Assembly (NCBI RefSeq): GCF_000186365.1
Contig: NC_014961.1
Span: 434,001 to 498,000 of the forward strand
DNA length: 64,000 nucleotides
Source: Desulfurococcus mucosus DSM 2162
Lineage (GTDB): Archaea; Thermoproteota; Thermoprotei_A; Sulfolobales; Desulfurococcaceae
Reading direction: 5' to 3'
Shown here: positions 1-64,000 of the stretch, one piece after another
How the letters are laid out: every line of letters begins with the position of its first letter
How positions within the stretch are numbered: the stretch's first letter is position 1
Notes under the pieces: model-generated
Seen by the model: only the letters and a program-made list of their open reading frames with translations
Database searches by the model: none
Told to the model about the DNA's origin: nothing
Translations under genes and position numbers: made by a program

Positions 1-563
1 GTGAGGCCTGTGAAAACACCGAAGAGAAGCGCGCTCTTTTTCTCCCCGTGCCTCATGAACTCGTTGAGTTCTGAGAGAGCGAGCATTGCCAACCCCTCCC
101 CGAGGATCCTCGTGTACTCCCAGTAAACACTTATCGTTGACACATACCCTGTTATCGAGAGGGCTGTGAGGGCTGTTGCCAACCCGGCCAGCCGGGATCC
201 TGTGAGCGAGCGGCCGAGAGCCCATGCACCCAGGGCGAAAACATAGATTGCGAGGAAGAATGATGTCTGGGCAGCGTAAGGGAAGTCGCCTGCAGCCCTC
301 CCTATTAAATATATCAGGGTGAGCCCGAGCGGAGGGTAGAAGCGGAGGAGGTCGAAGCCACCGCACCACGCCGGGGTATACGGGCCATAGGCGTCAAGTT
401 CGCGGGCCCACTCAATGTAGTATGCGATTGTTGCATCCCGGAATCGCCCAGCCGAGTAGCTGGGTAAACCAGTGGTTGAGAGGAGGGGGTGGGCCACTAG
501 CACCGTCATTAACGCTACGAGGAGCTGGGAGAGGAGCTCGTAGATTACTTCACGAGTATTCAT
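1..563 (-). CDS. GT-C-like polytopic membrane protein (partial, C-terminus outside window)
   Basis: The frame runs off the left edge; only the N-terminal ~187 residues are visible. It begins at the ATG at 561-563, overlapping the last 14 nt of the archaeosortase gene, so translation is probably coupled. An N-terminal hydrophobic helix is followed by a polar loop with YYIEWARELDAYGPYTPAW and LRFYPPLG, then further hydrophobic helices. This layout (helix, loop with acidic and aromatic residues, then an FYPP-type motif) is typical of GT-C-fold membrane glycosyltransferases and their relatives, which use polyprenyl-phosphate sugars at the outer membrane face. Family membership is inferred by pattern only. 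Last visible gene of the archaeosortase operon, so a role in surface glycan or glycoprotein assembly is plausible. Confidence 0.6.
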   Translation of the reverse strand, partial: MNTREVIYELLSQLLVALMTVLVAHPLLSTTGLPSYSAGRFRDATIAYYIEWARELDAYGPYTPAWCGGFDLLRFYPPLGLTLIYLIGRAAGDFPYAAQTSFFLAIYVFALGAWALGRSLTGSRLAGLATALTALSITGYVSTISVYWEYTRILGEGLAMLALSELNEFMRHGEKKSALLFGVFTGL

Positions 564-1125
564 TGATAATCCACCCTGGGCCAGTCCTCCTTAACCAGGG
601 TATTATTTCCCTGTACAACCAGTCAAGCCATAGTACGAGGGCTAAGGCCAGCATGATGGCTCCACCTATGGTGTCGTGGATTATTCTGAAGGCGATGGGG
701 CCGAAGAAAACCCCGGCCACCGCTGAAGCCTCTATCCTAACCATGTTCACCACCAGCATTACGAGGAGATGCACGGGGAGAACCCTGGCCTTCACCCTTA
801 GCCGTACACCGGGTGTGGACAGCACGAGGAGCCCGAGAACCACTGGGGCGAAGACACCTGTGCAGTCAGGCGTCATTATCACTGTTACAGCGTGGCTCAT
901 GCGGTGTAGGATTAAAGTATCGGGGGAAACCCTCACTGTGTGTATACCTATGTAGCCCGCTATGAACTCTAGGATGCTTAGTTCTCCGCCTATGAGGAGC
1001 AGTGAGATAGGGTCAAGTGTGAGGATGTAGGCTAGAACAGTGGCTACTACTACGCCGGTTAGGAAGGTGTAGAAGACCCTGCCTCCTGCTGTCTCCTCAG
1101 TACCTGTATAGGTCACGGTACTCAC
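550..1125 (-). CDS. Archaeosortase/exosortase-family transmembrane transpeptidase
   Basis: 191 residues, almost all hydrophobic, with several membrane helices. The three family signatures are in order: Cys88 in PDCTG, Arg130 in NMVRI and His150 in FRIIHD. This Cys-Arg-His arrangement at the outer membrane face is the known catalytic set of exosortases and archaeosortases, which cut a C-terminal sorting signal and join the new end to a membrane or cell-wall acceptor. The gene overlaps the upstream GT2 gene (29 nt) and the downstream GT-C-like gene (14 nt), so it is part of a coupled operon. The first gene of the operon encodes a protein with a fitting C-terminal signal. The length is near the short end for the family. 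The substrate pairing is inference. Confidence 0.85.
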   Translation of the reverse strand: MSTVTYTGTEETAGGRVFYTFLTGVVVATVLAYILTLDPISLLLIGGELSILEFIAGYIGIHTVRVSPDTLILHRMSHAVTVIMTPDCTGVFAPVVLGLLVLSTPGVRLRVKARVLPVHLLVMLVVNMVRIEASAVAGVFFGPIAFRIIHDTIGGAIMLALALVLWLDWLYREIIPWLRRTGPGWIINEYS

Positions 1126-2413
1126 CTCTCTTACTTGTAACCACCCATTTAACCCCGCCTGGTAGAATACCCTTGACTGTGCCAGCCACGTGCATTAGGG
1201 CGAGGTAGTAGATCATTGGGATAGCGTAGAGGGCTGTGATCACGGTATCCTTGTACCTGTAGCCTTCAAGCATTGCGCCAGCTATGAGCAAGGTCTCTAT
1301 TCCCAGGAGCCATAGGTAGACCCCTATAGGCCACGGCATCCTGAGATGGGAGCCTGTCACGAGATAGTGGGCTAAGGGAGCCAAGGTGTTCACATAGACC
1401 CAGACACCGTTAGTGAAGTATAAGCCTTGTAAAACATATCCAAGCTTAGCCGTTCTTGAAAGCCCCTTGCACGCTAGGATCTCTAGGAAGGTGCTGGCGA
1501 ACTCTGACAGCGTGCCAGCAGCCCATCGAACCTGCTGCCTCCACAGGGCTCTATGCGTCTTCGGTACAGCACCGCTTGCAGCGGCTTCATGGGTGGCCAG
1601 GATCTTAAAGCCCGGTATCTCCATACTGGAATCTATCGTCAGCCTCCAGTCTTCGGCGAGGCTTCCGGGGCGGAACCTCACTCTCTCGAAGACCCTTCTA
1701 CTGATGAGGCCGCAGGAGCCGGTGAAGATAGGGTATAGTCCATCACGGTAGCGGCCCACGAGGTTAACTATGGAGCCAGCTGTCGAAGCCCTGTAGAGTG
1801 TGCCTATAACAGTATCAGAGCCTTTCCGGTGTCTCTGATACCCTTGCACCACGTGTGCATCGTGGTCGAAGGCGAGGGAGACAAGCTTCCACACCATGCC
1901 TGGCTCTATCTCGAAATCCGCGTCCAGGATCAACACGTAGTCAACGTGTTCAACACTCAGCAAGTACTCGATGGCATCGTTGAGGGCCCCGGCTTTAAGG
2001 CCCTTCCTCCCCTTTCTCCTGTAATGCACGAGCTTTACACGGCTTCTGAGACTAGCATTGGAGAGCTCGTGGAGCAGGTCTTCGTCATCGGAGTCGTCGA
2101 CTACTACGACAACGGTGTTAGGGTAGTCGATGCCCTGTAGGCTTTTTATGGAGGCTAATACCTCGTAGTCGTTGTAAACAGGGATCAGTATTCCGACCTT
2201 CGGCCACATGCTTTGAGGCATCTTCTCCAGTAAGCGGGCTGGCTTCGGGGGGCCGAGGCGGATGAACGCGATGAAGCTGGAGATATACCACGCTGCGTAA
2301 ACCCCTAGTACGGCGGATGAGACTATGTATAGCACTATGGAGGCGTTCACAGTGAAATCTAGTAGGAAACGCCTCCACGCCTCTAGTTCTGCATACCAGT
2401 ATGAGTTCAACAT
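1097..2413 (-). CDS. Membrane family 2 glycosyltransferase
   Basis: 438 residues. A membrane helix at ~25-52 precedes a cytoplasmic GT2 domain starting at ~72 (GILIPVYNDYEV). The metal-binding DAD is at 164-166, the ED catalytic pair at 254-255 (LAEDW) and a QxxRW motif at 293-297 (QQVRW). At least three C-terminal helices follow. This is the architecture of processive or polyprenyl-linked GT2 enzymes related to cellulose and hyaluronan synthases, which use a nucleotide sugar. Start ATG at 2411-2413, 6 nt after the stop of the regulator gene. In bacteria, exosortases commonly sit with exopolysaccharide glycosyltransferases, so the gene may build the glycan that carries or decorates the sorted protein (inference). 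Confidence 0.85.
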   Translation of the reverse strand: MLNSYWYAELEAWRRFLLDFTVNASIVLYIVSSAVLGVYAAWYISSFIAFIRLGPPKPARLLEKMPQSMWPKVGILIPVYNDYEVLASIKSLQGIDYPNTVVVVVDDSDDEDLLHELSNASLRSRVKLVHYRRKGRKGLKAGALNDAIEYLLSVEHVDYVLILDADFEIEPGMVWKLVSLAFDHDAHVVQGYQRHRKGSDTVIGTLYRASTAGSIVNLVGRYRDGLYPIFTGSCGLISRRVFERVRFRPGSLAEDWRLTIDSSMEIPGFKILATHEAAASGAVPKTHRALWRQQVRWAAGTLSEFASTFLEILACKGLSRTAKLGYVLQGLYFTNGVWVYVNTLAPLAHYLVTGSHLRMPWPIGVYLWLLGIETLLIAGAMLEGYRYKDTVITALYAIPMIYYLALMHVAGTVKGILPGGVKWVVTSKRGEYRDLYRY

Positions 2414-2419
2414 CTTTCC

Positions 2420-3574
2420 TCAGCCACAGTGCTCTAGGACTGCTTCACGTTCCTTTTCAAGAAGCTTTGCGAGACGAGTTATGCTCTCAGTAGGCAGGTT
2501 GAGTGCCTCTGAAACCCTCACGGGATCCGGGTCTTCCAGCAAAGACTTCGCCGCGATGCAGAAGTATGGATCCTCCCTCGATAGTCTTGAGGCGAGGCTC
2601 TCCACCCCGGTCGGCCCTGAGGCGAAGTAGAATAATGATTTCCTCCACTTGAAAGAGGAGATGATCCCTCTGGACTCAAGCACGTATAGGTGCCAGGAGA
2701 GCGTGGCCTTCGGCATATTTAAAAGCCTCAACAGTTCGCTCATGGTTACCGCGCCTCTTGCTTCAAGAGCCCTCATTATTTCCCGCCTAGCCGGGTGAGC
2801 TAGGGCTTCATCAGCCTCAAGCTTCAGCCGGGCCGGGGGGAGGACTACAAGCCCCTGCGGCCTCCTGGTTCTTGGAAGGGATAGCTGGGAGACGGCTACG
2901 GCTGATGCTAAGACAGCTATCACCGGTAATGCTATTGAGTATTTCACCTGGCTTCCACCGGGTTCCCAGGGCGGTGCAGTCAGGGATTTCAACAGTAGCT
3001 CCAGGTAGTAGGGGTCATGGGTGTCGCAGTACGCCCAAGCTATGTTTAAAGGCACCACGATGATTAAACCCTTGCCCACGTGGAGATAGTATATGCCTCC
3101 ATGCTCCTCCACCCCCTCCCCGAATAATAGGAGGGCCTTGTACTTCGACACATTGTAACTACTGGGAACCCCTGGTTTCAGCGGCGAGTCGTATACAATT
3201 ATCCTTAAAGGCGTCTCCTGCTGTAAGACCGGGTAAAGCATCATGAAGCCGTTAAAGGTGGTGACAACCCTCCCCCCGGATACAGCGTAGTCTACTGTAG
3301 CCTTTGCCACGGCTCCAGCGAGCTCCGCCTTGCTTGAACCATAATTCGGGTCTACGAGGATTACATGGCTCCACTCCAGGGACCTCAAGGCCTCCGTAAA
3401 GTTCTCGAGTCCAGCTGTAGAGGGCTTGAAGCCGTAGGCATTCGACACGGCTGTGATGTACTCGTAGTCACATGTGTCTGTAGCAAGAATGAGGATGCTT
3501 GACTGGGTTGCCGACGCTTTAAAGCATGGGAGTAGGAGTATTGATAAAAAGAGGACGAGGAGCCAGTGCTTCAA
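2420..3574 (-). CDS. Membrane-anchored protein with outside sensor-like domain and cytoplasmic ArsR-type winged helix
   Basis: 384 residues. A signal peptide (1-22) leads into an outside domain of ~190 residues with an alpha/beta look, loosely like a glutamine-amidotransferase-type fold. One membrane helix follows at 212-233, then an arginine-rich stop-transfer, then an ArsR-like winged helix at ~251-320 (HPARREIMRALEARG, MSELLRLLNMPKATLSWHLYVLE). The DNA-binding domain would face the cytoplasm and the sensor the outside, so this looks like a one-component membrane regulator. Its ATG overlaps the stop of the substrate gene by 4 nt. It could control its own operon through the palindrome near the promoter. 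Function is inferred from architecture. Confidence 0.7.
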   Translation of the reverse strand: MKHWLLVLFLSILLLPCFKASATQSSILILATDTCDYEYITAVSNAYGFKPSTAGLENFTEALRSLEWSHVILVDPNYGSSKAELAGAVAKATVDYAVSGGRVVTTFNGFMMLYPVLQQETPLRIIVYDSPLKPGVPSSYNVSKYKALLLFGEGVEEHGGIYYLHVGKGLIIVVPLNIAWAYCDTHDPYYLELLLKSLTAPPWEPGGSQVKYSIALPVIAVLASAVAVSQLSLPRTRRPQGLVVLPPARLKLEADEALAHPARREIMRALEARGAVTMSELLRLLNMPKATLSWHLYVLESRGIISSFKWRKSLFYFASGPTGVESLASRLSREDPYFCIAAKSLLEDPDPVRVSEALNLPTESITRLAKLLEKEREAVLEHCG

Positions 3575-4263
3575 GCCCTGCTCCTCCTTCCCGCCAACAT
3601 AGATGTGCCTGCAGCGATCACGGGGAGGGCTGATAACGCGAGCACTGAGAGGGGAGTTACCTCCGGGACCTCGGAGCCGTTTACATATACTGCGCTGGCT
3701 ACAGCGTCCAAGTACTCGGTGTTTAAGTCTAGGTTCAATGCTTTACTGCTGCTGGCTGAGACCCCTGCAACCACTATATCGCTTCCATCAACAACACCGT
3801 TTATAATGGTTGCCCCATTGAAAACTAGGTAGGTCCACCCACTGGGGGAAGGCTGTACATGAATGCTTAGGCTTGAGGAAATAGCGTTAACGTCAACCCG
3901 GAACCCCGCCTTTAACACCATGTCTCTGGTTGTTACCAGCATGCCGTTGACATATATGCTGTCCACCCAGAGCCTCTTAATATCGAGATACCCGTCGCTA
4001 CCTATCCACATCTTGCCAGGTCCATTGGCGTCGTTGATGTTGAAAACAACGGTATCCCCTTCTTTCACATATATTACTCCGCTACTCGACAAGTCTATTG
4101 ATCCACCCTGAATCACTTTGACCTGGAGTTGCCCGCTCACAGTCCAATTCCGCCACGATGTGTTAAGGAGAACACTACTTGAAGCCTGCGCCACAACCAT
4201 GGCAGGTAGCAGGGTTAACGCTGTAAGCAACAGTGTTAACACTGTTATTCTGGGAGAGAGCAT
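3571..4263 (-). CDS. Secreted protein with C-terminal archaeosortase sorting signal (candidate substrate)
   Basis: 230 residues from the ATG at 4261-4263, which has GGTGGTC just upstream; a GTG three codons earlier is less likely. A signal peptide ends near VVAQA. The body is beta-rich and Asn/Ser-rich with several N-glycosylation sequons. The end is tripartite: VPEVTP (~199-204), a hydrophobic helix, then the basic tail RRSRA. This resembles the PEF- and VPxxxP-type signals cut by archaeosortases. First gene of the operon containing an archaeosortase, with a 4-nt overlap to the next gene, so it is the obvious candidate substrate. The body matches no family I recognise. Confidence 0.72.
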   Translation of the reverse strand: MLSPRITVLTLLLTALTLLPAMVVAQASSSVLLNTSWRNWTVSGQLQVKVIQGGSIDLSSSGVIYVKEGDTVVFNINDANGPGKMWIGSDGYLDIKRLWVDSIYVNGMLVTTRDMVLKAGFRVDVNAISSSLSIHVQPSPSGWTYLVFNGATIINGVVDGSDIVVAGVSASSSKALNLDLNTEYLDAVASAVYVNGSEVPEVTPLSVLALSALPVIAAGTSMLAGRRSRA

Positions 4264-4281
4264 TAAGACCACCTTTCTTCC

Positions 4282-4335
4282 GGTTTTTTTAAGTCTTCAT
4301 GAAGATGTATTTTTGCTTATAAACTTTATAGTCCG
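4282..4335 (-). promoter_or_regulatory. Promoter and candidate operator of the archaeosortase operon
   Basis: On the minus strand an A/T-rich box lies at about 4317-4334 (CTATAAAGTTTATAAG) and a second one at 4282-4292 (CTTAAAAAAAC). Between them is a perfect 12-bp palindrome, TCTTCATGAAGA, at 4294-4305. With the distal box used, transcription would start near 4299, inside the palindrome, as expected for an operator. The membrane-tethered winged-helix protein encoded by the second gene is a candidate binder (inference). Confidence 0.5.
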
Positions 4336-5229
4336 ATCCCCCCGCTGAAACAGAGGATTAAAACCCGGGGTGTGATGGCATGTGTGCTGGCGTCTTTCGG
4401 GAGGCGTGGGGCTCCGCCTTCGTATGCCCTTCACCTCGTAGAATACATCGATGAGGCCGATGCAGACCAGCTTGAATACTTGCAGAAAGATATAGAGCTG
4501 ACACGAACAGCAGTAGCACTATTGGCTTGCGTATTAGCTAGAAGAATGGGTAGTATAGGTGCAGACAGAGTATGTGGGCACGCGGAGACGTTGACGGAAC
4601 CAGGTGGATAATAGGATAAAGCACTGCCGGGCTCTACCCGTAGTCATCTTATAGTCTGAGCAATATGATGGGAGCCGAGGCCCCTCTCCTACAGTAGTGC
4701 TCTATGCGGCATGCTCTTCACAGCCATGGGGTTTTATTTCTCGTCTCGGCTTTGCGGGCAGTAGCCAACGCGCTCTAGTTTTGTAGACGAGAGTGAGCGG
4801 GTTATGTGGATCCCGTGGTAATAAGCAGGGGTATAGTTGCAATGCAGGGTCTTGGGAAAGAGGACTAGCCTATGAAGCGGTGCTTGGGCTCTGAGGCCAT
4901 GAGGTCACGGGCCTCCGTTGGAGGGTCGAGTTACTGAATGTGCTCTGCAGGAGAGATCCTTCGTCAGCACACTGCTGCATTGTCTACTATCTCGTGCACG
5001 AGCCCGCCTAGGCCGAGCTGTTACCGTTGACTTCAGGCGGCGGGATCAGGTCTCATGCCCTCGTATAATACGGCGTCATGTTCGCCGTCCAGGATTTCCG
5101 GGGGATCTGTCGGCGTGCTTTGGCTCGGGGGACTGCTGCCCGGGTTTCCGGGGTGCTTTTTAACCCTGTGATTCCCCGGGAGGGTTTATACGGGGGCTGT
5201 GGGGATGTGATGTATGCTGGTGGAGCTGT
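4336..5229. other. Gene-poor, apparently decayed stretch
   Basis: Nearly 900 nt in which I see no convincing gene. A frame at 4372-4611 on the plus strand gives 79 residues with one helical stretch, but there is no clear ribosome site and no recognisable family. Other short frames have compositions unlike the neighbouring proteins. The stretch is followed by a truncated HAD gene, so it is probably a decayed region. Confidence 0.4.
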
Positions 5230-5601
5230 ATGGGTGGGGATGGGAGGCTGGCTCTTTTATTCGACTATGATGGGACGTTGAGCCCTGTGGATGCACCTAG
5301 GGAGAAAGCGTATCCCTCCATGGAGCTGCTTAGGGTTCTTGAAGGGCTTGCTGAGAAGTATATTGTCGGCGTGGTGACGAGTAAGGACTACTGGTTCATG
5401 AAGGGTAGGGCTGGGTTCGCCAGTGTGCTCGGCCTGGTCTCCGGCTTGGAGGCGGTCATGGGTTCCTTCGTATTCACGGTGCGCGAGGCGTTTGAGGCTG
5501 GTGAAGTGGATCTCAGGGGGCTCTGGGAGAAGGCTTCTGGCACGGGGTCCCTATATGTCGAGGAGAAGAAGTCTATATCGGGGAGCCTGCTGTCCACGTG
5601 A
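5230..5601 (+). pseudogene. Truncated HAD/trehalose-phosphatase-like N-terminal fragment
   Basis: The frame opens with an ATG preceded by GGTGGAG and encodes LLFDYDGTLSPVDAP, the HAD nucleophile motif I (DxDGT). VGVVTSKD follows at about the place of motif II. The spacing and the early VDAPREKAYPS segment resemble trehalose-phosphatase-like class IIB HAD enzymes. Those proteins are usually about 230-260 residues, but this frame stops after 123, in the cap region, and motifs III and IV are absent in all frames up to the next gene. I read it as a 3'-truncated pseudogene; a short functional protein is less likely. Confidence 0.6.
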
Positions 5602-5678
5602 ATCGCTTCATGTACCCCCAGGGCTCTGGGCAAGGCTTGGATCCCGGGGTCCCGGTTCAACTGCCTGGCCCCGTAACA

Positions 5679-5687
5679 CTTATATAG
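5679..5687 (+). promoter_or_regulatory. TATA box of the surface phosphodiesterase gene
   Basis: CTTATATAG lies about 38 nt upstream of the TTG start at 5721, preceded by purines fitting a BRE. Transcription would start near 5709, leaving a short leader containing GGTGGTG. Confidence 0.6.
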
Positions 5688-5720
5688 AGCGATAGTCGTG
5701 TAGATGATTGGTGGTGTGCC

Positions 5721-7871
5721 TTGTCTAAGGCATGGATCCCTGTGCTAGCAGTCCTCATAGTCCTCGCCTTCCTCGCAGCCCCCTCCGCGGCGCAGTCGAC
5801 GCCGCCGGCTAAGAAAGTGGTGTTGCTGAGTATTGACGCGCTTAGAGCCGACATGGTGTGGCAGCTTCTATCTAATCAAACACCAGGGGCACCGCAGCTA
5901 CCGGGCTTCAGGTATATTGCTGAACACGGCTACATCGCTAAAGGGATGATAGTCAGCTTCCCGTCGTCAACCGCCGTCAGCCACGCCGTTATATCCACGG
6001 GCGCTCCCCCAGCTGTGACGGGTATAACCGGGAACGCGATGCATCTCCCAGGCACCCCGTTGACCTCACTGGTCTCAGGCTTCAACGGCTCCCTCCTCCT
6101 GGCTGAACCACTCTGGATGACAGCGGACAGGCAGGGTTTAACAGCCGTGGTAGCGGCTTTCCCGCAGAGCAACCCGTCGGCGTGGGAGGGCAAGATGAGG
6201 AGATCCATGGTGTTCAACCCATACGACTCCTCCATGGGCCCGCCCACTTACTCCACGCTCTACACCAGTAACAGGAGCGTGCCAGCCGCCACCTATGTCG
6301 ACGTATCCCCAGCCTTAAACTGGACGGGCTCCCTGCCCGGGGTCTCAGTGGTTAAAGCATGGGAGGCCTCCTTCAGCTACGGTGATGAAGCATGGTTCCT
6401 CTACATCGCCGACACCAACGGCGACGAGAGGCCTGACGTCGTCGCCGTAGTGCCCAGGGTTAAGGATCTCGGGGCAGCCCTCACGGTTCTAAGGGAGGGT
6501 GAGTGGAGTAAGCCCCTTAACACCACGCTGACCTATAAGGGTGTATCATACGTGGTGGCACCTCTCTTCAAAGCCGTCAACCTATCCCTCGACAACCTCA
6601 GGGTCTACAGGAGTCTAACAAGGCCCTTTGAGTCGGCGGCGAGGTGGTTCAGCGACAGGCAGGTGGCTTGGAGGGTGTGGAACGAGGTGGTGGCCAGGGT
6701 TGGCTTCATCACGGACGGCGACTACTATGGATTAGCCAACGGCTGGTTCGACGAGGACACCTACATGGAGACGGTTTACTACGCTAACACGTTCTTCATG
6801 GAGTTCACTAGGTGGTTGATCAGGAACACCAACTGGGATCTCCTAATGACGTACACGCCGATAGTCGACAACGTCTACCACGAGTTCCTCGGCATGACTG
6901 ATCCAAGGATGCCCTACTATGATCCAGTCAAGGCGCCGAAGTACTGGGGCTACATCCTGAGGACTATACAGTGGGCGGACCAGTTCGTCCAGATGATCCT
7001 ATCCGAGGTAGACCTCACTAACACAGCGGTCGTCGTGGTCTCCGATCACGGCCAGTGGCCTGTGGCCAAGCTGGTCTACGTGAACAACATTCTCGAGCAA
7101 GCCGGGCTCCTTAAGAGGAGTGGTAGCACAATACTCTTGAATGAAACCCTGGCGTACTACACGGGGTACAACCAGGTGTTCATCAACCTGAAGGGCAGGG
7201 AGGCTGGCGGAATAGTCGACCCAGCAGACTACGACAGGGTTGTAAACAACGTGATGTCGGTCCTCGCGTCGACAAGGGACCCGGATACGGGTGAACCAGT
7301 CTTTAGCGTCGTCATGAAGAAGAGTGAGGCAGCATCCCTCGGCCTATGGGGGGACAGGGTTGGAGACATAGTAATCAGCTGTAAGCCGGGCTACGCGCCA
7401 TGGGGAGGCATCCTGCGAGCCGGCTCCCCGTTCGTCAACGTCACGCCGCTTAAAACCATAACAGCCAACCACCAGGACCTACCCTTATACCCCGAGCTCC
7501 ACGCAGTGTTCGCAGCGGTTGGCGCCGGCGTCGGCCACGGCGTCCTAGGCCTCGTTTACTCCACGAGCGTCGCGCCAACGGTGGCAGCCTTACTGGGCAT
7601 AGAGCCCCCGTTGAACTCCACGGGGACCCCGCTCCCAGTCCTGAAGCCGTGGACCACCACGGTGACTGAGACGCAGTCCTTCACGGCGACCACTACTTTC
7701 ACGCAGACCCAGACGGTTACAGCCACCGTTACAGCAACAACAACGTTCACGAAGCCCGAGGTCGTGACGGCCACTGAGCGCTATGTGGACGCTGCGTCGA
7801 CAACCATCATAGCGGCGGTAGCCCTAGTGGAGGCAGCAGCCATAGTCCTCCTTGCAAGGAGGGGTAAGTAG
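5721..7871 (+). CDS. Surface-anchored type I phosphodiesterase/nucleotide pyrophosphatase-family protein
   Basis: 716 residues from a TTG start with GGTGGTG upstream. A signal peptide (~1-26, ending APSAAQS) precedes an alkaline-phosphatase-superfamily core. SIDALRAD carries the first metal-binding Asp, FPSSTAVSHAVISTG the nucleophile region (Thr/Ser), and VVVVSDHGQWP a later metal-binding Asp-His. The C-terminal part is a Thr-rich linker (TTTFTQTQTVTATVTATTTF), a membrane helix and the short tail ARRGK. Such enzymes hydrolyse phosphodiester or pyrophosphate bonds. Here the active site would sit outside the cell, tethered by the C-terminal helix. Promoter is its own; no operon partner is evident. 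Substrate unknown. Confidence 0.8.
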   Translation: MSKAWIPVLAVLIVLAFLAAPSAAQSTPPAKKVVLLSIDALRADMVWQLLSNQTPGAPQLPGFRYIAEHGYIAKGMIVSFPSSTAVSHAVISTGAPPAVTGITGNAMHLPGTPLTSLVSGFNGSLLLAEPLWMTADRQGLTAVVAAFPQSNPSAWEGKMRRSMVFNPYDSSMGPPTYSTLYTSNRSVPAATYVDVSPALNWTGSLPGVSVVKAWEASFSYGDEAWFLYIADTNGDERPDVVAVVPRVKDLGAALTVLREGEWSKPLNTTLTYKGVSYVVAPLFKAVNLSLDNLRVYRSLTRPFESAARWFSDRQVAWRVWNEVVARVGFITDGDYYGLANGWFDEDTYMETVYYANTFFMEFTRWLIRNTNWDLLMTYTPIVDNVYHEFLGMTDPRMPYYDPVKAPKYWGYILRTIQWADQFVQMILSEVDLTNTAVVVVSDHGQWPVAKLVYVNNILEQAGLLKRSGSTILLNETLAYYTGYNQVFINLKGREAGGIVDPADYDRVVNNVMSVLASTRDPDTGEPVFSVVMKKSEAASLGLWGDRVGDIVISCKPGYAPWGGILRAGSPFVNVTPLKTITANHQDLPLYPELHAVFAAVGAGVGHGVLGLVYSTSVAPTVAALLGIEPPLNSTGTPLPVLKPWTTTVTETQSFTATTTFTQTQTVTATVTATTTFTKPEVVTATERYVDAASTTIIAAVALVEAAAIVLLARRGK

Positions 7872-8037
7872 AATCTCTCCTCAACCCGTTTTTCCCGGTT
7901 CCTCCCGCCTAGAGGCCGCTGCTTAATAAGGGTGTTAGATGGCTCCAGCCCTCCCGGCACCCTGGTGCACGTTGAACACGATTGTTAAATACCTGCCCCG
8001 CGATATCTCTCCAACTGTGAAGGCGTGGTGGAGCAGC

Positions 8038-8328
8038 ATGCCTCCGGGGGAGCTCGTGAGAGCCCGTATAAGGGTGAGGGGCCTCGTGCAAGGCGTGTTC
8101 TTCAGGGCCACCATGAAGGAGGTTGCAGACCAGCTAGGCGTGTCAGGCTGGGTGAGGAACCTCCCTGATGGAAGCGTTGAAGCCGTTGTAGAGGGGGAGA
8201 GGCAGAGGGTGGAGGAGTTGATTAAGTGGGCTCATAGAGGCCCCCCGGCAGCCAGGGTTGAAGCCGTTGAGGTTGAATGGGAGCCCTATAAAGGGGAGTT
8301 TAAAGGGTTTAAAATCAAGTACTATTAA
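8038..8328 (+). CDS. acyP: Acylphosphatase
   Basis: 97 residues from the ATG at 8038. The frame is open further upstream, but the acylphosphatase fold begins just after this Met and GGTGG lies a suitable distance before it. The family signature is clear: [18 protein letters not shown] carries the phosphate-binding Arg, and [17 protein letters not shown] carries the catalytic Asn. The enzyme hydrolyses acyl phosphates such as 1,3-bisphosphoglycerate or carbamoyl phosphate in the cytoplasm. Length is normal. A TATA-like GTTAAATACC lies about 50 nt upstream. The end overlaps the convergent radical-SAM remnant by 4 nt. Confidence 0.9.
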
Positions 8329-8882
8329 CGGCCCGGCAGCCTCCTCACGTAATACATGGTCCCCCTGTATTCGACCTCAACGAGTTCCCCGGCCGCAACC
8401 AGTTCACCCACCAGCCTCCAGTCGACCCCGTACTCCTCTAGAAGCCTCTCCATGGCGTCCCGCCTAATAGGGTGGACGGAGGCCACGGCAAGGATCGCCG
8501 TCCTCGGCTCTCCGAGGGCGGCGAAGCCAGGGGGTTCCAGCGAGGTCAACAACTCCACCCTCTCCTTGCCGAGGACGTGTGAGAACACATGGTAGGCTGC
8601 TGCAACCACGGCTTCACCAGGGGGCCCGGCCCACGGCTCTGCCGGAGGCCTAGTTGGGACGGCGATGTATGCTTTTGAAAGATGCTTCAAACCCTTCAGG
8701 AACCCGGCTACCTCCTCCAGCCCACCCCCGTATTCAACCTTATCCAGGAGCATGGTCTCCGAGACCAGTACGCCGTTGAATTCACTTGAGAACGCCTCCA
8801 CTCCCTCCAGGACTCTCTTAAGGGAGAGGGAGCCATGCGGCCTGTTCACCCTTCTCCACAACTCCTCTCTTACCACGAAAGA
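8325..8882 (-). pseudogene. C-terminal remnant of a COG0731-type radical-SAM protein, cut by the tnpB element
   Basis: The frame reads RRVNRPHGSLSLKRVLEGVEAF, then VSETMLLDKVEYGG and YIAVPTRPPAEPWAGPP. These are the characteristic middle and C-terminal segments of COG0731 radical-SAM proteins. The N-terminal half, which should carry the CxxxCxxC cluster motif and the glycine-rich SAM site, is missing. The frame is open right up to the left end of the insertion element at 8883, so the element, or a deletion next to it, removed the 5' part. I could not find the missing half on the far side of the element (10195-10376). About 185 codons remain, and enzyme activity should be lost. Confidence 0.7.
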
Positions 8883-10257
<1,375 letters not shown>

Positions 10258-10376
10258 GGCCTAGGTATGCTGTTTCAATAAGGGTGTGTTTTCCCGGCGG
10301 TTGCTTGCATGCTAGTTGAGTATGGTGTGTCGAGTGGTTTCCACCGGTGTCGAGGGGGTTTAGGTGTCTGCGTCTT

Positions 10377-11192
10377 CTAGCCGGCTTGTTTAATCTCCCA
10401 CTTGGCTTTCGCCTGCTCGAGGACTGGGAGTGTTTTCCTCGCTTCGGCTACGAGTGATGCGTCTACTTCGTGCTCCATGTATGTTTCCCTCCAGCCTAGG
10501 TCTAGTTCCCTGAGGCCCCATGGGTTGAAGACGCCGCTTCTCCCTACGAAGGCTTCGCCCACGTGGTCTGCGAGGGCTATGTAGACTGTGTTTTCATGTG
10601 CTCTCACGCTTGCCAGCTTGTCGAGGGCTTCCTCCTTGTAGGGGCCTTTCACCCAGCCTGCCTGCACGAGTATTAGGTCGCTGCCTGAGAGAGCGTAGAG
10701 CCTGTATAGCTCGGGGAACCTTAGGTCGTAGCATATTGTGAACCCTATTTTAACGCCTTTAACCGAGACCACTCTCCCGGGTCCCTTGCCGGGTTTGAAG
10801 AAGCTTGACTCCCTGAAGCCGTAGGCGTCGAATAAGTGTGTTTTACTGTAGACTGGTATGGCTTCGCCTTTATCAGTGATCAACACGCTCGTACTATAGG
10901 TGAGGGGCGGTGTATCCGTTTTCTCAATGAAGTGGGCTAGTATGAAGGCGCCGAGCTCTTCTGCAAGCCTCGAGAGCTCTGAGAGATACTTGCTTGTAAC
11001 AGGGGTTTCAGCATACCCGTAGACCTTCACCGGGTCCCCTATTTTAAACGGGTTCAGCATACTGTACTCTGGTAGGACTATTAGATCCGCCTCCCTGAAC
11101 CCCTTCCTAACCATGTCAACGGCTTTCCCCGCGTTCTCCAATGGGAGGCCGTCGAAGCCTGCTTGAAGCAGCCCTATGGTGATAGAGGACAA
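10377..11192 (-). CDS. Carbon-nitrogen hydrolase (nitrilase/omega-amidase superfamily)
   Basis: 271 residues from a TTG start (GGGGTGAGCA upstream). The Glu-Lys-Cys triad of the nitrilase superfamily is present: Glu42 (VLPEYS), Lys117 (YSKTHLF) and Cys154 (TICYDLRFPE). Length is that of a single-domain member. These enzymes hydrolyse amide or nitrile C-N bonds via a thioester; the TICYDLRFPE motif is closest to the Nit/omega-amidase-like branch that removes damaged amides such as alpha-ketoglutaramate or deaminated glutathione. The exact substrate cannot be told from sequence. Divergent from the next gene, with a ~70-nt shared intergenic region. About 120 nt of featureless sequence separate its stop from the tnpB frame. 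Confidence 0.85.
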   Translation of the reverse strand: MSSITIGLLQAGFDGLPLENAGKAVDMVRKGFREADLIVLPEYSMLNPFKIGDPVKVYGYAETPVTSKYLSELSRLAEELGAFILAHFIEKTDTPPLTYSTSVLITDKGEAIPVYSKTHLFDAYGFRESSFFKPGKGPGRVVSVKGVKIGFTICYDLRFPELYRLYALSGSDLILVQAGWVKGPYKEEALDKLASVRAHENTVYIALADHVGEAFVGRSGVFNPWGLRELDLGWRETYMEHEVDASLVAEARKTLPVLEQAKAKWEIKQAG

Positions 11193-11226
11193 TGCTCACC
11201 CCTCGTGAAGCATGGATCCATGAAAC

Positions 11227-11235
11227 CTATTTAAC
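11227..11235 (+). promoter_or_regulatory. TATA box upstream of the 11262 gene
   Basis: CTATTTAAC is centred about 26 nt before 11257, which predicts a nearly leaderless transcript for the GTG at 11262. Confidence 0.55.
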
Positions 11236-11261
11236 CGGTTAGACGGGATATTATCCGGAGG

Positions 11262-11720
11262 GTGGAGTGCTTGTACATCCTCCCAAGGCTAATCGACGTG
11301 AACGCTAAGGCCTCCATCCTCAGGGAGGCTAAGAGGATACTGGTCGCTGGGAGATGCGTGGAGTCAGAGCACAGGGAGATCCTGGAGGAGGTGGCGGGTA
11401 AGGGGGGCTACGTGGTTCTCACAGCGTGCCCTGAGGCCGAGCACGTGAACATGCTTGGCTTCAAGCTAGCCGGGATACTTGCGAGAGGCAGCTACGAGGA
11501 GGTCGCCGTCCTAACGGTTGACGGGAGCCTCCACTGCACGCAGCTCCACTGGATGCTCGAGGAGGTCTGCAAGATCTCGGGGAAGTGCCCTGCCAGGAGG
11601 CATATAGTCATATACAAGGGGAAGCCCCGTGAAATCAGTGTTGAAGCAGTGAAGGCGAGCAGGTTCCTCTACAGGGTTGACAAGCTACTGGGCTCCAGCG
11701 GCGGGGCACCAGTGGATTAG
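11262..11720 (+). CDS. Conserved-looking cytoplasmic protein of unknown function
   Basis: 152 residues. There is no signal peptide or membrane helix, and I do not recognise the family. It is Cys/His-rich: AGRCVES, LTACPEAEHVNM, GSLHCTQLHW and EEVCKISGKCPARRH, which suggests metal or Fe-S binding without proving it. The predicted fold alternates helix and strand (VVLTACPE, VAVLTVDGS, HIVIYKG). Two starts are possible: GTG at 11262, fitting a leaderless transcript, or TTG at 11271, which has GGAGGGTGG at a normal spacing. The 3' end overlaps the convergent moeA gene by 4 nt. Confidence 0.6.
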   Translation: MECLYILPRLIDVNAKASILREAKRILVAGRCVESEHREILEEVAGKGGYVVLTACPEAEHVNMLGFKLAGILARGSYEEVAVLTVDGSLHCTQLHWMLEEVCKISGKCPARRHIVIYKGKPREISVEAVKASRFLYRVDKLLGSSGGAPVD

Positions 11721-13690
11721 GGTGGCAGCGGCTCCCCTATGTCCCCTGGTATCCTGTAGTAGCCCTTATACCTCATCGCTTTCTCCACGAGCTCCCTCCT
11801 CTTAAGGGCCTCCAGGAAGGATGCGACAAGCGGCTTCGCCAGCTTCTCCCTTGGCACCAGGAAGTCGTATTCCTCCCATGTTAAAGGAATGAAGTCCAGG
11901 TCGAACATTTCGGCAACATACCCTGATGCGATCCCGGCGTCAGCCCTCCCCTGTTTAACGGCTAGGGCTACCGCTGTATGGGTTTTCACCTCGTAGGTGT
12001 ACCCGTTTACAAGCCTACCCACCTGCTTAAACGGCTTCCCCTCTGCTTCAAGAATCTTCTTCAACAAGTGATCCATGTAGACCCTTACACCAGACCCCTT
12101 AACCCTGTTCACGATCCTGACGTCGCCCCTCAGGAAGTCCCCTACACTCCTTATGTTCTTAGGGTTGCCTTTCGCTACAACTATCCCTATGAGCCTGTCG
12201 AAGCCCCTCACCAACACCGCTTTATCCACGAGGTTGAAGCGCTTGAGGAAAGGCCTGTTATAGGTCATGGACTCCTCGTCCAGCAGGTGGGTTGGGGCTA
12301 CATCGGCCTCCCCCCTGGCGGCTGCATGCCAGCCGGCGAGGCTCCCAGTGTTCAACACCCTGCTCGAGTAGGCTAGCCCGGCTTCAACCAGGATATCCAT
12401 GAGCAATGGATCGTTGCTCCCTATGATGTTGAGCCTGCTCGACGGCTCCACGGGCCTGAACAAGCGGACCCTTACCCTTGACCCGGCTTCCACGGTGTCC
12501 GTGTCCTCGGGTAGCTCAACATACCCGTCGCTATATATGAGGGCCGCTATGCTCCCACTGCTCAGCGACACCGGGTAGGCTGAGACCCCTTGACGCCCCT
12601 CCACCAGTGAGACCGGCAGCAGCCAGGCCTTGCCCACCTGCTTCCTCAGCTTCACGGGGAGCACTGCTTCAACCTCGAGCTCCATGTCCCTTGCACCCGT
12701 CATAAGCGACACTATGGGCTTCACGAGGCCCCTGAGGATCATGTAGCATGAAAGCGGGAAGCCGGGGAGCCCTATGAGGAGCCTGCCCCTGGATACAGCG
12801 ATAACCGTCGGCTTACCGGGCTTAGCCCTCAGCCCGTGGACCACTATCTCCCCTAGGTCCTCGAAAACCCTGTAGACCAGGTCGCCGACCCCGGCGCTCG
12901 TCCCCCCGCTTGTCACAACGAGATCGTACTGGGAGAGGGCATCCTCGAGAGCCTTCTTCAACTCACCGTAGTCGTCGGGGAGCAGCCCCTTGAAGACCGC
13001 GTCGACGCCGAGCTCCCTGAGGTATGACGCTGTGAGGCGGCCGTTTACATCGTAAACCCTGCCGAGGGGTAAGGGGGCCCCGGGCTCAACCACCTCGTTC
13101 CCCGTTGAGTACACTGCGGCCTTCGGCTTAACGTAGACCCTTACCCTTGAAACCCCGAGTCCTGATAGAACCGCTATGTGCTCATGGCTCAGCCTAGTAC
13201 CCTTTAAAAGCACGAGGTCCCCTGCCGACACATCGCTCCCTGCTGTCGACACGTTTTCACCGGGGCTCACACTCCTATAGATCCTCACGGTGCCGCCGGA
13301 GGCCTCCGCATACTCCTCCATCACCACTGAGTCGCATCCCCCGGGGACCACGGCCCCGGTTGCTACTTCAACAGCTTCACCGGGGCGGCAGGGGGTCGCC
13401 GGCGCCTCCCCTACTCCGACTACCCCGGTGATCTTCAACTCCACTGGGGAGAGCTCGTCAGCCCACTCGACATCCATGCTTCTCACAGCGTAGCCGTCTA
13501 CCTCGCTCCTGTCGAAGGGCGGGTGGTCTATGGGCGCGTAGACGTCTTCAGCGAGCACTCTCCCCAGTGCTTCACTCAACCCTACTTCTTCAACCCCCTT
13601 CGGTGAAACAGGGATCCTTGCTTTAACCGCTTCAAGCGCCTCGCTTATTGAGAGAAGCGTGTGGAAGAGCTTCCTCGACAAGCAGCTCAT
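11717..13690 (-). CDS. moeA: Molybdopterin molybdotransferase MoeA fused to a binding-protein-like domain
   Basis: 657 residues. The N-terminal ~400 are MoeA: DHPPFDRSEVDGYAVRS is the typical substrate-site segment, VVTSGGTSAGVGDLVY the MoCF (MPT-binding) motif, and GLPGFPLSCYMILR the following signature. MoeA inserts molybdenum or tungsten into adenylylated molybdopterin. Residues ~410-657 form a second domain (LNIIGSNDPLLMDILVEAGL, GEADVAPTHLLDEES, ADAGIASGYVAEMF) of the type that binds oxyanions or small ligands in LysR regulators and periplasmic proteins. This fusion is known in archaea; a metal-sensing or delivery role is inference. Divergent from hel308 with a palindrome between them. 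Confidence 0.9.
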   Translation of the reverse strand: MSCLSRKLFHTLLSISEALEAVKARIPVSPKGVEEVGLSEALGRVLAEDVYAPIDHPPFDRSEVDGYAVRSMDVEWADELSPVELKITGVVGVGEAPATPCRPGEAVEVATGAVVPGGCDSVVMEEYAEASGGTVRIYRSVSPGENVSTAGSDVSAGDLVLLKGTRLSHEHIAVLSGLGVSRVRVYVKPKAAVYSTGNEVVEPGAPLPLGRVYDVNGRLTASYLRELGVDAVFKGLLPDDYGELKKALEDALSQYDLVVTSGGTSAGVGDLVYRVFEDLGEIVVHGLRAKPGKPTVIAVSRGRLLIGLPGFPLSCYMILRGLVKPIVSLMTGARDMELEVEAVLPVKLRKQVGKAWLLPVSLVEGRQGVSAYPVSLSSGSIAALIYSDGYVELPEDTDTVEAGSRVRVRLFRPVEPSSRLNIIGSNDPLLMDILVEAGLAYSSRVLNTGSLAGWHAAARGEADVAPTHLLDEESMTYNRPFLKRFNLVDKAVLVRGFDRLIGIVVAKGNPKNIRSVGDFLRGDVRIVNRVKGSGVRVYMDHLLKKILEAEGKPFKQVGRLVNGYTYEVKTHTAVALAVKQGRADAGIASGYVAEMFDLDFIPLTWEEYDFLVPREKLAKPLVASFLEALKRRELVEKAMRYKGYYRIPGDIGEPLPP

Positions 13691-13704
13691 CCCCCGTCAC
13701 GCTA

Positions 13705-13724
13705 AATACCTGGCTCCAGGTATT
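13705..13724. promoter_or_regulatory. Perfect 20-bp palindrome between moeA and hel308
   Basis: AATACCTGGCTCCAGGTATT has two perfect 9-bp arms around CT. It lies 15 nt upstream of the moeA start and 32 nt upstream of hel308, overlapping the A/T-rich promoter sequence of the intergenic region. Position and symmetry suggest a dimeric regulator site; the regulator is unknown. Confidence 0.5.
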
Positions 13725-13755
13725 AAGTATTGGCGTGGCTGCACAGTGATACCCC

Positions 13756-15900
13756 ATGGAGACGGCTGCTCTAAGGGGACTAGGACTCCCGGAGGCCTAT
13801 GTGAGGCTCCTGGAGGAGAGAGGGATCAGGGAGCTGAACCCTGTTCAAAGCGAGGCAGTGGAGAAAGGGTTGCTGGGCGAGGGGAACATGGTGGTTTCAG
13901 CCCCCACGGCGTCGGGGAAAACCCTTATAGCTGAACTAGCCCTCGTCGACGCATGGCTTAAAGGGGGTATGGGCGTCTACCTGACCCCCCTCAGGGCTCT
14001 TGCAAGCGAGAAGTACTGGGAGTTCAAGACGCTTGAGTCAATCGGCGTCAAAGTGGGGGTTTCAACCGGGGACTATGATCAGCCCGCAGACCACCTCGGC
14101 GGCTACGACATCCTTGTCGCAACCTACGAGAGGTTTGACAGCATACTCAGGTTGAAGCCCTGGTGGCTTCCAAGGGTAAGCGTGGTCGTCGTAGACGAGG
14201 TCCACATGGTTGGGGACCCTGAGAGAGGCCCCATAATAGAGGTGATCGCCGCCAGGCTCCTTAAACGAGGCGTGAGAGTGATAGGGCTCTCGGCAACAGT
14301 GGGGAACCCGGGGGAGCTCGCCGACTGGCTTCACGCGACACTCGTCGCCACAGGGTGGAGGCCTGTTAAACTGGTTGAAGGATACCTGGAGAAGCATGAG
14401 TGGAGGATAGTCTTCCCATCCGAGGGGAGGGCTGAGGCAGTCGAGGAGGATACGGGAGACCCCTTCCTGGACATACCCCTCCACAACGCTGTTGAACTCG
14501 GCGTGCAAACCCTTGTCTTCACGCATAACAGGAGGAGGGTTGAAGAATACGCTGAGAAAGCTGCTCAACGCCTCCCCATGGCTCCCGTCGGCGACGCACT
14601 GGCCAAGCTCCTCAGGGAGCTCGAGGAAGCCCCTACATCGGTTGAAAGAGACGGGTTATCCGAGTTGATGAAGAGAGGGGTGGCATTCCACCATGCAGGG
14701 CTCTCGGGTGTCGCTAGAAGCATAGTGGAGAAGGCTTTCAGGGAGAGGCTCATCAGGATCCTGTACGCGACCCCCACGCTTGCAGCAGGCGTCAACCTGC
14801 CTGCTAGAAGAGTCCTGGTCTCCGTGAAGAGGTATGACCCCGCCAGGGGGAGGAAGGTGAGTATAAGTGTCTCAGAGTACAAGCAGATGGCTGGGAGGGC
14901 TGGGAGACCGAGGTTCGATGAGAAGGGTGAATCCATAATAGTCGACGCCTCAAGCAGCAGGGAGGCATTGAAGTACATAGAGGGCTCCCCGGAGCCCGTT
15001 GCAGGGAAGCTCCTCAGCGAGAGAAGCCTGAGGATACACGTGCTCTCACTAGTGGCGTCAGGCGAGGCCTCAAGCACCAGGGAGGCTGTGGAAGCCCTCT
15101 CAGCAACCCTCTCCATGAAGCAGTCCGGGGACCCCGGCTTCTATGCCGGCAAGGTTGAGGCAGCCGTCAAGCTCCTCACGGAGCTCGGGATGATCGAGGA
15201 GGCCGGGGGCTCCCTGAGGGCTTCAGCCCTTGGAAGGATTACATCCTACACCTACCTAGACCCCTTGACGATAAGCGTGTACAGGGGTTTAAAGCCCCCT
15301 AACCCTGGGCTCGACCTCTACCTGCTCCACGTGGTCTCCATGACCCCTGACTTCAAAAGGGGATCCCCCTACATACAGGGAAGGGTGGTAGCCGGCCTCG
15401 AGGACGTGGCCCTCGATATGAGCGGGGAGGGGCTTATACCGGGGCCCGGGAGGGCGGGCGTCGACTACGATGACTGGCTTGAAGCATTCGTCCACGCCAT
15501 GATACTCTACGACTGGATTAATGAGGCATCGGAGGACGAGATAGTTGGGAAATACTCGGTGGGCCCCGGCGACCTTTACAGTATGAGGGATACAGCGGCC
15601 TGGATAACCCATGCGCTTGCACGCGTGGAGGGTGTGCTGGGGGACATAGCGTTCTACAGGGCGCTCGACAAGCTCTCCAAGAGGCTTGAGAAAGGGGTGA
15701 GGGAGGACGCGCTTGAACTAGCCTCACTGAGGTTGATTGGAAGGGTGAGGGCTAGGATACTCATAGAGCACGGTTTTAAAACACTGAGGGATCTCGCTGA
15801 AGCCCCTGTCTCCAGTATAGCATCCCTACCGAGGTTCGGGCAACGCGTAGCGGAGGAGGTTGAGAGGCAGCTGAGGGAGCTGGGGTTGAAGCAGGGTTAG
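13756..15900 (+). CDS. hel308: Hel308 (Hjm) 3'-5' DNA helicase
   Basis: 714 residues, the usual size. Superfamily 2 motifs are in order: APTASGKTLIAELAL (Walker A), TPLRALASEKYWEF (Ia), VVVDEVHMVGD (DExH), GLSATVGNP (III), FHHAGLS and ATPTLAAGVNLPARRV (IV-V), YKQMAGRAGRPRFD (VI). The C-terminal part holds the ratchet and helix-hairpin-helix region (LIGRVRARILIEHGFKTLRDLAEA). Hel308 unwinds lagging strands at stalled forks and works with Holliday-junction proteins; hjc and a PINA-like gene lie elsewhere in this window. ATG start at 13756. Directly upstream of, and co-directional with, the UPRTase gene. Confidence 0.95.
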   Translation: METAALRGLGLPEAYVRLLEERGIRELNPVQSEAVEKGLLGEGNMVVSAPTASGKTLIAELALVDAWLKGGMGVYLTPLRALASEKYWEFKTLESIGVKVGVSTGDYDQPADHLGGYDILVATYERFDSILRLKPWWLPRVSVVVVDEVHMVGDPERGPIIEVIAARLLKRGVRVIGLSATVGNPGELADWLHATLVATGWRPVKLVEGYLEKHEWRIVFPSEGRAEAVEEDTGDPFLDIPLHNAVELGVQTLVFTHNRRRVEEYAEKAAQRLPMAPVGDALAKLLRELEEAPTSVERDGLSELMKRGVAFHHAGLSGVARSIVEKAFRERLIRILYATPTLAAGVNLPARRVLVSVKRYDPARGRKVSISVSEYKQMAGRAGRPRFDEKGESIIVDASSSREALKYIEGSPEPVAGKLLSERSLRIHVLSLVASGEASSTREAVEALSATLSMKQSGDPGFYAGKVEAAVKLLTELGMIEEAGGSLRASALGRITSYTYLDPLTISVYRGLKPPNPGLDLYLLHVVSMTPDFKRGSPYIQGRVVAGLEDVALDMSGEGLIPGPGRAGVDYDDWLEAFVHAMILYDWINEASEDEIVGKYSVGPGDLYSMRDTAAWITHALARVEGVLGDIAFYRALDKLSKRLEKGVREDALELASLRLIGRVRARILIEHGFKTLRDLAEAPVSSIASLPRFGQRVAEEVERQLRELGLKQG

Positions 15901-15937
15901 CAGGGTTATTAACCCGTTGACTCCTCCTATCCACAGT

Positions 15938-16636
15938 GTGAGGGTCATGGGTAGGCTTATACTCGTAGACAACCCTTTAGCCAAGTACTATCTCTCAATA
16001 CTCAGGAAGCCTGCAACCACGCCGGGCTTGTTCAGGGAGTACATGAGGAAGCTCGGCTTCATCATAGGGTACGAGGTTTCAAGGCACCTTGAGTGGCGCA
16101 GGGTCTTCATAGAGTCCGGGATGGGGAGGGCTGAGGGAGTGTACCCGTCGAGACCCCTCTACATAGTGGGGGTTCTAGGGGCGTCTATACCGCTTGTCCA
16201 CGGGATATGGGATGCAATGCCATGGGCTGGCTTAGGCCTTGTTGCAGCCAGGAGGATTGTGGGCGAGGGCAGGGTGGAGGCCGAGTTATACTATGAGAGG
16301 ATGCCTTCAGACCTCTCAGCGTACACTACCCTCGTCGTCGACCCCACGCTGGCGAGCGGGAGGACGATGACCAGGGTTGTAGAGGAGGTTGAGGCAAGGG
16401 GGTGTAGGAGCATAATAGCAGCTACAGTCGTAGCGTCAAGGTACGGGGTGGAGGTCTTCCACAGCAGGTTCAGCAGTATACCCCTTATAGCGGTTGAAGT
16501 AGACCCCGTTGTGGACAAGGGCTTCTTCATAGTGCCCGGGATAGGGGATGCAGGCGACAGGAGCCTCAGCGCCGACATGGTGTTTGAGCCGGCGCTGGGC
16601 TTAGGCTTCGAGAAGCCTGGAGACAACGGTGTCTAG
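15938..16636 (+). CDS. upp: Uracil phosphoribosyltransferase
   Basis: 232 residues from the GTG at 15938. The PRPP-binding loop VVDPTLASGRTM and the late GDAGDRSLSA segment identify a UPRTase, which makes UMP from uracil and PRPP in pyrimidine salvage. The N-terminal VDNPLAKYYLSILRKPATTPGLFREYMRKLG is typical of the family. The frame is also open back to a TTG at 15917, but a TATA-like GTTATTAAC at ~15905 fits a nearly leaderless GTG start. An ATG at 15947 is a further alternative. The 3' end overlaps the convergent hypB-like gene by 36 nt. Confidence 0.85.
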   Translation: MRVMGRLILVDNPLAKYYLSILRKPATTPGLFREYMRKLGFIIGYEVSRHLEWRRVFIESGMGRAEGVYPSRPLYIVGVLGASIPLVHGIWDAMPWAGLGLVAARRIVGEGRVEAELYYERMPSDLSAYTTLVVDPTLASGRTMTRVVEEVEARGCRSIIAATVVASRYGVEVFHSRFSSIPLIAVEVDPVVDKGFFIVPGIGDAGDRSLSADMVFEPALGLGFEKPGDNGV

Positions 16637-17326
16637 TAGGGCTGGGTCAACGCACGCCTCCTTTCTTGACCGCAGGCAGTCCTCCAGCCCCGGTGTGAAC
16701 GGTATGTAGCCTAGGTAGTCTGCGCCCTGGAGGAGTGGTTCACCCTGGAGCACCCCGCTACCCATGTTCTCCACGAGGCCTATCCACCCGTATCCAGCCT
16801 CCCTTAGGAGCTGGATGAGTCTTGCAACGCTTCTCACTGAGAGCACGCTGGGGGTTGCCACGACAAGGGGTCTAACAATGTTTTTCAACGAGTAGAGTAG
16901 GTCGAGGTGCTCGTCGCCCACGCCCGGCGGCGTGTCTATGAGGAGGATGTCTAGGGGACCCCATTTAACGATGGCGAGCAGCTCCCTTAGGGCTTCACCA
17001 GCCTCCCTCCCCCTTAACGGCAGCGGCTTCTCACCCGTGTAGGCGGCCATGGTGACGTATCTTAAGCCGTTGATCCTATAGGGCTCTATCCCTTTCTCCT
17101 CACGGTACTTGACGGCTGAGGGGTCTATGCCGAGGAGTATGTGTGTCGATGGATTAGTTAGATCAGCATCCATTAACCCTGCTTTAAGCCTCCTCGACGC
17201 GTGGAGGGCTAGGAGGACTGCTACAGTGGTCTTCCCCACACCCCCCTTAGTGCTCAGCACCACGTATACTCTCCCAGCCTGCGAGAGGTTCCTCAACGCG
17301 TTGTGGAGCCTTGGGTCCCCGGTCAA
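16601..17326 (-). CDS. hypB: Mrp/MinD-family ATPase, probable ATPase-type HypB for nickel insertion
   Basis: 241 residues. The deviant Walker A STKGGVGKTT (25-34, with the extra Lys27), DADLTNPS and ILLIDTPPGVGDEH place it in the Mrp/MinD family. Its ATG overlaps the hypA stop by 4 nt (17323-17326). In Thermococcus, the GTPase HypB is replaced by a Mrp-family ATPase that partners HypA in [NiFe]-hydrogenase maturation. The hypA linkage makes that role the best reading here. It lacks the CxxC pair of Mrp Fe-S carriers at the expected C-terminal place, arguing against a general Fe-S scaffold function. hypD lies 29 kb away; no GTPase-type hypB is seen. Confidence 0.75.
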   Translation of the reverse strand: MTGDPRLHNALRNLSQAGRVYVVLSTKGGVGKTTVAVLLALHASRRLKAGLMDADLTNPSTHILLGIDPSAVKYREEKGIEPYRINGLRYVTMAAYTGEKPLPLRGREAGEALRELLAIVKWGPLDILLIDTPPGVGDEHLDLLYSLKNIVRPLVVATPSVLSVRSVARLIQLLREAGYGWIGLVENMGSGVLQGEPLLQGADYLGYIPFTPGLEDCLRSRKEACVDPALLDTVVSRLLEA

Positions 17327-17712
17327 CCAGGCACCGCCTCCACCAGGGATACTCCTCTACCCTTCACAACCGTGAAATCCCTGCTCCCACACCTAGGGCA
17401 CCTGGTGAACGCGTGTATGGCTTCGGGGACGAAGTGGACTGCCTCACGCTCCTCATCGCTCAGGGCTGAGGCAGGCATGCTCCAGGTGTAGCCGCATGTA
17501 TTGCATTTTAAGACTGGTTCTTCATCCTCCACGGCGACCTCCCCTATCTCCACGCCCTGCATCGACGCCACCTCCCTCAGGCTGAACAATAGGACCTCCT
17601 TGTCAACCCCTTGCAGGAGGCCGAGTCTCAGCCTGAGAACCCTGATCCTTCTAAGCCCCTGGTCGACCAGGTAGTTCACTATGGACTCCGCTAGAGCCCA
17701 CTCGTGAACCAT
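17323..17712 (-). CDS. hypA: HypA, hydrogenase nickel-insertion metallochaperone
   Basis: 129 residues. The N-terminus MVHEWALAESIV corresponds to the MHE nickel-binding start of HypA, and the zinc site is CNTCGYTW plus CPRCGSRDF. A ~25-residue insert between the two CxxC motifs resembles archaeal HypA. HypA hands nickel to the large subunit of [NiFe] hydrogenase together with HypB. Oddly, the His follows an extra Val, so it is residue 3 as encoded; removal of Met before Val would restore it to position 2. First gene of a two-gene operon with the ATPase-type hypB; divergent from the HMG-CoA reductase gene. Confidence 0.9.
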   Translation of the reverse strand: MVHEWALAESIVNYLVDQGLRRIRVLRLRLGLLQGVDKEVLLFSLREVASMQGVEIGEVAVEDEEPVLKCNTCGYTWSMPASALSDEEREAVHFVPEAIHAFTRCPRCGSRDFTVVKGRGVSLVEAVPG

Positions 17713-17719
17713 GCTTGCA

Positions 17720-17737
17720 CCCAGCTATATTTATTTA
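17720..17737. promoter_or_regulatory. Shared A/T-rich promoter between hypA and hmgA
   Basis: The core AGCTATATTTATTTAG of the 61-nt divergent spacer reads as a TATA box on both strands. For hmgA the box lies about 45 nt before the ATG, with GAGGGTGC upstream of the start. Confidence 0.5.
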
Positions 17738-17773
17738 GCGGCACCGTAATAAAGACGCTGAGGGTGCAGGGAT

Positions 17774-19054
17774 ATGAGTAGCAGTAGGATACCCGGCTTC
17801 TACAAGCTTCCTATTCATGAAAGAAGGAGGATTGTCGGGGAGTGGGCTGGGTTAACAGGCGAGGAGCTTGAGACGCTTGGAAACCTAGGCAACCTCCCTG
17901 AGAAGATAGCTGACAGCATGATAGAGAACGTTGTCGGCGGCATGACATACCCGTTCGCCGTGGCAACAAACTTCCTGATAAATGGTCGTGAACGCTTAAT
18001 CCCCATGGTCATCGAGGAAACCAGCGTCGTGGCGGCTGCCAGCAATGCTGCGAGAATGCTGAGGCACGGGGAGGGGATAGGTGCTAACGCTGAGAGGCAG
18101 GAGATGATCAGCCAGATACACCTGGTTAAAGTCGACTCACCCTGGTTCAAGGCCATGAGGGTGATTGAGAGGAAGAAGGAGATACTCGAGCACGCTGCAC
18201 AGCAGGATCCAACGCTCCTAAAGTACGGGGGAGGCCCCAGGGACCTGGAGGTAAGGGTCCTCGAGCACCCTGCCCTAGGCGGCGTCATAGTCGTCCACCT
18301 GGTTGTAGACGTGAGGGATGCAATGGGGGCTAACACCGTGAACACCATGGCTGAAGCAGTGGCACCGATCCTCGAGAAGATCACCGGGGGAGAGGCAAGG
18401 CTGAGAATAGTTTCAAACCACGCGGTCTACAGGGTTGCAAGGGCATGGGCTGCCACACCGGTTGACGAGGTAGGAGGTATGGATGTCGCAAGAAAGATAA
18501 TGGAGGCATCGATCCTCGCTGAAATAGACCCCTACAGGGCTGTCACACACAACAAGGGGATAATGAACGGTGTGATAGCAGTGGCTCTTGCAACAGGCCA
18601 GGACCACAGGGCTATAGAGGCGGGTGCACACGCGTACGCGGCGCGGACAGGAGTATACAGGCCTCTGAGCCGATGGGAGGTGACGCAGGACGGGCTGCTA
18701 GCCGGGAGCCTGGAGATACCGCTCCAGGTAGGCGTCGTCGGGGGAGCGGTTAAAGTCCACCCTGTAGCCAGGATAGCCTTGAAGATACTGGGTGTCTCAA
18801 CAGCCAGAGAGCTCGCTGAAGTAATGGCGGCCGTAGGGCTCGCCCAGAACCTAGCCGCGCTGAGAGCCCTTGTCACCGAGGGTATTCAGAAAGGCCACAT
18901 GAGGCTGCACGCCAGGAACCTGGCCATAATGGCGGGCGCTACAGGCGACCTCATAGACAGGGTTGCGGAGAAAATGGTCAAGGATGGAAGGATCAGGTAT
19001 GACTACGCCAAAGAACTCGTTGAAAAAGCCGCTAGAGGCGAGCCACTAGACTAG
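17774..19054 (+). CDS. hmgA: Hydroxymethylglutaryl-CoA reductase, class II type
   Basis: 426 residues. HMG-CoA reductase signatures are clear: EETSVVAAAS (~81-90), DAMGANTVNTM (182-192), THNKGIMNGVIAVALATGQD, and TEGIQKGHMRLHARN near the C-terminus. Lys261, Asp277 and His375 match Lys267, Asp283 and His381 of the Pseudomonas mevalonii enzyme with one constant offset. This and the whole C-terminal block identify class II (bacterial-type) rather than the class I form usual in archaea. As the only HMG-CoA reductase visible it probably makes mevalonate for isoprenoid lipids; a degradative role is unlikely in an archaeon. ATG with GAGGGTGC upstream. The small transposon relative lies 35 nt after the stop. 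Confidence 0.95.
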   Translation: MSSSRIPGFYKLPIHERRRIVGEWAGLTGEELETLGNLGNLPEKIADSMIENVVGGMTYPFAVATNFLINGRERLIPMVIEETSVVAAASNAARMLRHGEGIGANAERQEMISQIHLVKVDSPWFKAMRVIERKKEILEHAAQQDPTLLKYGGGPRDLEVRVLEHPALGGVIVVHLVVDVRDAMGANTVNTMAEAVAPILEKITGGEARLRIVSNHAVYRVARAWAATPVDEVGGMDVARKIMEASILAEIDPYRAVTHNKGIMNGVIAVALATGQDHRAIEAGAHAYAARTGVYRPLSRWEVTQDGLLAGSLEIPLQVGVVGGAVKVHPVARIALKILGVSTARELAEVMAAVGLAQNLAALRALVTEGIQKGHMRLHARNLAIMAGATGDLIDRVAEKMVKDGRIRYDYAKELVEKAARGEPLD

Positions 19055-19089
19055 GATGAACCCCGCATTCCCCAAACGGCTACAACCGG

Positions 19090-19362
19090 AAGCCTCGCCT
19101 TTCAAGGCGGGGATATTAAGTTTAAAAATGTTGTAGTATAATAGAAGCGGGTGCTTCCCCTATGGGCGGTGAGGGTTTCCTAACCCTGTGCGCTGTCTTC
19201 AGGGTTAGCCCCGAGCCCGTGGAGACGCCACGACCCCTAGCCCAGATGGGGGTCTCTGACCACCCCGACTGCCCCGCAGATGACGGATGTAGCCCCGAAC
19301 AGATGCGGGGAACCAGTGAACCCCCTAAAGGAAAACCCCCTTTAGGGCGGGGAGGAGGTCAG
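19090..19362 (+). mobile_element. MITE-like internal deletion derivative of the tnpB element (273 bp)
   Basis: Both ends match the element at 8883-10194: left AAGCCTCGCCTTTCA and right GGGAGGAGGTCAG. It retains the first ~20 codons of tnpB (MGGEGFLTLCAVFRVSPEPV, from 19162) and the last ~130 nt of the element, with all catalytic coding lost. The retained right part is about 90% identical to the full copy. It lies 35 nt after the hmgA stop. It could be mobilised in trans and could still give a right-end RNA. Confidence 0.8.
19240..19362 (+). ncRNA. Putative stand-alone guide-RNA scaffold in the tnpB-less element
   Basis: Matches the right-end RNA region of the full element, including the CCCCGCA/TGCGGGG stem and the right-end hairpin loop region CCCTTTAGGG. 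Any guide would be read from the flank beginning ATGCTATCAGTACGGGG at 19363. Expression is not shown by the sequence; this is inference from conservation. Confidence 0.35.
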
Positions 19363-19404
19363 ATGCTATCAGTACGGGGATCTACTCCTTATATCTGCGA
19401 GCCC

Positions 19405-19527
19405 GCCCGTTCCGCCCTGCAGAGCTACAGGTGGATAATCGGTGACGCCCGCTACCTCGCGTTCCTCGAGTGCATTGCCCACTGCTTCGCTCCGCCGTGG
19501 GTCTCTTCCTGCCCCGGAGGTAGTTAG
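19405..19527 (+). pseudogene. Fragment of a paralogue of the GC-rich secreted protein at 23007-25052
   Basis: About 40 codons read SYRWIIGDARYLAFLECIAH, aligning with QYRWVVGDPDYLAFLDSISR of the 681-residue protein; the surrounding residues (AR.A before, F.PP after) also match. The fragment is on the opposite strand to the intact gene and has no start of its own; its frame is continuous with the mobile element to its left. It is best read as the remains of a second copy largely lost, perhaps with the insertion of the small element. Confidence 0.6.
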
Positions 19528-20222
19528 TGCTCCAGCCCGTACTCCAAGTGCTCAAACACCTTTGCGGAGGCTATCACTATTAATGCCGAGGCGAAGAGCG
19601 CGGCCGTGCAGGCAGTAGGCAGCGAGACATCGACATGCCCTTCATACCGAACCATGGTCAGGGGTGACGTGAAGTAAAAGAACAGTGCTAGGGGTGCGTC
19701 GATTGTTCCTCGAGCACTCACCTCATTGGTGAGTACTATGGGTGCCGCTATGGGCACGAGCATGAAGACCGCCACGAAGTACAGCAGGGCGGCCCTCTGG
19801 TCTCTCAGTAGTAGTGCCGGGGCGAAAAGGGAGATGTATGTTAAAAGCCTGAGAAGCAAGTAGCCGACTAAGTAGTCGCCCCCTGAGGCGTAGGCGACCA
19901 GCAGCAACACAGCTGCTAAAGGCGCCAGGGATAGTGTAAAGGAAGCCAGCTTGGCAGCGAACAGGCTCCTCCAGTCTTTGAACATGTTGACCTCGAAGAC
20001 CACCACCAAGGGGCTTCCGATCATGTGAAGCCCGGCAGCCAGAACGTACACTGGGAGCAAGAGGTACTCCAGAAGGGGCACCATGGATCTTTCCATGTCA
20101 CCCTCATAAGTGCTCAGGATTGAGTGGAGACTGAGGGCTATCACAGCGATCAATGCTAGGGAGAGCGGGTGGAAGAGCCCGCTTTTCAGGTACCACTTAA
20201 CTATGTATTTAACCTTCTTCAC
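19524..20222 (-). CDS. ABC-2-type permease-like membrane protein
   Basis: About 232 residues with six hydrophobic stretches. The start is taken as the GTG at 20220-20222, which has GGGAGG 4 nt upstream; an in-frame ATG at 20243 is possible. It overlaps the stop of the ABC ATPase gene, so the two are translationally coupled. Size and spacing of helices fit an ABC-2-type export permease. No motif gives the substrate. It forms a transporter with the ATPase and perhaps the single-domain membrane protein encoded before it. Confidence 0.65.
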   Translation of the reverse strand: MKKVKYIVKWYLKSGLFHPLSLALIAVIALSLHSILSTYEGDMERSMVPLLEYLLLPVYVLAAGLHMIGSPLVVVFEVNMFKDWRSLFAAKLASFTLSLAPLAAVLLLVAYASGGDYLVGYLLLRLLTYISLFAPALLLRDQRAALLYFVAVFMLVPIAAPIVLTNEVSARGTIDAPLALFFYFTSPLTMVRYEGHVDVSLPTACTAALFASALIVIASAKVFEHLEYGLEH

Positions 20223-21066
20223 GTTTCCTCCCAGCATATACATACCTCACACCTGCCCTCCTGAACCCGGAGATCACGCCTCTTTTCACGAGCCCCGCCA
20301 GATCCTCCTCCTTGCATCCCGTCACAATGACCGTCAAGCCCAGGTCGGCTACAACCCTGCATTCCTCTTCTTCGAGGAGACCCAGCGATCGCTGCTTGTC
20401 TCCGAGAGGGTACGCTTCGAAGACGTCGCGAGCCACCAGCTGATCCCTGGTGCCGGCCCACACCACCCTGCCATTGTTCAATATCACTATGTAGTCGGCG
20501 AGCGCTTCCGCCTCCTCGGGAGTGTGAGTGGTGAAGATTATGTCCGACCTCCTGCTGATGAGATTCGCCAGCACTCCCGCCCTGCGGATATCTAGGTGTG
20601 CGAAGGGCTCGTCGATTATGACTACTCCATCCCAGCAGGCCAGAGAGGCCCATATACCCACCAGCTGCGCCTGCCCCGAGGACAGGCCAGCTAATTTCAC
20701 ATCGTAAAACTCCGTGAGCCCCAGTAAGCGAGCCAGGCTCTCGGCCTCGTCGCCGCAGCCCCTATCCTCGCTCAGTATCTTGACGATGTCTCTAATCCTT
20801 ATGCCCAGGTTGAAACGCGGCTTCTCGAACATGAAGGATATAGCTCTCACGGCTCTTTCGCGCTCGACATAGGGCTCGATACCGTTTACGAGCGCCCTGC
20901 CCGTGGTCGGGTACCTAAGCCCCGCCAGTATTGTGAGCAAAGTGGTCTTGCCGCTGCCGTTGGGCCCGAGGACAGCGATCCTAGCCCCCTCGTAAGCAAA
21001 GGAGACCTCGGAAAGGGCCCATGTCTTGCCGAACCGCTTGCTCAGCTTCTCGACTCTAAGCATCAT
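20209..21066 (-). CDS. ABC transporter ATPase
   Basis: 285 residues. Walker A is GPNGSGKTT, the signature is LAGLSSGQAQ, Walker B is VVIIDEPFAHLD, and the H-loop is FTTHTPEEAEALADY. A ~75-residue C-terminal extension after the nucleotide-binding domain resembles that of ABC-2 export ATPases. The signature has LSSGQ rather than LSGGQ, still in the known range. ATG overlaps the stop of the upstream gene (ATGATG at 21061-21066). Middle gene of a three-gene operon. Confidence 0.9.
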   Translation of the reverse strand: MMLRVEKLSKRFGKTWALSEVSFAYEGARIAVLGPNGSGKTTLLTILAGLRYPTTGRALVNGIEPYVERERAVRAISFMFEKPRFNLGIRIRDIVKILSEDRGCGDEAESLARLLGLTEFYDVKLAGLSSGQAQLVGIWASLACWDGVVIIDEPFAHLDIRRAGVLANLISRRSDIIFTTHTPEEAEALADYIVILNNGRVVWAGTRDQLVARDVFEAYPLGDKQRSLGLLEEEECRVVADLGLTVIVTGCKEEDLAGLVKRGVISGFRRAGVRYVYAGRKREEG

Positions 21067-21989
21067 GCTTTCCTCAACCTCAGTATAAGCAGTGCAAGGC
21101 CGGCGGCCACGAATACATACGACACGGGGAACAGTGCGACATTGAAATTGTCCCAGAAGGCCTCAGCCCACGCCTGATCGCTGGGGATGTGGCTCACGTA
21201 GTCTAAGAAGAGTTCCTCCCGAGGAGGGATTGGGATCCCGCCTTTCTTCTCCTCGACGTCTTTAAAATACTGCTCTAGGGTGCTCTTCAGTGCGGGGCAC
21301 GCTGAGCCGAAGTCGTTTAAGAAGGTCTGCGGGATAGCCGGGTGAACCAGTATCATGTCGGTGGCGAGGTAGCGGTCGCCCATGCGAACGAATATGGGGA
21401 GACCTATCCGGTCGGCGAGGCTCTCGTTCGTCGAGAGGTCAACGACCTCGGCCTCATAAGTCCTGGCAAAGCCCAGGTAAGCCTCCGGGGTGGCTAGGCT
21501 GAAGAAGCCCCGCCCCTTGAAGCCTGCTCTCTTAAAGTCCCTGTAGGCAACGCCTCCATAAATGGCGACGGTGGCCTCTCCTGCCTTGGGTGTGGCCAGC
21601 CTCGCAAAGGAGCTGTTCTGGTAGCTCAGGGGCACGCGAGCGTTGCACAGAACCGTTACATTCTCCGCGGTAAACGAAAACCCGCCTTCTCTGAGGGGTC
21701 TGATGCCCACGTGCATCCAACCCTCGAGCTCGTACAGCGTGAGGTTGACCTCGTACGCGTCCGAGCCCAGGTAAGCGACGTCGGCCTCGACTATGTGAAG
21801 CGAGGAATGGTTCACGAACCCCGGATCCGTCACGATCCCGTAATATGTGAACCTCGTGCCCGGCTCTAAGTCGTGAGGGCTTGCAACATAGGTGGGGAAG
21901 AACCCGAGCAACGGGTAAGAAGACAGGATAAGCGGTATCGCCATGAAGAGGGCTGAGAAAAGGACATATACTCCTGAGCCCGCCCTCAT
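21063..21989 (-). CDS. Membrane protein with large extracellular domain, partner of an ABC transporter
   Basis: 308 residues. An N-terminal hydrophobic helix (~8-30) and a C-terminal helix (~282-303, VSYVFVAAGLALLILRL) flank an outside domain of ~250 residues with several N-glycosylation sequons. The domain matches nothing I recognise. The two-helix layout with a large loop resembles accessory permeases of ABC-2 systems, where the outside domain may bind the exported molecule. First gene of the operon; a possible TATA (AAGTTTTTAAACT, minus strand) lies near 22090. No clear ribosome site precedes the ATG. Confidence 0.6.
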   Translation of the reverse strand: MRAGSGVYVLFSALFMAIPLILSSYPLLGFFPTYVASPHDLEPGTRFTYYGIVTDPGFVNHSSLHIVEADVAYLGSDAYEVNLTLYELEGWMHVGIRPLREGGFSFTAENVTVLCNARVPLSYQNSSFARLATPKAGEATVAIYGGVAYRDFKRAGFKGRGFFSLATPEAYLGFARTYEAEVVDLSTNESLADRIGLPIFVRMGDRYLATDMILVHPAIPQTFLNDFGSACPALKSTLEQYFKDVEEKKGGIPIPPREELFLDYVSHIPSDQAWAEAFWDNFNVALFPVSYVFVAAGLALLILRLRKA

Positions 21990-22344
21990 GATTCTACACC
22001 ACTCACTTCAATATGAAGCTAAGAGCTGTTGGAATCAACTGTAGCACTATATTGCCGAACATGCCTTCCCCGTCTACGTATACCCAGCAGAGTTTAAAAA
22101 CTTATCCAGAGACGGCTTGTGAGCCGGATCTCTCCCCCGCTAGGCCCTGGATTGGGCTCACTCCCCCTGGGACCCCGGCCTCCACGTGCTCGGGATCCAT
22201 GTCCTTAGGGGATCCCGGCCGGGTGGCGGAGAGGCGTGGACGGGGCCGTGGCAGCGTGGGTTGCCGTGGCGGGCGGGTCCCGGTTGCGGCGGGGCCCCCG
22301 GGGAGTCGGCCGTGGCGGAGGGGTGTAGCGGGTTGGGGCGAATG

Positions 22345-22398
22345 ATTGCACATGATCCCGTGGATCATTGCACATGATCCCTCCAGATCATGTGCAAT
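22345..22398. repeat. Three copies of a 13-bp motif, two forming a perfect inverted repeat
   Basis: ATTGCACATGATC occurs at 22345-22357 and 22367-22379 in direct orientation and as its reverse complement at 22386-22398. The second and third copies form a 13-bp perfect stem with the 6-nt loop CCTCCA. Between copies one and two lies the small palindrome GATCCCGTGGATC with a 3-nt centre. The arrangement fits a protein-binding cluster or a strong hairpin. Confidence 0.75.
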
Positions 22399-22507
22399 GA
22401 ATAAACGGCCCGCACACAGTGATCCCCTCCCCTCTTCAATTGGAACGATCCCGCCCCGCGGCACGCCGCCGGCCGCCCGCCGCGGGGGCTCCGGCGGAGA
22501 CCCCCCG

Positions 22508-22645
22508 CTAGCGGTGGAAGAGCGAGGCTGTCTCCGTGAGCCTGACCATTCCGTACGCGGCGACTGCGACGAGCACTATGACGGCTACGACGGTGCCCGC
22601 CGCGACGCCCCTGAAGCCGCGCCCGGTGCGCCTCAAGGCGATCAC
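22508..22645 (-). CDS. Small single-helix membrane protein, pilin-like N-terminus
   Basis: 45 codons from a GTG at 22643-22645: a basic start with RGFRG followed by the hydrophobic run VAAGTVVAVIVLVAVAAYGM and a short polar tail ETASLFHR. The basic-Gly-hydrophobic pattern resembles a class III (type IV pilin) signal, but no mature domain follows, so it may be a truncated pilin or a stand-alone membrane peptide. Ribosome site is weak. In GC-rich DNA chance frames are common; the well-formed helix is the only support. Confidence 0.3.
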   Translation of the reverse strand: MIALRRTGRGFRGVAAGTVVAVIVLVAVAAYGMVRLTETASLFHR

Positions 22646-22705
22646 CCACGGTCGATCACTATGCTCGGCCTCCTCTTAAAGGCTTCCCGCCGCGGCGGGG
22701 CGACT

Positions 22706-22961
22706 ATGGTGCAACGCGCAGAAGAGTGGGCCGATCGCCCGGGGTCGCGCGCCGGCCCCGCGGCCCGCGGGATCCCGGTGCTGGCTAGGGATCGGCTTCC
22801 ACTTCTGCACGTTGCACCATGCCGGCCTCCAGCGTGCCTGCCGCAGGTAGAACGCCGCGGGCGTTGCGTCGGTGACGCGCGCCGGCAGGAGCGGCACCTA
22901 GGCTGGGCACGTCGCCGGCGGGCTATTATCGATCGGCTTCCTCCTCCGCGCGTTGCACCAT
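22706..22961. repeat. Three copies of a 31-bp repeat in both orientations
   Basis: Copies lie at 22790-22820 and 22931-22961 (direct) and 22706-22736 (inverted). All three share GATCGGC at one end and CGTTGCACCAT at the other, with a variable pyrimidine-rich middle. Read from the CCAT end, each copy starts with ATG and encodes MVQRAE followed by an acidic or Trp residue and AD, so they may be relics of a repeated gene start rather than pure DNA sites. No other copies were noticed in the window. Confidence 0.65.
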
Positions 22962-22992
22962 AATCGGTGCACGGCGCGGGCACCCGGTTCGG

Positions 22993-22999
22993 GAAAAAG
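22993..22999 (-). terminator. Short T-run after the GC-rich secreted-protein gene
   Basis: On the minus strand CTTTTTC lies 8 nt after the stop codon at 23007. Archaeal termination uses short T-runs; this one is minimal (five T) but stands out in the GC-rich surroundings. Confidence 0.35.
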
Positions 23000-23006
23000 G
23001 GATCCG

Positions 23007-25052
23007 CTACCAGTTGACGAACACGTAGTAGATGGTGCCGCCGTGGTGGACGTAGTAGTAGAACTCCCTGCCCCTCACTTGGTCGTCGGGACGCCACCTG
23101 TGCTCGAAGACTAGCTCGCCGTTCACGTAGACGGCGAACGCCCACTCGCTCGGGTTCTTCCAGTTGCCGATGTGCAGCGTGATGTTGAGCCCGCCGGCGT
23201 CGGCCTCGTACCTCGCGTAGCCGACCGGCCTGCCGTGCTCGTCGACCCCGGTCTGGACGTCCTCCTTCTTCTCGGCCTCGACCACGAGTATCCTCGGGGC
23301 GGGCGGGGCCTCGTAGACCACCGGGGCGGCGGCGAGCGCGGCGGGCAGGGCTCCCCTTACCAGCGACGGGGGCTCGAAGCGGCGGGATATGGAGTCGAGG
23401 AAGGCGAGGTAGTCGGGGTCGCCGACGACCCACCTGTACTGCTCCATCGCGACGCGGGCGGTCTCCGTGTTGCCGGCGGTCATCGCGAGGTTGGCGGGCG
23501 CGGCATCCACGATGTTGCCCATCCAGCTGCCGGGCACTATCGCGGGCCTGAGCGCCAGCGCCCTGGTGAGCATCGCGTCGAGCCACGGCGCCTTCAGCCA
23601 CGCGGGGAGCGCGAGCGTCGCGTTCGCTATCCCCGTGTACAGCATGGTGGGGGTGCCGATGCCCGGGTAGAACTTGGTGACGCTCTCCAGCTTCTCGAGG
23701 ACGGTTTCCTTGGGGAGGCTCGCGGTGTCCACGAGGGTTATCGCGTCCTCGGCGCCGTCGCCGTCGACGTCGTAGGCCTGGGCGTAGATGCTCAGCCGGT
23801 ACCTCGCGTAGTGGAGCACGGAGATCGCGTGGGGCACCGGGAGGCCGGTGGAGGGGTCGGGCATGGGGCTTAAGAGGAACACGGACGCGAACGCGCCGAG
23901 CGCCGAGGACGCGAAGAGCGCGGTGGATGTGGACGCGCCGCCGCACACGTAGCCGTCGAGGTAGCGCGGAACCATCGGCGACATCAGCCCCACGACGCGA
24001 CCCGAGGCGTTGCCGAGGATCACGTCGAGCGTCACGCGCGGCACCCAGTATGAGTAGAGGTCGTCTAGGTCGTGGCCCGGCGGGTGCGTCAGCCTGACGG
24101 CGAGAGCGAACGCGGGGTGGCCGACGACGACCCAGAAGCCGAGGTCGGGCGTCCACGAGAACGGCGCGTTGTCGAAGGTTATCCTCGACACCGTGCCGTT
24201 GCCCTCCTCTAAGTAGTCGGAAAGCCTCATCCGCGACTCCAGCTTCGCCACCGGCTCCTCGAGCAGGAGGAGGACGCGGTTGATGCGGTAGGACGCACTG
24301 CCCGCCTCCAGCACCGCGCCGTCGCTGGCGGGGAGTTCGACGCGCCACAGCGCCCAGCCCGAGACAGCCTTCCTCACCTCGCCGGCGGCGTGCTCTATGG
24401 TGTAGAACGGGTCGTTGCGGAGCCAGCCTGGCGGCACGTACCGGTCGTCCGCTATCGCCAGCGATCTCTCGAAGAGGTCGAGGTAGGCGGACGCGTTGGC
24501 GAACGCCCCGTGTATCACGACGTCTATCCCGCCGCCGTTGTAGAACGCGGTGACCACGAGCACGGCGCCGAACGCCAGCCTGACCACGCCCATCCTAACC
24601 AGCTTAACGTCGCGGGGCGGCTCGTAGCCCCAGCCGGCGGGCTGCCCCCAGCCGACGCGCGTGTCGAAGACGCGCACCTCCGGAGCGAGCGTCTCGTTGC
24701 CCTCGCGCCACTCGACCCTCATCGCGCCCGCCGGGTTCGGGCCCAGCGCGGCGAGCAGCCAGTCCATGTACGGCTTGACCTCCGATACATTAACATCCCG
24801 CATCCTCGACCACAGGTTCGCGGTCAGCGCCTCACCGTCGAGCACGCGGAGCGTCCCGTTCAGGCTGGACGGCGGAGGCGACGGGGGCGTCGCCGTAACC
24901 GTTGGCGTCGCGTGGGTGCCCGTCCCGCTGGTAGCGGTCGACCCCGCGGGGCCCCTCGGCGCGAGCCCCGCGAGCAGCCTGAGCCCGCCTCCCCACGCGA
25001 GCCACGCCAAGAACACGAGGAGGATCAAGGTAGCCACGAGCGCCTTCCTCAT
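23007..25052 (-). CDS. GC-rich secreted or membrane-anchored protein of unknown function
   Basis: 681 residues. The N-terminus is a signal anchor (MRKALVATLILLVFLAWLAW), followed by a Thr/Pro/Ser linker and a large outside region with several N-glycosylation sequons and the Asp-rich segment AYDVDGDGAEDAITL. The C-terminus is Tyr-rich and beta-like (REFYYYVHHGGTIYYVFVNW). I do not recognise the family. Codons end in G or C far more than in neighbouring genes, with many GCG and GTC, pointing to a different origin. A fragment of a second copy remains at 19405-19527. ATG has GGTGGCGAC upstream and a TATA box at 25089-25098. Confidence 0.75.
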   Translation of the reverse strand: MRKALVATLILLVFLAWLAWGGGLRLLAGLAPRGPAGSTATSGTGTHATPTVTATPPSPPPSSLNGTLRVLDGEALTANLWSRMRDVNVSEVKPYMDWLLAALGPNPAGAMRVEWREGNETLAPEVRVFDTRVGWGQPAGWGYEPPRDVKLVRMGVVRLAFGAVLVVTAFYNGGGIDVVIHGAFANASAYLDLFERSLAIADDRYVPPGWLRNDPFYTIEHAAGEVRKAVSGWALWRVELPASDGAVLEAGSASYRINRVLLLLEEPVAKLESRMRLSDYLEEGNGTVSRITFDNAPFSWTPDLGFWVVVGHPAFALAVRLTHPPGHDLDDLYSYWVPRVTLDVILGNASGRVVGLMSPMVPRYLDGYVCGGASTSTALFASSALGAFASVFLLSPMPDPSTGLPVPHAISVLHYARYRLSIYAQAYDVDGDGAEDAITLVDTASLPKETVLEKLESVTKFYPGIGTPTMLYTGIANATLALPAWLKAPWLDAMLTRALALRPAIVPGSWMGNIVDAAPANLAMTAGNTETARVAMEQYRWVVGDPDYLAFLDSISRRFEPPSLVRGALPAALAAAPVVYEAPPAPRILVVEAEKKEDVQTGVDEHGRPVGYARYEADAGGLNITLHIGNWKNPSEWAFAVYVNGELVFEHRWRPDDQVRGREFYYYVHHGGTIYYVFVNW

Positions 25053-25368
25053 GTTGTCGCCACCAATATTATTAATGTATGCGTGAAACTATTTATGCCT
25101 TGCAGGAGCCCGGTGTGGCACGGGTAGTCGGCTTACCCCCGGCTGTGCAATATTATATATCACGTTCCATCAACGCGTGCATGCACTATTTCCATAGACT
25201 ACTAAACATACAGGCTGAGAATAGTCAGGGTAGAATCAATTGATGGCTGTCTCCCGTGCAGCAGTAGTCCTTGTAGGTTGCTGTGTTGCCCATCATAACG
25301 CTCCAAGCCGGCTTAGGGCACGGCTATGGGTGTGCCCACGGCCGCTATTACGGTGGCTTCCTTCATGC
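25053..25368. other. Intergenic region with promoter of the secreted-protein gene
   Basis: GCATAAATAG (minus strand, 25089-25098) is a good TATA box for the gene ending at 23007, giving a ~15-nt leader. An A/T-rich patch CAATATTATATATCACG at ~25147 could be a second promoter, but no gene follows it. Nothing else is recognised in the ~315 nt; I looked for a tRNA or attachment site near the recombinase-like gene and saw none. Confidence 0.5.
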
Positions 25369-25596
25369 TTAGACGCCTCCGAGCTTGCTTAAGATGTCTT
25401 CGGCTGCTACCTGAGAGGTGTAGTGTAGTATCCTGTCTAGCTTCCTGTGCCCGGTTATCTTGGCGATTATCGTGGGGTTTACGCCTTCCTTCGCCAGGAG
25501 CCAGGGTATCAGCTGCTTCTCCAAGACGGCTCTAACCCTCTCCCCAACGCTCACATTAGACCTGTCCACGCTGACCTCGTAGCCCGCGTCATCCAC
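25369..25596 (-). CDS. Short protein like the C-terminal end of a tyrosine recombinase
   Basis: 75 residues. WLLAKEGVNPTIIAKITGHRKLDRILHYTSQ resembles the last part of phage-type integrases (LL.kGv.p..i...lGH.k...t..YT), including the GH pair and the Tyr that would be the nucleophile. The upstream Arg and HxxR box are not clearly present and the core-binding domain is absent, so it cannot be a full recombinase. It starts 5 nt after the stop of the CedA-like gene, so it is probably expressed with it. It may be a remnant or a recruited DNA-binding piece. Confidence 0.45.
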   Translation of the reverse strand: MDDAGYEVSVDRSNVSVGERVRAVLEKQLIPWLLAKEGVNPTIIAKITGHRKLDRILHYTSQVAAEDILSKLGGV

Positions 25597-25601
25597 GTGG
25601 A

Positions 25602-27203
25602 TTAATTGCCTTGCACACGTAGCCTCCCATAGCCTTCCACTCCTCTACCCGTGTGTAGCCTCACCCTGCCCTCCCCGGTATCCTGTGGCCTCGGCTGCAC
25701 CATGCCTCCCTGGCTCCTCGTCTTCGAGGCTCCTGTAATCTTTAACGCAGTAGTGTAGAAGAATAGCCCGATCCTCTCGGCTGCGCCTCCTACTCCCCCG
25801 CCTAGGAGACCCATGATGTTTGGGAGCATGGCGTATACTAGGAGCCCTGTTACAGCCTGCCCTAGGCCGCCGACCTGCAGGCTCCAGGTCTTCATGAAGA
25901 CCGCTGAGAGAGGGCCGGCGAGCACGAGGCCGCTCCACAACCCTATCACCCTGTTCACGGCTCCCCTGAGACCCGGGTGCAGGTATGCTACGGCTAAGAG
26001 GGGTGTCGACGCAGCTATTGAGAGCGTGAGCCAGTGTCTTACAGCCACTAGTGCGGCTGTTGCAGCGAGTATGAGTGTGAGGAGTGCTGCTAGGTGGGCT
26101 GCGGCCGGGATGAAGAAGCCTAGGATGACCCCTGTGGAGATAAGGGTTAGGGCTGAAGCTATTGAGGGCATTGGGTCAACGCCCTGCACTATCCTCATGG
26201 ATAACGCGTTGAGGATGTCTACGGAGGCATTATATATGTAGGGGGCTGTAAGGGAGAGCAACACGGCCACCAGTGCCTCCTTAACGGAGTCTATGAAGCC
26301 CCGGGCATCCCCGTTCACAGCGGCCTGGATGAGCCTTAAAGCCAGGAAGAAGCCCAGCCCGGTGAGAGACGCATCCAACACCGCTGTGTAGAGGCCCCAT
26401 TCAGGGGAGCCCTCCTCAAGCCTCGGCGACGTGGTGAGGAGCTGTAGGTTGAAAGGGGTTGTCAAAGCCTGCCAGAGGGAGTTGAAGAAGCCTGCAACCG
26501 GTGAGACAACTATGTCGAAGGGCCATGGAGGCGTCCACGGCTTATCACTGATGCTCAACGCGAGGCTGTTGAACCCTGTTAAGCCGCCGCCTGAAGCATT
26601 GATCACCACGGTGTAGGCGCCGCTGGAGGCGTAGACATGGCTCAGGTTGACGGCGGCTCCCCCCGTGTAGTGCTCCACCACGCCGTCGCCCCATGAGACA
26701 ACGTACTCCACGGTGTCCACCGGGGGAGACACTGCAACCGAGATGTTCACGGCCTCCCCGGTGAAGTAGCCCTGCCTACTACTCCACACGTAGACGTAGA
26801 GCACCCTGTCCAAGCCGCCGACCCTTCCCCCGGCGAGGTAGAGGGCCATTAACCCGAGTCCGACGACGAGGAGGCCTCCTAGAACCTGCCACACGCCTTC
26901 CTCAAGCCTCCCTGACACTATGTAGAGGCCTCCTGTAAGCGTTAACCCTAGTGAGGCAGCTGGGAAAACCCATCCATACGGCAGGGACCCAAGGATACCC
27001 GTGTCCCCGCCGTACAGCGCGTTCACAACCGCGTCGGCGAACCCGGCTATCAGGAGCCCTGTTAACCCGGCTAGAAACCACCTGCCCGCATCCCTGGAGC
27101 CTGAGGCATGTCTAACCACGGATAAAACTATCACAGCCGTGCTAGAGGCCCAGAGAACCCAGTCCACGTAGCCTAGGAGTAGTGAGGCATCCATCCAGGG
27201 CAC
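25602..27203 (-). CDS. CedA/VirB6-like polytopic membrane protein with a PKD domain
   Basis: 533 residues. Four or so N-terminal helices precede an outside PKD-type domain at ~145-205 (VEYVVSWGDGVVEHYTGG then HVYASSGAYTVVINASGG). The C-terminal half is a bundle of at least six helices, followed by a basic soluble tail. The long hydrophobic C-terminal core beside VirB4- and VirB2-like genes matches the place of CedA, the archaeal counterpart of VirB6. Assignment rests on topology and context, since these proteins diverge quickly. Start is GTG at 27203 or ATG at 27194. Divergent from the DUF996 gene. Confidence 0.6.
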   Translation of the reverse strand: MPWMDASLLLGYVDWVLWASSTAVIVLSVVRHASGSRDAGRWFLAGLTGLLIAGFADAVVNALYGGDTGILGSLPYGWVFPAASLGLTLTGGLYIVSGRLEEGVWQVLGGLLVVGLGLMALYLAGGRVGGLDRVLYVYVWSSRQGYFTGEAVNISVAVSPPVDTVEYVVSWGDGVVEHYTGGAAVNLSHVYASSGAYTVVINASGGGLTGFNSLALSISDKPWTPPWPFDIVVSPVAGFFNSLWQALTTPFNLQLLTTSPRLEEGSPEWGLYTAVLDASLTGLGFFLALRLIQAAVNGDARGFIDSVKEALVAVLLSLTAPYIYNASVDILNALSMRIVQGVDPMPSIASALTLISTGVILGFFIPAAAHLAALLTLILAATAALVAVRHWLTLSIAASTPLLAVAYLHPGLRGAVNRVIGLWSGLVLAGPLSAVFMKTWSLQVGGLGQAVTGLLVYAMLPNIMGLLGGGVGGAAERIGLFFYTTALKITGASKTRSQGGMVQPRPQDTGEGRVRLHTGRGVEGYGRLRVQGN

Positions 27204-27308
27204 CCGGCCCCTGGATCCCCCTGGGGTCTAATAGCGAGGGACACGTGTCCCAAGCAGTGATCAAGGTTAAATACTGTGATGCAGCAATAATATGTAGAGG
27301 TGTAGTAA

Positions 27309-27884
27309 TTGGAGTACGAGACAAGTAAAATAGTGGCTGGGGTTGGAGCAATCCTCCTGGCGATAGGCGGTTTCACACCGATCCTAGCGTTGATAGGCCT
27401 GATACTGCTACTAATAGGGTTGAAAGGACTGTCTGAAGCATACCGGGATGACACCATATTCACCAATGCACTGTACGCTGTGATAATAGAGTTCATAGGC
27501 CTCGTAGTATTCATAGTGTTGATCGGTGCATCAATGTTCAGCATGGGACTCGGACTGGGCTTAGGCGGCGGGCTCCATGAAATGGGAGCCGGCCTCGGCT
27601 TCCTCGCCGGCTTATTCATAGGGTTAGTAGTGTTATTCATATTCCTAGTGGTGGCGGCAGTATTCTTCAGGAAATCCTTCGACACGCTGGCAGCTAAATC
27701 CGGTGAGAAACTCTTCGGCACCGCCGGCCTCCTCATACTGATCGGCGCTGTCTTAACGATAATACTGGTTGGCGCCATAATACTATTGGTCGCCTGGATA
27801 ATAGCGGCGATAGCCTTCTTCTCAGCGAAGCCTCCTGCACAGGAGCAGCCTCAGGCAGCCCAGGCTCCCCCGCCTCTACCATAG
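27309..27884 (+). CDS. DUF996-like membrane protein
   Basis: 191 residues from a TTG start with GAGGTG upstream. Five or six helices with Gly-rich stretches (GLGLGLGGGLHEMGAGLGFLAG) and the N-terminal YETSKIVAGVGAILLAIGGFTPILALIGLILLLIGLKGLSEAY pattern of DUF996. The C-terminal tail is Gln/Pro/Ala-rich and likely cytoplasmic. Function of the family is unknown. It sits between the CedA-like gene (divergent) and the HerA/TraG-like ATPase gene (convergent), so it may be unrelated to DNA transfer. Confidence 0.7.
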   Translation: MEYETSKIVAGVGAILLAIGGFTPILALIGLILLLIGLKGLSEAYRDDTIFTNALYAVIIEFIGLVVFIVLIGASMFSMGLGLGLGGGLHEMGAGLGFLAGLFIGLVVLFIFLVVAAVFFRKSFDTLAAKSGEKLFGTAGLLILIGAVLTIILVGAIILLVAWIIAAIAFFSAKPPAQEQPQAAQAPPPLP

Positions 27885-27921
27885 TTTTTCCCCACCCCTC
27901 CTCCCCTGGTGTACCGGAGGG

Positions 27922-29823
27922 TTAGCTGGGTTTATCCAGCCTCACCATGATTGGCGGGGGCGGCTGCTCTCCTGGACCCGCGGAGAGCTTGAGTACAGCT
28001 GTGCCTGCCGCCAGGGATGTCAACGCCTTGGAGAGCTGCTTCGAGAAGTCGGCGTCCACCATGCTGAGCTTCTCAACGTCTCCACCGGCTACCTGGAAGA
28101 CGAGCTTCACGCCTGTGTTGGTGAGTATTGACTGGAGGAGGCTGCCTGGGAGCTGCCCTGTATGCTGGTGTGCTATTACGAGGTGTAGCCCGTACTTCCT
28201 TGCCTCGGATAGCATTGTGTCGACTACTGGGAGGTCGGCTACGAACTGGAACTCGTCGATCACGAGGAACACGTGTGTCCTGGGTTCGCCGAGCCTTGCT
28301 CTTGCAAGCACCTCGCTCCAGATCTTTAAAACAACGGTGGAGGCTACGAGCCTGGCGAGATCCTCGCCTAACACTGCTTTAGGCGTTGAGAACAATGTGA
28401 GGGAGCCGGGTGAAAGCATTCCACCGACATCTATTGTTGTCCTACTCGTGAGCCTCCTGAGGAAGCCGTCCCTGGCGTATGGCTCCAGCCTTGAGAGCGC
28501 TGAGATAAGTGTCTGCCTCTGCATGCTCCGTAAGACCTCGAGCTGCCTCCTCCACTCCGGGTCCCCTGGGTCGCCGAGCACTAGTCTACCACTGTAGAGC
28601 CCTAGGATGGCCTCGTAGACGTCCGCCATGGTGGGGGAGTCGCTTTCAGCGTACAGGGCTCTCAGGATGACGCGTAGCAGGTATCTCACATTCACAGCTG
28701 TGCTCATCAGCTTCAACACCTCTTGGAACACGGTTAGCAATACATCTATTGCCACTGAGACAGCGTACTCCCTGTCCCTGTGCCTCGGGAGATCCAGCGG
28801 GTTGACGCCGTATGGCGCGTCAACAGGGTCGAGGAACACTGCTCCAGGTATTTCCCCGGCGAGCTCCCTTGACATGTCGCCGTGGGGGTCGACCAATATG
28901 ATGGCTGCCCCGCCGAGCCCGTGCAGCCTGTGGACGAGTAGCTTGAGGAGGCTTGTCTTACCGCTCCCCGTCTGCCCGACAACGTATACGTGTCTCTCTA
29001 GATCCCGGATCCCTAGTCTAACCTCCCTCCCGGACTCCGTTACACCTATCCTGAAGGAGTCTCCTTCACTCCTCACGGGGACAGCGTCGGGGAGGGGGCT
29101 CCCCCTCGTGAAGCCAACTGGGTGCACGCCTGGATCAGGCAGCTCAACCATGCTGTACACTGTGCTGCCGCAGGCAACCGGTATACCCCAGGGTGCGAGG
29201 CGGGCTAGGATGCCTGGTTCCAGCGGCTTCAACCTCTCCGCGAGGCCCCCTGGATCCTCCACGACGCCTCTAACCCATTTCAGGGCTGTCGGCGAAGCAT
29301 TCGATAATCTCTCCTCGCACTCCTCGAGAACCCGCCTGCTCCCGGCCGCGCAGAGCACTCTAATACTCCACACGCCTCTCCCAGCCCTCTCCACTATGGC
29401 TCCGGCTTCAGCCCTGAGGGCGGGGTCCCTGCGCCCCGCATGCTTGAGGAGGCTGCGTGCCCTCGAGTAGTATATTGATTCAAGCACACGGCTCCTCGAG
29501 AACCCCAGGCACATGAGGCCGGGGGCCTTCAGCGAGGAGGCGAGGTCGGGTAGGCCCCGTATAACGGTGTCGTGGAGCCAGAAGTCTCTTTTAGACCTGA
29601 GCCTTGCCTCGGAGACATATAGCCTTGAACCCAGCTCCCTGTGGAGCAGTGATGCATCGTACTCCTCCACGTGCAGGAACCTTGACAACGCCTCCCTAGG
29701 GGTCTCGGTCTCCAGGTAGACTCGCAGCCGGCTACCAGTGTTCTCGAGGCAGTATGTGAACCTGTAGCCTAGGACACGGGGGTCTAGTTCAACCCCTATC
29801 CTTGGGAGCACGTGGTAGAGCAA
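27922..29823 (-). CDS. HerA/TraG-like DNA-transfer ATPase
   Basis: 633 residues. An N-terminal ~240-residue region without a known motif precedes the ATPase core: Walker A GQTGSGKT (283-290), ILVDPHGDMSRE, Walker B FLVIDEFQF (~519-527), then ARKYGLHLVIAHQHTGQLP, the sensor-like block of VirB4/VirD4/HerA proteins. No membrane helix is seen at the N-terminus, unlike VirD4. It would form a hexameric motor moving DNA or pilin subunits. It follows the VirB2-like pilin gene by 16 nt on the same strand. It may be the coupling or import ATPase; which Ced/Ted component it equals is uncertain because a second ATPase lies in the divergent operon. Confidence 0.8.
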   Translation of the reverse strand: MLYHVLPRIGVELDPRVLGYRFTYCLENTGSRLRVYLETETPREALSRFLHVEEYDASLLHRELGSRLYVSEARLRSKRDFWLHDTVIRGLPDLASSLKAPGLMCLGFSRSRVLESIYYSRARSLLKHAGRRDPALRAEAGAIVERAGRGVWSIRVLCAAGSRRVLEECEERLSNASPTALKWVRGVVEDPGGLAERLKPLEPGILARLAPWGIPVACGSTVYSMVELPDPGVHPVGFTRGSPLPDAVPVRSEGDSFRIGVTESGREVRLGIRDLERHVYVVGQTGSGKTSLLKLLVHRLHGLGGAAIILVDPHGDMSRELAGEIPGAVFLDPVDAPYGVNPLDLPRHRDREYAVSVAIDVLLTVFQEVLKLMSTAVNVRYLLRVILRALYAESDSPTMADVYEAILGLYSGRLVLGDPGDPEWRRQLEVLRSMQRQTLISALSRLEPYARDGFLRRLTSRTTIDVGGMLSPGSLTLFSTPKAVLGEDLARLVASTVVLKIWSEVLARARLGEPRTHVFLVIDEFQFVADLPVVDTMLSEARKYGLHLVIAHQHTGQLPGSLLQSILTNTGVKLVFQVAGGDVEKLSMVDADFSKQLSKALTSLAAGTAVLKLSAGPGEQPPPPIMVRLDKPS

Positions 29824-29839
29824 GCTTGCCCACCGGTGG

Positions 29840-30103
29840 CTATGAGACGAGGGCTGAGATTATCACCCAGAGGAATGCGAGGAGCACTGCGCCTGCGACA
29901 GCACCCAGGATGAGCCTTCTACCCTCCTCCGTGTCACCCATCACAGTCTTCAAGACACCGTAGACGCCTGCCCCGGCGACAGCCATCCATGCAAGCCAGT
30001 AGAGCCAGCTAAGTATCCTTGAAACGGCTTCACCTATGCCTGGCGGGGGTTCAGGTGTAACTGTGACGGGTATGGAGTATAGGGCTACGTGCTTCAACCC
30101 CAT
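29840..30103 (-). CDS. VirB2/CedA1-like small two-helix pilin
   Basis: 87 residues from the ATG at 30101-30103. A short Pro-rich N-terminal segment (PVTVTPEPPPGIG) precedes helix one (LYWLAWMAVAGAGVYGVLK), a short charged loop (GDTEEGRR) and helix two (LILGAVAGAVLLAFLWVIISAL). This two-helix hairpin with a small basic loop is the form of conjugative pilins such as VirB2 and archaeal CedA1/TedC, where the loop faces the lumen. The frame is open upstream to 30187, but the added residues do not look like protein. First gene of the operon with the HerA/TraG-like ATPase; divergent from the VirB4-like gene. Confidence 0.65.
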   Translation of the reverse strand: MGLKHVALYSIPVTVTPEPPPGIGEAVSRILSWLYWLAWMAVAGAGVYGVLKTVMGDTEEGRRLILGAVAGAVLLAFLWVIISALVS

Positions 30104-30136
30104 GGATCCACACCGCTGTGGAGCCATTGCCCGGGG

Positions 30137-30173
30137 CGTCAAATAAGGAGGGCTGGATCCATCCCTATTTAAC
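30137..30173. promoter_or_regulatory. Divergent promoters between the VirB2-like and VirB4-like genes
   Basis: CTATTTAAC at 30165-30173 lies ~36 nt before the plus-strand ATG (30205). On the minus strand CTTATTTGACG at 30137-30147 lies ~36 nt before the ATG at 30103. The two operons of the DNA-transfer locus would thus be controlled from one 100-nt spacer. Confidence 0.55.
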
Positions 30174-30204
30174 CCCCGGCAACCCATCTGAAGGGGTGTG
30201 GTTG

Positions 30205-31989
30205 ATGCAGTACTCGTGGTGGAGGCTTAAAGGGGTTTCATTCTTCACGTTGAGCGACGGGGAGAGGGATGCCGTTCTCTCCGAGTGGGCTTCACTCCTA
30301 TCCGTCATCGGGAGCGGCGTCGTCTTATCCAGGAGGCTCCGGGAGGAGTACAGGTACAGGGACTACGTGTTCGATGCCTCACGCTACGAGTACTATGCGC
30401 TAGCCCCCTTCAACCTGGATCTCTCAGGGTTCAACGCTGTGAGGGCTGAGCCCTTGAGGCCCCGTGTAGCAGGGTTGAAGGGTGCTTCAACAATGATGCT
30501 GGATGACGGGAGGCTTGCGAGGATCTACGTTGTCTACAAGTATCCTTTAAGCCTCCCAGAGGGTTTCACATACGCTCTCCTCACAGCATGCGACGAGGTC
30601 GCCCTGGTGTTTAAGCGTGTCTCAAGGAGTAGGGCTCTCTCCATGGCTGACTCCGTGAGGAGGCGGAGGCTCGGGGTCCTCGGTGCCAGGGAGGAGGCCA
30701 GCGTCGAGTTAGCCGGCGAGCTGGCATCCAGGGTTATCGAGGGAGCTGACCTCTACGAGTTCCACCTGATGCTAACGGTGACCGCTCCCAGCCTAAGGGG
30801 GCTTGAGGAGTCGGCCGGCGTGTTGAAAAACCTTTTGAAGAGCTACGGCCTCGAGGCTGATGCACCGCCCATCCAGCTGGATCTCTACGGGTTTAAGACC
30901 CGTGGCTGGGTCGCCGGGCTTGAGAAAAAGTATGCTGACACCTACTCGCTTAAATCCTTCTTCCCCCTGGTCGACGAGGAGCTGCGCGACGAGCAGGGCG
31001 TCTTCCTAGGGGTGTCGGCCTCCGGGTCCCCCGTGGTGCTCGACCTCTGGAGCAAGCCCAACTTGAACTTCGTGATCCTCGGGGTCTCCGGTGCCGGTAA
31101 ATCCATGGCGGTCAAGGTGTTCTTGAAGAGGCTGAGGGAGATGGATAAACGCATCACGTATGTCGGCGTCGACCCGGAGTCCGAGTACACGAGGATAGCG
31201 GGGCTCCTCGGGGCTTCACCGGTTGAAATAGTGGAGGGGCAGGAGCTCGGCTTAGACCCTGTTAGATTACTCTCCGAGGGCGTCCTCGAGCTCGGGCAGG
31301 TGGCGGATCTCCTCGCAGACCTCTACGCTGTGCCACCCCGCCTCCACGGGGCTTTGAGGAGGGAGCTCTTCGTGAAGGCGGAGGTAGCCGGGGACATAGG
31401 TGGCTTCGTGGAGTCGCTGGAGGGCTCCTTGAGGAGGCTGCTGGAGGGGGCTACTGCCCCGCCCGACGTATACGTGTATACTGGGAGGCTGCCGAGGCTC
31501 GAGGGTTCAACGGTCTTCGGGCTGGGGAAGGTGAGGTCTAAGCGGTTGAAGGCCTTGATAAGCTCCTTGATCAGCGTCTACGCATATAATAAGCTGCTCT
31601 CCAGGACCCGGAGATCAGTGTTCTTCATTGATGAGGCATGGCTCTTCCTTGAAACCCCATCCATCATGGGGCTCCTTGAAAACATAGCTAGAAGGGGGAG
31701 GAAGCATGGGTCGGCATTCATATATGTAACCCAGCGTGCAGAGGACCTTGCGAGAACCCCGCAGGGGCGCAGCATACTCGAGCAGTCTGCTACAGCGTTG
31801 ATCCTGAGGCAGGAGCCCGAGGGGAGGGACACGGTTAAAGCAGTGTACAGGCTGAGCGACCCCGAGGCAGACTCACTGGTTAACGCGCCGCCGGGCCGGG
31901 GACTCCTCAAGGCCGGGGGTAAACGCCTCTTCATCCAGGTGGCTGCGACAAGGGAGGAGCTTGAAGAGTTCTCAACGGGGGGAGGGTAG
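30205..31989 (+). CDS. cedB: VirB4/CedB-like ATPase
   Basis: 594 residues from the ATG at 30205, with GGGGTG upstream; the frame is open back to 30118. The N-terminal ~280 residues look like the VirB4 N-domain. Walker A is GVSGAGKS (~293-300), Walker B SVFFIDEAWLF (~471-481), followed by IARRGRKHGSAFIYVTQRAEDL and GRSILEQSATALILRQEP, all diagnostic of VirB4/TrbE-type ATPases. VirB4 proteins energise conjugative pilus assembly and DNA passage; CedB is needed for crenarchaeal DNA import. The symbol is by analogy. First gene of a long plus-strand series; the next start is 1 nt after its stop. Confidence 0.8.
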   Translation: MQYSWWRLKGVSFFTLSDGERDAVLSEWASLLSVIGSGVVLSRRLREEYRYRDYVFDASRYEYYALAPFNLDLSGFNAVRAEPLRPRVAGLKGASTMMLDDGRLARIYVVYKYPLSLPEGFTYALLTACDEVALVFKRVSRSRALSMADSVRRRRLGVLGAREEASVELAGELASRVIEGADLYEFHLMLTVTAPSLRGLEESAGVLKNLLKSYGLEADAPPIQLDLYGFKTRGWVAGLEKKYADTYSLKSFFPLVDEELRDEQGVFLGVSASGSPVVLDLWSKPNLNFVILGVSGAGKSMAVKVFLKRLREMDKRITYVGVDPESEYTRIAGLLGASPVEIVEGQELGLDPVRLLSEGVLELGQVADLLADLYAVPPRLHGALRRELFVKAEVAGDIGGFVESLEGSLRRLLEGATAPPDVYVYTGRLPRLEGSTVFGLGKVRSKRLKALISSLISVYAYNKLLSRTRRSVFFIDEAWLFLETPSIMGLLENIARRGRKHGSAFIYVTQRAEDLARTPQGRSILEQSATALILRQEPEGRDTVKAVYRLSDPEADSLVNAPPGRGLLKAGGKRLFIQVAATREELEEFSTGGG

Positions 31990-31990
31990 C

Positions 31991-32518
31991 TTGGAGGCCC
32001 GGCTCCACCGCTTCATATACCTGGAGGAGGCGTCACTCATGGATGAAAGGCTCATCGGCCCCCTGAGGCTCAGGAACACCGCCACGCTTATCCCAGGGAT
32101 ACTCTCAGCGTACGCGTGGCTTGCAACGCATTCAGCCGGCTTCCTCGCTCTCTCAGCACTCCTCCTGCTCATCACGGCAGCCAGCATAACGCACCCTAGG
32201 AGATCCATGAGGCTTGAAGGCCTCATAGCCGCCTACATCTACACGCTCACCGTGATCCTGCTTCAACAAGGCGACAATATAAGCCGGGCTGGGCATAGTA
32301 GCAGGGTGGATGAATCCATTGAGGCGGAGGACCCCGGGCTTGAGAAGCATACTGGCGTCGGCGGCGATCCTAACGGTTTCAGCCGTGAGGAAAGGGGTTG
32401 CAGCATGGCTGATACTCGCAGTGTCCACACCGATAGCGCTTGCAGTCGCATTGGAAACCGTGGTGGACGCAGTCCACCTCTACGTGGAGGAGTTCATCGT
32501 CAAGCCTTCGACACGTGA
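31991..32518 (+). CDS. Small membrane protein of the DNA-transfer operon (VirB3/PrgI-like?), with overlapping tail
   Basis: TTG start at 31991, 1 nt after the VirB4-like stop, with GGAGGG upstream. The first ~95 residues are coherent: an amphipathic start (RLHRFIYLEEASLMDERLIG) and three hydrophobic segments. This is the position and size of VirB3/PrgI or CedA2-type proteins next to VirB4. After about residue 100 the sequence turns Ser/Arg/Gly-rich and overlaps the next gene by 209 nt in another frame. Either the protein really has this tail, or a frameshift near 32280 hides a stop such as the TAA at ~32278. Confidence 0.5.
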   Translation: MEARLHRFIYLEEASLMDERLIGPLRLRNTATLIPGILSAYAWLATHSAGFLALSALLLLITAASITHPRRSMRLEGLIAAYIYTLTVILLQQGDNISRAGHSSRVDESIEAEDPGLEKHTGVGGDPNGFSREERGCSMADTRSVHTDSACSRIGNRGGRSPPLRGGVHRQAFDT

Positions 32519-33224
32519 AGCCCTTGAACCCGGTTTAACGGGGCTGGCATGCAGGGCAACCGTGTCGACAGGTAGCGCCGTGTACAGCGTGATGGTTGTA
32601 GCCGTTGGAGGCGGGGAGGCCTGCATAGGGGTTGACGCGGCCCGGGTCTACGGAGGAAGCCTCAACGTCTCCATTAACGGTGTAACCGTGAGGATTAATG
32701 AAACCTGTAGTGGAAGCGTGTACTCCCCTTACATAGTTGTGCCTTCAAGCATCCTTAGCGGGGAGGAGGCCTCACACTGCATGGTTTTCAACGCGTCGCA
32801 GCCGGCTCCAACGCTCGCCGACGCCGAGGCGTCACTGGTGGCTGAGGCCTCCCGCGTACTCTCGGCTATCGTGGAGGCCCTTGTCCTCGCCTATGCTCCA
32901 GTAGCCTCAGTGGCCTCATACAACGTGTTGTCAAGGCTTGAAGAAGAATACAGGGCTCTCAGAGCCACTGGCGTGTCCTCAGCCTCCCTAACACTCGCCT
33001 GCCTCACCTCACTGTTCTCGCTCTCCCTTCCCGCAGCGGTCACAGGGGTCTCGATGGGTGTGCTGGCGGCGCATGCCTCCTTAACAGCCATGGGGTCTCT
33101 TTCAATCTACATCCCGTACAGGCCTCTTGGGACCCAGGCAGCGGTTACACCATACCTGGTCACCGTGGCCTCCCTCCTCCTAGGGGCCACGGTGTACTGT
33201 GCCCGGAGGGCTGGCCAGCCGTGA
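32310..33224 (+). CDS. FtsX/MacB-like permease component 1
   Basis: 304 residues, ATG at 32310. One N-terminal helix (AAWLILAVSTPIALAVALETVV) is followed by an outside domain of ~140 residues with N-glycosylation sequons, then three C-terminal helices. This 1+3 helix layout with a large loop is that of FtsX/MacB-type permeases, which move or extract molecules at the outer membrane face instead of a classic import. The loop between helices two and three contains SRLEEEYRALRATGVSSASL, similar to the coupling segment (RAxGvs) of the family. Overlaps the next gene by 4 nt. Confidence 0.65.
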   Translation: MNPLRRRTPGLRSILASAAILTVSAVRKGVAAWLILAVSTPIALAVALETVVDAVHLYVEEFIVKPSTREALEPGLTGLACRATVSTGSAVYSVMVVAVGGGEACIGVDAARVYGGSLNVSINGVTVRINETCSGSVYSPYIVVPSSILSGEEASHCMVFNASQPAPTLADAEASLVAEASRVLSAIVEALVLAYAPVASVASYNVLSRLEEEYRALRATGVSSASLTLACLTSLFSLSLPAAVTGVSMGVLAAHASLTAMGSLSIYIPYRPLGTQAAVTPYLVTVASLLLGATVYCARRAGQP

Positions 33225-34282
33225 CACCAGGGATATATGTGAGAGTGTACGCTGCAACCCTAGTGCTCGCACTCCCCGTCGCAGCAGCAATCGCCTTAAT
33301 GCTCTCCGTAACCCAGGGCGTCCTAGGCTTCTACGGGGGGCTCACGCGTCTTGGAAGCGGTGAGGTAGCTGTGACAGGGTACTCGCTGAGCCCGTTCACA
33401 GCACTCGTCAACGTAACCATGGCTGAGGAGGCGTTAGGTGTGAAGGCGTCGCGCTACGAGCTGTTCACGCTGGCAGAGTACAACGGGGTGTTCCTTATAG
33501 TGAGAGGAACACCGGGTTCAGGTGGAGGTGGTAGTGGACCCGGCTTGCCTGGAGGCTGCGAGAACTGCTGCATAGTGGGGTCGGAGGCCTCGGGGATCCT
33601 GGGGGTCAGGGCAGGGGACGTGGTCTTGTTGACCTCCCCGTTCAACGGGCGCCGGGTACCCGTGTACATTGAGGGCGTCGCCGACTCCGAGCCCTACAGG
33701 TATGAGCTCGCCTGCTCCATGGGCACGGTGCTATTGTTGAGGGGTGCTCCACCAGGCTACGCCTCCGTGGTCTACTTCAACGCCTCCAGCGTCAACGCCT
33801 CGAGGCTTCCCGGGCTCAGTGTGCCAGGCAACCTGGCCGGTGCGTTAATCGTGGTGTTGAGTCATGCAGGCCCGGCTGCGAGGGCCGCCGCCTATAGATC
33901 CGTCTCAGACGCGTATCTTTCAACACTGGGCTTCAGCAGCGTGGTTGTTTCAGCAGTCGACATAGCTGTGTCAACCATAGTTGCATCATCCCTCTACGCT
34001 GTAGGCGTCTACGCACCCCGCTTGATAGCAGGGGAGGTAAGGGTGCTCAGGTTGATCGGTGTGTCAGCCAGGAGGATTAAGCTCTCGGTTCTAGCGGTTG
34101 AGGCGCTTGCAGCATCCTCCTCATGGCTTCTCGCCTACCTGCTCGCCGGGAGAGTTGACCCGGGTGTGAGGCTCCTGCTTCACCCTGTGCACGGGGGAGT
34201 TGACCCAGCTGCCTACGCAGCGTCCCTGGCAGCCGGCATCGTGATCCTCACGGTTGCAGTAGCGGGGTGGAGGGTTGAGTGA
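33221..34282 (+). CDS. FtsX/MacB-like permease component 2
   Basis: 353 residues, GTG start in a 4-nt overlap. One N-terminal helix, an outside domain of ~200 residues with a Gly-rich turn and a clustered Cys motif (GGCENCC, with a further Cys in LACSMG), then helices and the coupling-type segment EVRVLRLIGVSARRIKLSVL (rliGvs.rri), a strong FtsX/MacB mark. It should pair with the preceding permease and the ATPase at 35778. Substrate unknown; the cysteines may form outside disulfides. Overlaps the next gene by 4 nt. Confidence 0.7.
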   Translation: MTPGIYVRVYAATLVLALPVAAAIALMLSVTQGVLGFYGGLTRLGSGEVAVTGYSLSPFTALVNVTMAEEALGVKASRYELFTLAEYNGVFLIVRGTPGSGGGGSGPGLPGGCENCCIVGSEASGILGVRAGDVVLLTSPFNGRRVPVYIEGVADSEPYRYELACSMGTVLLLRGAPPGYASVVYFNASSVNASRLPGLSVPGNLAGALIVVLSHAGPAARAAAYRSVSDAYLSTLGFSSVVVSAVDIAVSTIVASSLYAVGVYAPRLIAGEVRVLRLIGVSARRIKLSVLAVEALAASSSWLLAYLLAGRVDPGVRLLLHPVHGGVDPAAYAASLAAGIVILTVAVAGWRVE

Positions 34283-35781
34283 GCGGGAGGAGCTTCCTCG
34301 TCTTCCTCGTGTTCACGGCTACACTGCTAATCCATGTAGCCCCCTTCCTCTACACACTCCACCCCTTCTCCACTGATGTATGGCCGTTGATCAGGGTGAG
34401 CGAGAGGCTTGTCTCAGAGCCATGGGTGAAGATATATGATGACTCAGCGTTCGACGGCTACAATAACAGGTGGCCCGGCATAGCATTGGCTTCAGCAGTA
34501 GCCTCGCTTCTCACAGGGCTCAATGTACCCTTCGTCTACGGGATCCTCATGGCTGCAGCCTTATCGATCGCCATGTGCACAGGGTTCTACGCTGTCGCAA
34601 GGAGGCTCGGGGGCAGCGTGCTCTCCACGGCCGCCATGATGGCTCTGCCATCGTTCACCGTCTTCACGTCTGCCGCCCTCAAGGAGGTGTACTCCTACCC
34701 GTTGATGGCTTCAGCCGCACTCGTGATCCTGGCGGGCAGCCGGCTGGGGTTTCTAACCGCTCTCCCCTTGCTTGCAGCAGCCCAGGTGGTTACACACCAC
34801 TTGTCCACATTGATGACTATTGTAATCTTCGCCGAGGCAGGGGTCCTCGAGCTGGTTGACGCGTTCACCAGGGGTCTCAGGGCATCCGGCTTCTACAGGA
34901 GGGCTATCCCCTACTCACTCCTCACGGCTGCCATGGCTTACACGTATATGGAGGCAGCGGGCTCCAGGATTATTGCGGAAGCCGTGGACCCCTGGGACAT
35001 GGTTACAGCCGCCCTGTACCTCGCCCTCTACACCGCTATCTACGCTGCGAGCCGGGGCAGGCCTGAGTCGCCTGCCTGGAGGGGTGTTGTATCAGGCCTC
35101 CTCCTCACGGCTGCAGTGGCCCCGGCTGTCTGGCTGAGCTGGGGCTTCTACAGTTATGATGCATCCTCCATAATCCCATACGCCGCCGGCTTCATACTCG
35201 TGCTTTCAACCCCGAGGAGGGAGACAGTGCTCAGCAATGCTGCAGCGGTTTCAGCCGCCGGGGTCCTCTCGTTCACGGCTTTCTCGAAGCCGGGTATGGG
35301 GAGTATTGCACACAGGGTTTTAAACTATGCAGCCATATACCTTGGCTTCACAGTGGTCAAGGAGACGAGGACTGCATGCGTCATCGCCCTAGCAGGCTTC
35401 ATAATCGCCTCCGGCGTCATGGCCCAGCTCCTCCTAGGGATGGATCAAGCCAGCTTCTACTGGGTTTACAGGGACGGGGACTCGGCTGCCGCCGGGTTCC
35501 TCGAGTCCTTCACGGGGGATACGGGGGTCATCGGGGACGCTAAGCTCTACTATATGGAGGAGATGAGGCTACGTGTCGACACAGCGCTCCTCCTCAGACT
35601 ACTCTACACTGGCCGCTGCCCCTCGAACTCCATTATCGCTGTAAGCAGTGAAAACGTGTTGAAGGGGTTTGCAGAGGCATCCAGCGTCTACAGGCTGACT
35701 GATACAGCCCGGAGGCTGCTCGGGGAAACCCCCGTCGTCTACTCGTCTCACGCATACAGCCTCTACTGGTGTCCACCATGA
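34279..35781 (+). CDS. Polytopic membrane protein, GT-C-like
   Basis: 500 residues with about ten helices. The first outside loop after helix one has PFSTDVWPLIRVSERL and FDGYNNRWPG, reminiscent of the acidic loop of GT-C glycosyltransferases, and a soluble C-terminal domain of ~85 residues follows the last helix, as in oligosaccharyltransferase-like proteins. No DXD motif is certain. It sits between permease and ATPase genes, coupled by a 4-nt overlap on both sides. It may transfer a glycan to pilins or to the molecule handled by the ABC system (inference). Confidence 0.5.
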   Translation: MSGRSFLVFLVFTATLLIHVAPFLYTLHPFSTDVWPLIRVSERLVSEPWVKIYDDSAFDGYNNRWPGIALASAVASLLTGLNVPFVYGILMAAALSIAMCTGFYAVARRLGGSVLSTAAMMALPSFTVFTSAALKEVYSYPLMASAALVILAGSRLGFLTALPLLAAAQVVTHHLSTLMTIVIFAEAGVLELVDAFTRGLRASGFYRRAIPYSLLTAAMAYTYMEAAGSRIIAEAVDPWDMVTAALYLALYTAIYAASRGRPESPAWRGVVSGLLLTAAVAPAVWLSWGFYSYDASSIIPYAAGFILVLSTPRRETVLSNAAAVSAAGVLSFTAFSKPGMGSIAHRVLNYAAIYLGFTVVKETRTACVIALAGFIIASGVMAQLLLGMDQASFYWVYRDGDSAAAGFLESFTGDTGVIGDAKLYYMEEMRLRVDTALLLRLLYTGRCPSNSIIAVSSENVLKGFAEASSVYRLTDTARRLLGETPVVYSSHAYSLYWCPP

Positions 35782-36440
35782 GAGTACTCGAGTTGAGGAA
35801 TGTGTGGAAGACCTATACTGGTGTCACAGTCTTATCAGGAGTGAACCTCGAGGTAGAGGAGGGTGAAGCAGTCACTGTGAAGGGTAGGAATGGCTCCGGT
35901 AAGACGACTCTCTGCAGGATAGCGTCCCTCATGGAGAAGCCTGATGCGGGATCAGTGAGGCTCCACGGGAGAGACGCCGGGTTCAGTAGCGAGGCCTCGA
36001 TGGCTAGGCTCAGGCTCCTCTACATAGGCTACGTGGATCAGCAGTACACGCTGATACCGTGGCTCACCGTGTGGAGGAACATCGAGCTCCCCCTTGTGAT
36101 CCTGGGATGGGGTAGGGAGGAGAGGAGGAGAAGGGTGGCCGAGCTGCTTGACGCACTGGAGCTGAAGGGTAGGGGCGGCGACTACCCTTACAGGCTTTCA
36201 GCAGGGCAGAGGCAGAGGGTCGCCATAGCGAGGGCTCTTGCGAAGAAGCCGAGGCTGCTCGTGATGGATGAGCCGTTTTCAAGCCTCGACGACCATTCAT
36301 CCGGCCTCGTTGTAGACCTATTGAAGAACTATGTGGCAGCCGAGAAAGCCTCGATACTTGCAACCACCACCGGCACGGGACCTCAACTAGGCTCCAGGCT
36401 CCTCGTGCTCGGCGACGGCAGGATCCAGGGTTCCACGTAG
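35778..36440 (+). CDS. LolD/MacB-type ABC ATPase
   Basis: 220 residues from the ATG overlapping the previous stop (ATGA at 35778-35781); a GTG at 35769 is in frame. Walker A GRNGSGKTT, Q-loop in VDQQYTLIPWLTVWRNIELPLV, signature YRLSAGQRQR, Walker B LLVMDEPFSSLD. The Q-loop region with NIELPL is typical of LolD/MacB/FtsE ATPases, matching the FtsX-like permeases. The H-loop His is not clear: the segment reads ILATTTGTG where the His is usual, a deviation worth noting. Confidence 0.85.
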   Translation: MRVLELRNVWKTYTGVTVLSGVNLEVEEGEAVTVKGRNGSGKTTLCRIASLMEKPDAGSVRLHGRDAGFSSEASMARLRLLYIGYVDQQYTLIPWLTVWRNIELPLVILGWGREERRRRVAELLDALELKGRGGDYPYRLSAGQRQRVAIARALAKKPRLLVMDEPFSSLDDHSSGLVVDLLKNYVAAEKASILATTTGTGPQLGSRLLVLGDGRIQGST

Positions 36441-36494
36441 CCGAGTGGCTCCTCCTTATTTGAGTCCCGGCTCTTGGTCAACACGGTGGCCTCT

Positions 36495-36917
36495 ATGACT
36501 AGGGGTGTTAGAGGTATAAGCGAGGTGACAGCCATAATAGTGATGATAATGATAGCGGTGGTCGCAGCCTTCGGCGTTAAATCATACATAGACTACCAGA
36601 GCTCTAAGCTGCCGTCAACCGATATAGCTGTGGCAAGGTACACTGTCTCCTATAGTGCACCCGGCACCGGTGTAGTGGCACTCGTGGTGAGCAACCTCCT
36701 GCCCGGAGGCCTCAACGTGACGAGTGTAACAATAGTTCTCTCAAACGGAACCCAGGTGACGCCGCAGATGACGCCGCTGACAGCTGGTGGGAGAAGCGAC
36801 GTCTACCTCGTGCTCCCAGTGTCCCTGCAGCCCGGTGTTTCAGTGTCCAAGGTACTTGTAGGCGTAACCGATCTCTCCTCAGGCCGTTCCCAAGTGGTTT
36901 TCGCTGCAGGGGGCTAG
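36495..36917 (+). CDS. Archaeal type IV pilin
   Basis: 140 residues from the ATG at 36495 with GGTGG upstream; the frame opens at 36474. The class III signal is MTRGVRG followed by ISEVTAIIVMIMIAVVAAFG, with cleavage expected after the Gly at residue 7. ISEV followed by a hydrophobic helix is the classic start of archaeal pilins. The mature domain is beta-rich with Asn sequons and no Cys. Next to the pilus ATPase and platform genes, so probably the major pilin. A TATA-like CTTATTTG at ~36455 suggests its own promoter. Confidence 0.85.
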   Translation: MTRGVRGISEVTAIIVMIMIAVVAAFGVKSYIDYQSSKLPSTDIAVARYTVSYSAPGTGVVALVVSNLLPGGLNVTSVTIVLSNGTQVTPQMTPLTAGGRSDVYLVLPVSLQPGVSVSKVLVGVTDLSSGRSQVVFAAGG

Positions 36918-36963
36918 TTCCCCCTGCAAGCCTCCTTCACCCTTCACTCCCCTGGTGGTCGGC

Positions 36964-38223
36964 ATGCCGGCTGAAGGAATCCTCGCAGAGTACACTGTTG
37001 GAGCCTACAGGGTGAGGCTCTACGTGGATGCAGGGGTCTACAGGTATGAGGCCACGCCCCTCCTGGATCAAAGGATTGTAGGGCTCGTCGAGTCAAGGCT
37101 GAGGGATATAGTGATGCTTGCCCGTAGAGGCATGGATTTAAGCGACGTCATTGCAGGGGTCCTCGGGGTTGAGAGAACCCTGGTTCCGGAAGCAGTGTAC
37201 GCTGCGAGAACGCTGCTCGGCTACAGGGTGCTCCAGGTCCTCCTCGACGACCCCTTCGTCGAGGATATCTCTGTAACCGGGCCCGGCCCAATATGGGTTA
37301 GACACAGGCTTGCCGCCAGTGATCCACGCGTTGACTTCATTGAAACAAATCTCAAGGTAGGCTCCCTGGAGGAGGTTGCAGAGCTCCAGCAGTTGATAGC
37401 CTTGAAGTGCGGTACATATGTGTCCGCGTCCAGACCCATAGTGGATGCACAGCTACCCCTGGAGGACGGCGGGCACAGGGTCCACATAGTCTCCGCGCTC
37501 ACCGCACCCCACCGCCCCGAGATAGCTGTGAGGAAGAAGCCTCGTTCACCCCCCTCCATGACCCGCCTCATCGAGGAAGGCGTGCTCCCGGCTTCCGTTG
37601 CAGAGTACTTCAGGATGCTCGTGGAGAAAGGGATGAGCCTGATAATAGCCGGCCCCCCTGGCTCAGGTAAGACAACCCTCCTCAGGTCGATCCTCTACTC
37701 CTACATACCTTTGAACTGGAAGATAGTCATCATAGAGGACACGGGTGAGGTGGATCCACCCATGGGGAGCGCGTGGGCCAGGTATACTAGCGCCGAGCTA
37801 GGGGCTGTGAAAGTGGATCTCTTCGACCTCGCTAAGGCAGCCCTTAGATCCTCGGCTACAAGGCTCATAGTGGTCGGGGAGACACGGGGGGCTGAGGCAA
37901 GGGTCCTCGTGCAGGCAATGCTGTCGGGGATGGGTGGTTTAACCACGTTCCACGGGGGCAGCCCGGAGGAGGTTGTAGCCAGGTTGACCTCGCCGCCCAT
38001 CAGCCTCTCCCCTCAGCAGGTCGCAATGTTCACAGCGGTTGCATTCATGGGGTTCGCTGAGAAGCCTAGGAGGGTGGTTAAAAGGGTCTCGGAGCTCATC
38101 CCGGGTGAAGGAGGAGTCGGCTACGTGGATGTATGGGTTAGGGAGAGGGATGGGCTTGAAGCCGGTTTAACCGATATCCTCAAGCGTAGCAGGAGGCTGG
38201 GTGGAGGGGTTGCAGAGCATTAG
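36964..38223 (+). CDS. Type IV pilus assembly ATPase (TadA/GspE family)
   Basis: 419 residues from the ATG at 36964; GTG at 36955 is also in frame. The N-domain ends with the VEDISVTGPGPIWVRH block. Walker A is AGPPGSGKTTLLRSIL, the Asp box IVIIEDTGEVD, Walker B RLIVVGETRGAEARVLVQAML and the His box TTFHGGSPEEV. These are the motifs of archaeal secretion ATPases that drive pilus assembly by rotating subunits of a membrane platform. Overlaps the platform gene by 23 nt. Confidence 0.9.
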   Translation: MPAEGILAEYTVGAYRVRLYVDAGVYRYEATPLLDQRIVGLVESRLRDIVMLARRGMDLSDVIAGVLGVERTLVPEAVYAARTLLGYRVLQVLLDDPFVEDISVTGPGPIWVRHRLAASDPRVDFIETNLKVGSLEEVAELQQLIALKCGTYVSASRPIVDAQLPLEDGGHRVHIVSALTAPHRPEIAVRKKPRSPPSMTRLIEEGVLPASVAEYFRMLVEKGMSLIIAGPPGSGKTTLLRSILYSYIPLNWKIVIIEDTGEVDPPMGSAWARYTSAELGAVKVDLFDLAKAALRSSATRLIVVGETRGAEARVLVQAMLSGMGGLTTFHGGSPEEVVARLTSPPISLSPQQVAMFTAVAFMGFAEKPRRVVKRVSELIPGEGGVGYVDVWVRERDGLEAGLTDILKRSRRLGGGVAEH

Positions 38224-39631
38224 ACGCGTGGCTGAGGCAGCCCTGGCAGCGTACAGGGAGATGGCTCTCCTAGTGGATCCACGGGTTGAGAGATATAGGC
38301 GTGCCCGAGTAGAGTTGGCTACAGCTGTAGCCGCCCTGCTCGCATCGCCTTTAATAATCTTCCTTGCCGCTGTGAACGGGTTGACGGGATGGGTGATCCT
38401 TGTAGCCGGGCTCGCACCCGTGGCAGCCGCCTGGCTACCAGTTGTGGATACTGTTGCATCGGCGAGAAGCCTCCGTGGCTTGATGGATGCCGAGCTCCCC
38501 TTCTACATTGTTGCAGCTGCATCAGCGTGTAGAACCGGGCTCGAACCCCTCCAGCTCCTCGAGCACGCCTCGTCTTCAAGGGTCTTCAAGGGGTTGAGGG
38601 AGCTGGGTGAAAGGTTCTCAGCCCTATCAAGCCTTCTCGGTGCAGGGGACGCGCTCCGCAACGCCTCCACCGTGGCAGGTGGGAGAACCAGGCTCTTCCT
38701 CGCAGGGTATTCTTCGGCTCTTTCAACGGGCACGGTCCTGGAATACATGCTTAGGAGTGCTGGTGAAGCAGTTAGAGACGAGTGGTCTAATGTCTCCAGG
38801 ATGCTTGAGAGGAGGGGTGAGATGGGTGTTATCGCAGCGTTGACGGCTGCGGTCGCCCCAGCCCTGACCGTGGGCTTCACGCTCCTCATGGGTGGAGCCG
38901 TGGCCAGCTATATTCTCGCATCCCTCCTAGCAGCCGTGTTCGCGGCCGCCGTGCTGATACCTGACTACCCTCTACCATTCAGGCTCGTTGTCGATGCACG
39001 TGTAGCACGCTTACTCCTAGCGCTGGAGGCAGCCGGCCTCCTCGCGCTGGCAACGCCGCTGGCCTACGGCTTCTACACGGGTGGATGGGTCCCCCGGTGG
39101 CTGGCGGCCTCCACCAGTGTAGTAGCAGTCTTACTCGGCGTGCCCGGCTTCCTCCTAGCGTACACGGCTGCCGCCGGGGTCAGGGGGCTTGGGAGGGTTG
39201 CCGAGGACTCGATGAGGCATGTGAGGGTGCATAGATCCCTCCACCTCTATGACACCGGCCTCCTCGAATCCATGGCGTCGAAGCCCGCCCGCTTATGGAT
39301 CGTTGACTACGTGGCTGAGGTAATAGGGTTCCACAGGGGGCTTGGGGAAGCCGACCCAGACGTCTACGCTGTGTTCACGGTTTTCCTCAATGACTCCCTG
39401 AGGGCTCTCTGGGCTTACCTCGCCGCCTCAACCATTACGGCTGCAGCCGTGCTCGCCTCACCCATACTGGTTAAAGCGCTCACCGTGCTCGCCCCGTCCA
39501 CGGGCGTCGCGTGGCTCACCGGGTATGTTGACCTCCTTGCGACAGGTGTGGCTGCATCGAAGCTGGTTTTCGGGAGGAACATCAGCACGCTGATACCAGG
39601 GTTGCTCACCCTGCTCTACGTGGCCCTCTAA
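38201..39631 (+). CDS. Type IV pilus membrane platform protein (TadC/GspF-like)
   Basis: 476 residues, GTG start overlapping the ATPase gene. Two T2SF-type halves are seen: helices at ~40-85, a cytoplasmic helical domain with AELPFYIVAAASACRTGLEPLQLLE and RNASTVAGG, helices at ~205-250, then a second set at ~270-330 and ~395-475. This is the architecture of archaeal FlaJ/TadC-type platforms that anchor the assembly ATPase. The second half is shorter in conserved motifs. Third gene of the pilus operon. Confidence 0.8.
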   Translation: MEGLQSIRRVAEAALAAYREMALLVDPRVERYRRARVELATAVAALLASPLIIFLAAVNGLTGWVILVAGLAPVAAAWLPVVDTVASARSLRGLMDAELPFYIVAAASACRTGLEPLQLLEHASSSRVFKGLRELGERFSALSSLLGAGDALRNASTVAGGRTRLFLAGYSSALSTGTVLEYMLRSAGEAVRDEWSNVSRMLERRGEMGVIAALTAAVAPALTVGFTLLMGGAVASYILASLLAAVFAAAVLIPDYPLPFRLVVDARVARLLLALEAAGLLALATPLAYGFYTGGWVPRWLAASTSVVAVLLGVPGFLLAYTAAAGVRGLGRVAEDSMRHVRVHRSLHLYDTGLLESMASKPARLWIVDYVAEVIGFHRGLGEADPDVYAVFTVFLNDSLRALWAYLAASTITAAAVLASPILVKALTVLAPSTGVAWLTGYVDLLATGVAASKLVFGRNISTLIPGLLTLLYVAL

Positions 39632-39667
39632 CTCAATATTAGACTCCTCCAGGGTGTCCACAGCGGG

Positions 39668-40042
39668 GTGGTGGATGTGGAAGCCGCTACCAGTGCAGCC
39701 GCCTCAATAATCCTGCTCGTAGCGGTGGCCCCTGCCCTAGCATACCTGGCCAGCGTAGCGCTACGGGAGGCCGGTGGAGTAGAGGGTTATGCAGCACCCG
39801 GCAACACCGGGGTACTCTACCTCCTCCGCGATGGCTCAGGCTTCAGGCTCTACGTTTACGTTGAGAAGCCGCCTAGGAGCCTCATGCTCCACGACTCCAG
39901 CGGGCTCGCGATCAACCTCCTCGAGTACTGTGGGTCAGCGTGGTTTAAGACATGTGTGGCCACGGTTAACGCCTCGCTTAAGCCCCCGGTGGTGATGTAT
40001 GTTGACGGCGTGGCTGTCGAGGGGAGGGTGGTGACGCGGTGA
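39668..40042 (+). CDS. Small pilin-like membrane protein
   Basis: 124 residues from GTG at 39668 (or GTG at 39671). The start VDVEAATSAAASIILLVAVAPALAYLASVAL is an acidic-then-hydrophobic helix like that of mature pilins, but the basic/Gly class III signal is absent, so it may be a signal-anchored minor subunit. A small beta-like domain with two Cys (EYCGSAWFKTCVATV) follows and could hold a disulfide. Coupled to the next gene by a 4-nt overlap. Confidence 0.6.
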   Translation: MVDVEAATSAAASIILLVAVAPALAYLASVALREAGGVEGYAAPGNTGVLYLLRDGSGFRLYVYVEKPPRSLMLHDSSGLAINLLEYCGSAWFKTCVATVNASLKPPVVMYVDGVAVEGRVVTR

Positions 40043-40791
40043 GGGGGCAGGCAGAGGTCTACGGTGCACTAGTCATGGCGATGCTGCTGGTTGCAGGGGT
40101 AGGGGTTTACAGGGCCATGGTTAACCAGGCGTACAGCGTCGTCAACACTGTTGGCTCAGCAGTGTCCTCGGATGCCTTAAGGAGGAGTGAGAACATTTAC
40201 TTCTCCCTTGAAGGCGCAGCGTTAACGCTTAGGTCTACGACGAGTACGGTTGTAAGGAGCCTCATCGTCTATGATTCAAGCAGCGTGCTCTACTCGAATG
40301 ATACCCCTGTGGAGCTTGCTCCAGGCATGGAGGCGACATATGTTCTTCCAGCCGATGCAGCAGCCAGGCTCGCCCAGGGGTCGGCTACGGTAGGGGTCTT
40401 CACGGTGAACGGTGGTTTCACAACATGGGATCCAGTGGAGCAAGCTCTCCAGGCACAGGGCTACAGGGATGTAAGGATCCACGTGGTCGACGTCCCGGTT
40501 TACCCCTCTGAGAAACCGTTATTCAACTACTCTGGGAGCGGTGTCCTCGAGTCCATCACGCTCTACACTTACTCCGCATCGATCACTGTGACAAGGATAA
40601 TAGTGGACGGCATCCAGGTTAACACCGTGCCCCTGGTTGCAGGGGCATCGGGCAGCCTGATACCAGCCCAGTTCTCCACGGTGACCCTACCGCTCAACGC
40701 TGTTTTCAAATCATCGATCCAGGTGTACGGGTACGCCAGTGGCTCCGGCGCGTTGAAAACAATTATCTTAACGATCGCGCTTCAACCCTAG
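40039..40791 (+). CDS. Minor pilin-like protein
   Basis: 250 residues, GTG start. MRG followed by QAEVYGALVMAMLLVAGVGVYRAMVNQAYSVV resembles a class III prepilin: basic residue, Gly, a Glu at +3 and a long hydrophobic helix. The mature region is beta-rich with Tyr/Ser/Thr. Larger than the main pilin, so perhaps a tip or adhesive subunit. Last gene of the pilus operon; its stop overlaps the convergent gene by 4 nt. Confidence 0.65.
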   Translation: MRGQAEVYGALVMAMLLVAGVGVYRAMVNQAYSVVNTVGSAVSSDALRRSENIYFSLEGAALTLRSTTSTVVRSLIVYDSSSVLYSNDTPVELAPGMEATYVLPADAAARLAQGSATVGVFTVNGGFTTWDPVEQALQAQGYRDVRIHVVDVPVYPSEKPLFNYSGSGVLESITLYTYSASITVTRIIVDGIQVNTVPLVAGASGSLIPAQFSTVTLPLNAVFKSSIQVYGYASGSGALKTIILTIALQP

Positions 40792-42506
40792 CCCCGGCGC
40801 CTCCCCTGCTCTTCATCAAGGCTTATTTTCTCAAGCCGCTTGAAACCCATCCACGACAACTTCACAATAATGTACTCGGGTAGCCTGCCGCCAGGCGGCT
40901 TAACCACGTAGCCGTCTCCATGCTTCACGGGTTTCACCGGTGTGCAACCGTTCCGGTTGCATGCTAGAGCCCTCTCGACCACGGCATCCGTCTCGATGAG
41001 TACAAGCGGCCCCTCACCCTCCTCTATAACCCTGTAGCCGAGCCTCGGTGTACGTGCCTCAACGGTTTCAACCGGTATCCTAGCCACCTCCACACTCCCC
41101 CCTGAATCATCGACTGCCTCGACAACCACCTCGTGAACCGGGCGCTGTATGCATGCCTCGAGGACGCGGTCAACCCTCAGCCTCCTCCCATCCACCGTTG
41201 CATAGAGGGATACTCCTGGAGGTAGCTCGCCGTGTTCAACCCTGACCTCGAGGACGCCTATTCCACCACAGGAGTGCCCTGTCTCCGAGACCCATGCAAC
41301 AGCCTCCCCTGTGACACTGGGCTTCACGCCTGGCGCCACGGCTTCGAGCACTATGTCGCCGAGGAGGTGTCTTGCTTCAACCCTGATTACAGCGGGCTTT
41401 AAGACTCCTCCATCAACCCGGATTATCCTTGACTCCCCTACGGGTTCCCCGTTGACCCATACAGGTACAGTGGATTCAAGCCTCACTGCACGCACCCCGT
41501 TTACAACGGGTTCAAGCCTCACCGCCTCCACACCCGGCTCCACGAGACCGCAGAAAGCCCTCCTGCAGCAGAGGACCCCCGCCGGGGTAGCCCAGCACCT
41601 CGCCTCAGGCGTCTTAGGGATGGAGGCCTTTAACACGCCTGTGGACTCATGGATCTCCAGGGCTACACCCTTATCCACCACGATCACGTCGCCGTGGCCT
41701 GATGCAGACCCATCCACGGCATCCATGAGGGGTGTCAGGGAGGCTCCATCGAGGACGCTGAGCCGTCCACCAGTGTTCAAGAGGAGGCTGCACCCGGTTA
41801 ACCCTGCGAAAACCCCTCTAGCCTTCACCAGGGGTTTAAACCCGTTGCCATCCACCTCGAGCAGCCAGCCCCCGGATTCAACTATGGCTTTCCCCTCGTG
41901 TAAGGCCACAGCCTCCACGGGGACCCCTACCTCGAGCAGCCTCCCCTCGGCAACCAGTAGGCTCCTCCCGTCTCTGAAGACGCATGTAGCCAGCCTGTAG
42001 CCGATGGAGCAGGCCGCTGGCTCACCCCTATAGGCTTCTTCGATAACGCCTGAGGCGAGAGGGGTTGAATAAGCTATCGAGGAATACCTGTTAACGTAGA
42101 AGGCTACCACGGCTGCACCCGGAGCAGAGGCCACGGCCACCTTCGACGCATAGTGCTTCACACCGCCTGCTTCAACCCTGAACCCTCTCCCGGCGCGTGC
42201 CACGAGGAGCCCTCCCGCGGCCGCCACAGCGCTACCCGTGTTAAGCCTCCCCCACTCGCCCCCGCCTACACCCCACACTGTCACACGGGGGTGTTTAACG
42301 CCCTCGTAGACTATGGACTCATAGTCGTAGGGGGATAGCAGTGCCCTGATACTCCAGGGGTCTACTCCAACCCCTTTGAGACTGCTTGACGCATCTATGA
42401 GTGCCCTAACCCTGTAGTCCAACCGTGCCTCCAAGGGCTCCACCGGGCCCTCCTCTACACCCCGGGTCTTAAAGCGAGATCCATGCTGCTGTGGAAACGG
42501 CTTCAA
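40788..42506 (-). CDS. Large beta-rich protein of unknown function
   Basis: 572 residues without signal peptide or membrane helix. The middle has repeated blocks ending in short hydrophobic strands with Gly turns (GLLVARAGRGFRVEAGG, GSASGHGDVIVVDKGVALEIHES), like a beta-propeller; the C-terminal part resembles beta-sandwich domains (VEVVAVDDSGGSVEVARIPVE-like region). Several Cys pairs (TPAGVLCCRRAFCG, CNRNGC) are present. Function unknown. Convergent with the pilus operon, so the neighbourhood may be accidental. A TATA-like AGTAATAAGG lies upstream on the minus strand. Confidence 0.6.
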   Translation of the reverse strand: MKPFPQQHGSRFKTRGVEEGPVEPLEARLDYRVRALIDASSSLKGVGVDPWSIRALLSPYDYESIVYEGVKHPRVTVWGVGGGEWGRLNTGSAVAAAGGLLVARAGRGFRVEAGGVKHYASKVAVASAPGAAVVAFYVNRYSSIAYSTPLASGVIEEAYRGEPAACSIGYRLATCVFRDGRSLLVAEGRLLEVGVPVEAVALHEGKAIVESGGWLLEVDGNGFKPLVKARGVFAGLTGCSLLLNTGGRLSVLDGASLTPLMDAVDGSASGHGDVIVVDKGVALEIHESTGVLKASIPKTPEARCWATPAGVLCCRRAFCGLVEPGVEAVRLEPVVNGVRAVRLESTVPVWVNGEPVGESRIIRVDGGVLKPAVIRVEARHLLGDIVLEAVAPGVKPSVTGEAVAWVSETGHSCGGIGVLEVRVEHGELPPGVSLYATVDGRRLRVDRVLEACIQRPVHEVVVEAVDDSGGSVEVARIPVETVEARTPRLGYRVIEEGEGPLVLIETDAVVERALACNRNGCTPVKPVKHGDGYVVKPPGGRLPEYIIVKLSWMGFKRLEKISLDEEQGRRRG

Positions 42507-42593
42507 CCAGGTGTTTCAGGCAGTATTATCCCCTTATTACTGTAGAGCCCTCTTTAAAACGCTTCAATACACGATAATACCAGCGGGGTTTCA

Positions 42594-42863
42594 ATGGGGA
42601 TAGATGCACACGTGAATTTAAGGGCTAGGGAGCTCGAGGAACTACTATTATTCAAGTACCTTAGACTACTGGAGGAGTTGAAGGTGGTTGAGTCCCGTGT
42701 GGATTCAAGCGACCTCAGCGAGGAGGATAAGGCCAGGTTGAAGGCCATCCTCGAGATCCTCGAGGAAAAGGTCTTCAACGAGCTGAGGGAGGCGAGGGAG
42801 GAGAAGGAGGGGCTCTACGAGTCCACGGCGTACACGTATGTCTCAGCTGGCGAGGCCCAATAG
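42594..42863 (+). CDS. Small coiled-coil protein
   Basis: 89 residues, ATG at 42594, with a TATA-like CTTTAAAACG about 40 nt upstream. Nearly all charged and helical: LRARELEELLLFKYLRLLEELKVVESRVDSSDLSEEDKARLKAILEILEEKVF forms two amphipathic helices with heptads. No family recognised. Precedes the arginine decarboxylase gene by 70 nt with a separate promoter, so they are probably independent units. Confidence 0.6.
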   Translation: MGIDAHVNLRARELEELLLFKYLRLLEELKVVESRVDSSDLSEEDKARLKAILEILEEKVFNELREAREEKEGLYESTAYTYVSAGEAQ

Positions 42864-42932
42864 GATAAGCTTAAAAATCCATTACTATAAATGTTGAACA
42901 CGATTACCCTGGTCTGGGTGTATGATAGGGAA

Positions 42933-44696
42933 ATGAGTAGTAGTGAATGGAGTCTCGACGTTGCAAGGGAGCTGTGGGGGCTGAACCACAGTATAAGGGG
43001 CGACACGATAACAGTTGACGACGAAGGCTACCTCGCTATCTCTATTGGAGGCAGCAGCGTGAGGATCAAGGATGTAATGGAGAAGTATGGTTTCGACGTG
43101 GCCTACATAAGGGTGCTCCCGTTAATAGGTAAAGCGATGCGACTGGTCTACGAGACCTTCACAGAGCTAGCCAGGATCCATGGTTTCAAAGGAGGTCTCC
43201 AACCCGTTTTCCCCATGAAGGTTAACCCTATAGACATAGTGATCGACGCTATCTGGAGGTATGGTGAGAAATACGGGTGGGGCTTCAACACAGGCTCCAT
43301 CGGGGAGCTGGAGCTCCTCTCCAAGTACGCTGGGAAAGGCCCAAGGATACTGGTGTACGATGGGGTCTTATCGGATAACGTGGCGAGAATACTGGAGGGC
43401 TTCAGGGAGAAAGGCTGGAGGGTCGTGGTGGATGTTGAAAGCGAGCACGACCTCGACATTCTCTCCAAGCACCCGGAGCTCGAGGTCGGGTTAAGGATAA
43501 AGCCTCTTTTCAAGCCTGGGGGTAAGTGGGCTCACTCAGCGGGGCTTGAAGGCAAGTTCGGTCTAACAGTGAACACGCTTGTGAAGCTGAGGGAGGAGTA
43601 TAAGTGGATAGAGGAGAGGGCTAGGCTGCTCCACGTGCACGCCGGCTCCCAGATCTACAAGTGGAGTGATGTGGAGGCATTCATCAACGAGGTCTACAAC
43701 ATATATGTCCAGCTAACCGCCAACGGCTTCAGCAGGCTGGAGCTCGTTGACCCCGGTGGTGGACTAGCCTACCCCTACCTGGATACGAGGAGTGGTTCAA
43801 TAGAGTCACCTGACTACACCGTGGTCGACTACTTCAACCACATGCTGAGGGTTTTCAGCAGGCTGGACAAGCACCCGGTGCTCGTCTACGAGGGCGGCAG
43901 GTATATTGTGGCAGCCCACAGGATAGTGGTTGCTAAAGTAGTGGATGTACGCCCCTACTCGGCGGAGCAGCTTTCCTCAACGGGTACGAGTGTGGTGGAG
44001 GATGTTCTTCGAGGAGTAAGGACGATCCGGGATTTAAAAGCTGTTTTAAAGGAGTATAGGCGGCTCATACACAGGGGGAGCCAGGGGCAGCAGTACACGC
44101 TGGAGGAGAGGGAGCTTGCAGAGGACCTGGTCTCAAAGATCCGGGAGGAAGTAGTGTTGAAGCTCAGTGAGCTCTTGAGGGCCGAGCCCTCCAGTGTCGA
44201 CGAGGTTATAAACGACCCATTCCTCTACAAGCTGGCTACATCTCCCTCGAAGAGATACATACTCAACCTCTCCATATTCGCCGACATACCTGACTCCGTG
44301 CTCGTCAACCAGTACTTCCAGGTTGCACCGGTTCAAAGGCTTAACGAGAAGCCGGATGTCGTCGCCGTGCTCGGGGATCTAACATGTGACAGCATGGGTG
44401 AGATAGGCGAGTATGTGAGCCATGTGAGGATGCATGTTAAAGCCGATGACTGGTTCACCCGTATGGATCTAAGACTGGTGATGGCTCCATATAAGAGGCT
44501 TAAGCTGGGCGGTGTCCCGCTACACCTCCCGGTGAAAGGGGAGAACTATTATGTCGCGATACTTGACACGGGTGCATACCAGGATCCCTTGACGATGAAG
44601 CATAACTTAATCTACGGTGCCCCCGAGATAATCATGGATGAGGTTGACGGGGAGCCAAAGATAGAGGTTGTTGAGAGAAACGGGAAGTACCTTTAG
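42933..44696 (+). CDS. speA: Biosynthetic arginine decarboxylase (SpeA-type, PLP-dependent)
   Basis: 587 residues from the ATG at 42933; the frame opens at 42891, but a TATA box (GCTTAAAAATCC, ~42867-42878) would place transcription start after 42891. PLP-barrel signatures: QPVFPMKVNP (Lys Schiff base), GFNTGSIGELEL, LHVHAGSQIYKW, ELVDPGGGLAYPY and VYEGGRYIVAAHR; KWAHSAGLEGKFGL matches the SpeA-specific GKW..S.G...KFGL block. It makes agmatine from arginine for polyamines. Known crenarchaeal arginine decarboxylases come from the AdoMet-decarboxylase family, so this type is notable. The usual ESGR is EGGR here. Confidence 0.85.
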   Translation: MSSSEWSLDVARELWGLNHSIRGDTITVDDEGYLAISIGGSSVRIKDVMEKYGFDVAYIRVLPLIGKAMRLVYETFTELARIHGFKGGLQPVFPMKVNPIDIVIDAIWRYGEKYGWGFNTGSIGELELLSKYAGKGPRILVYDGVLSDNVARILEGFREKGWRVVVDVESEHDLDILSKHPELEVGLRIKPLFKPGGKWAHSAGLEGKFGLTVNTLVKLREEYKWIEERARLLHVHAGSQIYKWSDVEAFINEVYNIYVQLTANGFSRLELVDPGGGLAYPYLDTRSGSIESPDYTVVDYFNHMLRVFSRLDKHPVLVYEGGRYIVAAHRIVVAKVVDVRPYSAEQLSSTGTSVVEDVLRGVRTIRDLKAVLKEYRRLIHRGSQGQQYTLEERELAEDLVSKIREEVVLKLSELLRAEPSSVDEVINDPFLYKLATSPSKRYILNLSIFADIPDSVLVNQYFQVAPVQRLNEKPDVVAVLGDLTCDSMGEIGEYVSHVRMHVKADDWFTRMDLRLVMAPYKRLKLGGVPLHLPVKGENYYVAILDTGAYQDPLTMKHNLIYGAPEIIMDEVDGEPKIEVVERNGKYL

Positions 44697-46276
44697 CCGC
44701 CCATGCTGCTTGGACATGGCTGGACGGCTACCGCTTCACCTACAACGCTTTTAGCCGAGTACCCTTTGACACGCGCCGTGATAGTGCTCCAGACGGGTAT
44801 AAGCCCCTTGACCTTGACGGCGACAGGGTAGCTTCCCGGGAACCTGGCCATAGTGTACCCCGCTACGTGTTTCTCAGCGATGAGGCCGTAGAGAAGGGTG
44901 CCGGGGGGTAGGATCCGCTTCAACATGGCTTTATCGAACAGCCTCATGACTTTAACACGGTGCAACCTGTAGAGGCCTTCATGCTTCCTCAGCAGGTATT
45001 CTACCTCGCTTCTCTTAAGCCAGAGCGGTGTGTTCTCGAGGACGGCCACCCTGCGGATGTTGAGCCTCCTAACCATCAACCCCTCCTTCATAATCCTCGT
45101 CAAGTACTCGAGGTTCACACGGTATGTCTCCCTGCTCTCGCCTGGGAGCCCGTATATCAGGTTTACACCTGGAAGCAGATGGGGCATCCCGTTCCACCCT
45201 CTCAGCCCGCCAACCCTGTTAACTATGCGTATGGCCTCCAGGGCTTCCTCCGGCCCCACCTTCAGGTTGTTTGCTTTAACCACTTTCTCATCGAAGCTCT
45301 CTATTCCCAGGGCTGCTACATCGCCTGGAGTGTGATACTTTACAATGGTTTTCAAAGCCTTCACGGATTCATCGACATGGCTTACAATAGTGCCCGGGTT
45401 CACGTTATCGATGTGCAGCGTTACAAGGCCTGGGGCAACGCTCCTTATCCCGTGGAAGAGTTTTTCAAGGGCCTCCGGGTTCGGGCGCGGGAACTCCTCT
45501 CTACCAGTATCCTCCGACATGTAGGCCAATATATCCGGCTGCCTCCCCAGCCTGATGTGCCTCACCCCAAGGGAGTACAGGGCTTCAGCCTCCTCCACTA
45601 TCCCTTTCAACCCCCTCATGATGGGCCTACCGTACCTGGGCTCGATGCAGAAGGAGCAGCCTCCTGTAAGCCACCTGCTGCAACCCCTGTACGTCTCCAC
45701 TTCCACGATGAGGTTTCTCCCGTAGTTGGGGTGCTGGAGGACTATCCTTGCCCCTAGTTTGAACGCTTTATCAGCCAACTCGTAGCTTTCCCTGAGGAGC
45801 CATGGACGCGCCTTCTCGAAGCCGTGTTGAACCAGTTCATCCATGTAGACCTCTGGGTCGCCTGTCACAATCTCTGTGAAAAGGTTTTTCAGCCTCTTCG
45901 ACTCGACAGCGATGCTTCCTCCACCGCTAGCAAACCCGTATCTTGCAGCAGGCCCAACCAGGATCTTGTCGACTCCCCTGGTTAGGAGGAGGATTGTTTC
46001 AAGCTCCCGGAGGCTCAGGGGCCTGCCGCCCAGGTACCTGCCGGGTACTTCCACACCGCTTACAACGACGAGGAGGCTGCTTTTCCTCGCCTCCTCAATG
46101 AAGGCTCCGAGGCTCCGCCTCGCCTCATCTATGGTCCAGTACCTTATCTCTGCGTCTCTAACCCTGTTCCATACAGCACCCGCTATGAGCCTTGGATAAG
46201 TGTTTATGTATGGAGGCACCCCTAGGCCGGCTGGTTCATCAGTGTACCCGTCTAGGATCACTATTTTCTCCAGCAT
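44693..46276 (-). CDS. Radical-SAM protein (COG1031-like)
   Basis: 527 residues from the ATG at 46274-46276, chosen because GGTGG lies 7 nt before it; the frame opens at 46360, inside hypD. The N-terminal ~190 residues include LDGYTDEPAGLGVPPYI. The Fe-S motif is in VETYRGCSRWLTGGCSFCIEPRYG (Cys-x8-Cys-x2-Cys, longer than the usual spacing), followed by a TIM-barrel half with IRLGRQPDIL, LGIESFDEKVVKANN and LIYGLPGESRETY. This matches the COG1031 group of uncharacterised archaeal radical-SAM proteins. Overlaps the end of hypD by 38 nt and is last in its operon. Confidence 0.8.
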   Translation of the reverse strand: MLEKIVILDGYTDEPAGLGVPPYINTYPRLIAGAVWNRVRDAEIRYWTIDEARRSLGAFIEEARKSSLLVVVSGVEVPGRYLGGRPLSLRELETILLLTRGVDKILVGPAARYGFASGGGSIAVESKRLKNLFTEIVTGDPEVYMDELVQHGFEKARPWLLRESYELADKAFKLGARIVLQHPNYGRNLIVEVETYRGCSRWLTGGCSFCIEPRYGRPIMRGLKGIVEEAEALYSLGVRHIRLGRQPDILAYMSEDTGREEFPRPNPEALEKLFHGIRSVAPGLVTLHIDNVNPGTIVSHVDESVKALKTIVKYHTPGDVAALGIESFDEKVVKANNLKVGPEEALEAIRIVNRVGGLRGWNGMPHLLPGVNLIYGLPGESRETYRVNLEYLTRIMKEGLMVRRLNIRRVAVLENTPLWLKRSEVEYLLRKHEGLYRLHRVKVMRLFDKAMLKRILPPGTLLYGLIAEKHVAGYTMARFPGSYPVAVKVKGLIPVWSTITARVKGYSAKSVVGEAVAVQPCPSSMGG

Positions 46277-47411
46277 TCCATGCCACCGCTCCATGGAGGA
46301 GAGGAGTGTTCTCAGCCCATATCCTGCAGGTTCCCTCAGAGCTAACCATGCATGGGCCATAGGGGTTGCCGGGGGTGCAGGCCTTCATGAAGAGCGGGCA
46401 TTGAGTTGGCTTCGCCAGCCCTAGGACAACCTTGTCGCATATGCATCCAGGATGCTTATCGTCAGTCACGGTCTCCCTGAGCCCCGTCGACTCGAAGAAG
46501 TCGTGTCCACTATACCGGGGCCTGTGTACCGCACCGCTTAAGGGTACAACCCCTATGCCACGCCAGTAGCTGTCCCTCGCCTCGTAAACCTCCCACATGG
46601 CGTTCAACGCGTACTTGTTTCCCTCCGGGGCAACCACCCTGCTGTACTCGTTCATGAGCCTAGGCTTCCCCTCCGCAAGGTTCCTTATAATCATGTATAT
46701 TGAGAGCAGGACGTCGAGGGGCTCGAAGCCGGAGACCACTACTGGGATACCGTATTCATCAGCAATAAACCTCCACGCCTCCGCCCCGATCACAGTGGAC
46801 ACGTGGCCCGGTGCTATAACCCCGTCGAGCCTCACCTCTGGATGCGCCTCGGCGAGAAACCTCATTATAGGCGGCGTCAACCTGTAGGCTGAGAGAACAT
46901 AGAGGTTCCCGGGGACCTCGCCGGCTGCAAGAGGTATTGCTGTGGAAGGCATCGTGGTCTCGAAGCCTACGGCGAGGAACACGTGTCTCCTCCCCGGCTC
47001 CCTTGCCGCCTCCGTTATCGCGTCCCGGAAACTATAAACCACCTTCACATTGCCCCCCATGGCCTTCGCGTGGAAAAGGCTCCTCGGCTGCTTCCCCCTG
47101 GAGCCAGGTAGCTTGAAGGCATCCCCGTATGTTAAGACGACAGTGTCCTTCTCGAAGCTGACGTCGACGAGTACATCTATATAGTAGCCGGGGGTTATGC
47201 AGACCGGGCATCCGGGTCCAGCGATCAGGTTTATCCATGGAGGCATCAGGGATCTAAGCCCGTAGTGCGTTATAGTCCACTCGTGTGTCCCGCAGAAGTT
47301 CATTATTCTAATCTCGTCTCCCCCGTGCTCCGAGAGAACCCTTTTAGACTCCTCCCTTATCCTTTCAGCCAGCTTGACGGCTAGCCCTCTCTCCCTGAGC
47401 TGCATGCTCAT
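46239..47411 (-). CDS. hypD: HypD, hydrogenase Fe(CN)2CO cofactor assembly protein
   Basis: 390 residues. Hallmarks are MNFCGTHEWTITHYGLRSLMP, AGPGCPVCITP, VFLAVGFETTMPSTA and the C-terminal cysteine set CICDKVVLGL, CPLFMKACTPGNPYGPCMVSSEGTCRIW that holds a [4Fe-4S] cluster. HypD with HypC carries the iron to which CN and CO are attached before insertion into [NiFe] hydrogenase. With hypA/hypB at 16.6-17.7 kb this shows the organism matures a [NiFe] hydrogenase, though the structural genes are outside the window. Starts 7 nt after the MobA-like gene. Confidence 0.95.
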   Translation of the reverse strand: MSMQLRERGLAVKLAERIREESKRVLSEHGGDEIRIMNFCGTHEWTITHYGLRSLMPPWINLIAGPGCPVCITPGYYIDVLVDVSFEKDTVVLTYGDAFKLPGSRGKQPRSLFHAKAMGGNVKVVYSFRDAITEAAREPGRRHVFLAVGFETTMPSTAIPLAAGEVPGNLYVLSAYRLTPPIMRFLAEAHPEVRLDGVIAPGHVSTVIGAEAWRFIADEYGIPVVVSGFEPLDVLLSIYMIIRNLAEGKPRLMNEYSRVVAPEGNKYALNAMWEVYEARDSYWRGIGVVPLSGAVHRPRYSGHDFFESTGLRETVTDDKHPGCICDKVVLGLAKPTQCPLFMKACTPGNPYGPCMVSSEGTCRIWAENTPLLHGAVAWNAGENSDPRRVH

Positions 47412-47418
47412 GGCTCGG

Positions 47419-48042
47419 CTACCTCCATGAGTACTCTTTAACCCTGTTTAAGTCGAGCACTGTATCCAAGTCTAGGAGCACGCCTGGATACCCTGTTTCA
47501 ACGAGTAGTGTGTCATCCAAGTGTCTCCTCACCACTGCTTTAAGCCCCTGTGTCTCCTCGTCTATAGCCGTTAGCTCCGCGTAGAGGTCGCTTGAAAATA
47601 TTATGGGGTGCCCTCTCCTCCCCCGGTAGGATGCGACAGCGATCTTCTTCCCTGACTCGAGGAACCTGAGGGCTACATAGTCGTATACTCCGGGATGGAT
47701 CCATGCTGCGTCACCGGGGTTCACCATGATCCCCTTTAAGGAGCGTGCTTCATCCCGTATTGATTCAAGCCCTTTTCTAACACTGGAGCTCATGCCGGCC
47801 GCGTAGTCCGGGTTGTATACTACTCTAAGCCTTTCCTTCAACCTGCTTGAGGCATGCTCTTCTACAACCCTGGATACCCTGCTTGATTCATGCCCTGTGA
47901 CAAGGATTACCCGGGATACATATGTGGAGGCAGATATGTTCTCCAGTGTTTGAACCACGAGTGGTTTATCCAGCGTGTAGAGCATCTTGTTCCATGGGAA
48001 TCTCGTGCTGAACCCGGCTGCAGGCACGATGCAGGCTATCAT
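47419..48042 (-). CDS. MobA/MocA-like nucleotidyltransferase
   Basis: 207 residues. IVPAAGFSTRFPWNKMLYTLDKPLVVQTLENI is the nucleotide-binding start of MobA-like transferases (AAG.S.R....K), MVNPGDAAWIHPGVYDYV the metal-binding region (usually GD.P) and RGRRGHPIIFS the typical GHP box. Such enzymes attach CMP or GMP to molybdopterin, or nucleotides to other acceptors. Tungsten-pterin enzymes are usual in this kind of archaeon and moeA is in the window, so cofactor nucleotidylation is plausible. Sits between the PhoU-like gene and hypD on one strand. Confidence 0.75.
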   Translation of the reverse strand: MIACIVPAAGFSTRFPWNKMLYTLDKPLVVQTLENISASTYVSRVILVTGHESSRVSRVVEEHASSRLKERLRVVYNPDYAAGMSSSVRKGLESIRDEARSLKGIMVNPGDAAWIHPGVYDYVALRFLESGKKIAVASYRGRRGHPIIFSSDLYAELTAIDEETQGLKAVVRRHLDDTLLVETGYPGVLLDLDTVLDLNRVKEYSWR

Positions 48043-48067
48043 GCATACACCCGTGGTGGGGCAGCCC

Positions 48068-48748
48068 TCAACGGGATACAGCGAACAACCTGTAGATGTC
48101 CGCTATGTCTTCGAAGACGTCGCTTATCCCCTCGATGTCGTCGACTATCTGGGGGAGCACCAGGCACTCTGGCTTCACCTCCCTGCTGCAGGCCGAGTAT
48201 ATCATGGCTATTGCCTCAAGCCTGAGCTCATCTATCTTCTCCTCCAGCTCCTCCACCTCGTGCGATATGGATAGTGCTCTCGCAGGATCCCTGCTCATGG
48301 ATTCGAATAGCTCGATGATCTTTCGTGAGGCTGTGAGGCTTTTCTCAGTCATCTCCTTCATTAAGGCCTGTATTTTCTCATCGATCACTATACCCGATTC
48401 AACGGCTATCAGTATCCTTTTACCCGCTGACTTAGCGTATCCCAGGGCGTCGTCCAGGGAGAGGACGAACCTGAGCAGGTTCTCCCTGTCGTCTGGATGC
48501 AGGTAGGTTGCCTTCAACTCCTCCATGATGCTCCTCTTCAACTCATCCCCGTGTTCCTCAACCCTGTTGAGTTCACCGTAGAGTCTTGAAACAGTTTCCA
48601 CGCCGCCCTGGATGCTTGAAACCAGCTCGCTGAGCTTTGAAACACCTATCTCCACGGTTCTAGCGTGCTCCCTGATGCTCGAGAACATGGACTCGAAGTA
48701 TCTCCCCCTGGGTAGGCTCATTAGGTGCCACCACTTATCCTCAATCAT
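48068..48748 (-). CDS. DUF47/PhoU-like protein
   Basis: 226 residues, almost wholly helical with acidic metal-ligand pairs (ELNRVEEHGDELKRSIMEEL, SHEVEELEEKIDELRLEA), the E/DxxxD-type repeat pattern of PhoU-like DUF47 proteins. These bind iron or zinc clusters and regulate low-affinity phosphate transporters. No phosphate transporter lies next to it. First gene of the operon with the MobA-like gene, hypD and the radical-SAM gene. CTATTTAAATACGG at ~48762 lies close to the start and predicts a leaderless transcript. Confidence 0.8.
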   Translation of the reverse strand: MIEDKWWHLMSLPRGRYFESMFSSIREHARTVEIGVSKLSELVSSIQGGVETVSRLYGELNRVEEHGDELKRSIMEELKATYLHPDDRENLLRFVLSLDDALGYAKSAGKRILIAVESGIVIDEKIQALMKEMTEKSLTASRKIIELFESMSRDPARALSISHEVEELEEKIDELRLEAIAMIYSACSREVKPECLVLPQIVDDIEGISDVFEDIADIYRLFAVSR

Positions 48749-48794
48749 AATTACTCGTACACCTATTTAAATACGGGGAAGCCGGCGGGGAAAG

Positions 48795-48959
48795 ACTTAT
48801 ATATCTCCCCGTGATCATCACTCTACAGGGGCCTGGACACGCCTGGACCCGTTTAAGCCCGGGTTGATGGGTCCCCGGGCTCGGTGGGCCGGGTGTGCCA
48901 GCATGCCCTTCGAGAGCCCTGTTAACAGGGCAGGGGTTGAATAGGGGGCGTCCGGCTTC
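48795..48959 (+). promoter_or_regulatory. Promoter and long structured leader of the winged-helix gene
   Basis: A TATA box (CTTATATATC, ~48796-48805) lies ~155 nt before the ATG, far longer than other leaders in the window. The leader holds two perfect hairpins: AGCCCGGG/CCCGGGCT at 48856-48881 with a 10-nt loop, and the 16-bp palindrome GCCCTGTTAACAGGGC at 48916-48931. It may be a regulatory RNA element or include a binding site for the encoded protein. Confidence 0.5.
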
Positions 48960-49379
48960 ATGAGCAGCCCTGAGTATGAGAGCATATATGATATACGCTT
49001 CCTGATGAAGCGTGGCATAGTTCTAACGCTACCTTTACTGAAGACCCTGGACGCGGTGATCACGTTGAAGAAGGTGACAGCCGACGACGTGGCTAAGTAC
49101 ACTGGGAGAGCTAGGACGATAGAGTCCAGGTACTTGTCGAGGCTGAACAAGATAGGCATAGTGGCTAAGGTGAAGGAGGGTAGGAGAGTCTACTATATTG
49201 AGCCGGTTGAAGCAGTCAGGGAGGCCATACAGAAGTACGGGGACAACATGATGGTGGAGCAGTTGGCACACCAGATAAGTCTGCCAGCCGACATAGTGAA
49301 GCTAATCATAGACTTGATGAAGAGCGGTAAGATACCGCCTCCCCAGCCCGCTGGCGGTCAGCAGGGCCAGGCTACTTGA
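48960..49379 (+). CDS. Winged-helix DNA-binding protein
   Basis: 139 residues, ATG start. The core is a winged helix: LLKTLDAVITLKKVTADDVAKYTGRARTIESRYLSRLNKIGIVAKVKEGRRVYYIEPVEAV, with a clear recognition helix and a wing (VKEGRRVYYI). A helical C-terminal part and a Pro/Gly/Gln tail follow. Likely a transcription regulator acting as a dimer. Target unknown; its own long leader is a candidate. Overlaps the convergent ribbon-helix-helix gene by 8 nt at the 3' end. Confidence 0.75.
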   Translation: MSSPEYESIYDIRFLMKRGIVLTLPLLKTLDAVITLKKVTADDVAKYTGRARTIESRYLSRLNKIGIVAKVKEGRRVYYIEPVEAVREAIQKYGDNMMVEQLAHQISLPADIVKLIIDLMKSGKIPPPQPAGGQQGQAT

Positions 49380-49698
49380 TGTTCAACTGTATGGAGACGG
49401 TTTCAGACGACCCTCCTTTAAAGGATATCACGATTGATGAGACATTACCGTTGCTCCTCCTCAACCCCTCTGCCACCGCCTCAACGAGCTTTGTTAGCAG
49501 GTATGTCCTCGACACGGATCCATTCCTAGCGGCGAACTTATCTATGATCTCTAAGTCATCCTCGCTGACTCTAAGCGATATCATTCTTTTCCTAGGCTTC
49601 AACGAGATCTCTATAATGTTGTCGTTGACGATGATGGAGTCGCTGAAATCGCTGCGCGCCTTCGTCGTTATCATGGCGTTGGACACCACATAGATCAA
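49372..49698 (-). CDS. Ribbon-helix-helix (CopG-like) DNA-binding protein
   Basis: 108 residues. RMISLRVSEDDLEIIDKFAARNGSVSRTYLLTKLVEAVAEGL is a typical ribbon-helix-helix: a basic strand, helix, turn with Gly-Ser, second helix. The ~34 residues before and the C-terminal strand-rich part (SSIVISFKGGSSETVSIQLNI) may serve in dimer or ligand contacts. No toxin-like partner is adjacent, so a transcription regulator is more likely than an antitoxin. A/T-rich promoter GATTTATTTATTAATG lies at ~49710-49727 on the minus strand. Confidence 0.75.
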   Translation of the reverse strand: MIYVVSNAMITTKARSDFSDSIIVNDNIIEISLKPRKRMISLRVSEDDLEIIDKFAARNGSVSRTYLLTKLVEAVAEGLRRSNGNVSSIVISFKGGSSETVSIQLNIK

Positions 49699-50067
49699 GT
49701 GTTGTCGTCCTCATTAATAAATAAATCCCGGGGCTAGGGGGGAGCTCGATACAGGAATATTTAAATGAAACAGGCATAGTGTTTTCATGAAGATGTTTGC
49801 ATATAGTTACAATCGAAAACCTCATCCCTCGATGCAGGGAGGAGGCCCGGATTAAACACCCAGCCACGAGAGCAGAGTGCCCAGTTAGGGCTGTGAGGAA
49901 TCAGGGTTATAAGCATGTGCATGGCTTGAATAATAGTGGAGGACGGCCCCTGCAACACTCCCTTAGAGGGATTGGGATGAGCGGGGGCGACTCCCCTGGG
50001 CACATCCATGTTTTTAAGCCGCGGAGTATAGATGTATTACAAGGGGCTCGAGGCCCCGGTGTAGGAG
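49699..50067. other. Intergenic region with a lone promoter and an IS605-like right-end hairpin
   Basis: Besides the promoter of the ribbon-helix-helix gene, a strong plus-strand TATA-like GAATATTTAAATG lies at ~49756. The segment 49820-49845 (CCTCATCCCT, CGATGC, AGGGAGGAGG) looks like the terminal hairpin and GGAGG end of the tnpB element in this window but is not the same sequence. No coding region is convincing. It could be an element remnant or a small RNA gene. Confidence 0.35.
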
Positions 50068-50352
50068 TTGTTGAAGAGAATTATACTAGACGTGCTCTAC
50101 CCGGTTAGGGGTACATCCATAGTGGATCTGGCTAAATCCATAGTGGAGATAACCGGGGTCAGCTCCGTCAGCATCACTGTGAAAGAGGTTGACGTCGACA
50201 CGCAGAACATCCTCGTCATGGTTGAAGGAAGCGACATCAGCTTCGAGGATGTAAGGGACGCTATCGAGAAGGAGGGAGGGGTCATCCACAGCATCGACCA
50301 GGTTGTGGCTGGAGAGAGGATAATAGAGCCCCCAGAATACCTGGTGGAGTGA
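50068..50352 (+). CDS. DUF211 family protein
   Basis: 94 residues from a TTG start with GTAGGAG directly before it. RIILDVLYPVRGTSIVDLAKSIVEITGVSSVSITVKEVDVDTQNILVMVEGSDISFEDVRDAIEKEGGVIHSIDQVVAG is the full DUF211 pattern, a ferredoxin-like fold of unknown function found mainly in archaea. A start one codon later (TTG at 50071) is equally possible. Overlaps the kinase-like gene by 4 nt (GTGA), so the two are coupled; the pairing may reflect shared function. Confidence 0.85.
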   Translation: MLKRIILDVLYPVRGTSIVDLAKSIVEITGVSSVSITVKEVDVDTQNILVMVEGSDISFEDVRDAIEKEGGVIHSIDQVVAGERIIEPPEYLVE

Positions 50353-51128
50353 ACGCGTTGAACACCAACATACTTGAGCTCCTCGACGGCTTCTCCAAGC
50401 AGTCAAGGATCCTAGTGGTGGACTCCGAGAAGCTTGTTTTAAAGGAGTATGGCGGGGAGGCAGGGCTGATAAAGTGGCTAGTCGTGAACCTTTCTTCGAC
50501 ACCGGTTAAAATGTATCCATTCGTCTTCAACCCTAGGAGCCGCATGGAGAGAGAGGTATCCTTTCTGAGGACGGATACACCAGGCTTCATGAAGCCGGGT
50601 CTCCGTGTAGTCGACTACATTGGTGTCAGGATAATCAGGGACTACGTGGAGGGCGAGGAAGTAGACTCCTCCACAAGCCCACAGGTTTTCAGGGTCTTAG
50701 GGAGATCCCTGGGCATGCTACACTGCTCCGGCTGGGCCCTCGGCGACACGAAGGTGTCGAACTTCGTGAGCAACGACGGCTGGGTCTACATCGTTGACGC
50801 TGAGCAAGCAGTGGAGACGTGGAGGAAGGAGCATTTTTCATGGGATCTAGTGGTGTTCGCATCAACCCTGGGGATAAGCTGCTACAGTAGCTGCGTGACG
50901 AATCAAAGGGCTTACCTTGAGAGGATTGAGGCCTTCCTCCAGGGCTACCTCGAGAACCCTTGTGCACCCGTAAGGGAGGCAGTGTACTCCTTGACGGAGG
51001 GTGATTCAAGACTACTCTTATTCCTCCTTGTGCCATTCCCGTTGAACATGGGGGTTTCAAAACTCCTGAAGGAGATGCAGGGTTTAACGCATCGCGACGA
51101 ATCCATCCCTACATGGTCTCCTCGATGA
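50349..51128 (+). CDS. Small protein-kinase-fold protein (Bud32/RIO-like)
   Basis: 259 residues, GTG start within the DUF211 stop. The kinase-like core has LVLKEYGGEAGLIKW (Lys in the VAIK place), LGRSLGMLHCSGWALGDTKVSNFVSN (catalytic loop, with GDTKxxNF replacing HxDxxxxN) and VYIVDAEQAVETW (DFG place, D-A-E). These are the marks of compact atypical archaeal kinases and lipopolysaccharide-type kinases. Substrate unknown. Activity is likely because the catalytic Asp, Asn and metal-binding Asp are kept. Confidence 0.7.
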   Translation: MNALNTNILELLDGFSKQSRILVVDSEKLVLKEYGGEAGLIKWLVVNLSSTPVKMYPFVFNPRSRMEREVSFLRTDTPGFMKPGLRVVDYIGVRIIRDYVEGEEVDSSTSPQVFRVLGRSLGMLHCSGWALGDTKVSNFVSNDGWVYIVDAEQAVETWRKEHFSWDLVVFASTLGISCYSSCVTNQRAYLERIEAFLQGYLENPCAPVREAVYSLTEGDSRLLLFLLVPFPLNMGVSKLLKEMQGLTHRDESIPTWSPR

Positions 51129-51267
51129 GGAGGCAATCCGTGTGGAAGGCATGTACTCGCAACTGGGGTTGAAGCCTTTCATTAAGGTCGATTAGGGTGG
51201 TTTATTGAAGGAGGATAGGGTAAAGGCTGGTTTAAAAGCAGGTGGGTGGAGAAGCGTTTCTCGAAGG

Positions 51268-52347
51268 CTAGTCTGATGGAAGGATAATGATGTTCCTCCA
51301 TGGCAGGGTTAGCTCAACCTCGTTGCCGGTGCTTACATCAACAGTGTTTGGCAGGTAGACTAGTAGTGGTAGATTGCCTATTTTAACCCTTGCCTCAACT
51401 TTCTCACCGAGGAACATGGCGAAGTCGACTACGCCTTTAACCACGGTGTCTCCTTCCTCAGCCCTCCCGCCGCCTAGGCGGATTATCTCTGGCCGTATGA
51501 CCACGGAGACCTTTCTAGGCAGCTTCTCAACTGGTGTCACACCTCTTACAATGATGTCGGCGTCAGCTAGTCTCGCCTCAGCATACTCGCCGCTCTGCGA
51601 TACGAGCTCACCGGGGTAGATGCTGCTTCTACCGAGGAAGTCGGCTACGAAGAGGCTCCTGGGCTTGAAGTATAGTTCCTTGGGTGAGCCCACCTGTACC
51701 ACCCTGCCCTTGTTCATCACTGCTATCCGGTCGCTGAGGCTCATTGCCTCCACCTGGTCGTGTATAACATATATGGTTGTAAGGTTTAAGCTCCTCTGGA
51801 GCTTCCTAAGCTCCTCCCTCATCTCGATCCTCAGCTTTGCATCTAGGTTGCTGAGGGGCTCGTCTAAGAGGAGTACCCTGGGCTTCACTACTAGTGCTCT
51901 CGCGAGTGCAACCCTTTGCTGCTGTCCTCCCGACAGCTGTAACGGGTACCTGTTCTCCATGCCTGAAAGCTTCACTAGTTCCAGGGCCTCCTTCACCATC
52001 TTCCTTATGTCTTCATCCGTTAACCCGAGCTCCTTCTTCCTCAGCTTCAACCCGTATGCCACGTTCTCGTAGACGGTCATGTGGGGCCATAGTGCGTAGT
52101 TCTGGAACACCATTGAGGTATTCCTCTTGTAGGGCTTGACGAATGTGACGTCTTCGTCGTCGAAGTAGACTCTGCCTTTGTCAGGGGTTTCGAAGCCCGC
52201 TATGATCCTCAGGGTGGTTGTCTTACCGCACCCGCTTGGCCCGAGTAATGTGAAAAACTCGCCGCTCTGGATCTCTATGTTCACGTCCTCAGCTGCTACA
52301 ACGGCTCCATAGTATTTTGAAACCCCTTCGAGCCTGACCCTTGTCAA
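51268..52347 (-). CDS. ABC importer ATPase (FbpC/PotA family)
   Basis: 359 residues. Walker A GPSGCGKTT, Q-loop VFQNYALWPHMTVYENVAYGL, signature LSGGQQQRVALARAL, Walker B LLLDEPLSNLDAKLR, H-loop YVIHDQVEAMSL. After ~240 residues comes a TOBE-type regulatory domain (VVIRPEIIRLGG). This is the ATPase of the iron/polyamine/phosphonate importer group. It follows the fused permease by 21 nt. The C-terminal domain suggests transinhibition or ligand control. Confidence 0.9.
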   Translation of the reverse strand: MTRVRLEGVSKYYGAVVAAEDVNIEIQSGEFFTLLGPSGCGKTTTLRIIAGFETPDKGRVYFDDEDVTFVKPYKRNTSMVFQNYALWPHMTVYENVAYGLKLRKKELGLTDEDIRKMVKEALELVKLSGMENRYPLQLSGGQQQRVALARALVVKPRVLLLDEPLSNLDAKLRIEMREELRKLQRSLNLTTIYVIHDQVEAMSLSDRIAVMNKGRVVQVGSPKELYFKPRSLFVADFLGRSSIYPGELVSQSGEYAEARLADADIIVRGVTPVEKLPRKVSVVIRPEIIRLGGGRAEEGDTVVKGVVDFAMFLGEKVEARVKIGNLPLLVYLPNTVDVSTGNEVELTLPWRNIIILPSD

Positions 52348-52368
52348 AGCCCTGATCCCTCCCCCTGT

Positions 52369-54624
52369 TTATACACCTATGAATGCGTACCTCTGTTTAA
52401 ATACGTAAACCACTATCACCACCACCACGAGCTGTATTAGTATCAGTATCGTGCCCATCGCGGCCACCAGCATTGGGCCCTGCCCTGCAGCACCAGCTAT
52501 GTTCTGGGCCATGTAGTATGTCAGCGGCGCGTAGGCATCGTTCATGCCGCCGAAGGTTATGCTGGTTGAGACCTCGGTCGCCATGTAGATGAAGCCTAGG
52601 AGAGCCCCGCTCAGAATGTACCCGATTATGAAGGGTAGGATGACGCCGAAGACCACTCTCATCCTGGATGCACCCAGGTTCATTGCCGCCTCCTCCAGGT
52701 TTTCATGCACCTGCTGGAAGCCGGCGAAAACCGATCTCACAACGTACGGTAGCCTCCTCACGCTGAACGCTATAATGAACACTAGCCATGTAGCGAAGGA
52801 GAGGCTGCCGGGCAACAGGTATGTCACTGCGCCAGGCACCAGTTGCGACAACGCGTTTGCCAGGATGTAGAAGAAGTAGTAGTAGCCTAGTGCGAGCACG
52901 AGTCCAGGTATGGCTAGTGGCGAGGTCGACAGGGAGTCAAGGATGTTTGCAAGCCACTTGATCTTCAGCCTGCTGACACTGTAGCCCACGGCTGTCGCCA
53001 GGAAGACGGCTATGAGGACGGAGACGCCGGCGTATAGCAACGTGTTGACAAGGTACCTGTATATGCTTGGATCGGAGAGTACTTTCCCAATGTACTGGAA
53101 GATGTCGCTGGGCATGGATAACTCTATCCCTGTTGCACCAGGGTAGGGCTTCAAGACCCCGAGCGACACCAGTACGACGCCTACCTGCGGTAGCATAGCG
53201 AACAATACTACGGGGAACACTGCGAGGTACACGGCGATCATGCCGAGTAAGCCGGGTCGCCTCACCCTCGGGTTAAGCCTGCCGCCCCTGCTTATCATAG
53301 CATAGCTCCTCATACCCACATAGTTCCTGATCGCCAGGAACGAGACAAGCGTCAGCAAGAGTAGTACTACGCCTAGGGCGGCCACCTCGGGAGATATGAG
53401 TCCAGTGGTCGTTCTAATACCCATGTATATCTTGTAGCTCATGAGGCTCTGCACATTGAACACTATTGGGGCGCCGAGGTCCTCGAGGCTGAAGACGAAG
53501 ACCAGTATTGAGCCGGCTGCTATACCGGGCAACGCTAAGGGTAGCGTGACGGTTCTGAAGAGCCTGAAGCCCTTGGCGCCGAGGTTTTCGGCCTGCTCCT
53601 CTGTAGAGGGATCTATGTTGATGAAGCTGTTGTAGGCGTTCAGGTAGACTATTGGGAAGAATGTCACTATCTGGGCCAGCATGACGCCGACTATGCCTTC
53701 AACCCTCAGCTTGAAGCCGAAGAACGTGTTGAAGAGTGATGAGACAGGCCCGTCCTGCCCCCATATCAGCTTAACCACGTAGGAGTTTATGAAGGGCGTG
53801 TTGAACAACGGCACTATAGCCAGGATCCTTAGCAGGGTGTGGCCAGGGAACCTGTAGCGTGCCAGCACGAATGCCACTATGATTCCCAGGAGTGTAGCGA
53901 ACACTGTCACGATGGATGCAACCACCAGGCTGTTGACGACTGGGCCATAGTCTACTCCCCTCACAACAAGTATTTTTCCAACACCCGGGATCTCGATCAT
54001 CCTCCACCAGTCTTTGACAATGGGATCCAGGTTGACATAGCTACGTGTCCTCAGGACACTGTAGAAGTTGCTCCACCACTCCCCGCCGGCCGGCGGTGTA
54101 AACGAGTACATTAGTACGAGCACTATTGGTACAACCATGAAGAGCGTGAGGTAAGCTAGCCCGAACACCGTGAAGAACCACATGGTTGCATCAAGCTGGC
54201 TCACAGTGTTCCTTATTCTACGCGTCAACGGTACTCCTTCGCCACGTATCCTTGCTTTCTCCCTTGCCTCAGCTATCTTGCCCCTGAGATAGCCTGCTAC
54301 AGCTACGCCGGTGTAGGGTGTTAGAAGGACTGCGAAGCTCTGCGGGTAGCCGTATGCATCTATCAAAAGGATCACGAAGATGTATATCAGGAACACTAGT
54401 GCAAGGAAGCTCATCGTGAAACTATATTTTACTGATTCATAGTTGTAGAGGCCCCTGGCAACCATTAAAGCTCCTGCTGCTAGCCCGGCCAGCATCAATG
54501 CGTAGTTGACTAACTTGGATGAACCCGTGTCCAGCAGTGCGTCACCTATGAGTGATGCTGTAAGGAACACTATGCTAACAGCTAACAGTAGTATACTCCC
54601 CCTACTCAACACCGCACCCTCCAA
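52369..54624 (-). CDS. Fused two-domain ABC importer permease (FbpB-like)
   Basis: 751 residues with about fourteen helices. Two binding-protein-dependent permease domains are joined, each with its EAA-type loop: EEQAENLGAKGFRLFRTVTLPLALPGI and EEAAMNLGASRMRVVFGVILPFIIGYI. The first three or four helices are an N-terminal extension. Such fusions are typical of Fe(III)/2-aminoethylphosphonate-type importers. ATG start; preceded by the binding-protein gene at 54688. Confidence 0.9.
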   Translation of the reverse strand: MEGAVLSRGSILLLAVSIVFLTASLIGDALLDTGSSKLVNYALMLAGLAAGALMVARGLYNYESVKYSFTMSFLALVFLIYIFVILLIDAYGYPQSFAVLLTPYTGVAVAGYLRGKIAEAREKARIRGEGVPLTRRIRNTVSQLDATMWFFTVFGLAYLTLFMVVPIVLVLMYSFTPPAGGEWWSNFYSVLRTRSYVNLDPIVKDWWRMIEIPGVGKILVVRGVDYGPVVNSLVVASIVTVFATLLGIIVAFVLARYRFPGHTLLRILAIVPLFNTPFINSYVVKLIWGQDGPVSSLFNTFFGFKLRVEGIVGVMLAQIVTFFPIVYLNAYNSFINIDPSTEEQAENLGAKGFRLFRTVTLPLALPGIAAGSILVFVFSLEDLGAPIVFNVQSLMSYKIYMGIRTTTGLISPEVAALGVVLLLLTLVSFLAIRNYVGMRSYAMISRGGRLNPRVRRPGLLGMIAVYLAVFPVVLFAMLPQVGVVLVSLGVLKPYPGATGIELSMPSDIFQYIGKVLSDPSIYRYLVNTLLYAGVSVLIAVFLATAVGYSVSRLKIKWLANILDSLSTSPLAIPGLVLALGYYYFFYILANALSQLVPGAVTYLLPGSLSFATWLVFIIAFSVRRLPYVVRSVFAGFQQVHENLEEAAMNLGASRMRVVFGVILPFIIGYILSGALLGFIYMATEVSTSITFGGMNDAYAPLTYYMAQNIAGAAGQGPMLVAAMGTILILIQLVVVVIVVYVFKQRYAFIGV

Positions 54625-54687
54625 GCAGGTTTACCTGTAATAAATAGGGTGGAGACTTAAAAAACACAACTAGCCTGTGACAAGGCT

Positions 54688-56328
54688 TCACGGCCCTGAG
54701 GGCACGGGCTTCCCTGCTAGGGCATCCTGCAGCAGGTTCAAAGCGTTGAGGTATCTCTCCCTTGCAAGGCTCTCCCACTGGCTCATTAAGGCCTGGTATA
54801 CTGAGGCATCGCTCATCATCTTCTGGTTTATGGAGATCGCGTAGTCCACGGTGAATGAAACCGTGCTGCCTGTCACCGGGTCCTTGAAGCTCAACGGTTT
54901 CGAGATGTACTTGGTTAGATACGTGAACCACTCCCTGCTTATCTTTCCATCAAGGTAGGCCTGGGCTATCCGGGCCCATGTAGCCTTCAGGTCGTCGTGT
55001 GGGTTAACGAGGGTTGCCTTGAAGTAGTATATCACCGCGTTCACCCAGCTCGCTGAGAGTGTTTCATTGAAGGGGATGCTCTGCGAGTACATGGCGTCCT
55101 GCAAGGCCTGCTTTAGATCCTGCCTGCTCTGCCCTGCCTGTGTTTCAAAAACCTTAGGGTTCACGGGGAGCCTGTTGATGTCCTGCAGTAGCCAGATCTG
55201 CTGTCCACCATACTCGTTGAGCACCCATGCCATGAACGCTACGGCGTGTACCAGGTGCTTAGTAGTCTTCACTAGTGCTATCGGGTCACTGTTAACTATG
55301 GTTTCCCCCTGGGGGGCAATGTACTTGCAGTTCGGGTTGACCTGTTGAGCCATGTAGCCGTAGAAGTCTATTGTTGTGCCAACTGCGACATCACCCCTTA
55401 TCACCGCGTCGCGGGCGTCACTGCTGCCCTGATATATGACTGCGTTGGCTGCGAGCAGGGTGAGGATCCTCCAGCCCTCCTCCCAGCCCTTGGCCTGCAG
55501 GATGATCTCGAATATCCTTGTGTTACTGGTGCTCATGGTTGGATCAGCCGTCGCGATCTGCGGTATGTCTGGCAGGTACCTCGCGTACTGCGGGCTGGCT
55601 AGATCCTCCCACTTCTGGGGCATGGGTAAGCCGTATTGGTTGAGGCGGACTAGGTTGACTGTGAACCCGAAGCTGCTCACGCTTGCACCGATCCAGTGTA
55701 TTAATCCGTTCCCATCGACTTTAAACGTCTCTGCACCACCTATGGTTTTAGGTATCTTATTCAGCTCGTACATCACTGCGTTGAACTCGGGTTTACTTGG
55801 GTCAACTGGGAGCAGGTACCCGGCTGCATCGAGGTTATTGAACAGCGTTGGCCCCCCTCCCCATGCCACATCTATCGGTGTGCCTGCTTTAGCCGCGTTA
55901 TCTATGTAGCTCGTCCAAAGCTCGGCTGGGGCTGCCACGAACTGTATATCCGTTATACCTAGCTCCCTTGCCACAGGGGAGTTTAGGAAGGCGTTCCTTG
56001 TAGCTGTTAGAATGGATTGCTCATGCCTCGTTATCACTATTAGCTTAACGCCTCTCTCACTAGTCAGCTGTTTCAATTGATCCAGCCACGGGTACTCAGC
56101 GTATGTTGGCTTACCAGTCGTTGTTGTAGTAGTGGTTGCTGGCTGAGTCGTCGTTGTTGTAGTCGTCGTCGTGGTTGTCGCCGGCTGGGTAGTCGTCGTA
56201 GTGGTTTGAGGAGGCGGGAGCAGTCGTATAATCACTAGTGCACCGATCGCTGCTACGATTAATGCTAGGACAAGTATTAATGCCTGAGTAGTGGTAAGTG
56301 CACGGTTCACGGTGCTCACCTTCTTCAA
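54688..56328 (-). CDS. ABC importer substrate-binding protein with Thr-rich stalk
   Basis: 546 residues. The N-terminal membrane segment NRALTTTQALILVLALIVAAIGALVIIRLL resembles the class III-type signals of crenarchaeal binding proteins. A stalk of Thr runs separated by QPA follows at ~36-74. The globular part (KLIVITRHEQSILTATRNAF, DVAWGGGPTLFNNLDAAGYL, DPTMSTSNTRIFEIILQAKGWEEGW) belongs to the type of binding proteins used for iron or phosphorus compounds. The ligand is not decided by sequence; the neighbouring phosphoesterases favour a phosphorylated or phosphonate compound (inference). Confidence 0.85.
   Translation of the reverse strand: MKKVSTVNRALTTTQALILVLALIVAAIGALVIIRLLPPPQTTTTTTQPATTTTTTTTTTTQPATTTTTTTGKPTYAEYPWLDQLKQLTSERGVKLIVITRHEQSILTATRNAFLNSPVARELGITDIQFVAAPAELWTSYIDNAAKAGTPIDVAWGGGPTLFNNLDAAGYLLPVDPSKPEFNAVMYELNKIPKTIGGAETFKVDGNGLIHWIGASVSSFGFTVNLVRLNQYGLPMPQKWEDLASPQYARYLPDIPQIATADPTMSTSNTRIFEIILQAKGWEEGWRILTLLAANAVIYQGSSDARDAVIRGDVAVGTTIDFYGYMAQQVNPNCKYIAPQGETIVNSDPIALVKTTKHLVHAVAFMAWVLNEYGGQQIWLLQDINRLPVNPKVFETQAGQSRQDLKQALQDAMYSQSIPFNETLSASWVNAVIYYFKATLVNPHDDLKATWARIAQAYLDGKISREWFTYLTKYISKPLSFKDPVTGSTVSFTVDYAISINQKMMSDASVYQALMSQWESLARERYLNALNLLQDALAGKPVPSGP
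56117..56156. repeat. 40-nt identical block shared with the phosphoesterase gene (copy 1)
   Basis: Part of the Thr-stalk coding DNA. The same 40 nt occur at 58819-58858, and similarity continues for about 40 more nt with one 3-nt indel. Encodes Thr runs interrupted by QPA. Confidence 0.8.
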
Positions 56329-56363
56329 AGACCTCTCATTTAGTAATAATTAAGCCTCCATTA

Positions 56364-56374
56364 TTTTAAATTTG
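56364..56374 (-). promoter_or_regulatory. TATA box of the importer operon
   Basis: AAATTTAAAA on the minus strand lies ~40 nt before the ATG of the binding-protein gene, in a notably A/T-rich spacer. No binding palindrome was noticed. Confidence 0.55.
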
Positions 56375-56550
56375 ATACCCTCACCCAGCTTCTAATCTCT
56401 CGGCTCTAAGGGATGAGTGCTTCAAGGAGCACACTGGTTTCCACTCTCCCGCCTTGGAGGACGCGGCTTCCAGTTGTAGAAGTGTTCCCGGGATTGAAGC
56501 GAATAGGGAAAGGTGTGGTGTTGGAAAAAAGTCTCGGTTGCTTCATCATC

Positions 56551-58500
56551 CTACTTCTTCTTGAACAACATGCCTACTGCTATGCCTATTACCAGTGTGA
56601 TCACGGCTATTATCCCTGTGGTGGTCACGTCGAGCTGGGTTGATATGGATGTCGTTGTCGAAGTAAGCGTTGTTGTTGAGACCTGGGTTGTCGTCACGGT
56701 CTCGGTGGTTGTGCTCACATAGGTTTGTGTAGTCGTAACGGTTGTGGTGATGGTCGTGGTAACGGTTACGGGTGGGTAGTATATTGACCCGCCCTTTACA
56801 CCGTAGACTGTGGCTGGTTTACCGGCTGCTGTATCGTAGCTGGAGAGCATTGTATACTGCTCCTGCTCCGAGGGGGCTAGTAGGTCCACTACCTTTGGCT
56901 GCACATTTGCAAGCAGTGCCTGCGGGTCTCCGCCTCCCAGCGCCCATTCACCGGGGTCGCCTGCCTGTATACCGCGTATCTTCTTCTCTCCGAAGCCATC
57001 GTAGCTGGTTAGGAAGACATACCATATCCAGTTGCCTATGTTACCGGTGTCCCCTAGTAGGCTCTTAGCTATCTTGACCTCTATTATGTTGGCATTGGTG
57101 AACGCGTAGACGTCGAAGAGTGTTCCATTATTGTACTCGTCGGCTATGAGGGAGCCATCAGCCTTGAAGAGCGCTGAGACCTCTCCATCCGGGAACGGGG
57201 TGTTGCCCCAGCCTGGTACAGCCGCTAATGCATAGTTCCAGCCTGGTGCAAGGTTCACGTAGAGCCCCATGGTCGACGTGTTCACTGGGAGAGTATTATC
57301 CGTGGTCTTAATGTATACTTGGATGTGCTGTAGGCAGAACCCGTTGGGCCCGCCCCACGGGTTGCCTCCCAGATCCTTCACCTGGATCTGCAGATATATG
57401 TACTCCTTGTCCTGTAGAACCGTGAACTTCAACATGTCGAAGACGCCCGGCTTGAACACGGGGTTCGTGGGGTAGCGTAGAGTGCCCTGGCCCTTGTCAT
57501 CGCCTGAGGGATCGTTGACTTCGAGGACTTTGTCAGCCATGTAGCTTGGCTGAACCACTAGTTTAATCCACCACTTCAAGAGGTTCTCAACGAACCTCGG
57601 CCCGTCGAGTGAGACATTGTAGTAGCTTGAAGCCCATGCCGGCTCGTAGTCGCCGTACAGGGATTCCGAGGCAACGGTTATCACGACGTTCTTACTGCTC
57701 CAGTACTCGGCTGCGTATGCCACGAAGTCGAACCAGCCGGCTCCCTGCCCATAGGTCACCGGGTTGTAGACGTATGGTGCAGGCGGCTTGTTGTCACCTA
57801 TGTATGCTTTATGGAACCATGCTATCCTGATGAGCCCTGGGAAAGTGTCCTTTACGGGGTCACGGTAGTTCCCGTTCTCGTCAACCCATATGACTACGCC
57901 GGGCCCGTGCATGAGGATGGGCTTCGTTACCCCTTGATCCAGCATCCATGTACTGAGGCCTGGGATGTTGTCGGGTTCGACGAATGCCAGCATCCTGTAG
58001 TATGCAGCGGTACATGTCGGGTATGTTACACCCTTATAGGTGTAGTTCATGGATGGATCGGAGTATGCAGCGGCCTGCTCAAGCCTCAGCTTCGCACCTA
58101 TGTACTCTAACAGCTTGTTCACATTGTCTATCGTGGTGGGTCCACCGCCGTAGTCGCTGTCCCCGGCCACGTATAGGGCTTTTCTACCGGTGTCAAGCCA
58201 CTTGCTTATAGCATCCAATTCATCGGGTGTGAAAGCCACAGTGGGCTGCCCGATCAACAGTATGTCGACATCCTTCAATACATCGCTGTTTATGGTTGAA
58301 CCCTTAGGGATGATCTTCCAGTTGACGAATGTAAGGTTACCCATTATGTAGTTGAGGTATTTATCGCTCTCTCCATGTGCCAGGTCAACGGCTACCGTCA
58401 CCGTTTTCAATGGCTGCTGGGTTTCTGCACGTGGAAGGATAGCGATCCCCGGTAGTAGTAGGAGTGATATTATTAAGAGTGAGACAAGTATTCTATGCAT
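56551..58500 (-). CDS. Surface-anchored protein with GATase-like and DOMON/glucodextranase-C-like domains
   Basis: 649 residues from the ATG at 58498-58500 (GAGGTG 9 nt upstream; a GTG at 58512 is in frame). Signal peptide (ends IAILPRAETQ), then an alpha/beta domain (VDILLIGQPTVAFTPDELDAISKWLDTGRKALYVAGDSDYGG) of the kind seen in DUF4350/GldG-like proteins. Next is a beta-sandwich (VLEVNDPSGDDKGQGTLRYP, FKPGVFDMLKFTVLQDKEYIYLQIQV) like the C-terminal glucodextranase/DOMON family. A Thr/Val/Ser linker, a membrane helix and KKK end it. Likely a sugar- or ligand-binding S-layer companion. Follows the phosphoesterase gene on the same strand. Confidence 0.7.
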   Translation of the reverse strand: MHRILVSLLIISLLLLPGIAILPRAETQQPLKTVTVAVDLAHGESDKYLNYIMGNLTFVNWKIIPKGSTINSDVLKDVDILLIGQPTVAFTPDELDAISKWLDTGRKALYVAGDSDYGGGPTTIDNVNKLLEYIGAKLRLEQAAAYSDPSMNYTYKGVTYPTCTAAYYRMLAFVEPDNIPGLSTWMLDQGVTKPILMHGPGVVIWVDENGNYRDPVKDTFPGLIRIAWFHKAYIGDNKPPAPYVYNPVTYGQGAGWFDFVAYAAEYWSSKNVVITVASESLYGDYEPAWASSYYNVSLDGPRFVENLLKWWIKLVVQPSYMADKVLEVNDPSGDDKGQGTLRYPTNPVFKPGVFDMLKFTVLQDKEYIYLQIQVKDLGGNPWGGPNGFCLQHIQVYIKTTDNTLPVNTSTMGLYVNLAPGWNYALAAVPGWGNTPFPDGEVSALFKADGSLIADEYNNGTLFDVYAFTNANIIEVKIAKSLLGDTGNIGNWIWYVFLTSYDGFGEKKIRGIQAGDPGEWALGGGDPQALLANVQPKVVDLLAPSEQEQYTMLSSYDTAAGKPATVYGVKGGSIYYPPVTVTTTITTTVTTTQTYVSTTTETVTTTQVSTTTLTSTTTSISTQLDVTTTGIIAVITLVIGIAVGMLFKKK

Positions 58501-58589
58501 CTCTAACGGCACCTCGCCATGATATAGTAGTTATGTAGGGGCTGGTTAAAAAACATTAATTAATACATGCGTGTCAAGAAACCCACGGG

Positions 58590-60830
58590 TTACCCGCCGC
58601 GCAGGCTCCTCAGCAGGAGGAAAGCAACCACTGCGACCACGACTACTGCAACAACAGCGATTACCAGCGTCGAGCCTGATGCCTGGGCAACCCCGGTTTC
58701 TGTTGTAGTAGCCGGTGACGTTGTTGTCGTAGTAGTGGTCGTAGTCGTCGTTGTTGTAGTTGTCGTAGTAGTGGTAGTTGTAGTGGTCTGCTGAGTTGTC
58801 GTCGTGGTTACCGGCTGTGTCGTTGTTGTAGTAGTGGTTGCTGGCTGAGTCGTCGTTGTAGTCGTCGTTGTGGTTGTCGCCGGCTGAGTTGTCGTCGTGG
58901 CAGCCTGGAATGTTATATTGAAGACATAGCTACCCGTATTCCCAGCGTTGTCAGCCACCTGAATTGTGAGAGGCAGGGTCACGGTGGTGGCTGACTCAAC
59001 CCTGACTGTTATCACGAGGCTCATTCTGTTGAACTGCTCGGTGTAGGTTGACGGAGTCATCGTGAACGTGTTGTCTCCCGGTATCGGGCTACGGGTTATC
59101 ACCCTATCGCCCAGCCTGACACTTAAATTGTATGGGCTTATGCCCCAGCCTTCATCGGATAGATCCACGTATATTGTGGCCGTTGCGTTAACCCTGGGCG
59201 TCGATGGTACAATCTTCTTGAGGATCGCTGTAGGCGGCTTCGCGTCGGGCGCACCATATATAGTGAACGATATACCGGCCTGGTAAGGCAGGTTCAGCTC
59301 GATGAGCAGGTAGAGCCTGCCCTCGATGATCTTGTAGTCTATTATCCGTATGGATGCACCGTTGAACGCCCATTGCACTGTGTAATTGAATGAACTAGTG
59401 CTCCATGGGAGGCTCCAGACTAGTCTCCCAGAGAAGTTTATCCATGAGAGATTGTTGTTTTCAAGCCTGAAGCTATACCCGCCCGTGGAGTATATGGCGT
59501 TCATATATGTGAATGTGAGATTACTCCATCCGAGACTGTTTGCGACAGGGTATACTCCTATAGGTATACTGTTCAATGCAAGTGCCCTAGTAGAGTTCTT
59601 GAACCCCGTGAATGTTGGAGGCGCCAGGGGGAAGCTGAGGCTACCTGTACTTAGGTCGAGCTCCATGAGGCTTAATCCATCGTAGGAGGCCGAGCCATGT
59701 GCCAGTGTTGTAAACGTGAGGAACAGTGTTGTCGTCCCAGTCCTTGTGCTCGTGTACTTCACGAAGAAGTCTCTATGGGTGTGGCCTGAGAGAACCATTG
59801 TAACATTGTAGTCTTCAACCATCTTCAGGAAGTACCTGAATGCAGTCATATTGGTTGACCAATAGCTGCTTAGAGGCGTTGAGGGGCCGCCGGGTACGTA
59901 GGGCTTGAGCACTGTTTCATCATCATACCTCGTGTAGAGTTCCCCCTGGTAGTAGAAGGGTGGGTGATGCACCAGTATCATCTTGTATGGTATGCTACTG
60001 TAGTTCTTGAGCACCTCCTCGGCGAACGCCAGGTCCTCCCATGACGGGTAGCCTTGCTCAGGGGACCATATGCCTATAATCAGTAGCTTACCGGCGAGAA
60101 CCCTGAACCACTTTGTCGGCCCCAGGTAGTTGGTGTAGTATGAGCCTCCCGAGGAGTAGTCGTGGTTCCCCGCTATTCCAAGCACCGGTATATTGTACAG
60201 GTATGCATACCTGTAGGCTGAGGCCATTACATACTCGTTGGATGAAGCCGTGTCGGCTGTATCGCCCAGCCACAGGATGAAGTGTGGGGAGAGGAGGTTG
60301 TCTATCGTGAACCCGGCGAAACGACATGTGTCACCTGTGAAGACATCGGGCTGCCCTGTTATGAAGTGTATATCGGTGTTCTCAATAAACCTCAGCACGG
60401 TTGGCCACGACTTCACAACCCATATGGATCTGGGCACTGTGTAGCTGGTTGAACCAGCCTTGAGAACCAGGTCGTAGAGGCCCTCTTCCGCCGTGGAGGG
60501 TATTGAAAGAGAGTATCTTCCCGACCCCTGCGTGGTCAATGTCAAAGTATAGTTGAACACTACTAGCTGATCGCCCACGGGTTTCACAGTCCACATGTAT
60601 GCTGAGTCTACGGGTAGTGAACTATACTGGGGTCTGAGCTCAATAGTATATGTGTCTCCAGGGGACACTATTGCCGGGGCAACGGGCCCTATGTTTGCAG
60701 TAATGATCTCGGCTACGCCGCTCGTGATGGAGGGTATGGCTGGAGGCGTCTCACCTGTCGCTACATGTATTGCTACATGTATTGAGCCAGATAAGAGTAG
60801 GATTAGTAGTAGCAGGCTAGTGATCCTCAT
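58590..60830 (-). CDS. Surface-anchored calcineurin-like metallophosphoesterase
   Basis: 746 residues. A signal peptide (1-26) is followed by an N-terminal beta domain and the metallophosphoesterase core: ENTDIHFITG, LWLGDTADTAS, GIAGNHDYSSG, ILVHHPPFY and LSGHTHRD, which together give the Asp, Asn and His ligands of the two-metal site. Beta-sandwich domains follow, then a ~75-residue nearly pure Thr linker (with QPA/QPV breaks), a membrane helix and LRSLRGG. The enzyme would cut phosphate esters outside the cell. Substrate unknown. Head gene of a pair with the surface protein at 56551. Confidence 0.85.
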   Translation of the reverse strand: MRITSLLLLILLLSGSIHVAIHVATGETPPAIPSITSGVAEIITANIGPVAPAIVSPGDTYTIELRPQYSSLPVDSAYMWTVKPVGDQLVVFNYTLTLTTQGSGRYSLSIPSTAEEGLYDLVLKAGSTSYTVPRSIWVVKSWPTVLRFIENTDIHFITGQPDVFTGDTCRFAGFTIDNLLSPHFILWLGDTADTASSNEYVMASAYRYAYLYNIPVLGIAGNHDYSSGGSYYTNYLGPTKWFRVLAGKLLIIGIWSPEQGYPSWEDLAFAEEVLKNYSSIPYKMILVHHPPFYYQGELYTRYDDETVLKPYVPGGPSTPLSSYWSTNMTAFRYFLKMVEDYNVTMVLSGHTHRDFFVKYTSTRTGTTTLFLTFTTLAHGSASYDGLSLMELDLSTGSLSFPLAPPTFTGFKNSTRALALNSIPIGVYPVANSLGWSNLTFTYMNAIYSTGGYSFRLENNNLSWINFSGRLVWSLPWSTSSFNYTVQWAFNGASIRIIDYKIIEGRLYLLIELNLPYQAGISFTIYGAPDAKPPTAILKKIVPSTPRVNATATIYVDLSDEGWGISPYNLSVRLGDRVITRSPIPGDNTFTMTPSTYTEQFNRMSLVITVRVESATTVTLPLTIQVADNAGNTGSYVFNITFQAATTTTQPATTTTTTTTTTQPATTTTTTTQPVTTTTTQQTTTTTTTTTTTTTTTTTTTTTTTSPATTTETGVAQASGSTLVIAVVAVVVVAVVAFLLLRSLRGG
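58819..58858. repeat. 40-nt identical block shared with the binding-protein gene (copy 2)
   Basis: Identical to 56117-56156 and in the same orientation. It belongs to a longer triplet-repeat tract at about 58697-58905 encoding the Thr linker; such tracts are prone to slippage. Confidence 0.8.
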
Positions 60831-60903
60831 GCCTAGACACCCCGTATAGGTATGATTTTAGCCTTTGAAACAATATAAATGTAACCCGGGAGAGTGCTGA
60901 GCC

Positions 60904-61338
60904 ATGACTAATAGGTCCAGGGGTTTTCAACACGAGAGGGATCTAGCCAGGAGGCTCTGGGAGCACGGCTTCGCAGTGGTGAGAGCACCTGCCAGCGGGA
61001 GCAGGGCAAGGGTGTTAAGGTACCCTGACATAGTCGCGATCTACAGGGGCAGGGTCATAGCACTAGAGGTGAAGACGCTTAGGGAGGAGAAACCAGTCTA
61101 CGTGAGGAGGGAGCAGGTTGAGAAGCTCGCCGAGTTCTCGAGGCGGGCTGGTGCCATGCCCTTCATAGCGGTCAAGTATGTTGGGGAGGGCGAGTGGTTC
61201 CTTGTACCGCTTGACAGGCTTGTGGAAGCCGGGGAGGGCAACTATAAGATACCTGTTGAAGCCGTGCGTGAGGGACTCAGGCTCAAAGCCCTCGTCTCAC
61301 AGGTTAAGGGCGATAAGAGTATACTTGACTATACTTGA
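60904..61338 (+). CDS. hjc: Hjc, archaeal Holliday junction resolvase
   Basis: 144 residues. RGFQHERDLARRLWEHGFAVVRAPASGSR carries the N-terminal Glu and the Arg/Ser loop, PDIVAIYRGRVIALEVKT the catalytic D..ExK core of the archaeal resolvase fold. Hjc cuts four-way junctions symmetrically. A TATA box (CAATATAAATG) lies ~35 nt upstream. Length is slightly above average, with a ~15-residue C-terminal extension. Ends 13 nt from the convergent PINA-like gene. Confidence 0.95.
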   Translation: MTNRSRGFQHERDLARRLWEHGFAVVRAPASGSRARVLRYPDIVAIYRGRVIALEVKTLREEKPVYVRREQVEKLAEFSRRAGAMPFIAVKYVGEGEWFLVPLDRLVEAGEGNYKIPVEAVREGLRLKALVSQVKGDKSILDYT

Positions 61339-61350
61339 GGGCTGCGACGC

Positions 61351-62931
61351 CTACTCCTCTATTCTCACCCTGATGGGCAGGTTGTACTTCTCCTCTATCT
61401 TCCTCAGTCTCTTTATCTTCTTATTATATTTCCTCAGGTCGCTCCTAGTGATCGAGACCACGATGGCGTCGTTTTCAAACCTTATATCTGCCTCCGGCAT
61501 GAGTTTGCCTAGTTCTTCAATCACCTTCTCGTGGGTTGGATGCTTGCCTTTAAGCTTTTTAACCGGGACAACCACTGTCTGCTCACCGAACGTGTAGATC
61601 TCGTACTCTAGTTCGCCTGTCAGGAAATCCCTTACCTCTACGACGGGCCTGGAGAGCTCTGCTTCACGTAGACCCGTTGGGAGCTTCACCGTCATCTTCA
61701 CCTCGTAGACCTTGTCGACCTGACCGTTCCTTATGAATATGACTGTGTCTATTATCGATGGTATCATGCCGAGCTCAACCCTCCCTATGAACCTCTGCAC
61801 AGCGTCGATCGGGCTCGTGGCGTGCACTACGCCTATCATCCCTATGCCCGCCAGCCTTAGGTCTGCGAACAGCTTAAAGTCCTCGTCAGTCCTCATCTCG
61901 TCGAACACCGTGTAATCGGGCCTGGAGAGTAGGAGTATGTCGTGTAGCTCACCTATGTCCGCGTAGTGCTTACTGTACTGTGTTATATCAGGGGGGAGCA
62001 TCATGTCCCTCGGTGACTCCACTGTTTTAACCACCTTGTTCATCCTCATGTAGTATTCTGCGAGAGCCTGGGCAAACGTTGTCTTACCCATTCCTGGTGC
62101 ACCGGCTATGAGTATGCCTTCAGCTCTTTCATTCAGCCTCTTCACTAGTTCCTCCGGGAGGTTATAGTCTTCAAGCCTCAGCTTCTTCAAAGGCCTCACA
62201 GCTGTTATCTCCCATCCATCGCTTAGAGGCGGCCTGGTTATAACTATCCTGTAGGAGCCGAGCTGCACTATGGTTGACCCGGCTCTATCTATCTCTATGA
62301 AGGCGTCGCTCCTGCTCCTCGTGGCCTCTATTATCTCGTTAGCCATCTCCTCTATCTCCTGTCTTGTCAGCGGTTTATCGCCGAGCCTAGTGAACCTCCA
62401 CTCACCTGGCCTGCCCACCTTCGCCACGGGTGCCACGCCTTCCTTTAAATGTATGCTCATAGTGTTCTCAGTGAAGAACCTTTCGAAGCCGAGCCTGCCC
62501 TGCTCCCTGTCCCTTACGAGGATCACCTGTACGCCCATGGCCTTAGCCACCTGGTATTGGAGCTCGCTGCCAGTGATGAGGACCCCGTTCACCGAGTAAG
62601 CGTACTCCCTTACCACAGCGTTAACCTCGTTAACCACTTGCTCTTCATCTGTGATAGGCCCTTTCAACCTCTCCCCTGTTATCTCGAGCCCTATTGTACC
62701 GGAGTCGCTGTGCTCTCTAAGCCTCTTAACCTCCTCGAGACCAGTGTAGCCGATCACCCTGCCCTTGGATGCATGGTACTCGAGGATCTGTATGAGGGAT
62801 CTATGAATCACAACCTTGCCTACTACACGTCCCTCACTGATCAACCTGGATACGGCTCCCTGCGTGAGGGCCGAGAGATCCGGTATGTACACTGTTTCAC
62901 CAGCTATCCTGAAGCCCACTATCCACACCAT
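61351..62931 (-). CDS. pina: PINA-like ATPase (PIN-ATPase-KH)
   Basis: 526 residues. An N-terminal PIN-like region (~1-135; IPDLSALTQGAVSRLISEG, VLITGSELQYQVAKAMGVQVILV) precedes an ATPase domain with Walker A GAPGMGKT (277-284), VFDEMRTDED (Walker B) and VHATSPIDAVQRF. The C-terminal basic part resembles a KH domain (MPEADIRFENDAIVVSITRSDLRKYNKKIKRL). In Sulfolobus, PINA is a hexameric branch-migration motor that binds Hjc. The convergent hjc gene 13 nt away supports this identity. Confidence 0.85.
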   Translation of the reverse strand: MVWIVGFRIAGETVYIPDLSALTQGAVSRLISEGRVVGKVVIHRSLIQILEYHASKGRVIGYTGLEEVKRLREHSDSGTIGLEITGERLKGPITDEEQVVNEVNAVVREYAYSVNGVLITGSELQYQVAKAMGVQVILVRDREQGRLGFERFFTENTMSIHLKEGVAPVAKVGRPGEWRFTRLGDKPLTRQEIEEMANEIIEATRSRSDAFIEIDRAGSTIVQLGSYRIVITRPPLSDGWEITAVRPLKKLRLEDYNLPEELVKRLNERAEGILIAGAPGMGKTTFAQALAEYYMRMNKVVKTVESPRDMMLPPDITQYSKHYADIGELHDILLLSRPDYTVFDEMRTDEDFKLFADLRLAGIGMIGVVHATSPIDAVQRFIGRVELGMIPSIIDTVIFIRNGQVDKVYEVKMTVKLPTGLREAELSRPVVEVRDFLTGELEYEIYTFGEQTVVVPVKKLKGKHPTHEKVIEELGKLMPEADIRFENDAIVVSITRSDLRKYNKKIKRLRKIEEKYNLPIRVRIEE

Positions 62932-62967
62932 CCATGGAGAGCCAGCTCACTCAATTGCTTACGGCTT

Positions 62968-62985
62968 CATATACTTATATACCTG
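62968..62985. promoter_or_regulatory. A/T-rich promoter of the PINA-like gene
   Basis: TCATATACTTATATACC lies ~40 nt upstream of the start and provides a TATA box on the minus strand. A second A/T-rich patch at ~63016-63030 probably serves the plus-strand gene at 63084. Confidence 0.45.
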
Positions 62986-63083
62986 ACACCTCCGAGCACT
63001 AAGAGCCCTGGGCGTCATAAGCATTATAATTCACTACATGTATCAATGCACTCGTGGAGCAAGTGTTCAGAGAGGTGGCTTAA

Positions 63084-64000
63084 ATGACTAGAGACTCAAG
63101 CCTACTCGTCATAACACTGCTGCTACTCGTGCTGCCTTCACTGATGCCTCCTCCCGGAGTCAGTGCTCAAACACCCCTGTCTCTCTATGAGAAAACGCGT
63201 AGGGTGATACCGGGTAACCTCCCATGGTACCCGTTGATCATTATAGGGGATAACAGGCCATCCGACGTCAACGCCGTGGATCCCCCGGGCGTCTTCTACC
63301 AGGCGGTCAACGAGGCTGAGAACGCTCTTCCACTCGCCTTCATAGGGCTTGGAGACCATGTTGGGCTCGGCACACTGGATCAATATGTCAAGCTCTACGA
63401 GATACTCAACAAGACTAGGCTTGAAAACATCTGGATGACCCCGGGCAACCATGATGTGGCATATAGTGGTGTGAACGGGACGGGCTTCGACTTCTGGAGG
63501 CAGTTCATAGGGCCGGATTCAATGGTTGTCGACGATATACCGGGGTGGAGGATAGCCCTCATAGACTCGGAGACAGATATATCTACATGGGGACAGCAGA
63601 TACAGGCAGCCTACAACTCTACAGGCGGCAGGATGCTACTGCTAGGGTTCCACCGCCCCCTCTACCCTAATGTAAACCATAACCTGAAGCAGGGCTACGA
63701 CACCGTGCTACTTGGATACATGAACTCTAACGGGTGGCCGGCCCTCGTGCTGCAGGCGCATTTTCATGCATGGGTGAGCTACAGGTACAATGGGACAGAG
63801 TTCCTCATAGTCGGCGGCACGGGTGCACCACTCTACTCCTGCACCGATGTATCGGCTCCTGGAGCCGTTTGCTCAAGTACATTCCACTACCTAGTGTTAA
63901 CACTGTACCCTAATGGTACATACACGTATACACCTGTGAAGCTCGGCGAGGGGAGCGGCACCCTGAGGGTTATACCGTTGAACTCCACCGCGTACCTGGT
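63084..64000 (+). CDS. Secreted metallophosphoesterase (partial, C-terminus outside window)
   Basis: At least 305 residues; the frame is open to the window edge. ATG at 63084 has GAGGTGG 5 nt upstream. Signal peptide (SLLVITLLLLVLPSLMPPPGVSAQ), then LIIIGDNRPSD (metal-binding Asp), FIGLGDHVGLG, MTPGNHDVAYSG, LLLGFHRPL and LQAHFHAWVSY. These correspond to the calcineurin-type motifs, with GDH for the usual GD-hydrophobic block and AHFHA for GHxH. Like the protein at 58590 it acts outside the cell. Whether it also has a Thr linker and membrane anchor cannot be seen. Confidence 0.8.
   Translation, partial: MTRDSSLLVITLLLLVLPSLMPPPGVSAQTPLSLYEKTRRVIPGNLPWYPLIIIGDNRPSDVNAVDPPGVFYQAVNEAENALPLAFIGLGDHVGLGTLDQYVKLYEILNKTRLENIWMTPGNHDVAYSGVNGTGFDFWRQFIGPDSMVVDDIPGWRIALIDSETDISTWGQQIQAAYNSTGGRMLLLGFHRPLYPNVNHNLKQGYDTVLLGYMNSNGWPALVLQAHFHAWVSYRYNGTEFLIVGGTGAPLYSCTDVSAPGAVCSSTFHYLVLTLYPNGTYTYTPVKLGEGSGTLRVIPLNSTAYL

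Follow-up and report, generated by a model that had tools for sequence, protein, structure and literature searches.

Positions 1–4305 of the window, a 64,000-nucleotide stretch of the Desulfurococcus mucosus DSM 2162 genome, carry five minus-strand genes whose tight spacing, as given in the original prediction, was confirmed throughout in the open reading frames (Table 1). The winged-helix gene overlaps the stop of the substrate gene by 4 nt and is followed by the GT2 gene after a gap of 6 nt; the GT2 and archaeosortase genes overlap by 29 nt, provided that the GTG start is correct, and the archaeosortase and GT-C genes by 14 nt. The GT-C gene continues beyond the window edge to G000:C1:432872 (L002:8872-10563), giving a full protein of 563 residues. 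For the substrate gene we used the ATG at 4263, while the open reading frame list extends to a GTG at 4272.

Table 1. Genes and sequence elements of the five-gene unit in the D. mucosus window.
Feature	Position	Strand	Description
Substrate gene (putative), exported protein	3571..4263	minus	Signal peptide, all-beta domain and EVPE sorting tail at the C-terminus; 230 aa when started at the ATG
C-terminal sorting signal (predicted)	3574..3672	minus	EVPEVTP-LSVLALSALPVIAAGTSML-AGRRSRA, residues 201-233 counted from GTG
Winged-helix regulator gene (putative)	2420..3574	minus	Signal/anchor at the N-terminus, followed by an ectodomain; hydrophobic stretch at 209-234; ArsR-type winged helix at 248-322
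GT2 glycosyltransferase gene	1097..2413	minus	Processive-synthase motifs DD, DxD, ED, QxxRW
Archaeosortase-superfamily transmembrane protein gene	550..1125	minus	191 aa, Cys88/Arg130/His150
GT-C-like (PTPS_related) membrane protein gene	1..563 (in window)	minus	First 187 of 563 aa
TATA-like promoter element (from sequence)	4315..4330	minus	TATAAAGTTTATAAGC; upstream of substrate gene
12-bp perfect palindrome	4294..4305		TCTTCATGAAGA; candidate operator

Judged by its sequence, the product of the fourth gene belongs to the archaeosortase/exosortase superfamily, as had been proposed: in an HMM search it matched the superfamily model TIGR04178 at 41.2 bits (cut-off 23), a cut-off exceeded by the enzymes of all four cassettes described below. 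Cys88, Arg130 and His150 lie at the positions named beforehand and are invariant across five enzymes in an alignment of relatives, in agreement with the Cys/Arg/(His or Arg) set that the superfamily has in its membrane segments; they are comparable to the Cys/Arg/Arg set proven essential in Haloferax ArtA (PMC9263693), with the catalytic Cys and Arg in common. Two of the three outcomes named beforehand as refuting the prediction, failure to match an archaeosortase model and homologues without these residues, did not materialise. The Pfam model Exosortase_EpsH (PF09721) stayed below its cut-off for the D. mucosus enzyme (17.9 versus 25.7 bits) and was passed by the homologue from genome G039 (30.5 bits). 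The named subfamilies ArtB-H, XrtG, XrtH and XrtX were rejected for the cassette enzymes, since all of these models scored below cut-off; among ArtB, C, D, E, F and H, the best was ArtD for D. mucosus (22.4 bits, cut-off 125) and ArtB (TIGR04144) for G039 (42.7 bits, cut-off 150). In a tree, the cassette enzymes form a single clade with support of 98/96.

The secreted protein had been predicted to end in VPEVTP, a helix and RRSRA, and this was borne out as a tripartite tail of EVPE motif, hydrophobic helix and an arginine-rich end (GRRSRA) at the extreme C-terminus. Substrate homologues are present in L075, L076, L078 and L022, and across all five proteins E201, V202 and P203 are invariant, whereas the tail helix diverges. 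The sequence of motif, helix and basic C-terminal end holds in D. mucosus, L076, L078 and L022, and the L075 protein continues for about 20 residues beyond its basic end; motif spacing varies among the other cassettes (VPEAPLP, VPEFSP, VPEIGLFP, VPTAAP). None of the described CTERM models, PEP-CTERM included, matched any of the four cassette tails in a scan that admitted E values as high as 10. A model built on the tail found the substrate as its sole strong match in the D. mucosus genome. Among 197 genomes of the class, cassette-type enzymes (E below 1e-60) occur in four and EVPE tails (E below 1e-13) in the same four, one tail each, with weaker tails or none in the others, so that the predicted dedication of the enzyme to one substrate has held up. 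From these sequence comparisons, substrate and archaeosortase very probably form a genuine sorting pair.

A different reading, in which the archaeosortase-family protein is a membrane part of a glycan pathway without peptidase activity and the EVPE tail an ordinary membrane anchor, can draw on the frequency of exosortase homologues in exopolysaccharide loci, few of which have been tested, and on the JAADER genome (L023), where GT2 and enzyme are present with neither an EVPE tail nor a winged-helix gene adjacent, and where a whole-genome search gave no convincing EVPE tail. We consider it very unlikely, given the invariant EVP in five otherwise diverging tails, the confinement of the EVPE tail to genomes with the cassette enzyme, and the invariant Cys/Arg/His residues. 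For the sorting system proposed below, JAADER is a counter-argument in that it shows that the parts of the unit can separate.

The same five genes were found in D. mucosus, G039 (L022), S141_84 (L075) and DRTY-1 (L076), which represent four families, with identical gene order and tight overlaps in three of the four, D. mucosus included; a short Pyrodictiaceae contig (L078) carries a partial cassette. Because the set of genes and its order, as well as the tail, are found again in further archaeal families, the arrangement goes beyond chance and the five genes can be regarded as the functional unit originally suggested. Small archaeal genomes are densely packed, which could in principle bring unrelated envelope genes together, but finding the same five genes in four families, when 197 genomes serve as background, makes such chance adjacency practically negligible, and we rejected it. 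A search with ARAGORN, which intron-bearing archaeal tRNAs may escape, covered the window and L002 and detected no tRNA near the operon as an integration site. The two other Desulfurococcus genomes were compared for an empty site: one lacks the flanking gene, and in the second it is located close to the end of a contig.

The substrate's predicted structure consists of an all-beta domain, with pLDDT >90 over most of it. This domain had no match in Pfam, and is homologous to domains that stand beside GH12 (3e-22) and GH5 (1e-15) in other proteins, the catalytic domains being confirmed in both cases. Since it recurs in this company, the substrate may bind carbohydrate, and we think a carbohydrate-associated role reasonably likely. 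Comparison of the fold with the PDB gave no significant match (Foldseek best E 0.02, at low probability; best Z 4.2 with a second aligner), so the case for carbohydrate binding comes entirely from these neighbouring domains.

Of the two glycosyltransferases, the GT2 matches PF00535 at 62.2 bits and reaches 72.8 bits against the PgaC/IcaA model, below that model's cut-off. Its DD, DxD, ED and QxxRW motifs, flanked by membrane helices, are those of processive polysaccharide synthases and are invariant in three cassettes. Homologues of the GT-C-like protein, whose full-length form matches PF10131 at 30.2 bits (cut-off 26.4), were likewise found in three cassettes. We give even odds to the GT2 producing a polymer that is anchored by the substrate.

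These features also allow the unit to be read first of all as a slime locus, in which a polymer for a capsule or slime is synthesised by the GT2 and then modified by the GT-C protein, and the anchored substrate is no more than a lectin-like tether that is not covalently joined to it. D. mucosus is named after its mucous coat, which such a locus might underlie. The QxxRW type of the GT2, the relationship of the substrate domain to partners of GH5 and GH12, and the report of a mucous polymer in D. mucosus that is absent in D. mobilis all speak for this possibility, which we rate as less likely than not; against it, D. mobilis has an average nucleotide identity of 99.88% to D. mucosus, and Pyrodictium-like and other carriers of the cassette have no slime on record here.

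The winged-helix protein matches HTH_20 at 44.6 bits (cut-off 27) and HTH_5 at 30.6 bits (cut-off 22), and its predicted winged helix fits ArsR protein folds (Z 12.4, rmsd 1.3 over 68 residues). While the winged helix is clear in the predicted structure, confidence in the ectodomain is too low for naming its fold, and hydropathy indicates a weak second membrane segment in two of four homologues. That the protein senses an external ligand is a proposition we would put at even chances. An element, ACTATAAAATTTTTAAA, similar to the TATA-like element of D. mucosus lies upstream of the L076 cassette. The palindrome is absent from the other cassettes, for which reason a conserved operator was rejected; 3.1% of random 80-bp stretches contain a comparable palindrome, and it is a possible operator in D. 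mucosus, offered as a lead only.

We propose that the unit is, with fair probability, a one-substrate archaeosortase system that is complete in itself, tied to the synthesis of a surface glycan and equipped with its own regulator. The substrate would be exported and then held by its tail helix, whereupon Cys88 would attack the backbone at or near VPE and the new C-terminus would be transferred to an archaeal lipid or to a lipid-linked glycan as acceptor. Retained at the surface, the substrate could bind or tie down the GT2-made polysaccharide through its GH5/GH12-associated domain, with the GT-C protein acting on the outer face and the winged-helix protein passing a signal from the envelope on to the promoter of the operon.

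The nature of the acceptor separates two versions of this scheme. In one, the substrate would be cleaved and joined to an archaeal lipid, as in Haloferax, where ArtA substrates acquire a C-terminal lipid (PMC7157517), leaving the glycosyltransferases to glycosylate the substrate or make an unrelated surface glycan. The three N-X-S/T sequons of the substrate would accommodate such a glycosylation role, and the protein–glycan bond of the other version is conjectural. Even so, lipid anchoring appears rather unlikely here: the cassette contains no lipid-synthesis gene (pssA/pssD), the GT2 has the motifs of a polymer synthase, unlike a typical N-glycan enzyme, and glycosyltransferase genes accompany the enzyme in every complete cassette. 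A covalent protein–glycan bond is itself doubtful, and it is unlikely that the archaeosortase links the substrate C-terminus covalently to a glycan from the cassette's own glycosyltransferases, which would constitute archaeal protein–polysaccharide anchoring with a membrane-tethered regulator.

By gene content, the closest known system is bacterial exosortase G, found in Gram-positive bacteria and comprising, in L. plantarum, a CTERM protein, an exosortase and two glycosyltransferases (PMC12854382); the cassettes likewise combine one CTERM protein, a small exosortase-family enzyme and two glycosyltransferases. The likeness at model level is weak, with TIGR03110 scores of 35.2 bits in L075, 30.7 in L022 and 18.5 in D. 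mucosus (cut-off 102.75), 27.5 bits for the XrtG glycosyltransferase model TIGR03111 (cut-off 363.95) and no match of XrtG-associated models to the GT-C proteins. The cassettes differ in a GT2 that resembles PgaC/CelA more than the XrtG GT2 model, in their tail, in the additional membrane-tethered winged-helix protein and in an archaeal host without peptidoglycan. With ArtA/PGF-CTERM they share the superfamily and a tripartite C-terminal signal; however, ArtA acts on many substrates, its signal has a PGF motif and its third residue is Arg, whereas the cassette enzyme is shorter, has His at this position, serves one substrate and adjoins glycosyltransferases. VPEVTP literally fits the V-P-x-x-x-P of ArtB/VPXXXP-CTERM, and TIGR04144 ranks second among the models matched by the G039 enzyme, but both the 42.7 bits of that enzyme and the 18.6 bits of the D. 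mucosus enzyme fall far short of the model cut-off, and not all other cassette tails have the VPXXXP spacing. The VPE-type motif, helix, arginines and exopolysaccharide link recall bacterial PEP-CTERM/EpsH systems, in which a PEP-CTERM protein keeps exopolysaccharide on cells (PMC9850573); unlike the cassette, these typically have many substrates, and neither PF09721 nor the PEP-CTERM models recognise the D. mucosus enzyme and the cassette tails, respectively.

The original statement, which names euryarchaea as the best-known source of archaeosortases, agrees with the literature searched, where their function is described almost only for haloarchaea and methanogens. The superfamily is nevertheless common in Thermoproteota (161 of 398 genomes), the cassette itself being rare. 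The five-gene unit reduces the question of crenarchaeal substrates and acceptor to a few proteins. The resemblance of the gene set to that of XrtG points to one-substrate exosortases accompanied by two glycosyltransferases as a module that recurs in bacteria and archaea alike, and what is learned in either domain can therefore inform the other. Covalent glycan anchoring, if true, could explain the surface slime of D. mucosus, and the near-identical pair of D. mucosus, with slime, and D. mobilis, without it, offers a natural comparison. The cassette provides crenarchaea with a testable candidate for a protein-sorting pathway.

The five tightly packed minus-strand genes proposed at the start of the window were borne out, with spacings that range from a 6-nt gap to a 29-nt overlap. 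A TATA-like element precedes the operon, with a 12-bp perfect palindrome directly downstream of it. Beyond the window, ~240 nt with several in-frame stops break up a gene for a sugar-nucleotide epimerase.

Features of the D. mucosus operon (unprefixed coordinates are window positions) and of the other loci discussed
Feature	Coordinates	Strand	Remark
Substrate	3571-4263	minus	
Winged-helix protein	2420-3574	minus	
GT2	1097-2413	minus	
Archaeosortase-like protein	550-1125	minus	
GT-C-like protein	563, past the window to G000:C1:432872	minus	563 aa
TATA-like element	4315-4330		upstream of substrate gene
Palindrome	4294-4305		
ParA-like ATPase gene and integrase fragment	L002:6727-8044		D. mucosus, outside window
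Broken epimerase gene	L002:2302-3459		D. mucosus, outside window
Exported SNase-domain protein	L072:2059-4602 (G000:C1 ~104-106.6 kb)		D. mucosus
Cannula protein gene	L022:8205-8744		G039
Regulator version	L024:10993-11445		G007
HEPN/nucleotidyltransferase pair	L078:2354-3341		Pyrodictiaceae S143
GH12/GH5 proteins	L068:2974-4956, L073:4989-8321		
Giant proteins	G415:C5, ~355.5 kb and 371.9 kb (L148, L149)		

The original prediction of an archaeosortase held at the level of the superfamily, as the D. mucosus enzyme reached TIGR04178 (exosortase/archaeosortase superfamily; 41.2 bits against a cut-off of 23), but not at that of any named subfamily, since no such model was reached at cut-off (best ArtD, 22.4 bits against 125). 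Judged by these models, it is neither ArtB nor another named archaeosortase. PF09721 scored 17.9, below its cut-off of 25.7, and was passed by the homologue from genome G039 (30.5). The proposed Cys88, Arg130 and His150 set proved invariant in the alignment of all five cassette enzymes; in Haloferax ArtA, Cys173, Arg214 and Arg253 are essential (PMC9263693). The superfamily is widespread across the phylum (161 of 398 genomes); within the order, 14 of 59 genomes have it, for the most part in the form of other, longer types. In a tree with several long branches, the cassette enzymes group as a single clade (98/96 support).

A dedicated single substrate, also anticipated, was upheld by profile searches of the 197 genomes of the class, in which the cassette enzyme (E < 1e-60) and the C-terminal tail (E < 1e-13) were found in the same four genomes, with one strong tail in each. 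Both profiles were made from these very sequences, so that matches to them are expected; the co-occurrence is informative because nowhere else in the class does either occur without its partner, and because each of the four genomes has a single tail. The tail profile found no second tail in the D. mucosus genome up to E 10, and its sensitivity is shown by its detection of unrelated VPE-type tails in G415 (E 4e-4), a genome of another crenarchaeal family. There, two giant proteins (open frames of ~1,600 aa) carry PEP-CTERM-like tails reading VPESG..TRRNR and VPEPG..TRRKRP, and an archaeosortase with a 577-residue frame lies on the same contig; G415 may hold a many-substrate VPE system.

Relatives with matching gene content were reached by the enzyme search and by a scan with the GT2 alignment; the alignment of each protein covers only three to five cassettes. 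In Desulfurococcales S141_84 and Thermoproteota DRTY-1, genes likewise overlap and follow the D. mucosus order (substrate, winged-helix protein, GT2, archaeosortase, GT-C), and in G039 the order is GT-C, substrate, a ~1.4 kb gap, winged-helix protein, GT2 and archaeosortase. A short contig of Pyrodictiaceae S143 bears substrate and GT2, and JAADER holds GT2 and enzyme only; metagenome-derived genomes among the carriers may be incomplete. On the S143 contig, an opposite-strand, toxin-antitoxin-like HEPN/nucleotidyltransferase pair separates the two genes. Cassette GT2s share 45-49% identity with that of D. mucosus, against 29% for the next genomic relative. The enzyme of G007 is more distant (E 8e-9) and is accompanied by GT2 and winged-helix proteins of its own; this genome also encodes a form of the cassette regulator that lacks the ectodomain (E 1.2e-39). 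In G039, a cannula protein gene starts 148 nt past the archaeosortase gene, its product matching CanX best in the PDB (E 4.6e-68) and CanA as well. Adjoining the D. mucosus operon past its 3′ end are a gene for a ParA-like ATPase and a weak N-terminal, SAM-like integrase fragment, which, as a possible mobile-element remnant, could explain the patchy distribution of the cassette.

Each of the five substrates has a signal peptide and a beta-rich domain, as well as a tail in which EVP is invariant. The predicted D. mucosus substrate structure has pLDDT > 90 over most of the beta domain, and a search of solved structures with this model gave no significant match. The domain is homologous to accessory domains of a GH12 protein (E 3e-22) and a GH5 protein (E 1e-15), in both of which Pfam confirmed the catalytic domain; such domain company, which is not proof of binding, makes it a candidate new carbohydrate-binding module. 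The accessory beta domain of GH12/GH5 proteins is itself unnamed. The G039 substrate additionally bears an SNase domain; D. mucosus encodes a separate exported SNase-domain protein of 847 residues.

The GT2 is flanked on both sides by membrane segments, and its DD, DxD, ED and QxxRW residues, the motif set of processive beta-glycosyltransferases, are invariant in the alignment of three cassettes. The GT-C protein lies barely above the PF10131 cut-off (30.2 against 26.4). The winged-helix domain of the regulator is ArsR-type by sequence and by fold (Z 12.4), the predicted structure of its ectodomain is too weak for naming, and in two of four homologues its second membrane stretch does not reach the hydropathy threshold; judging from architecture only, the regulator may signal the state of the envelope.

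Among known systems, that of XrtG in Lactiplantibacillus comes closest in gene content, with a CTERM protein, an exosortase and two glycosyltransferases (PMC12854382). On paper the two work alike, but every XrtG-specific model scored far below cut-off, so the cassette is not a member. As follows from superfamily membership, the substrate would be exported, held by its tail, cleaved by the archaeosortase at or near VPE and transferred to an acceptor. Both the cassette glycosyltransferases and the kind of domain found in the substrate suggest a surface polysaccharide, which would be bound by, or joined to, the substrate. Bacteria offer a precedent in a PEP-CTERM protein that, when overexpressed, retains exopolysaccharide on cells (PMC9850573). 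D. mucosus cells are reported to be surrounded by a mucous polymer that is absent in D. mobilis (PMC3111991); with 99.88% average nucleotide identity, the two are considered to be strains of a single species (PMC4711178). Taken with the GT2 motifs, this species phenotype suggests that the cassette may be linked to the slime of D. mucosus.
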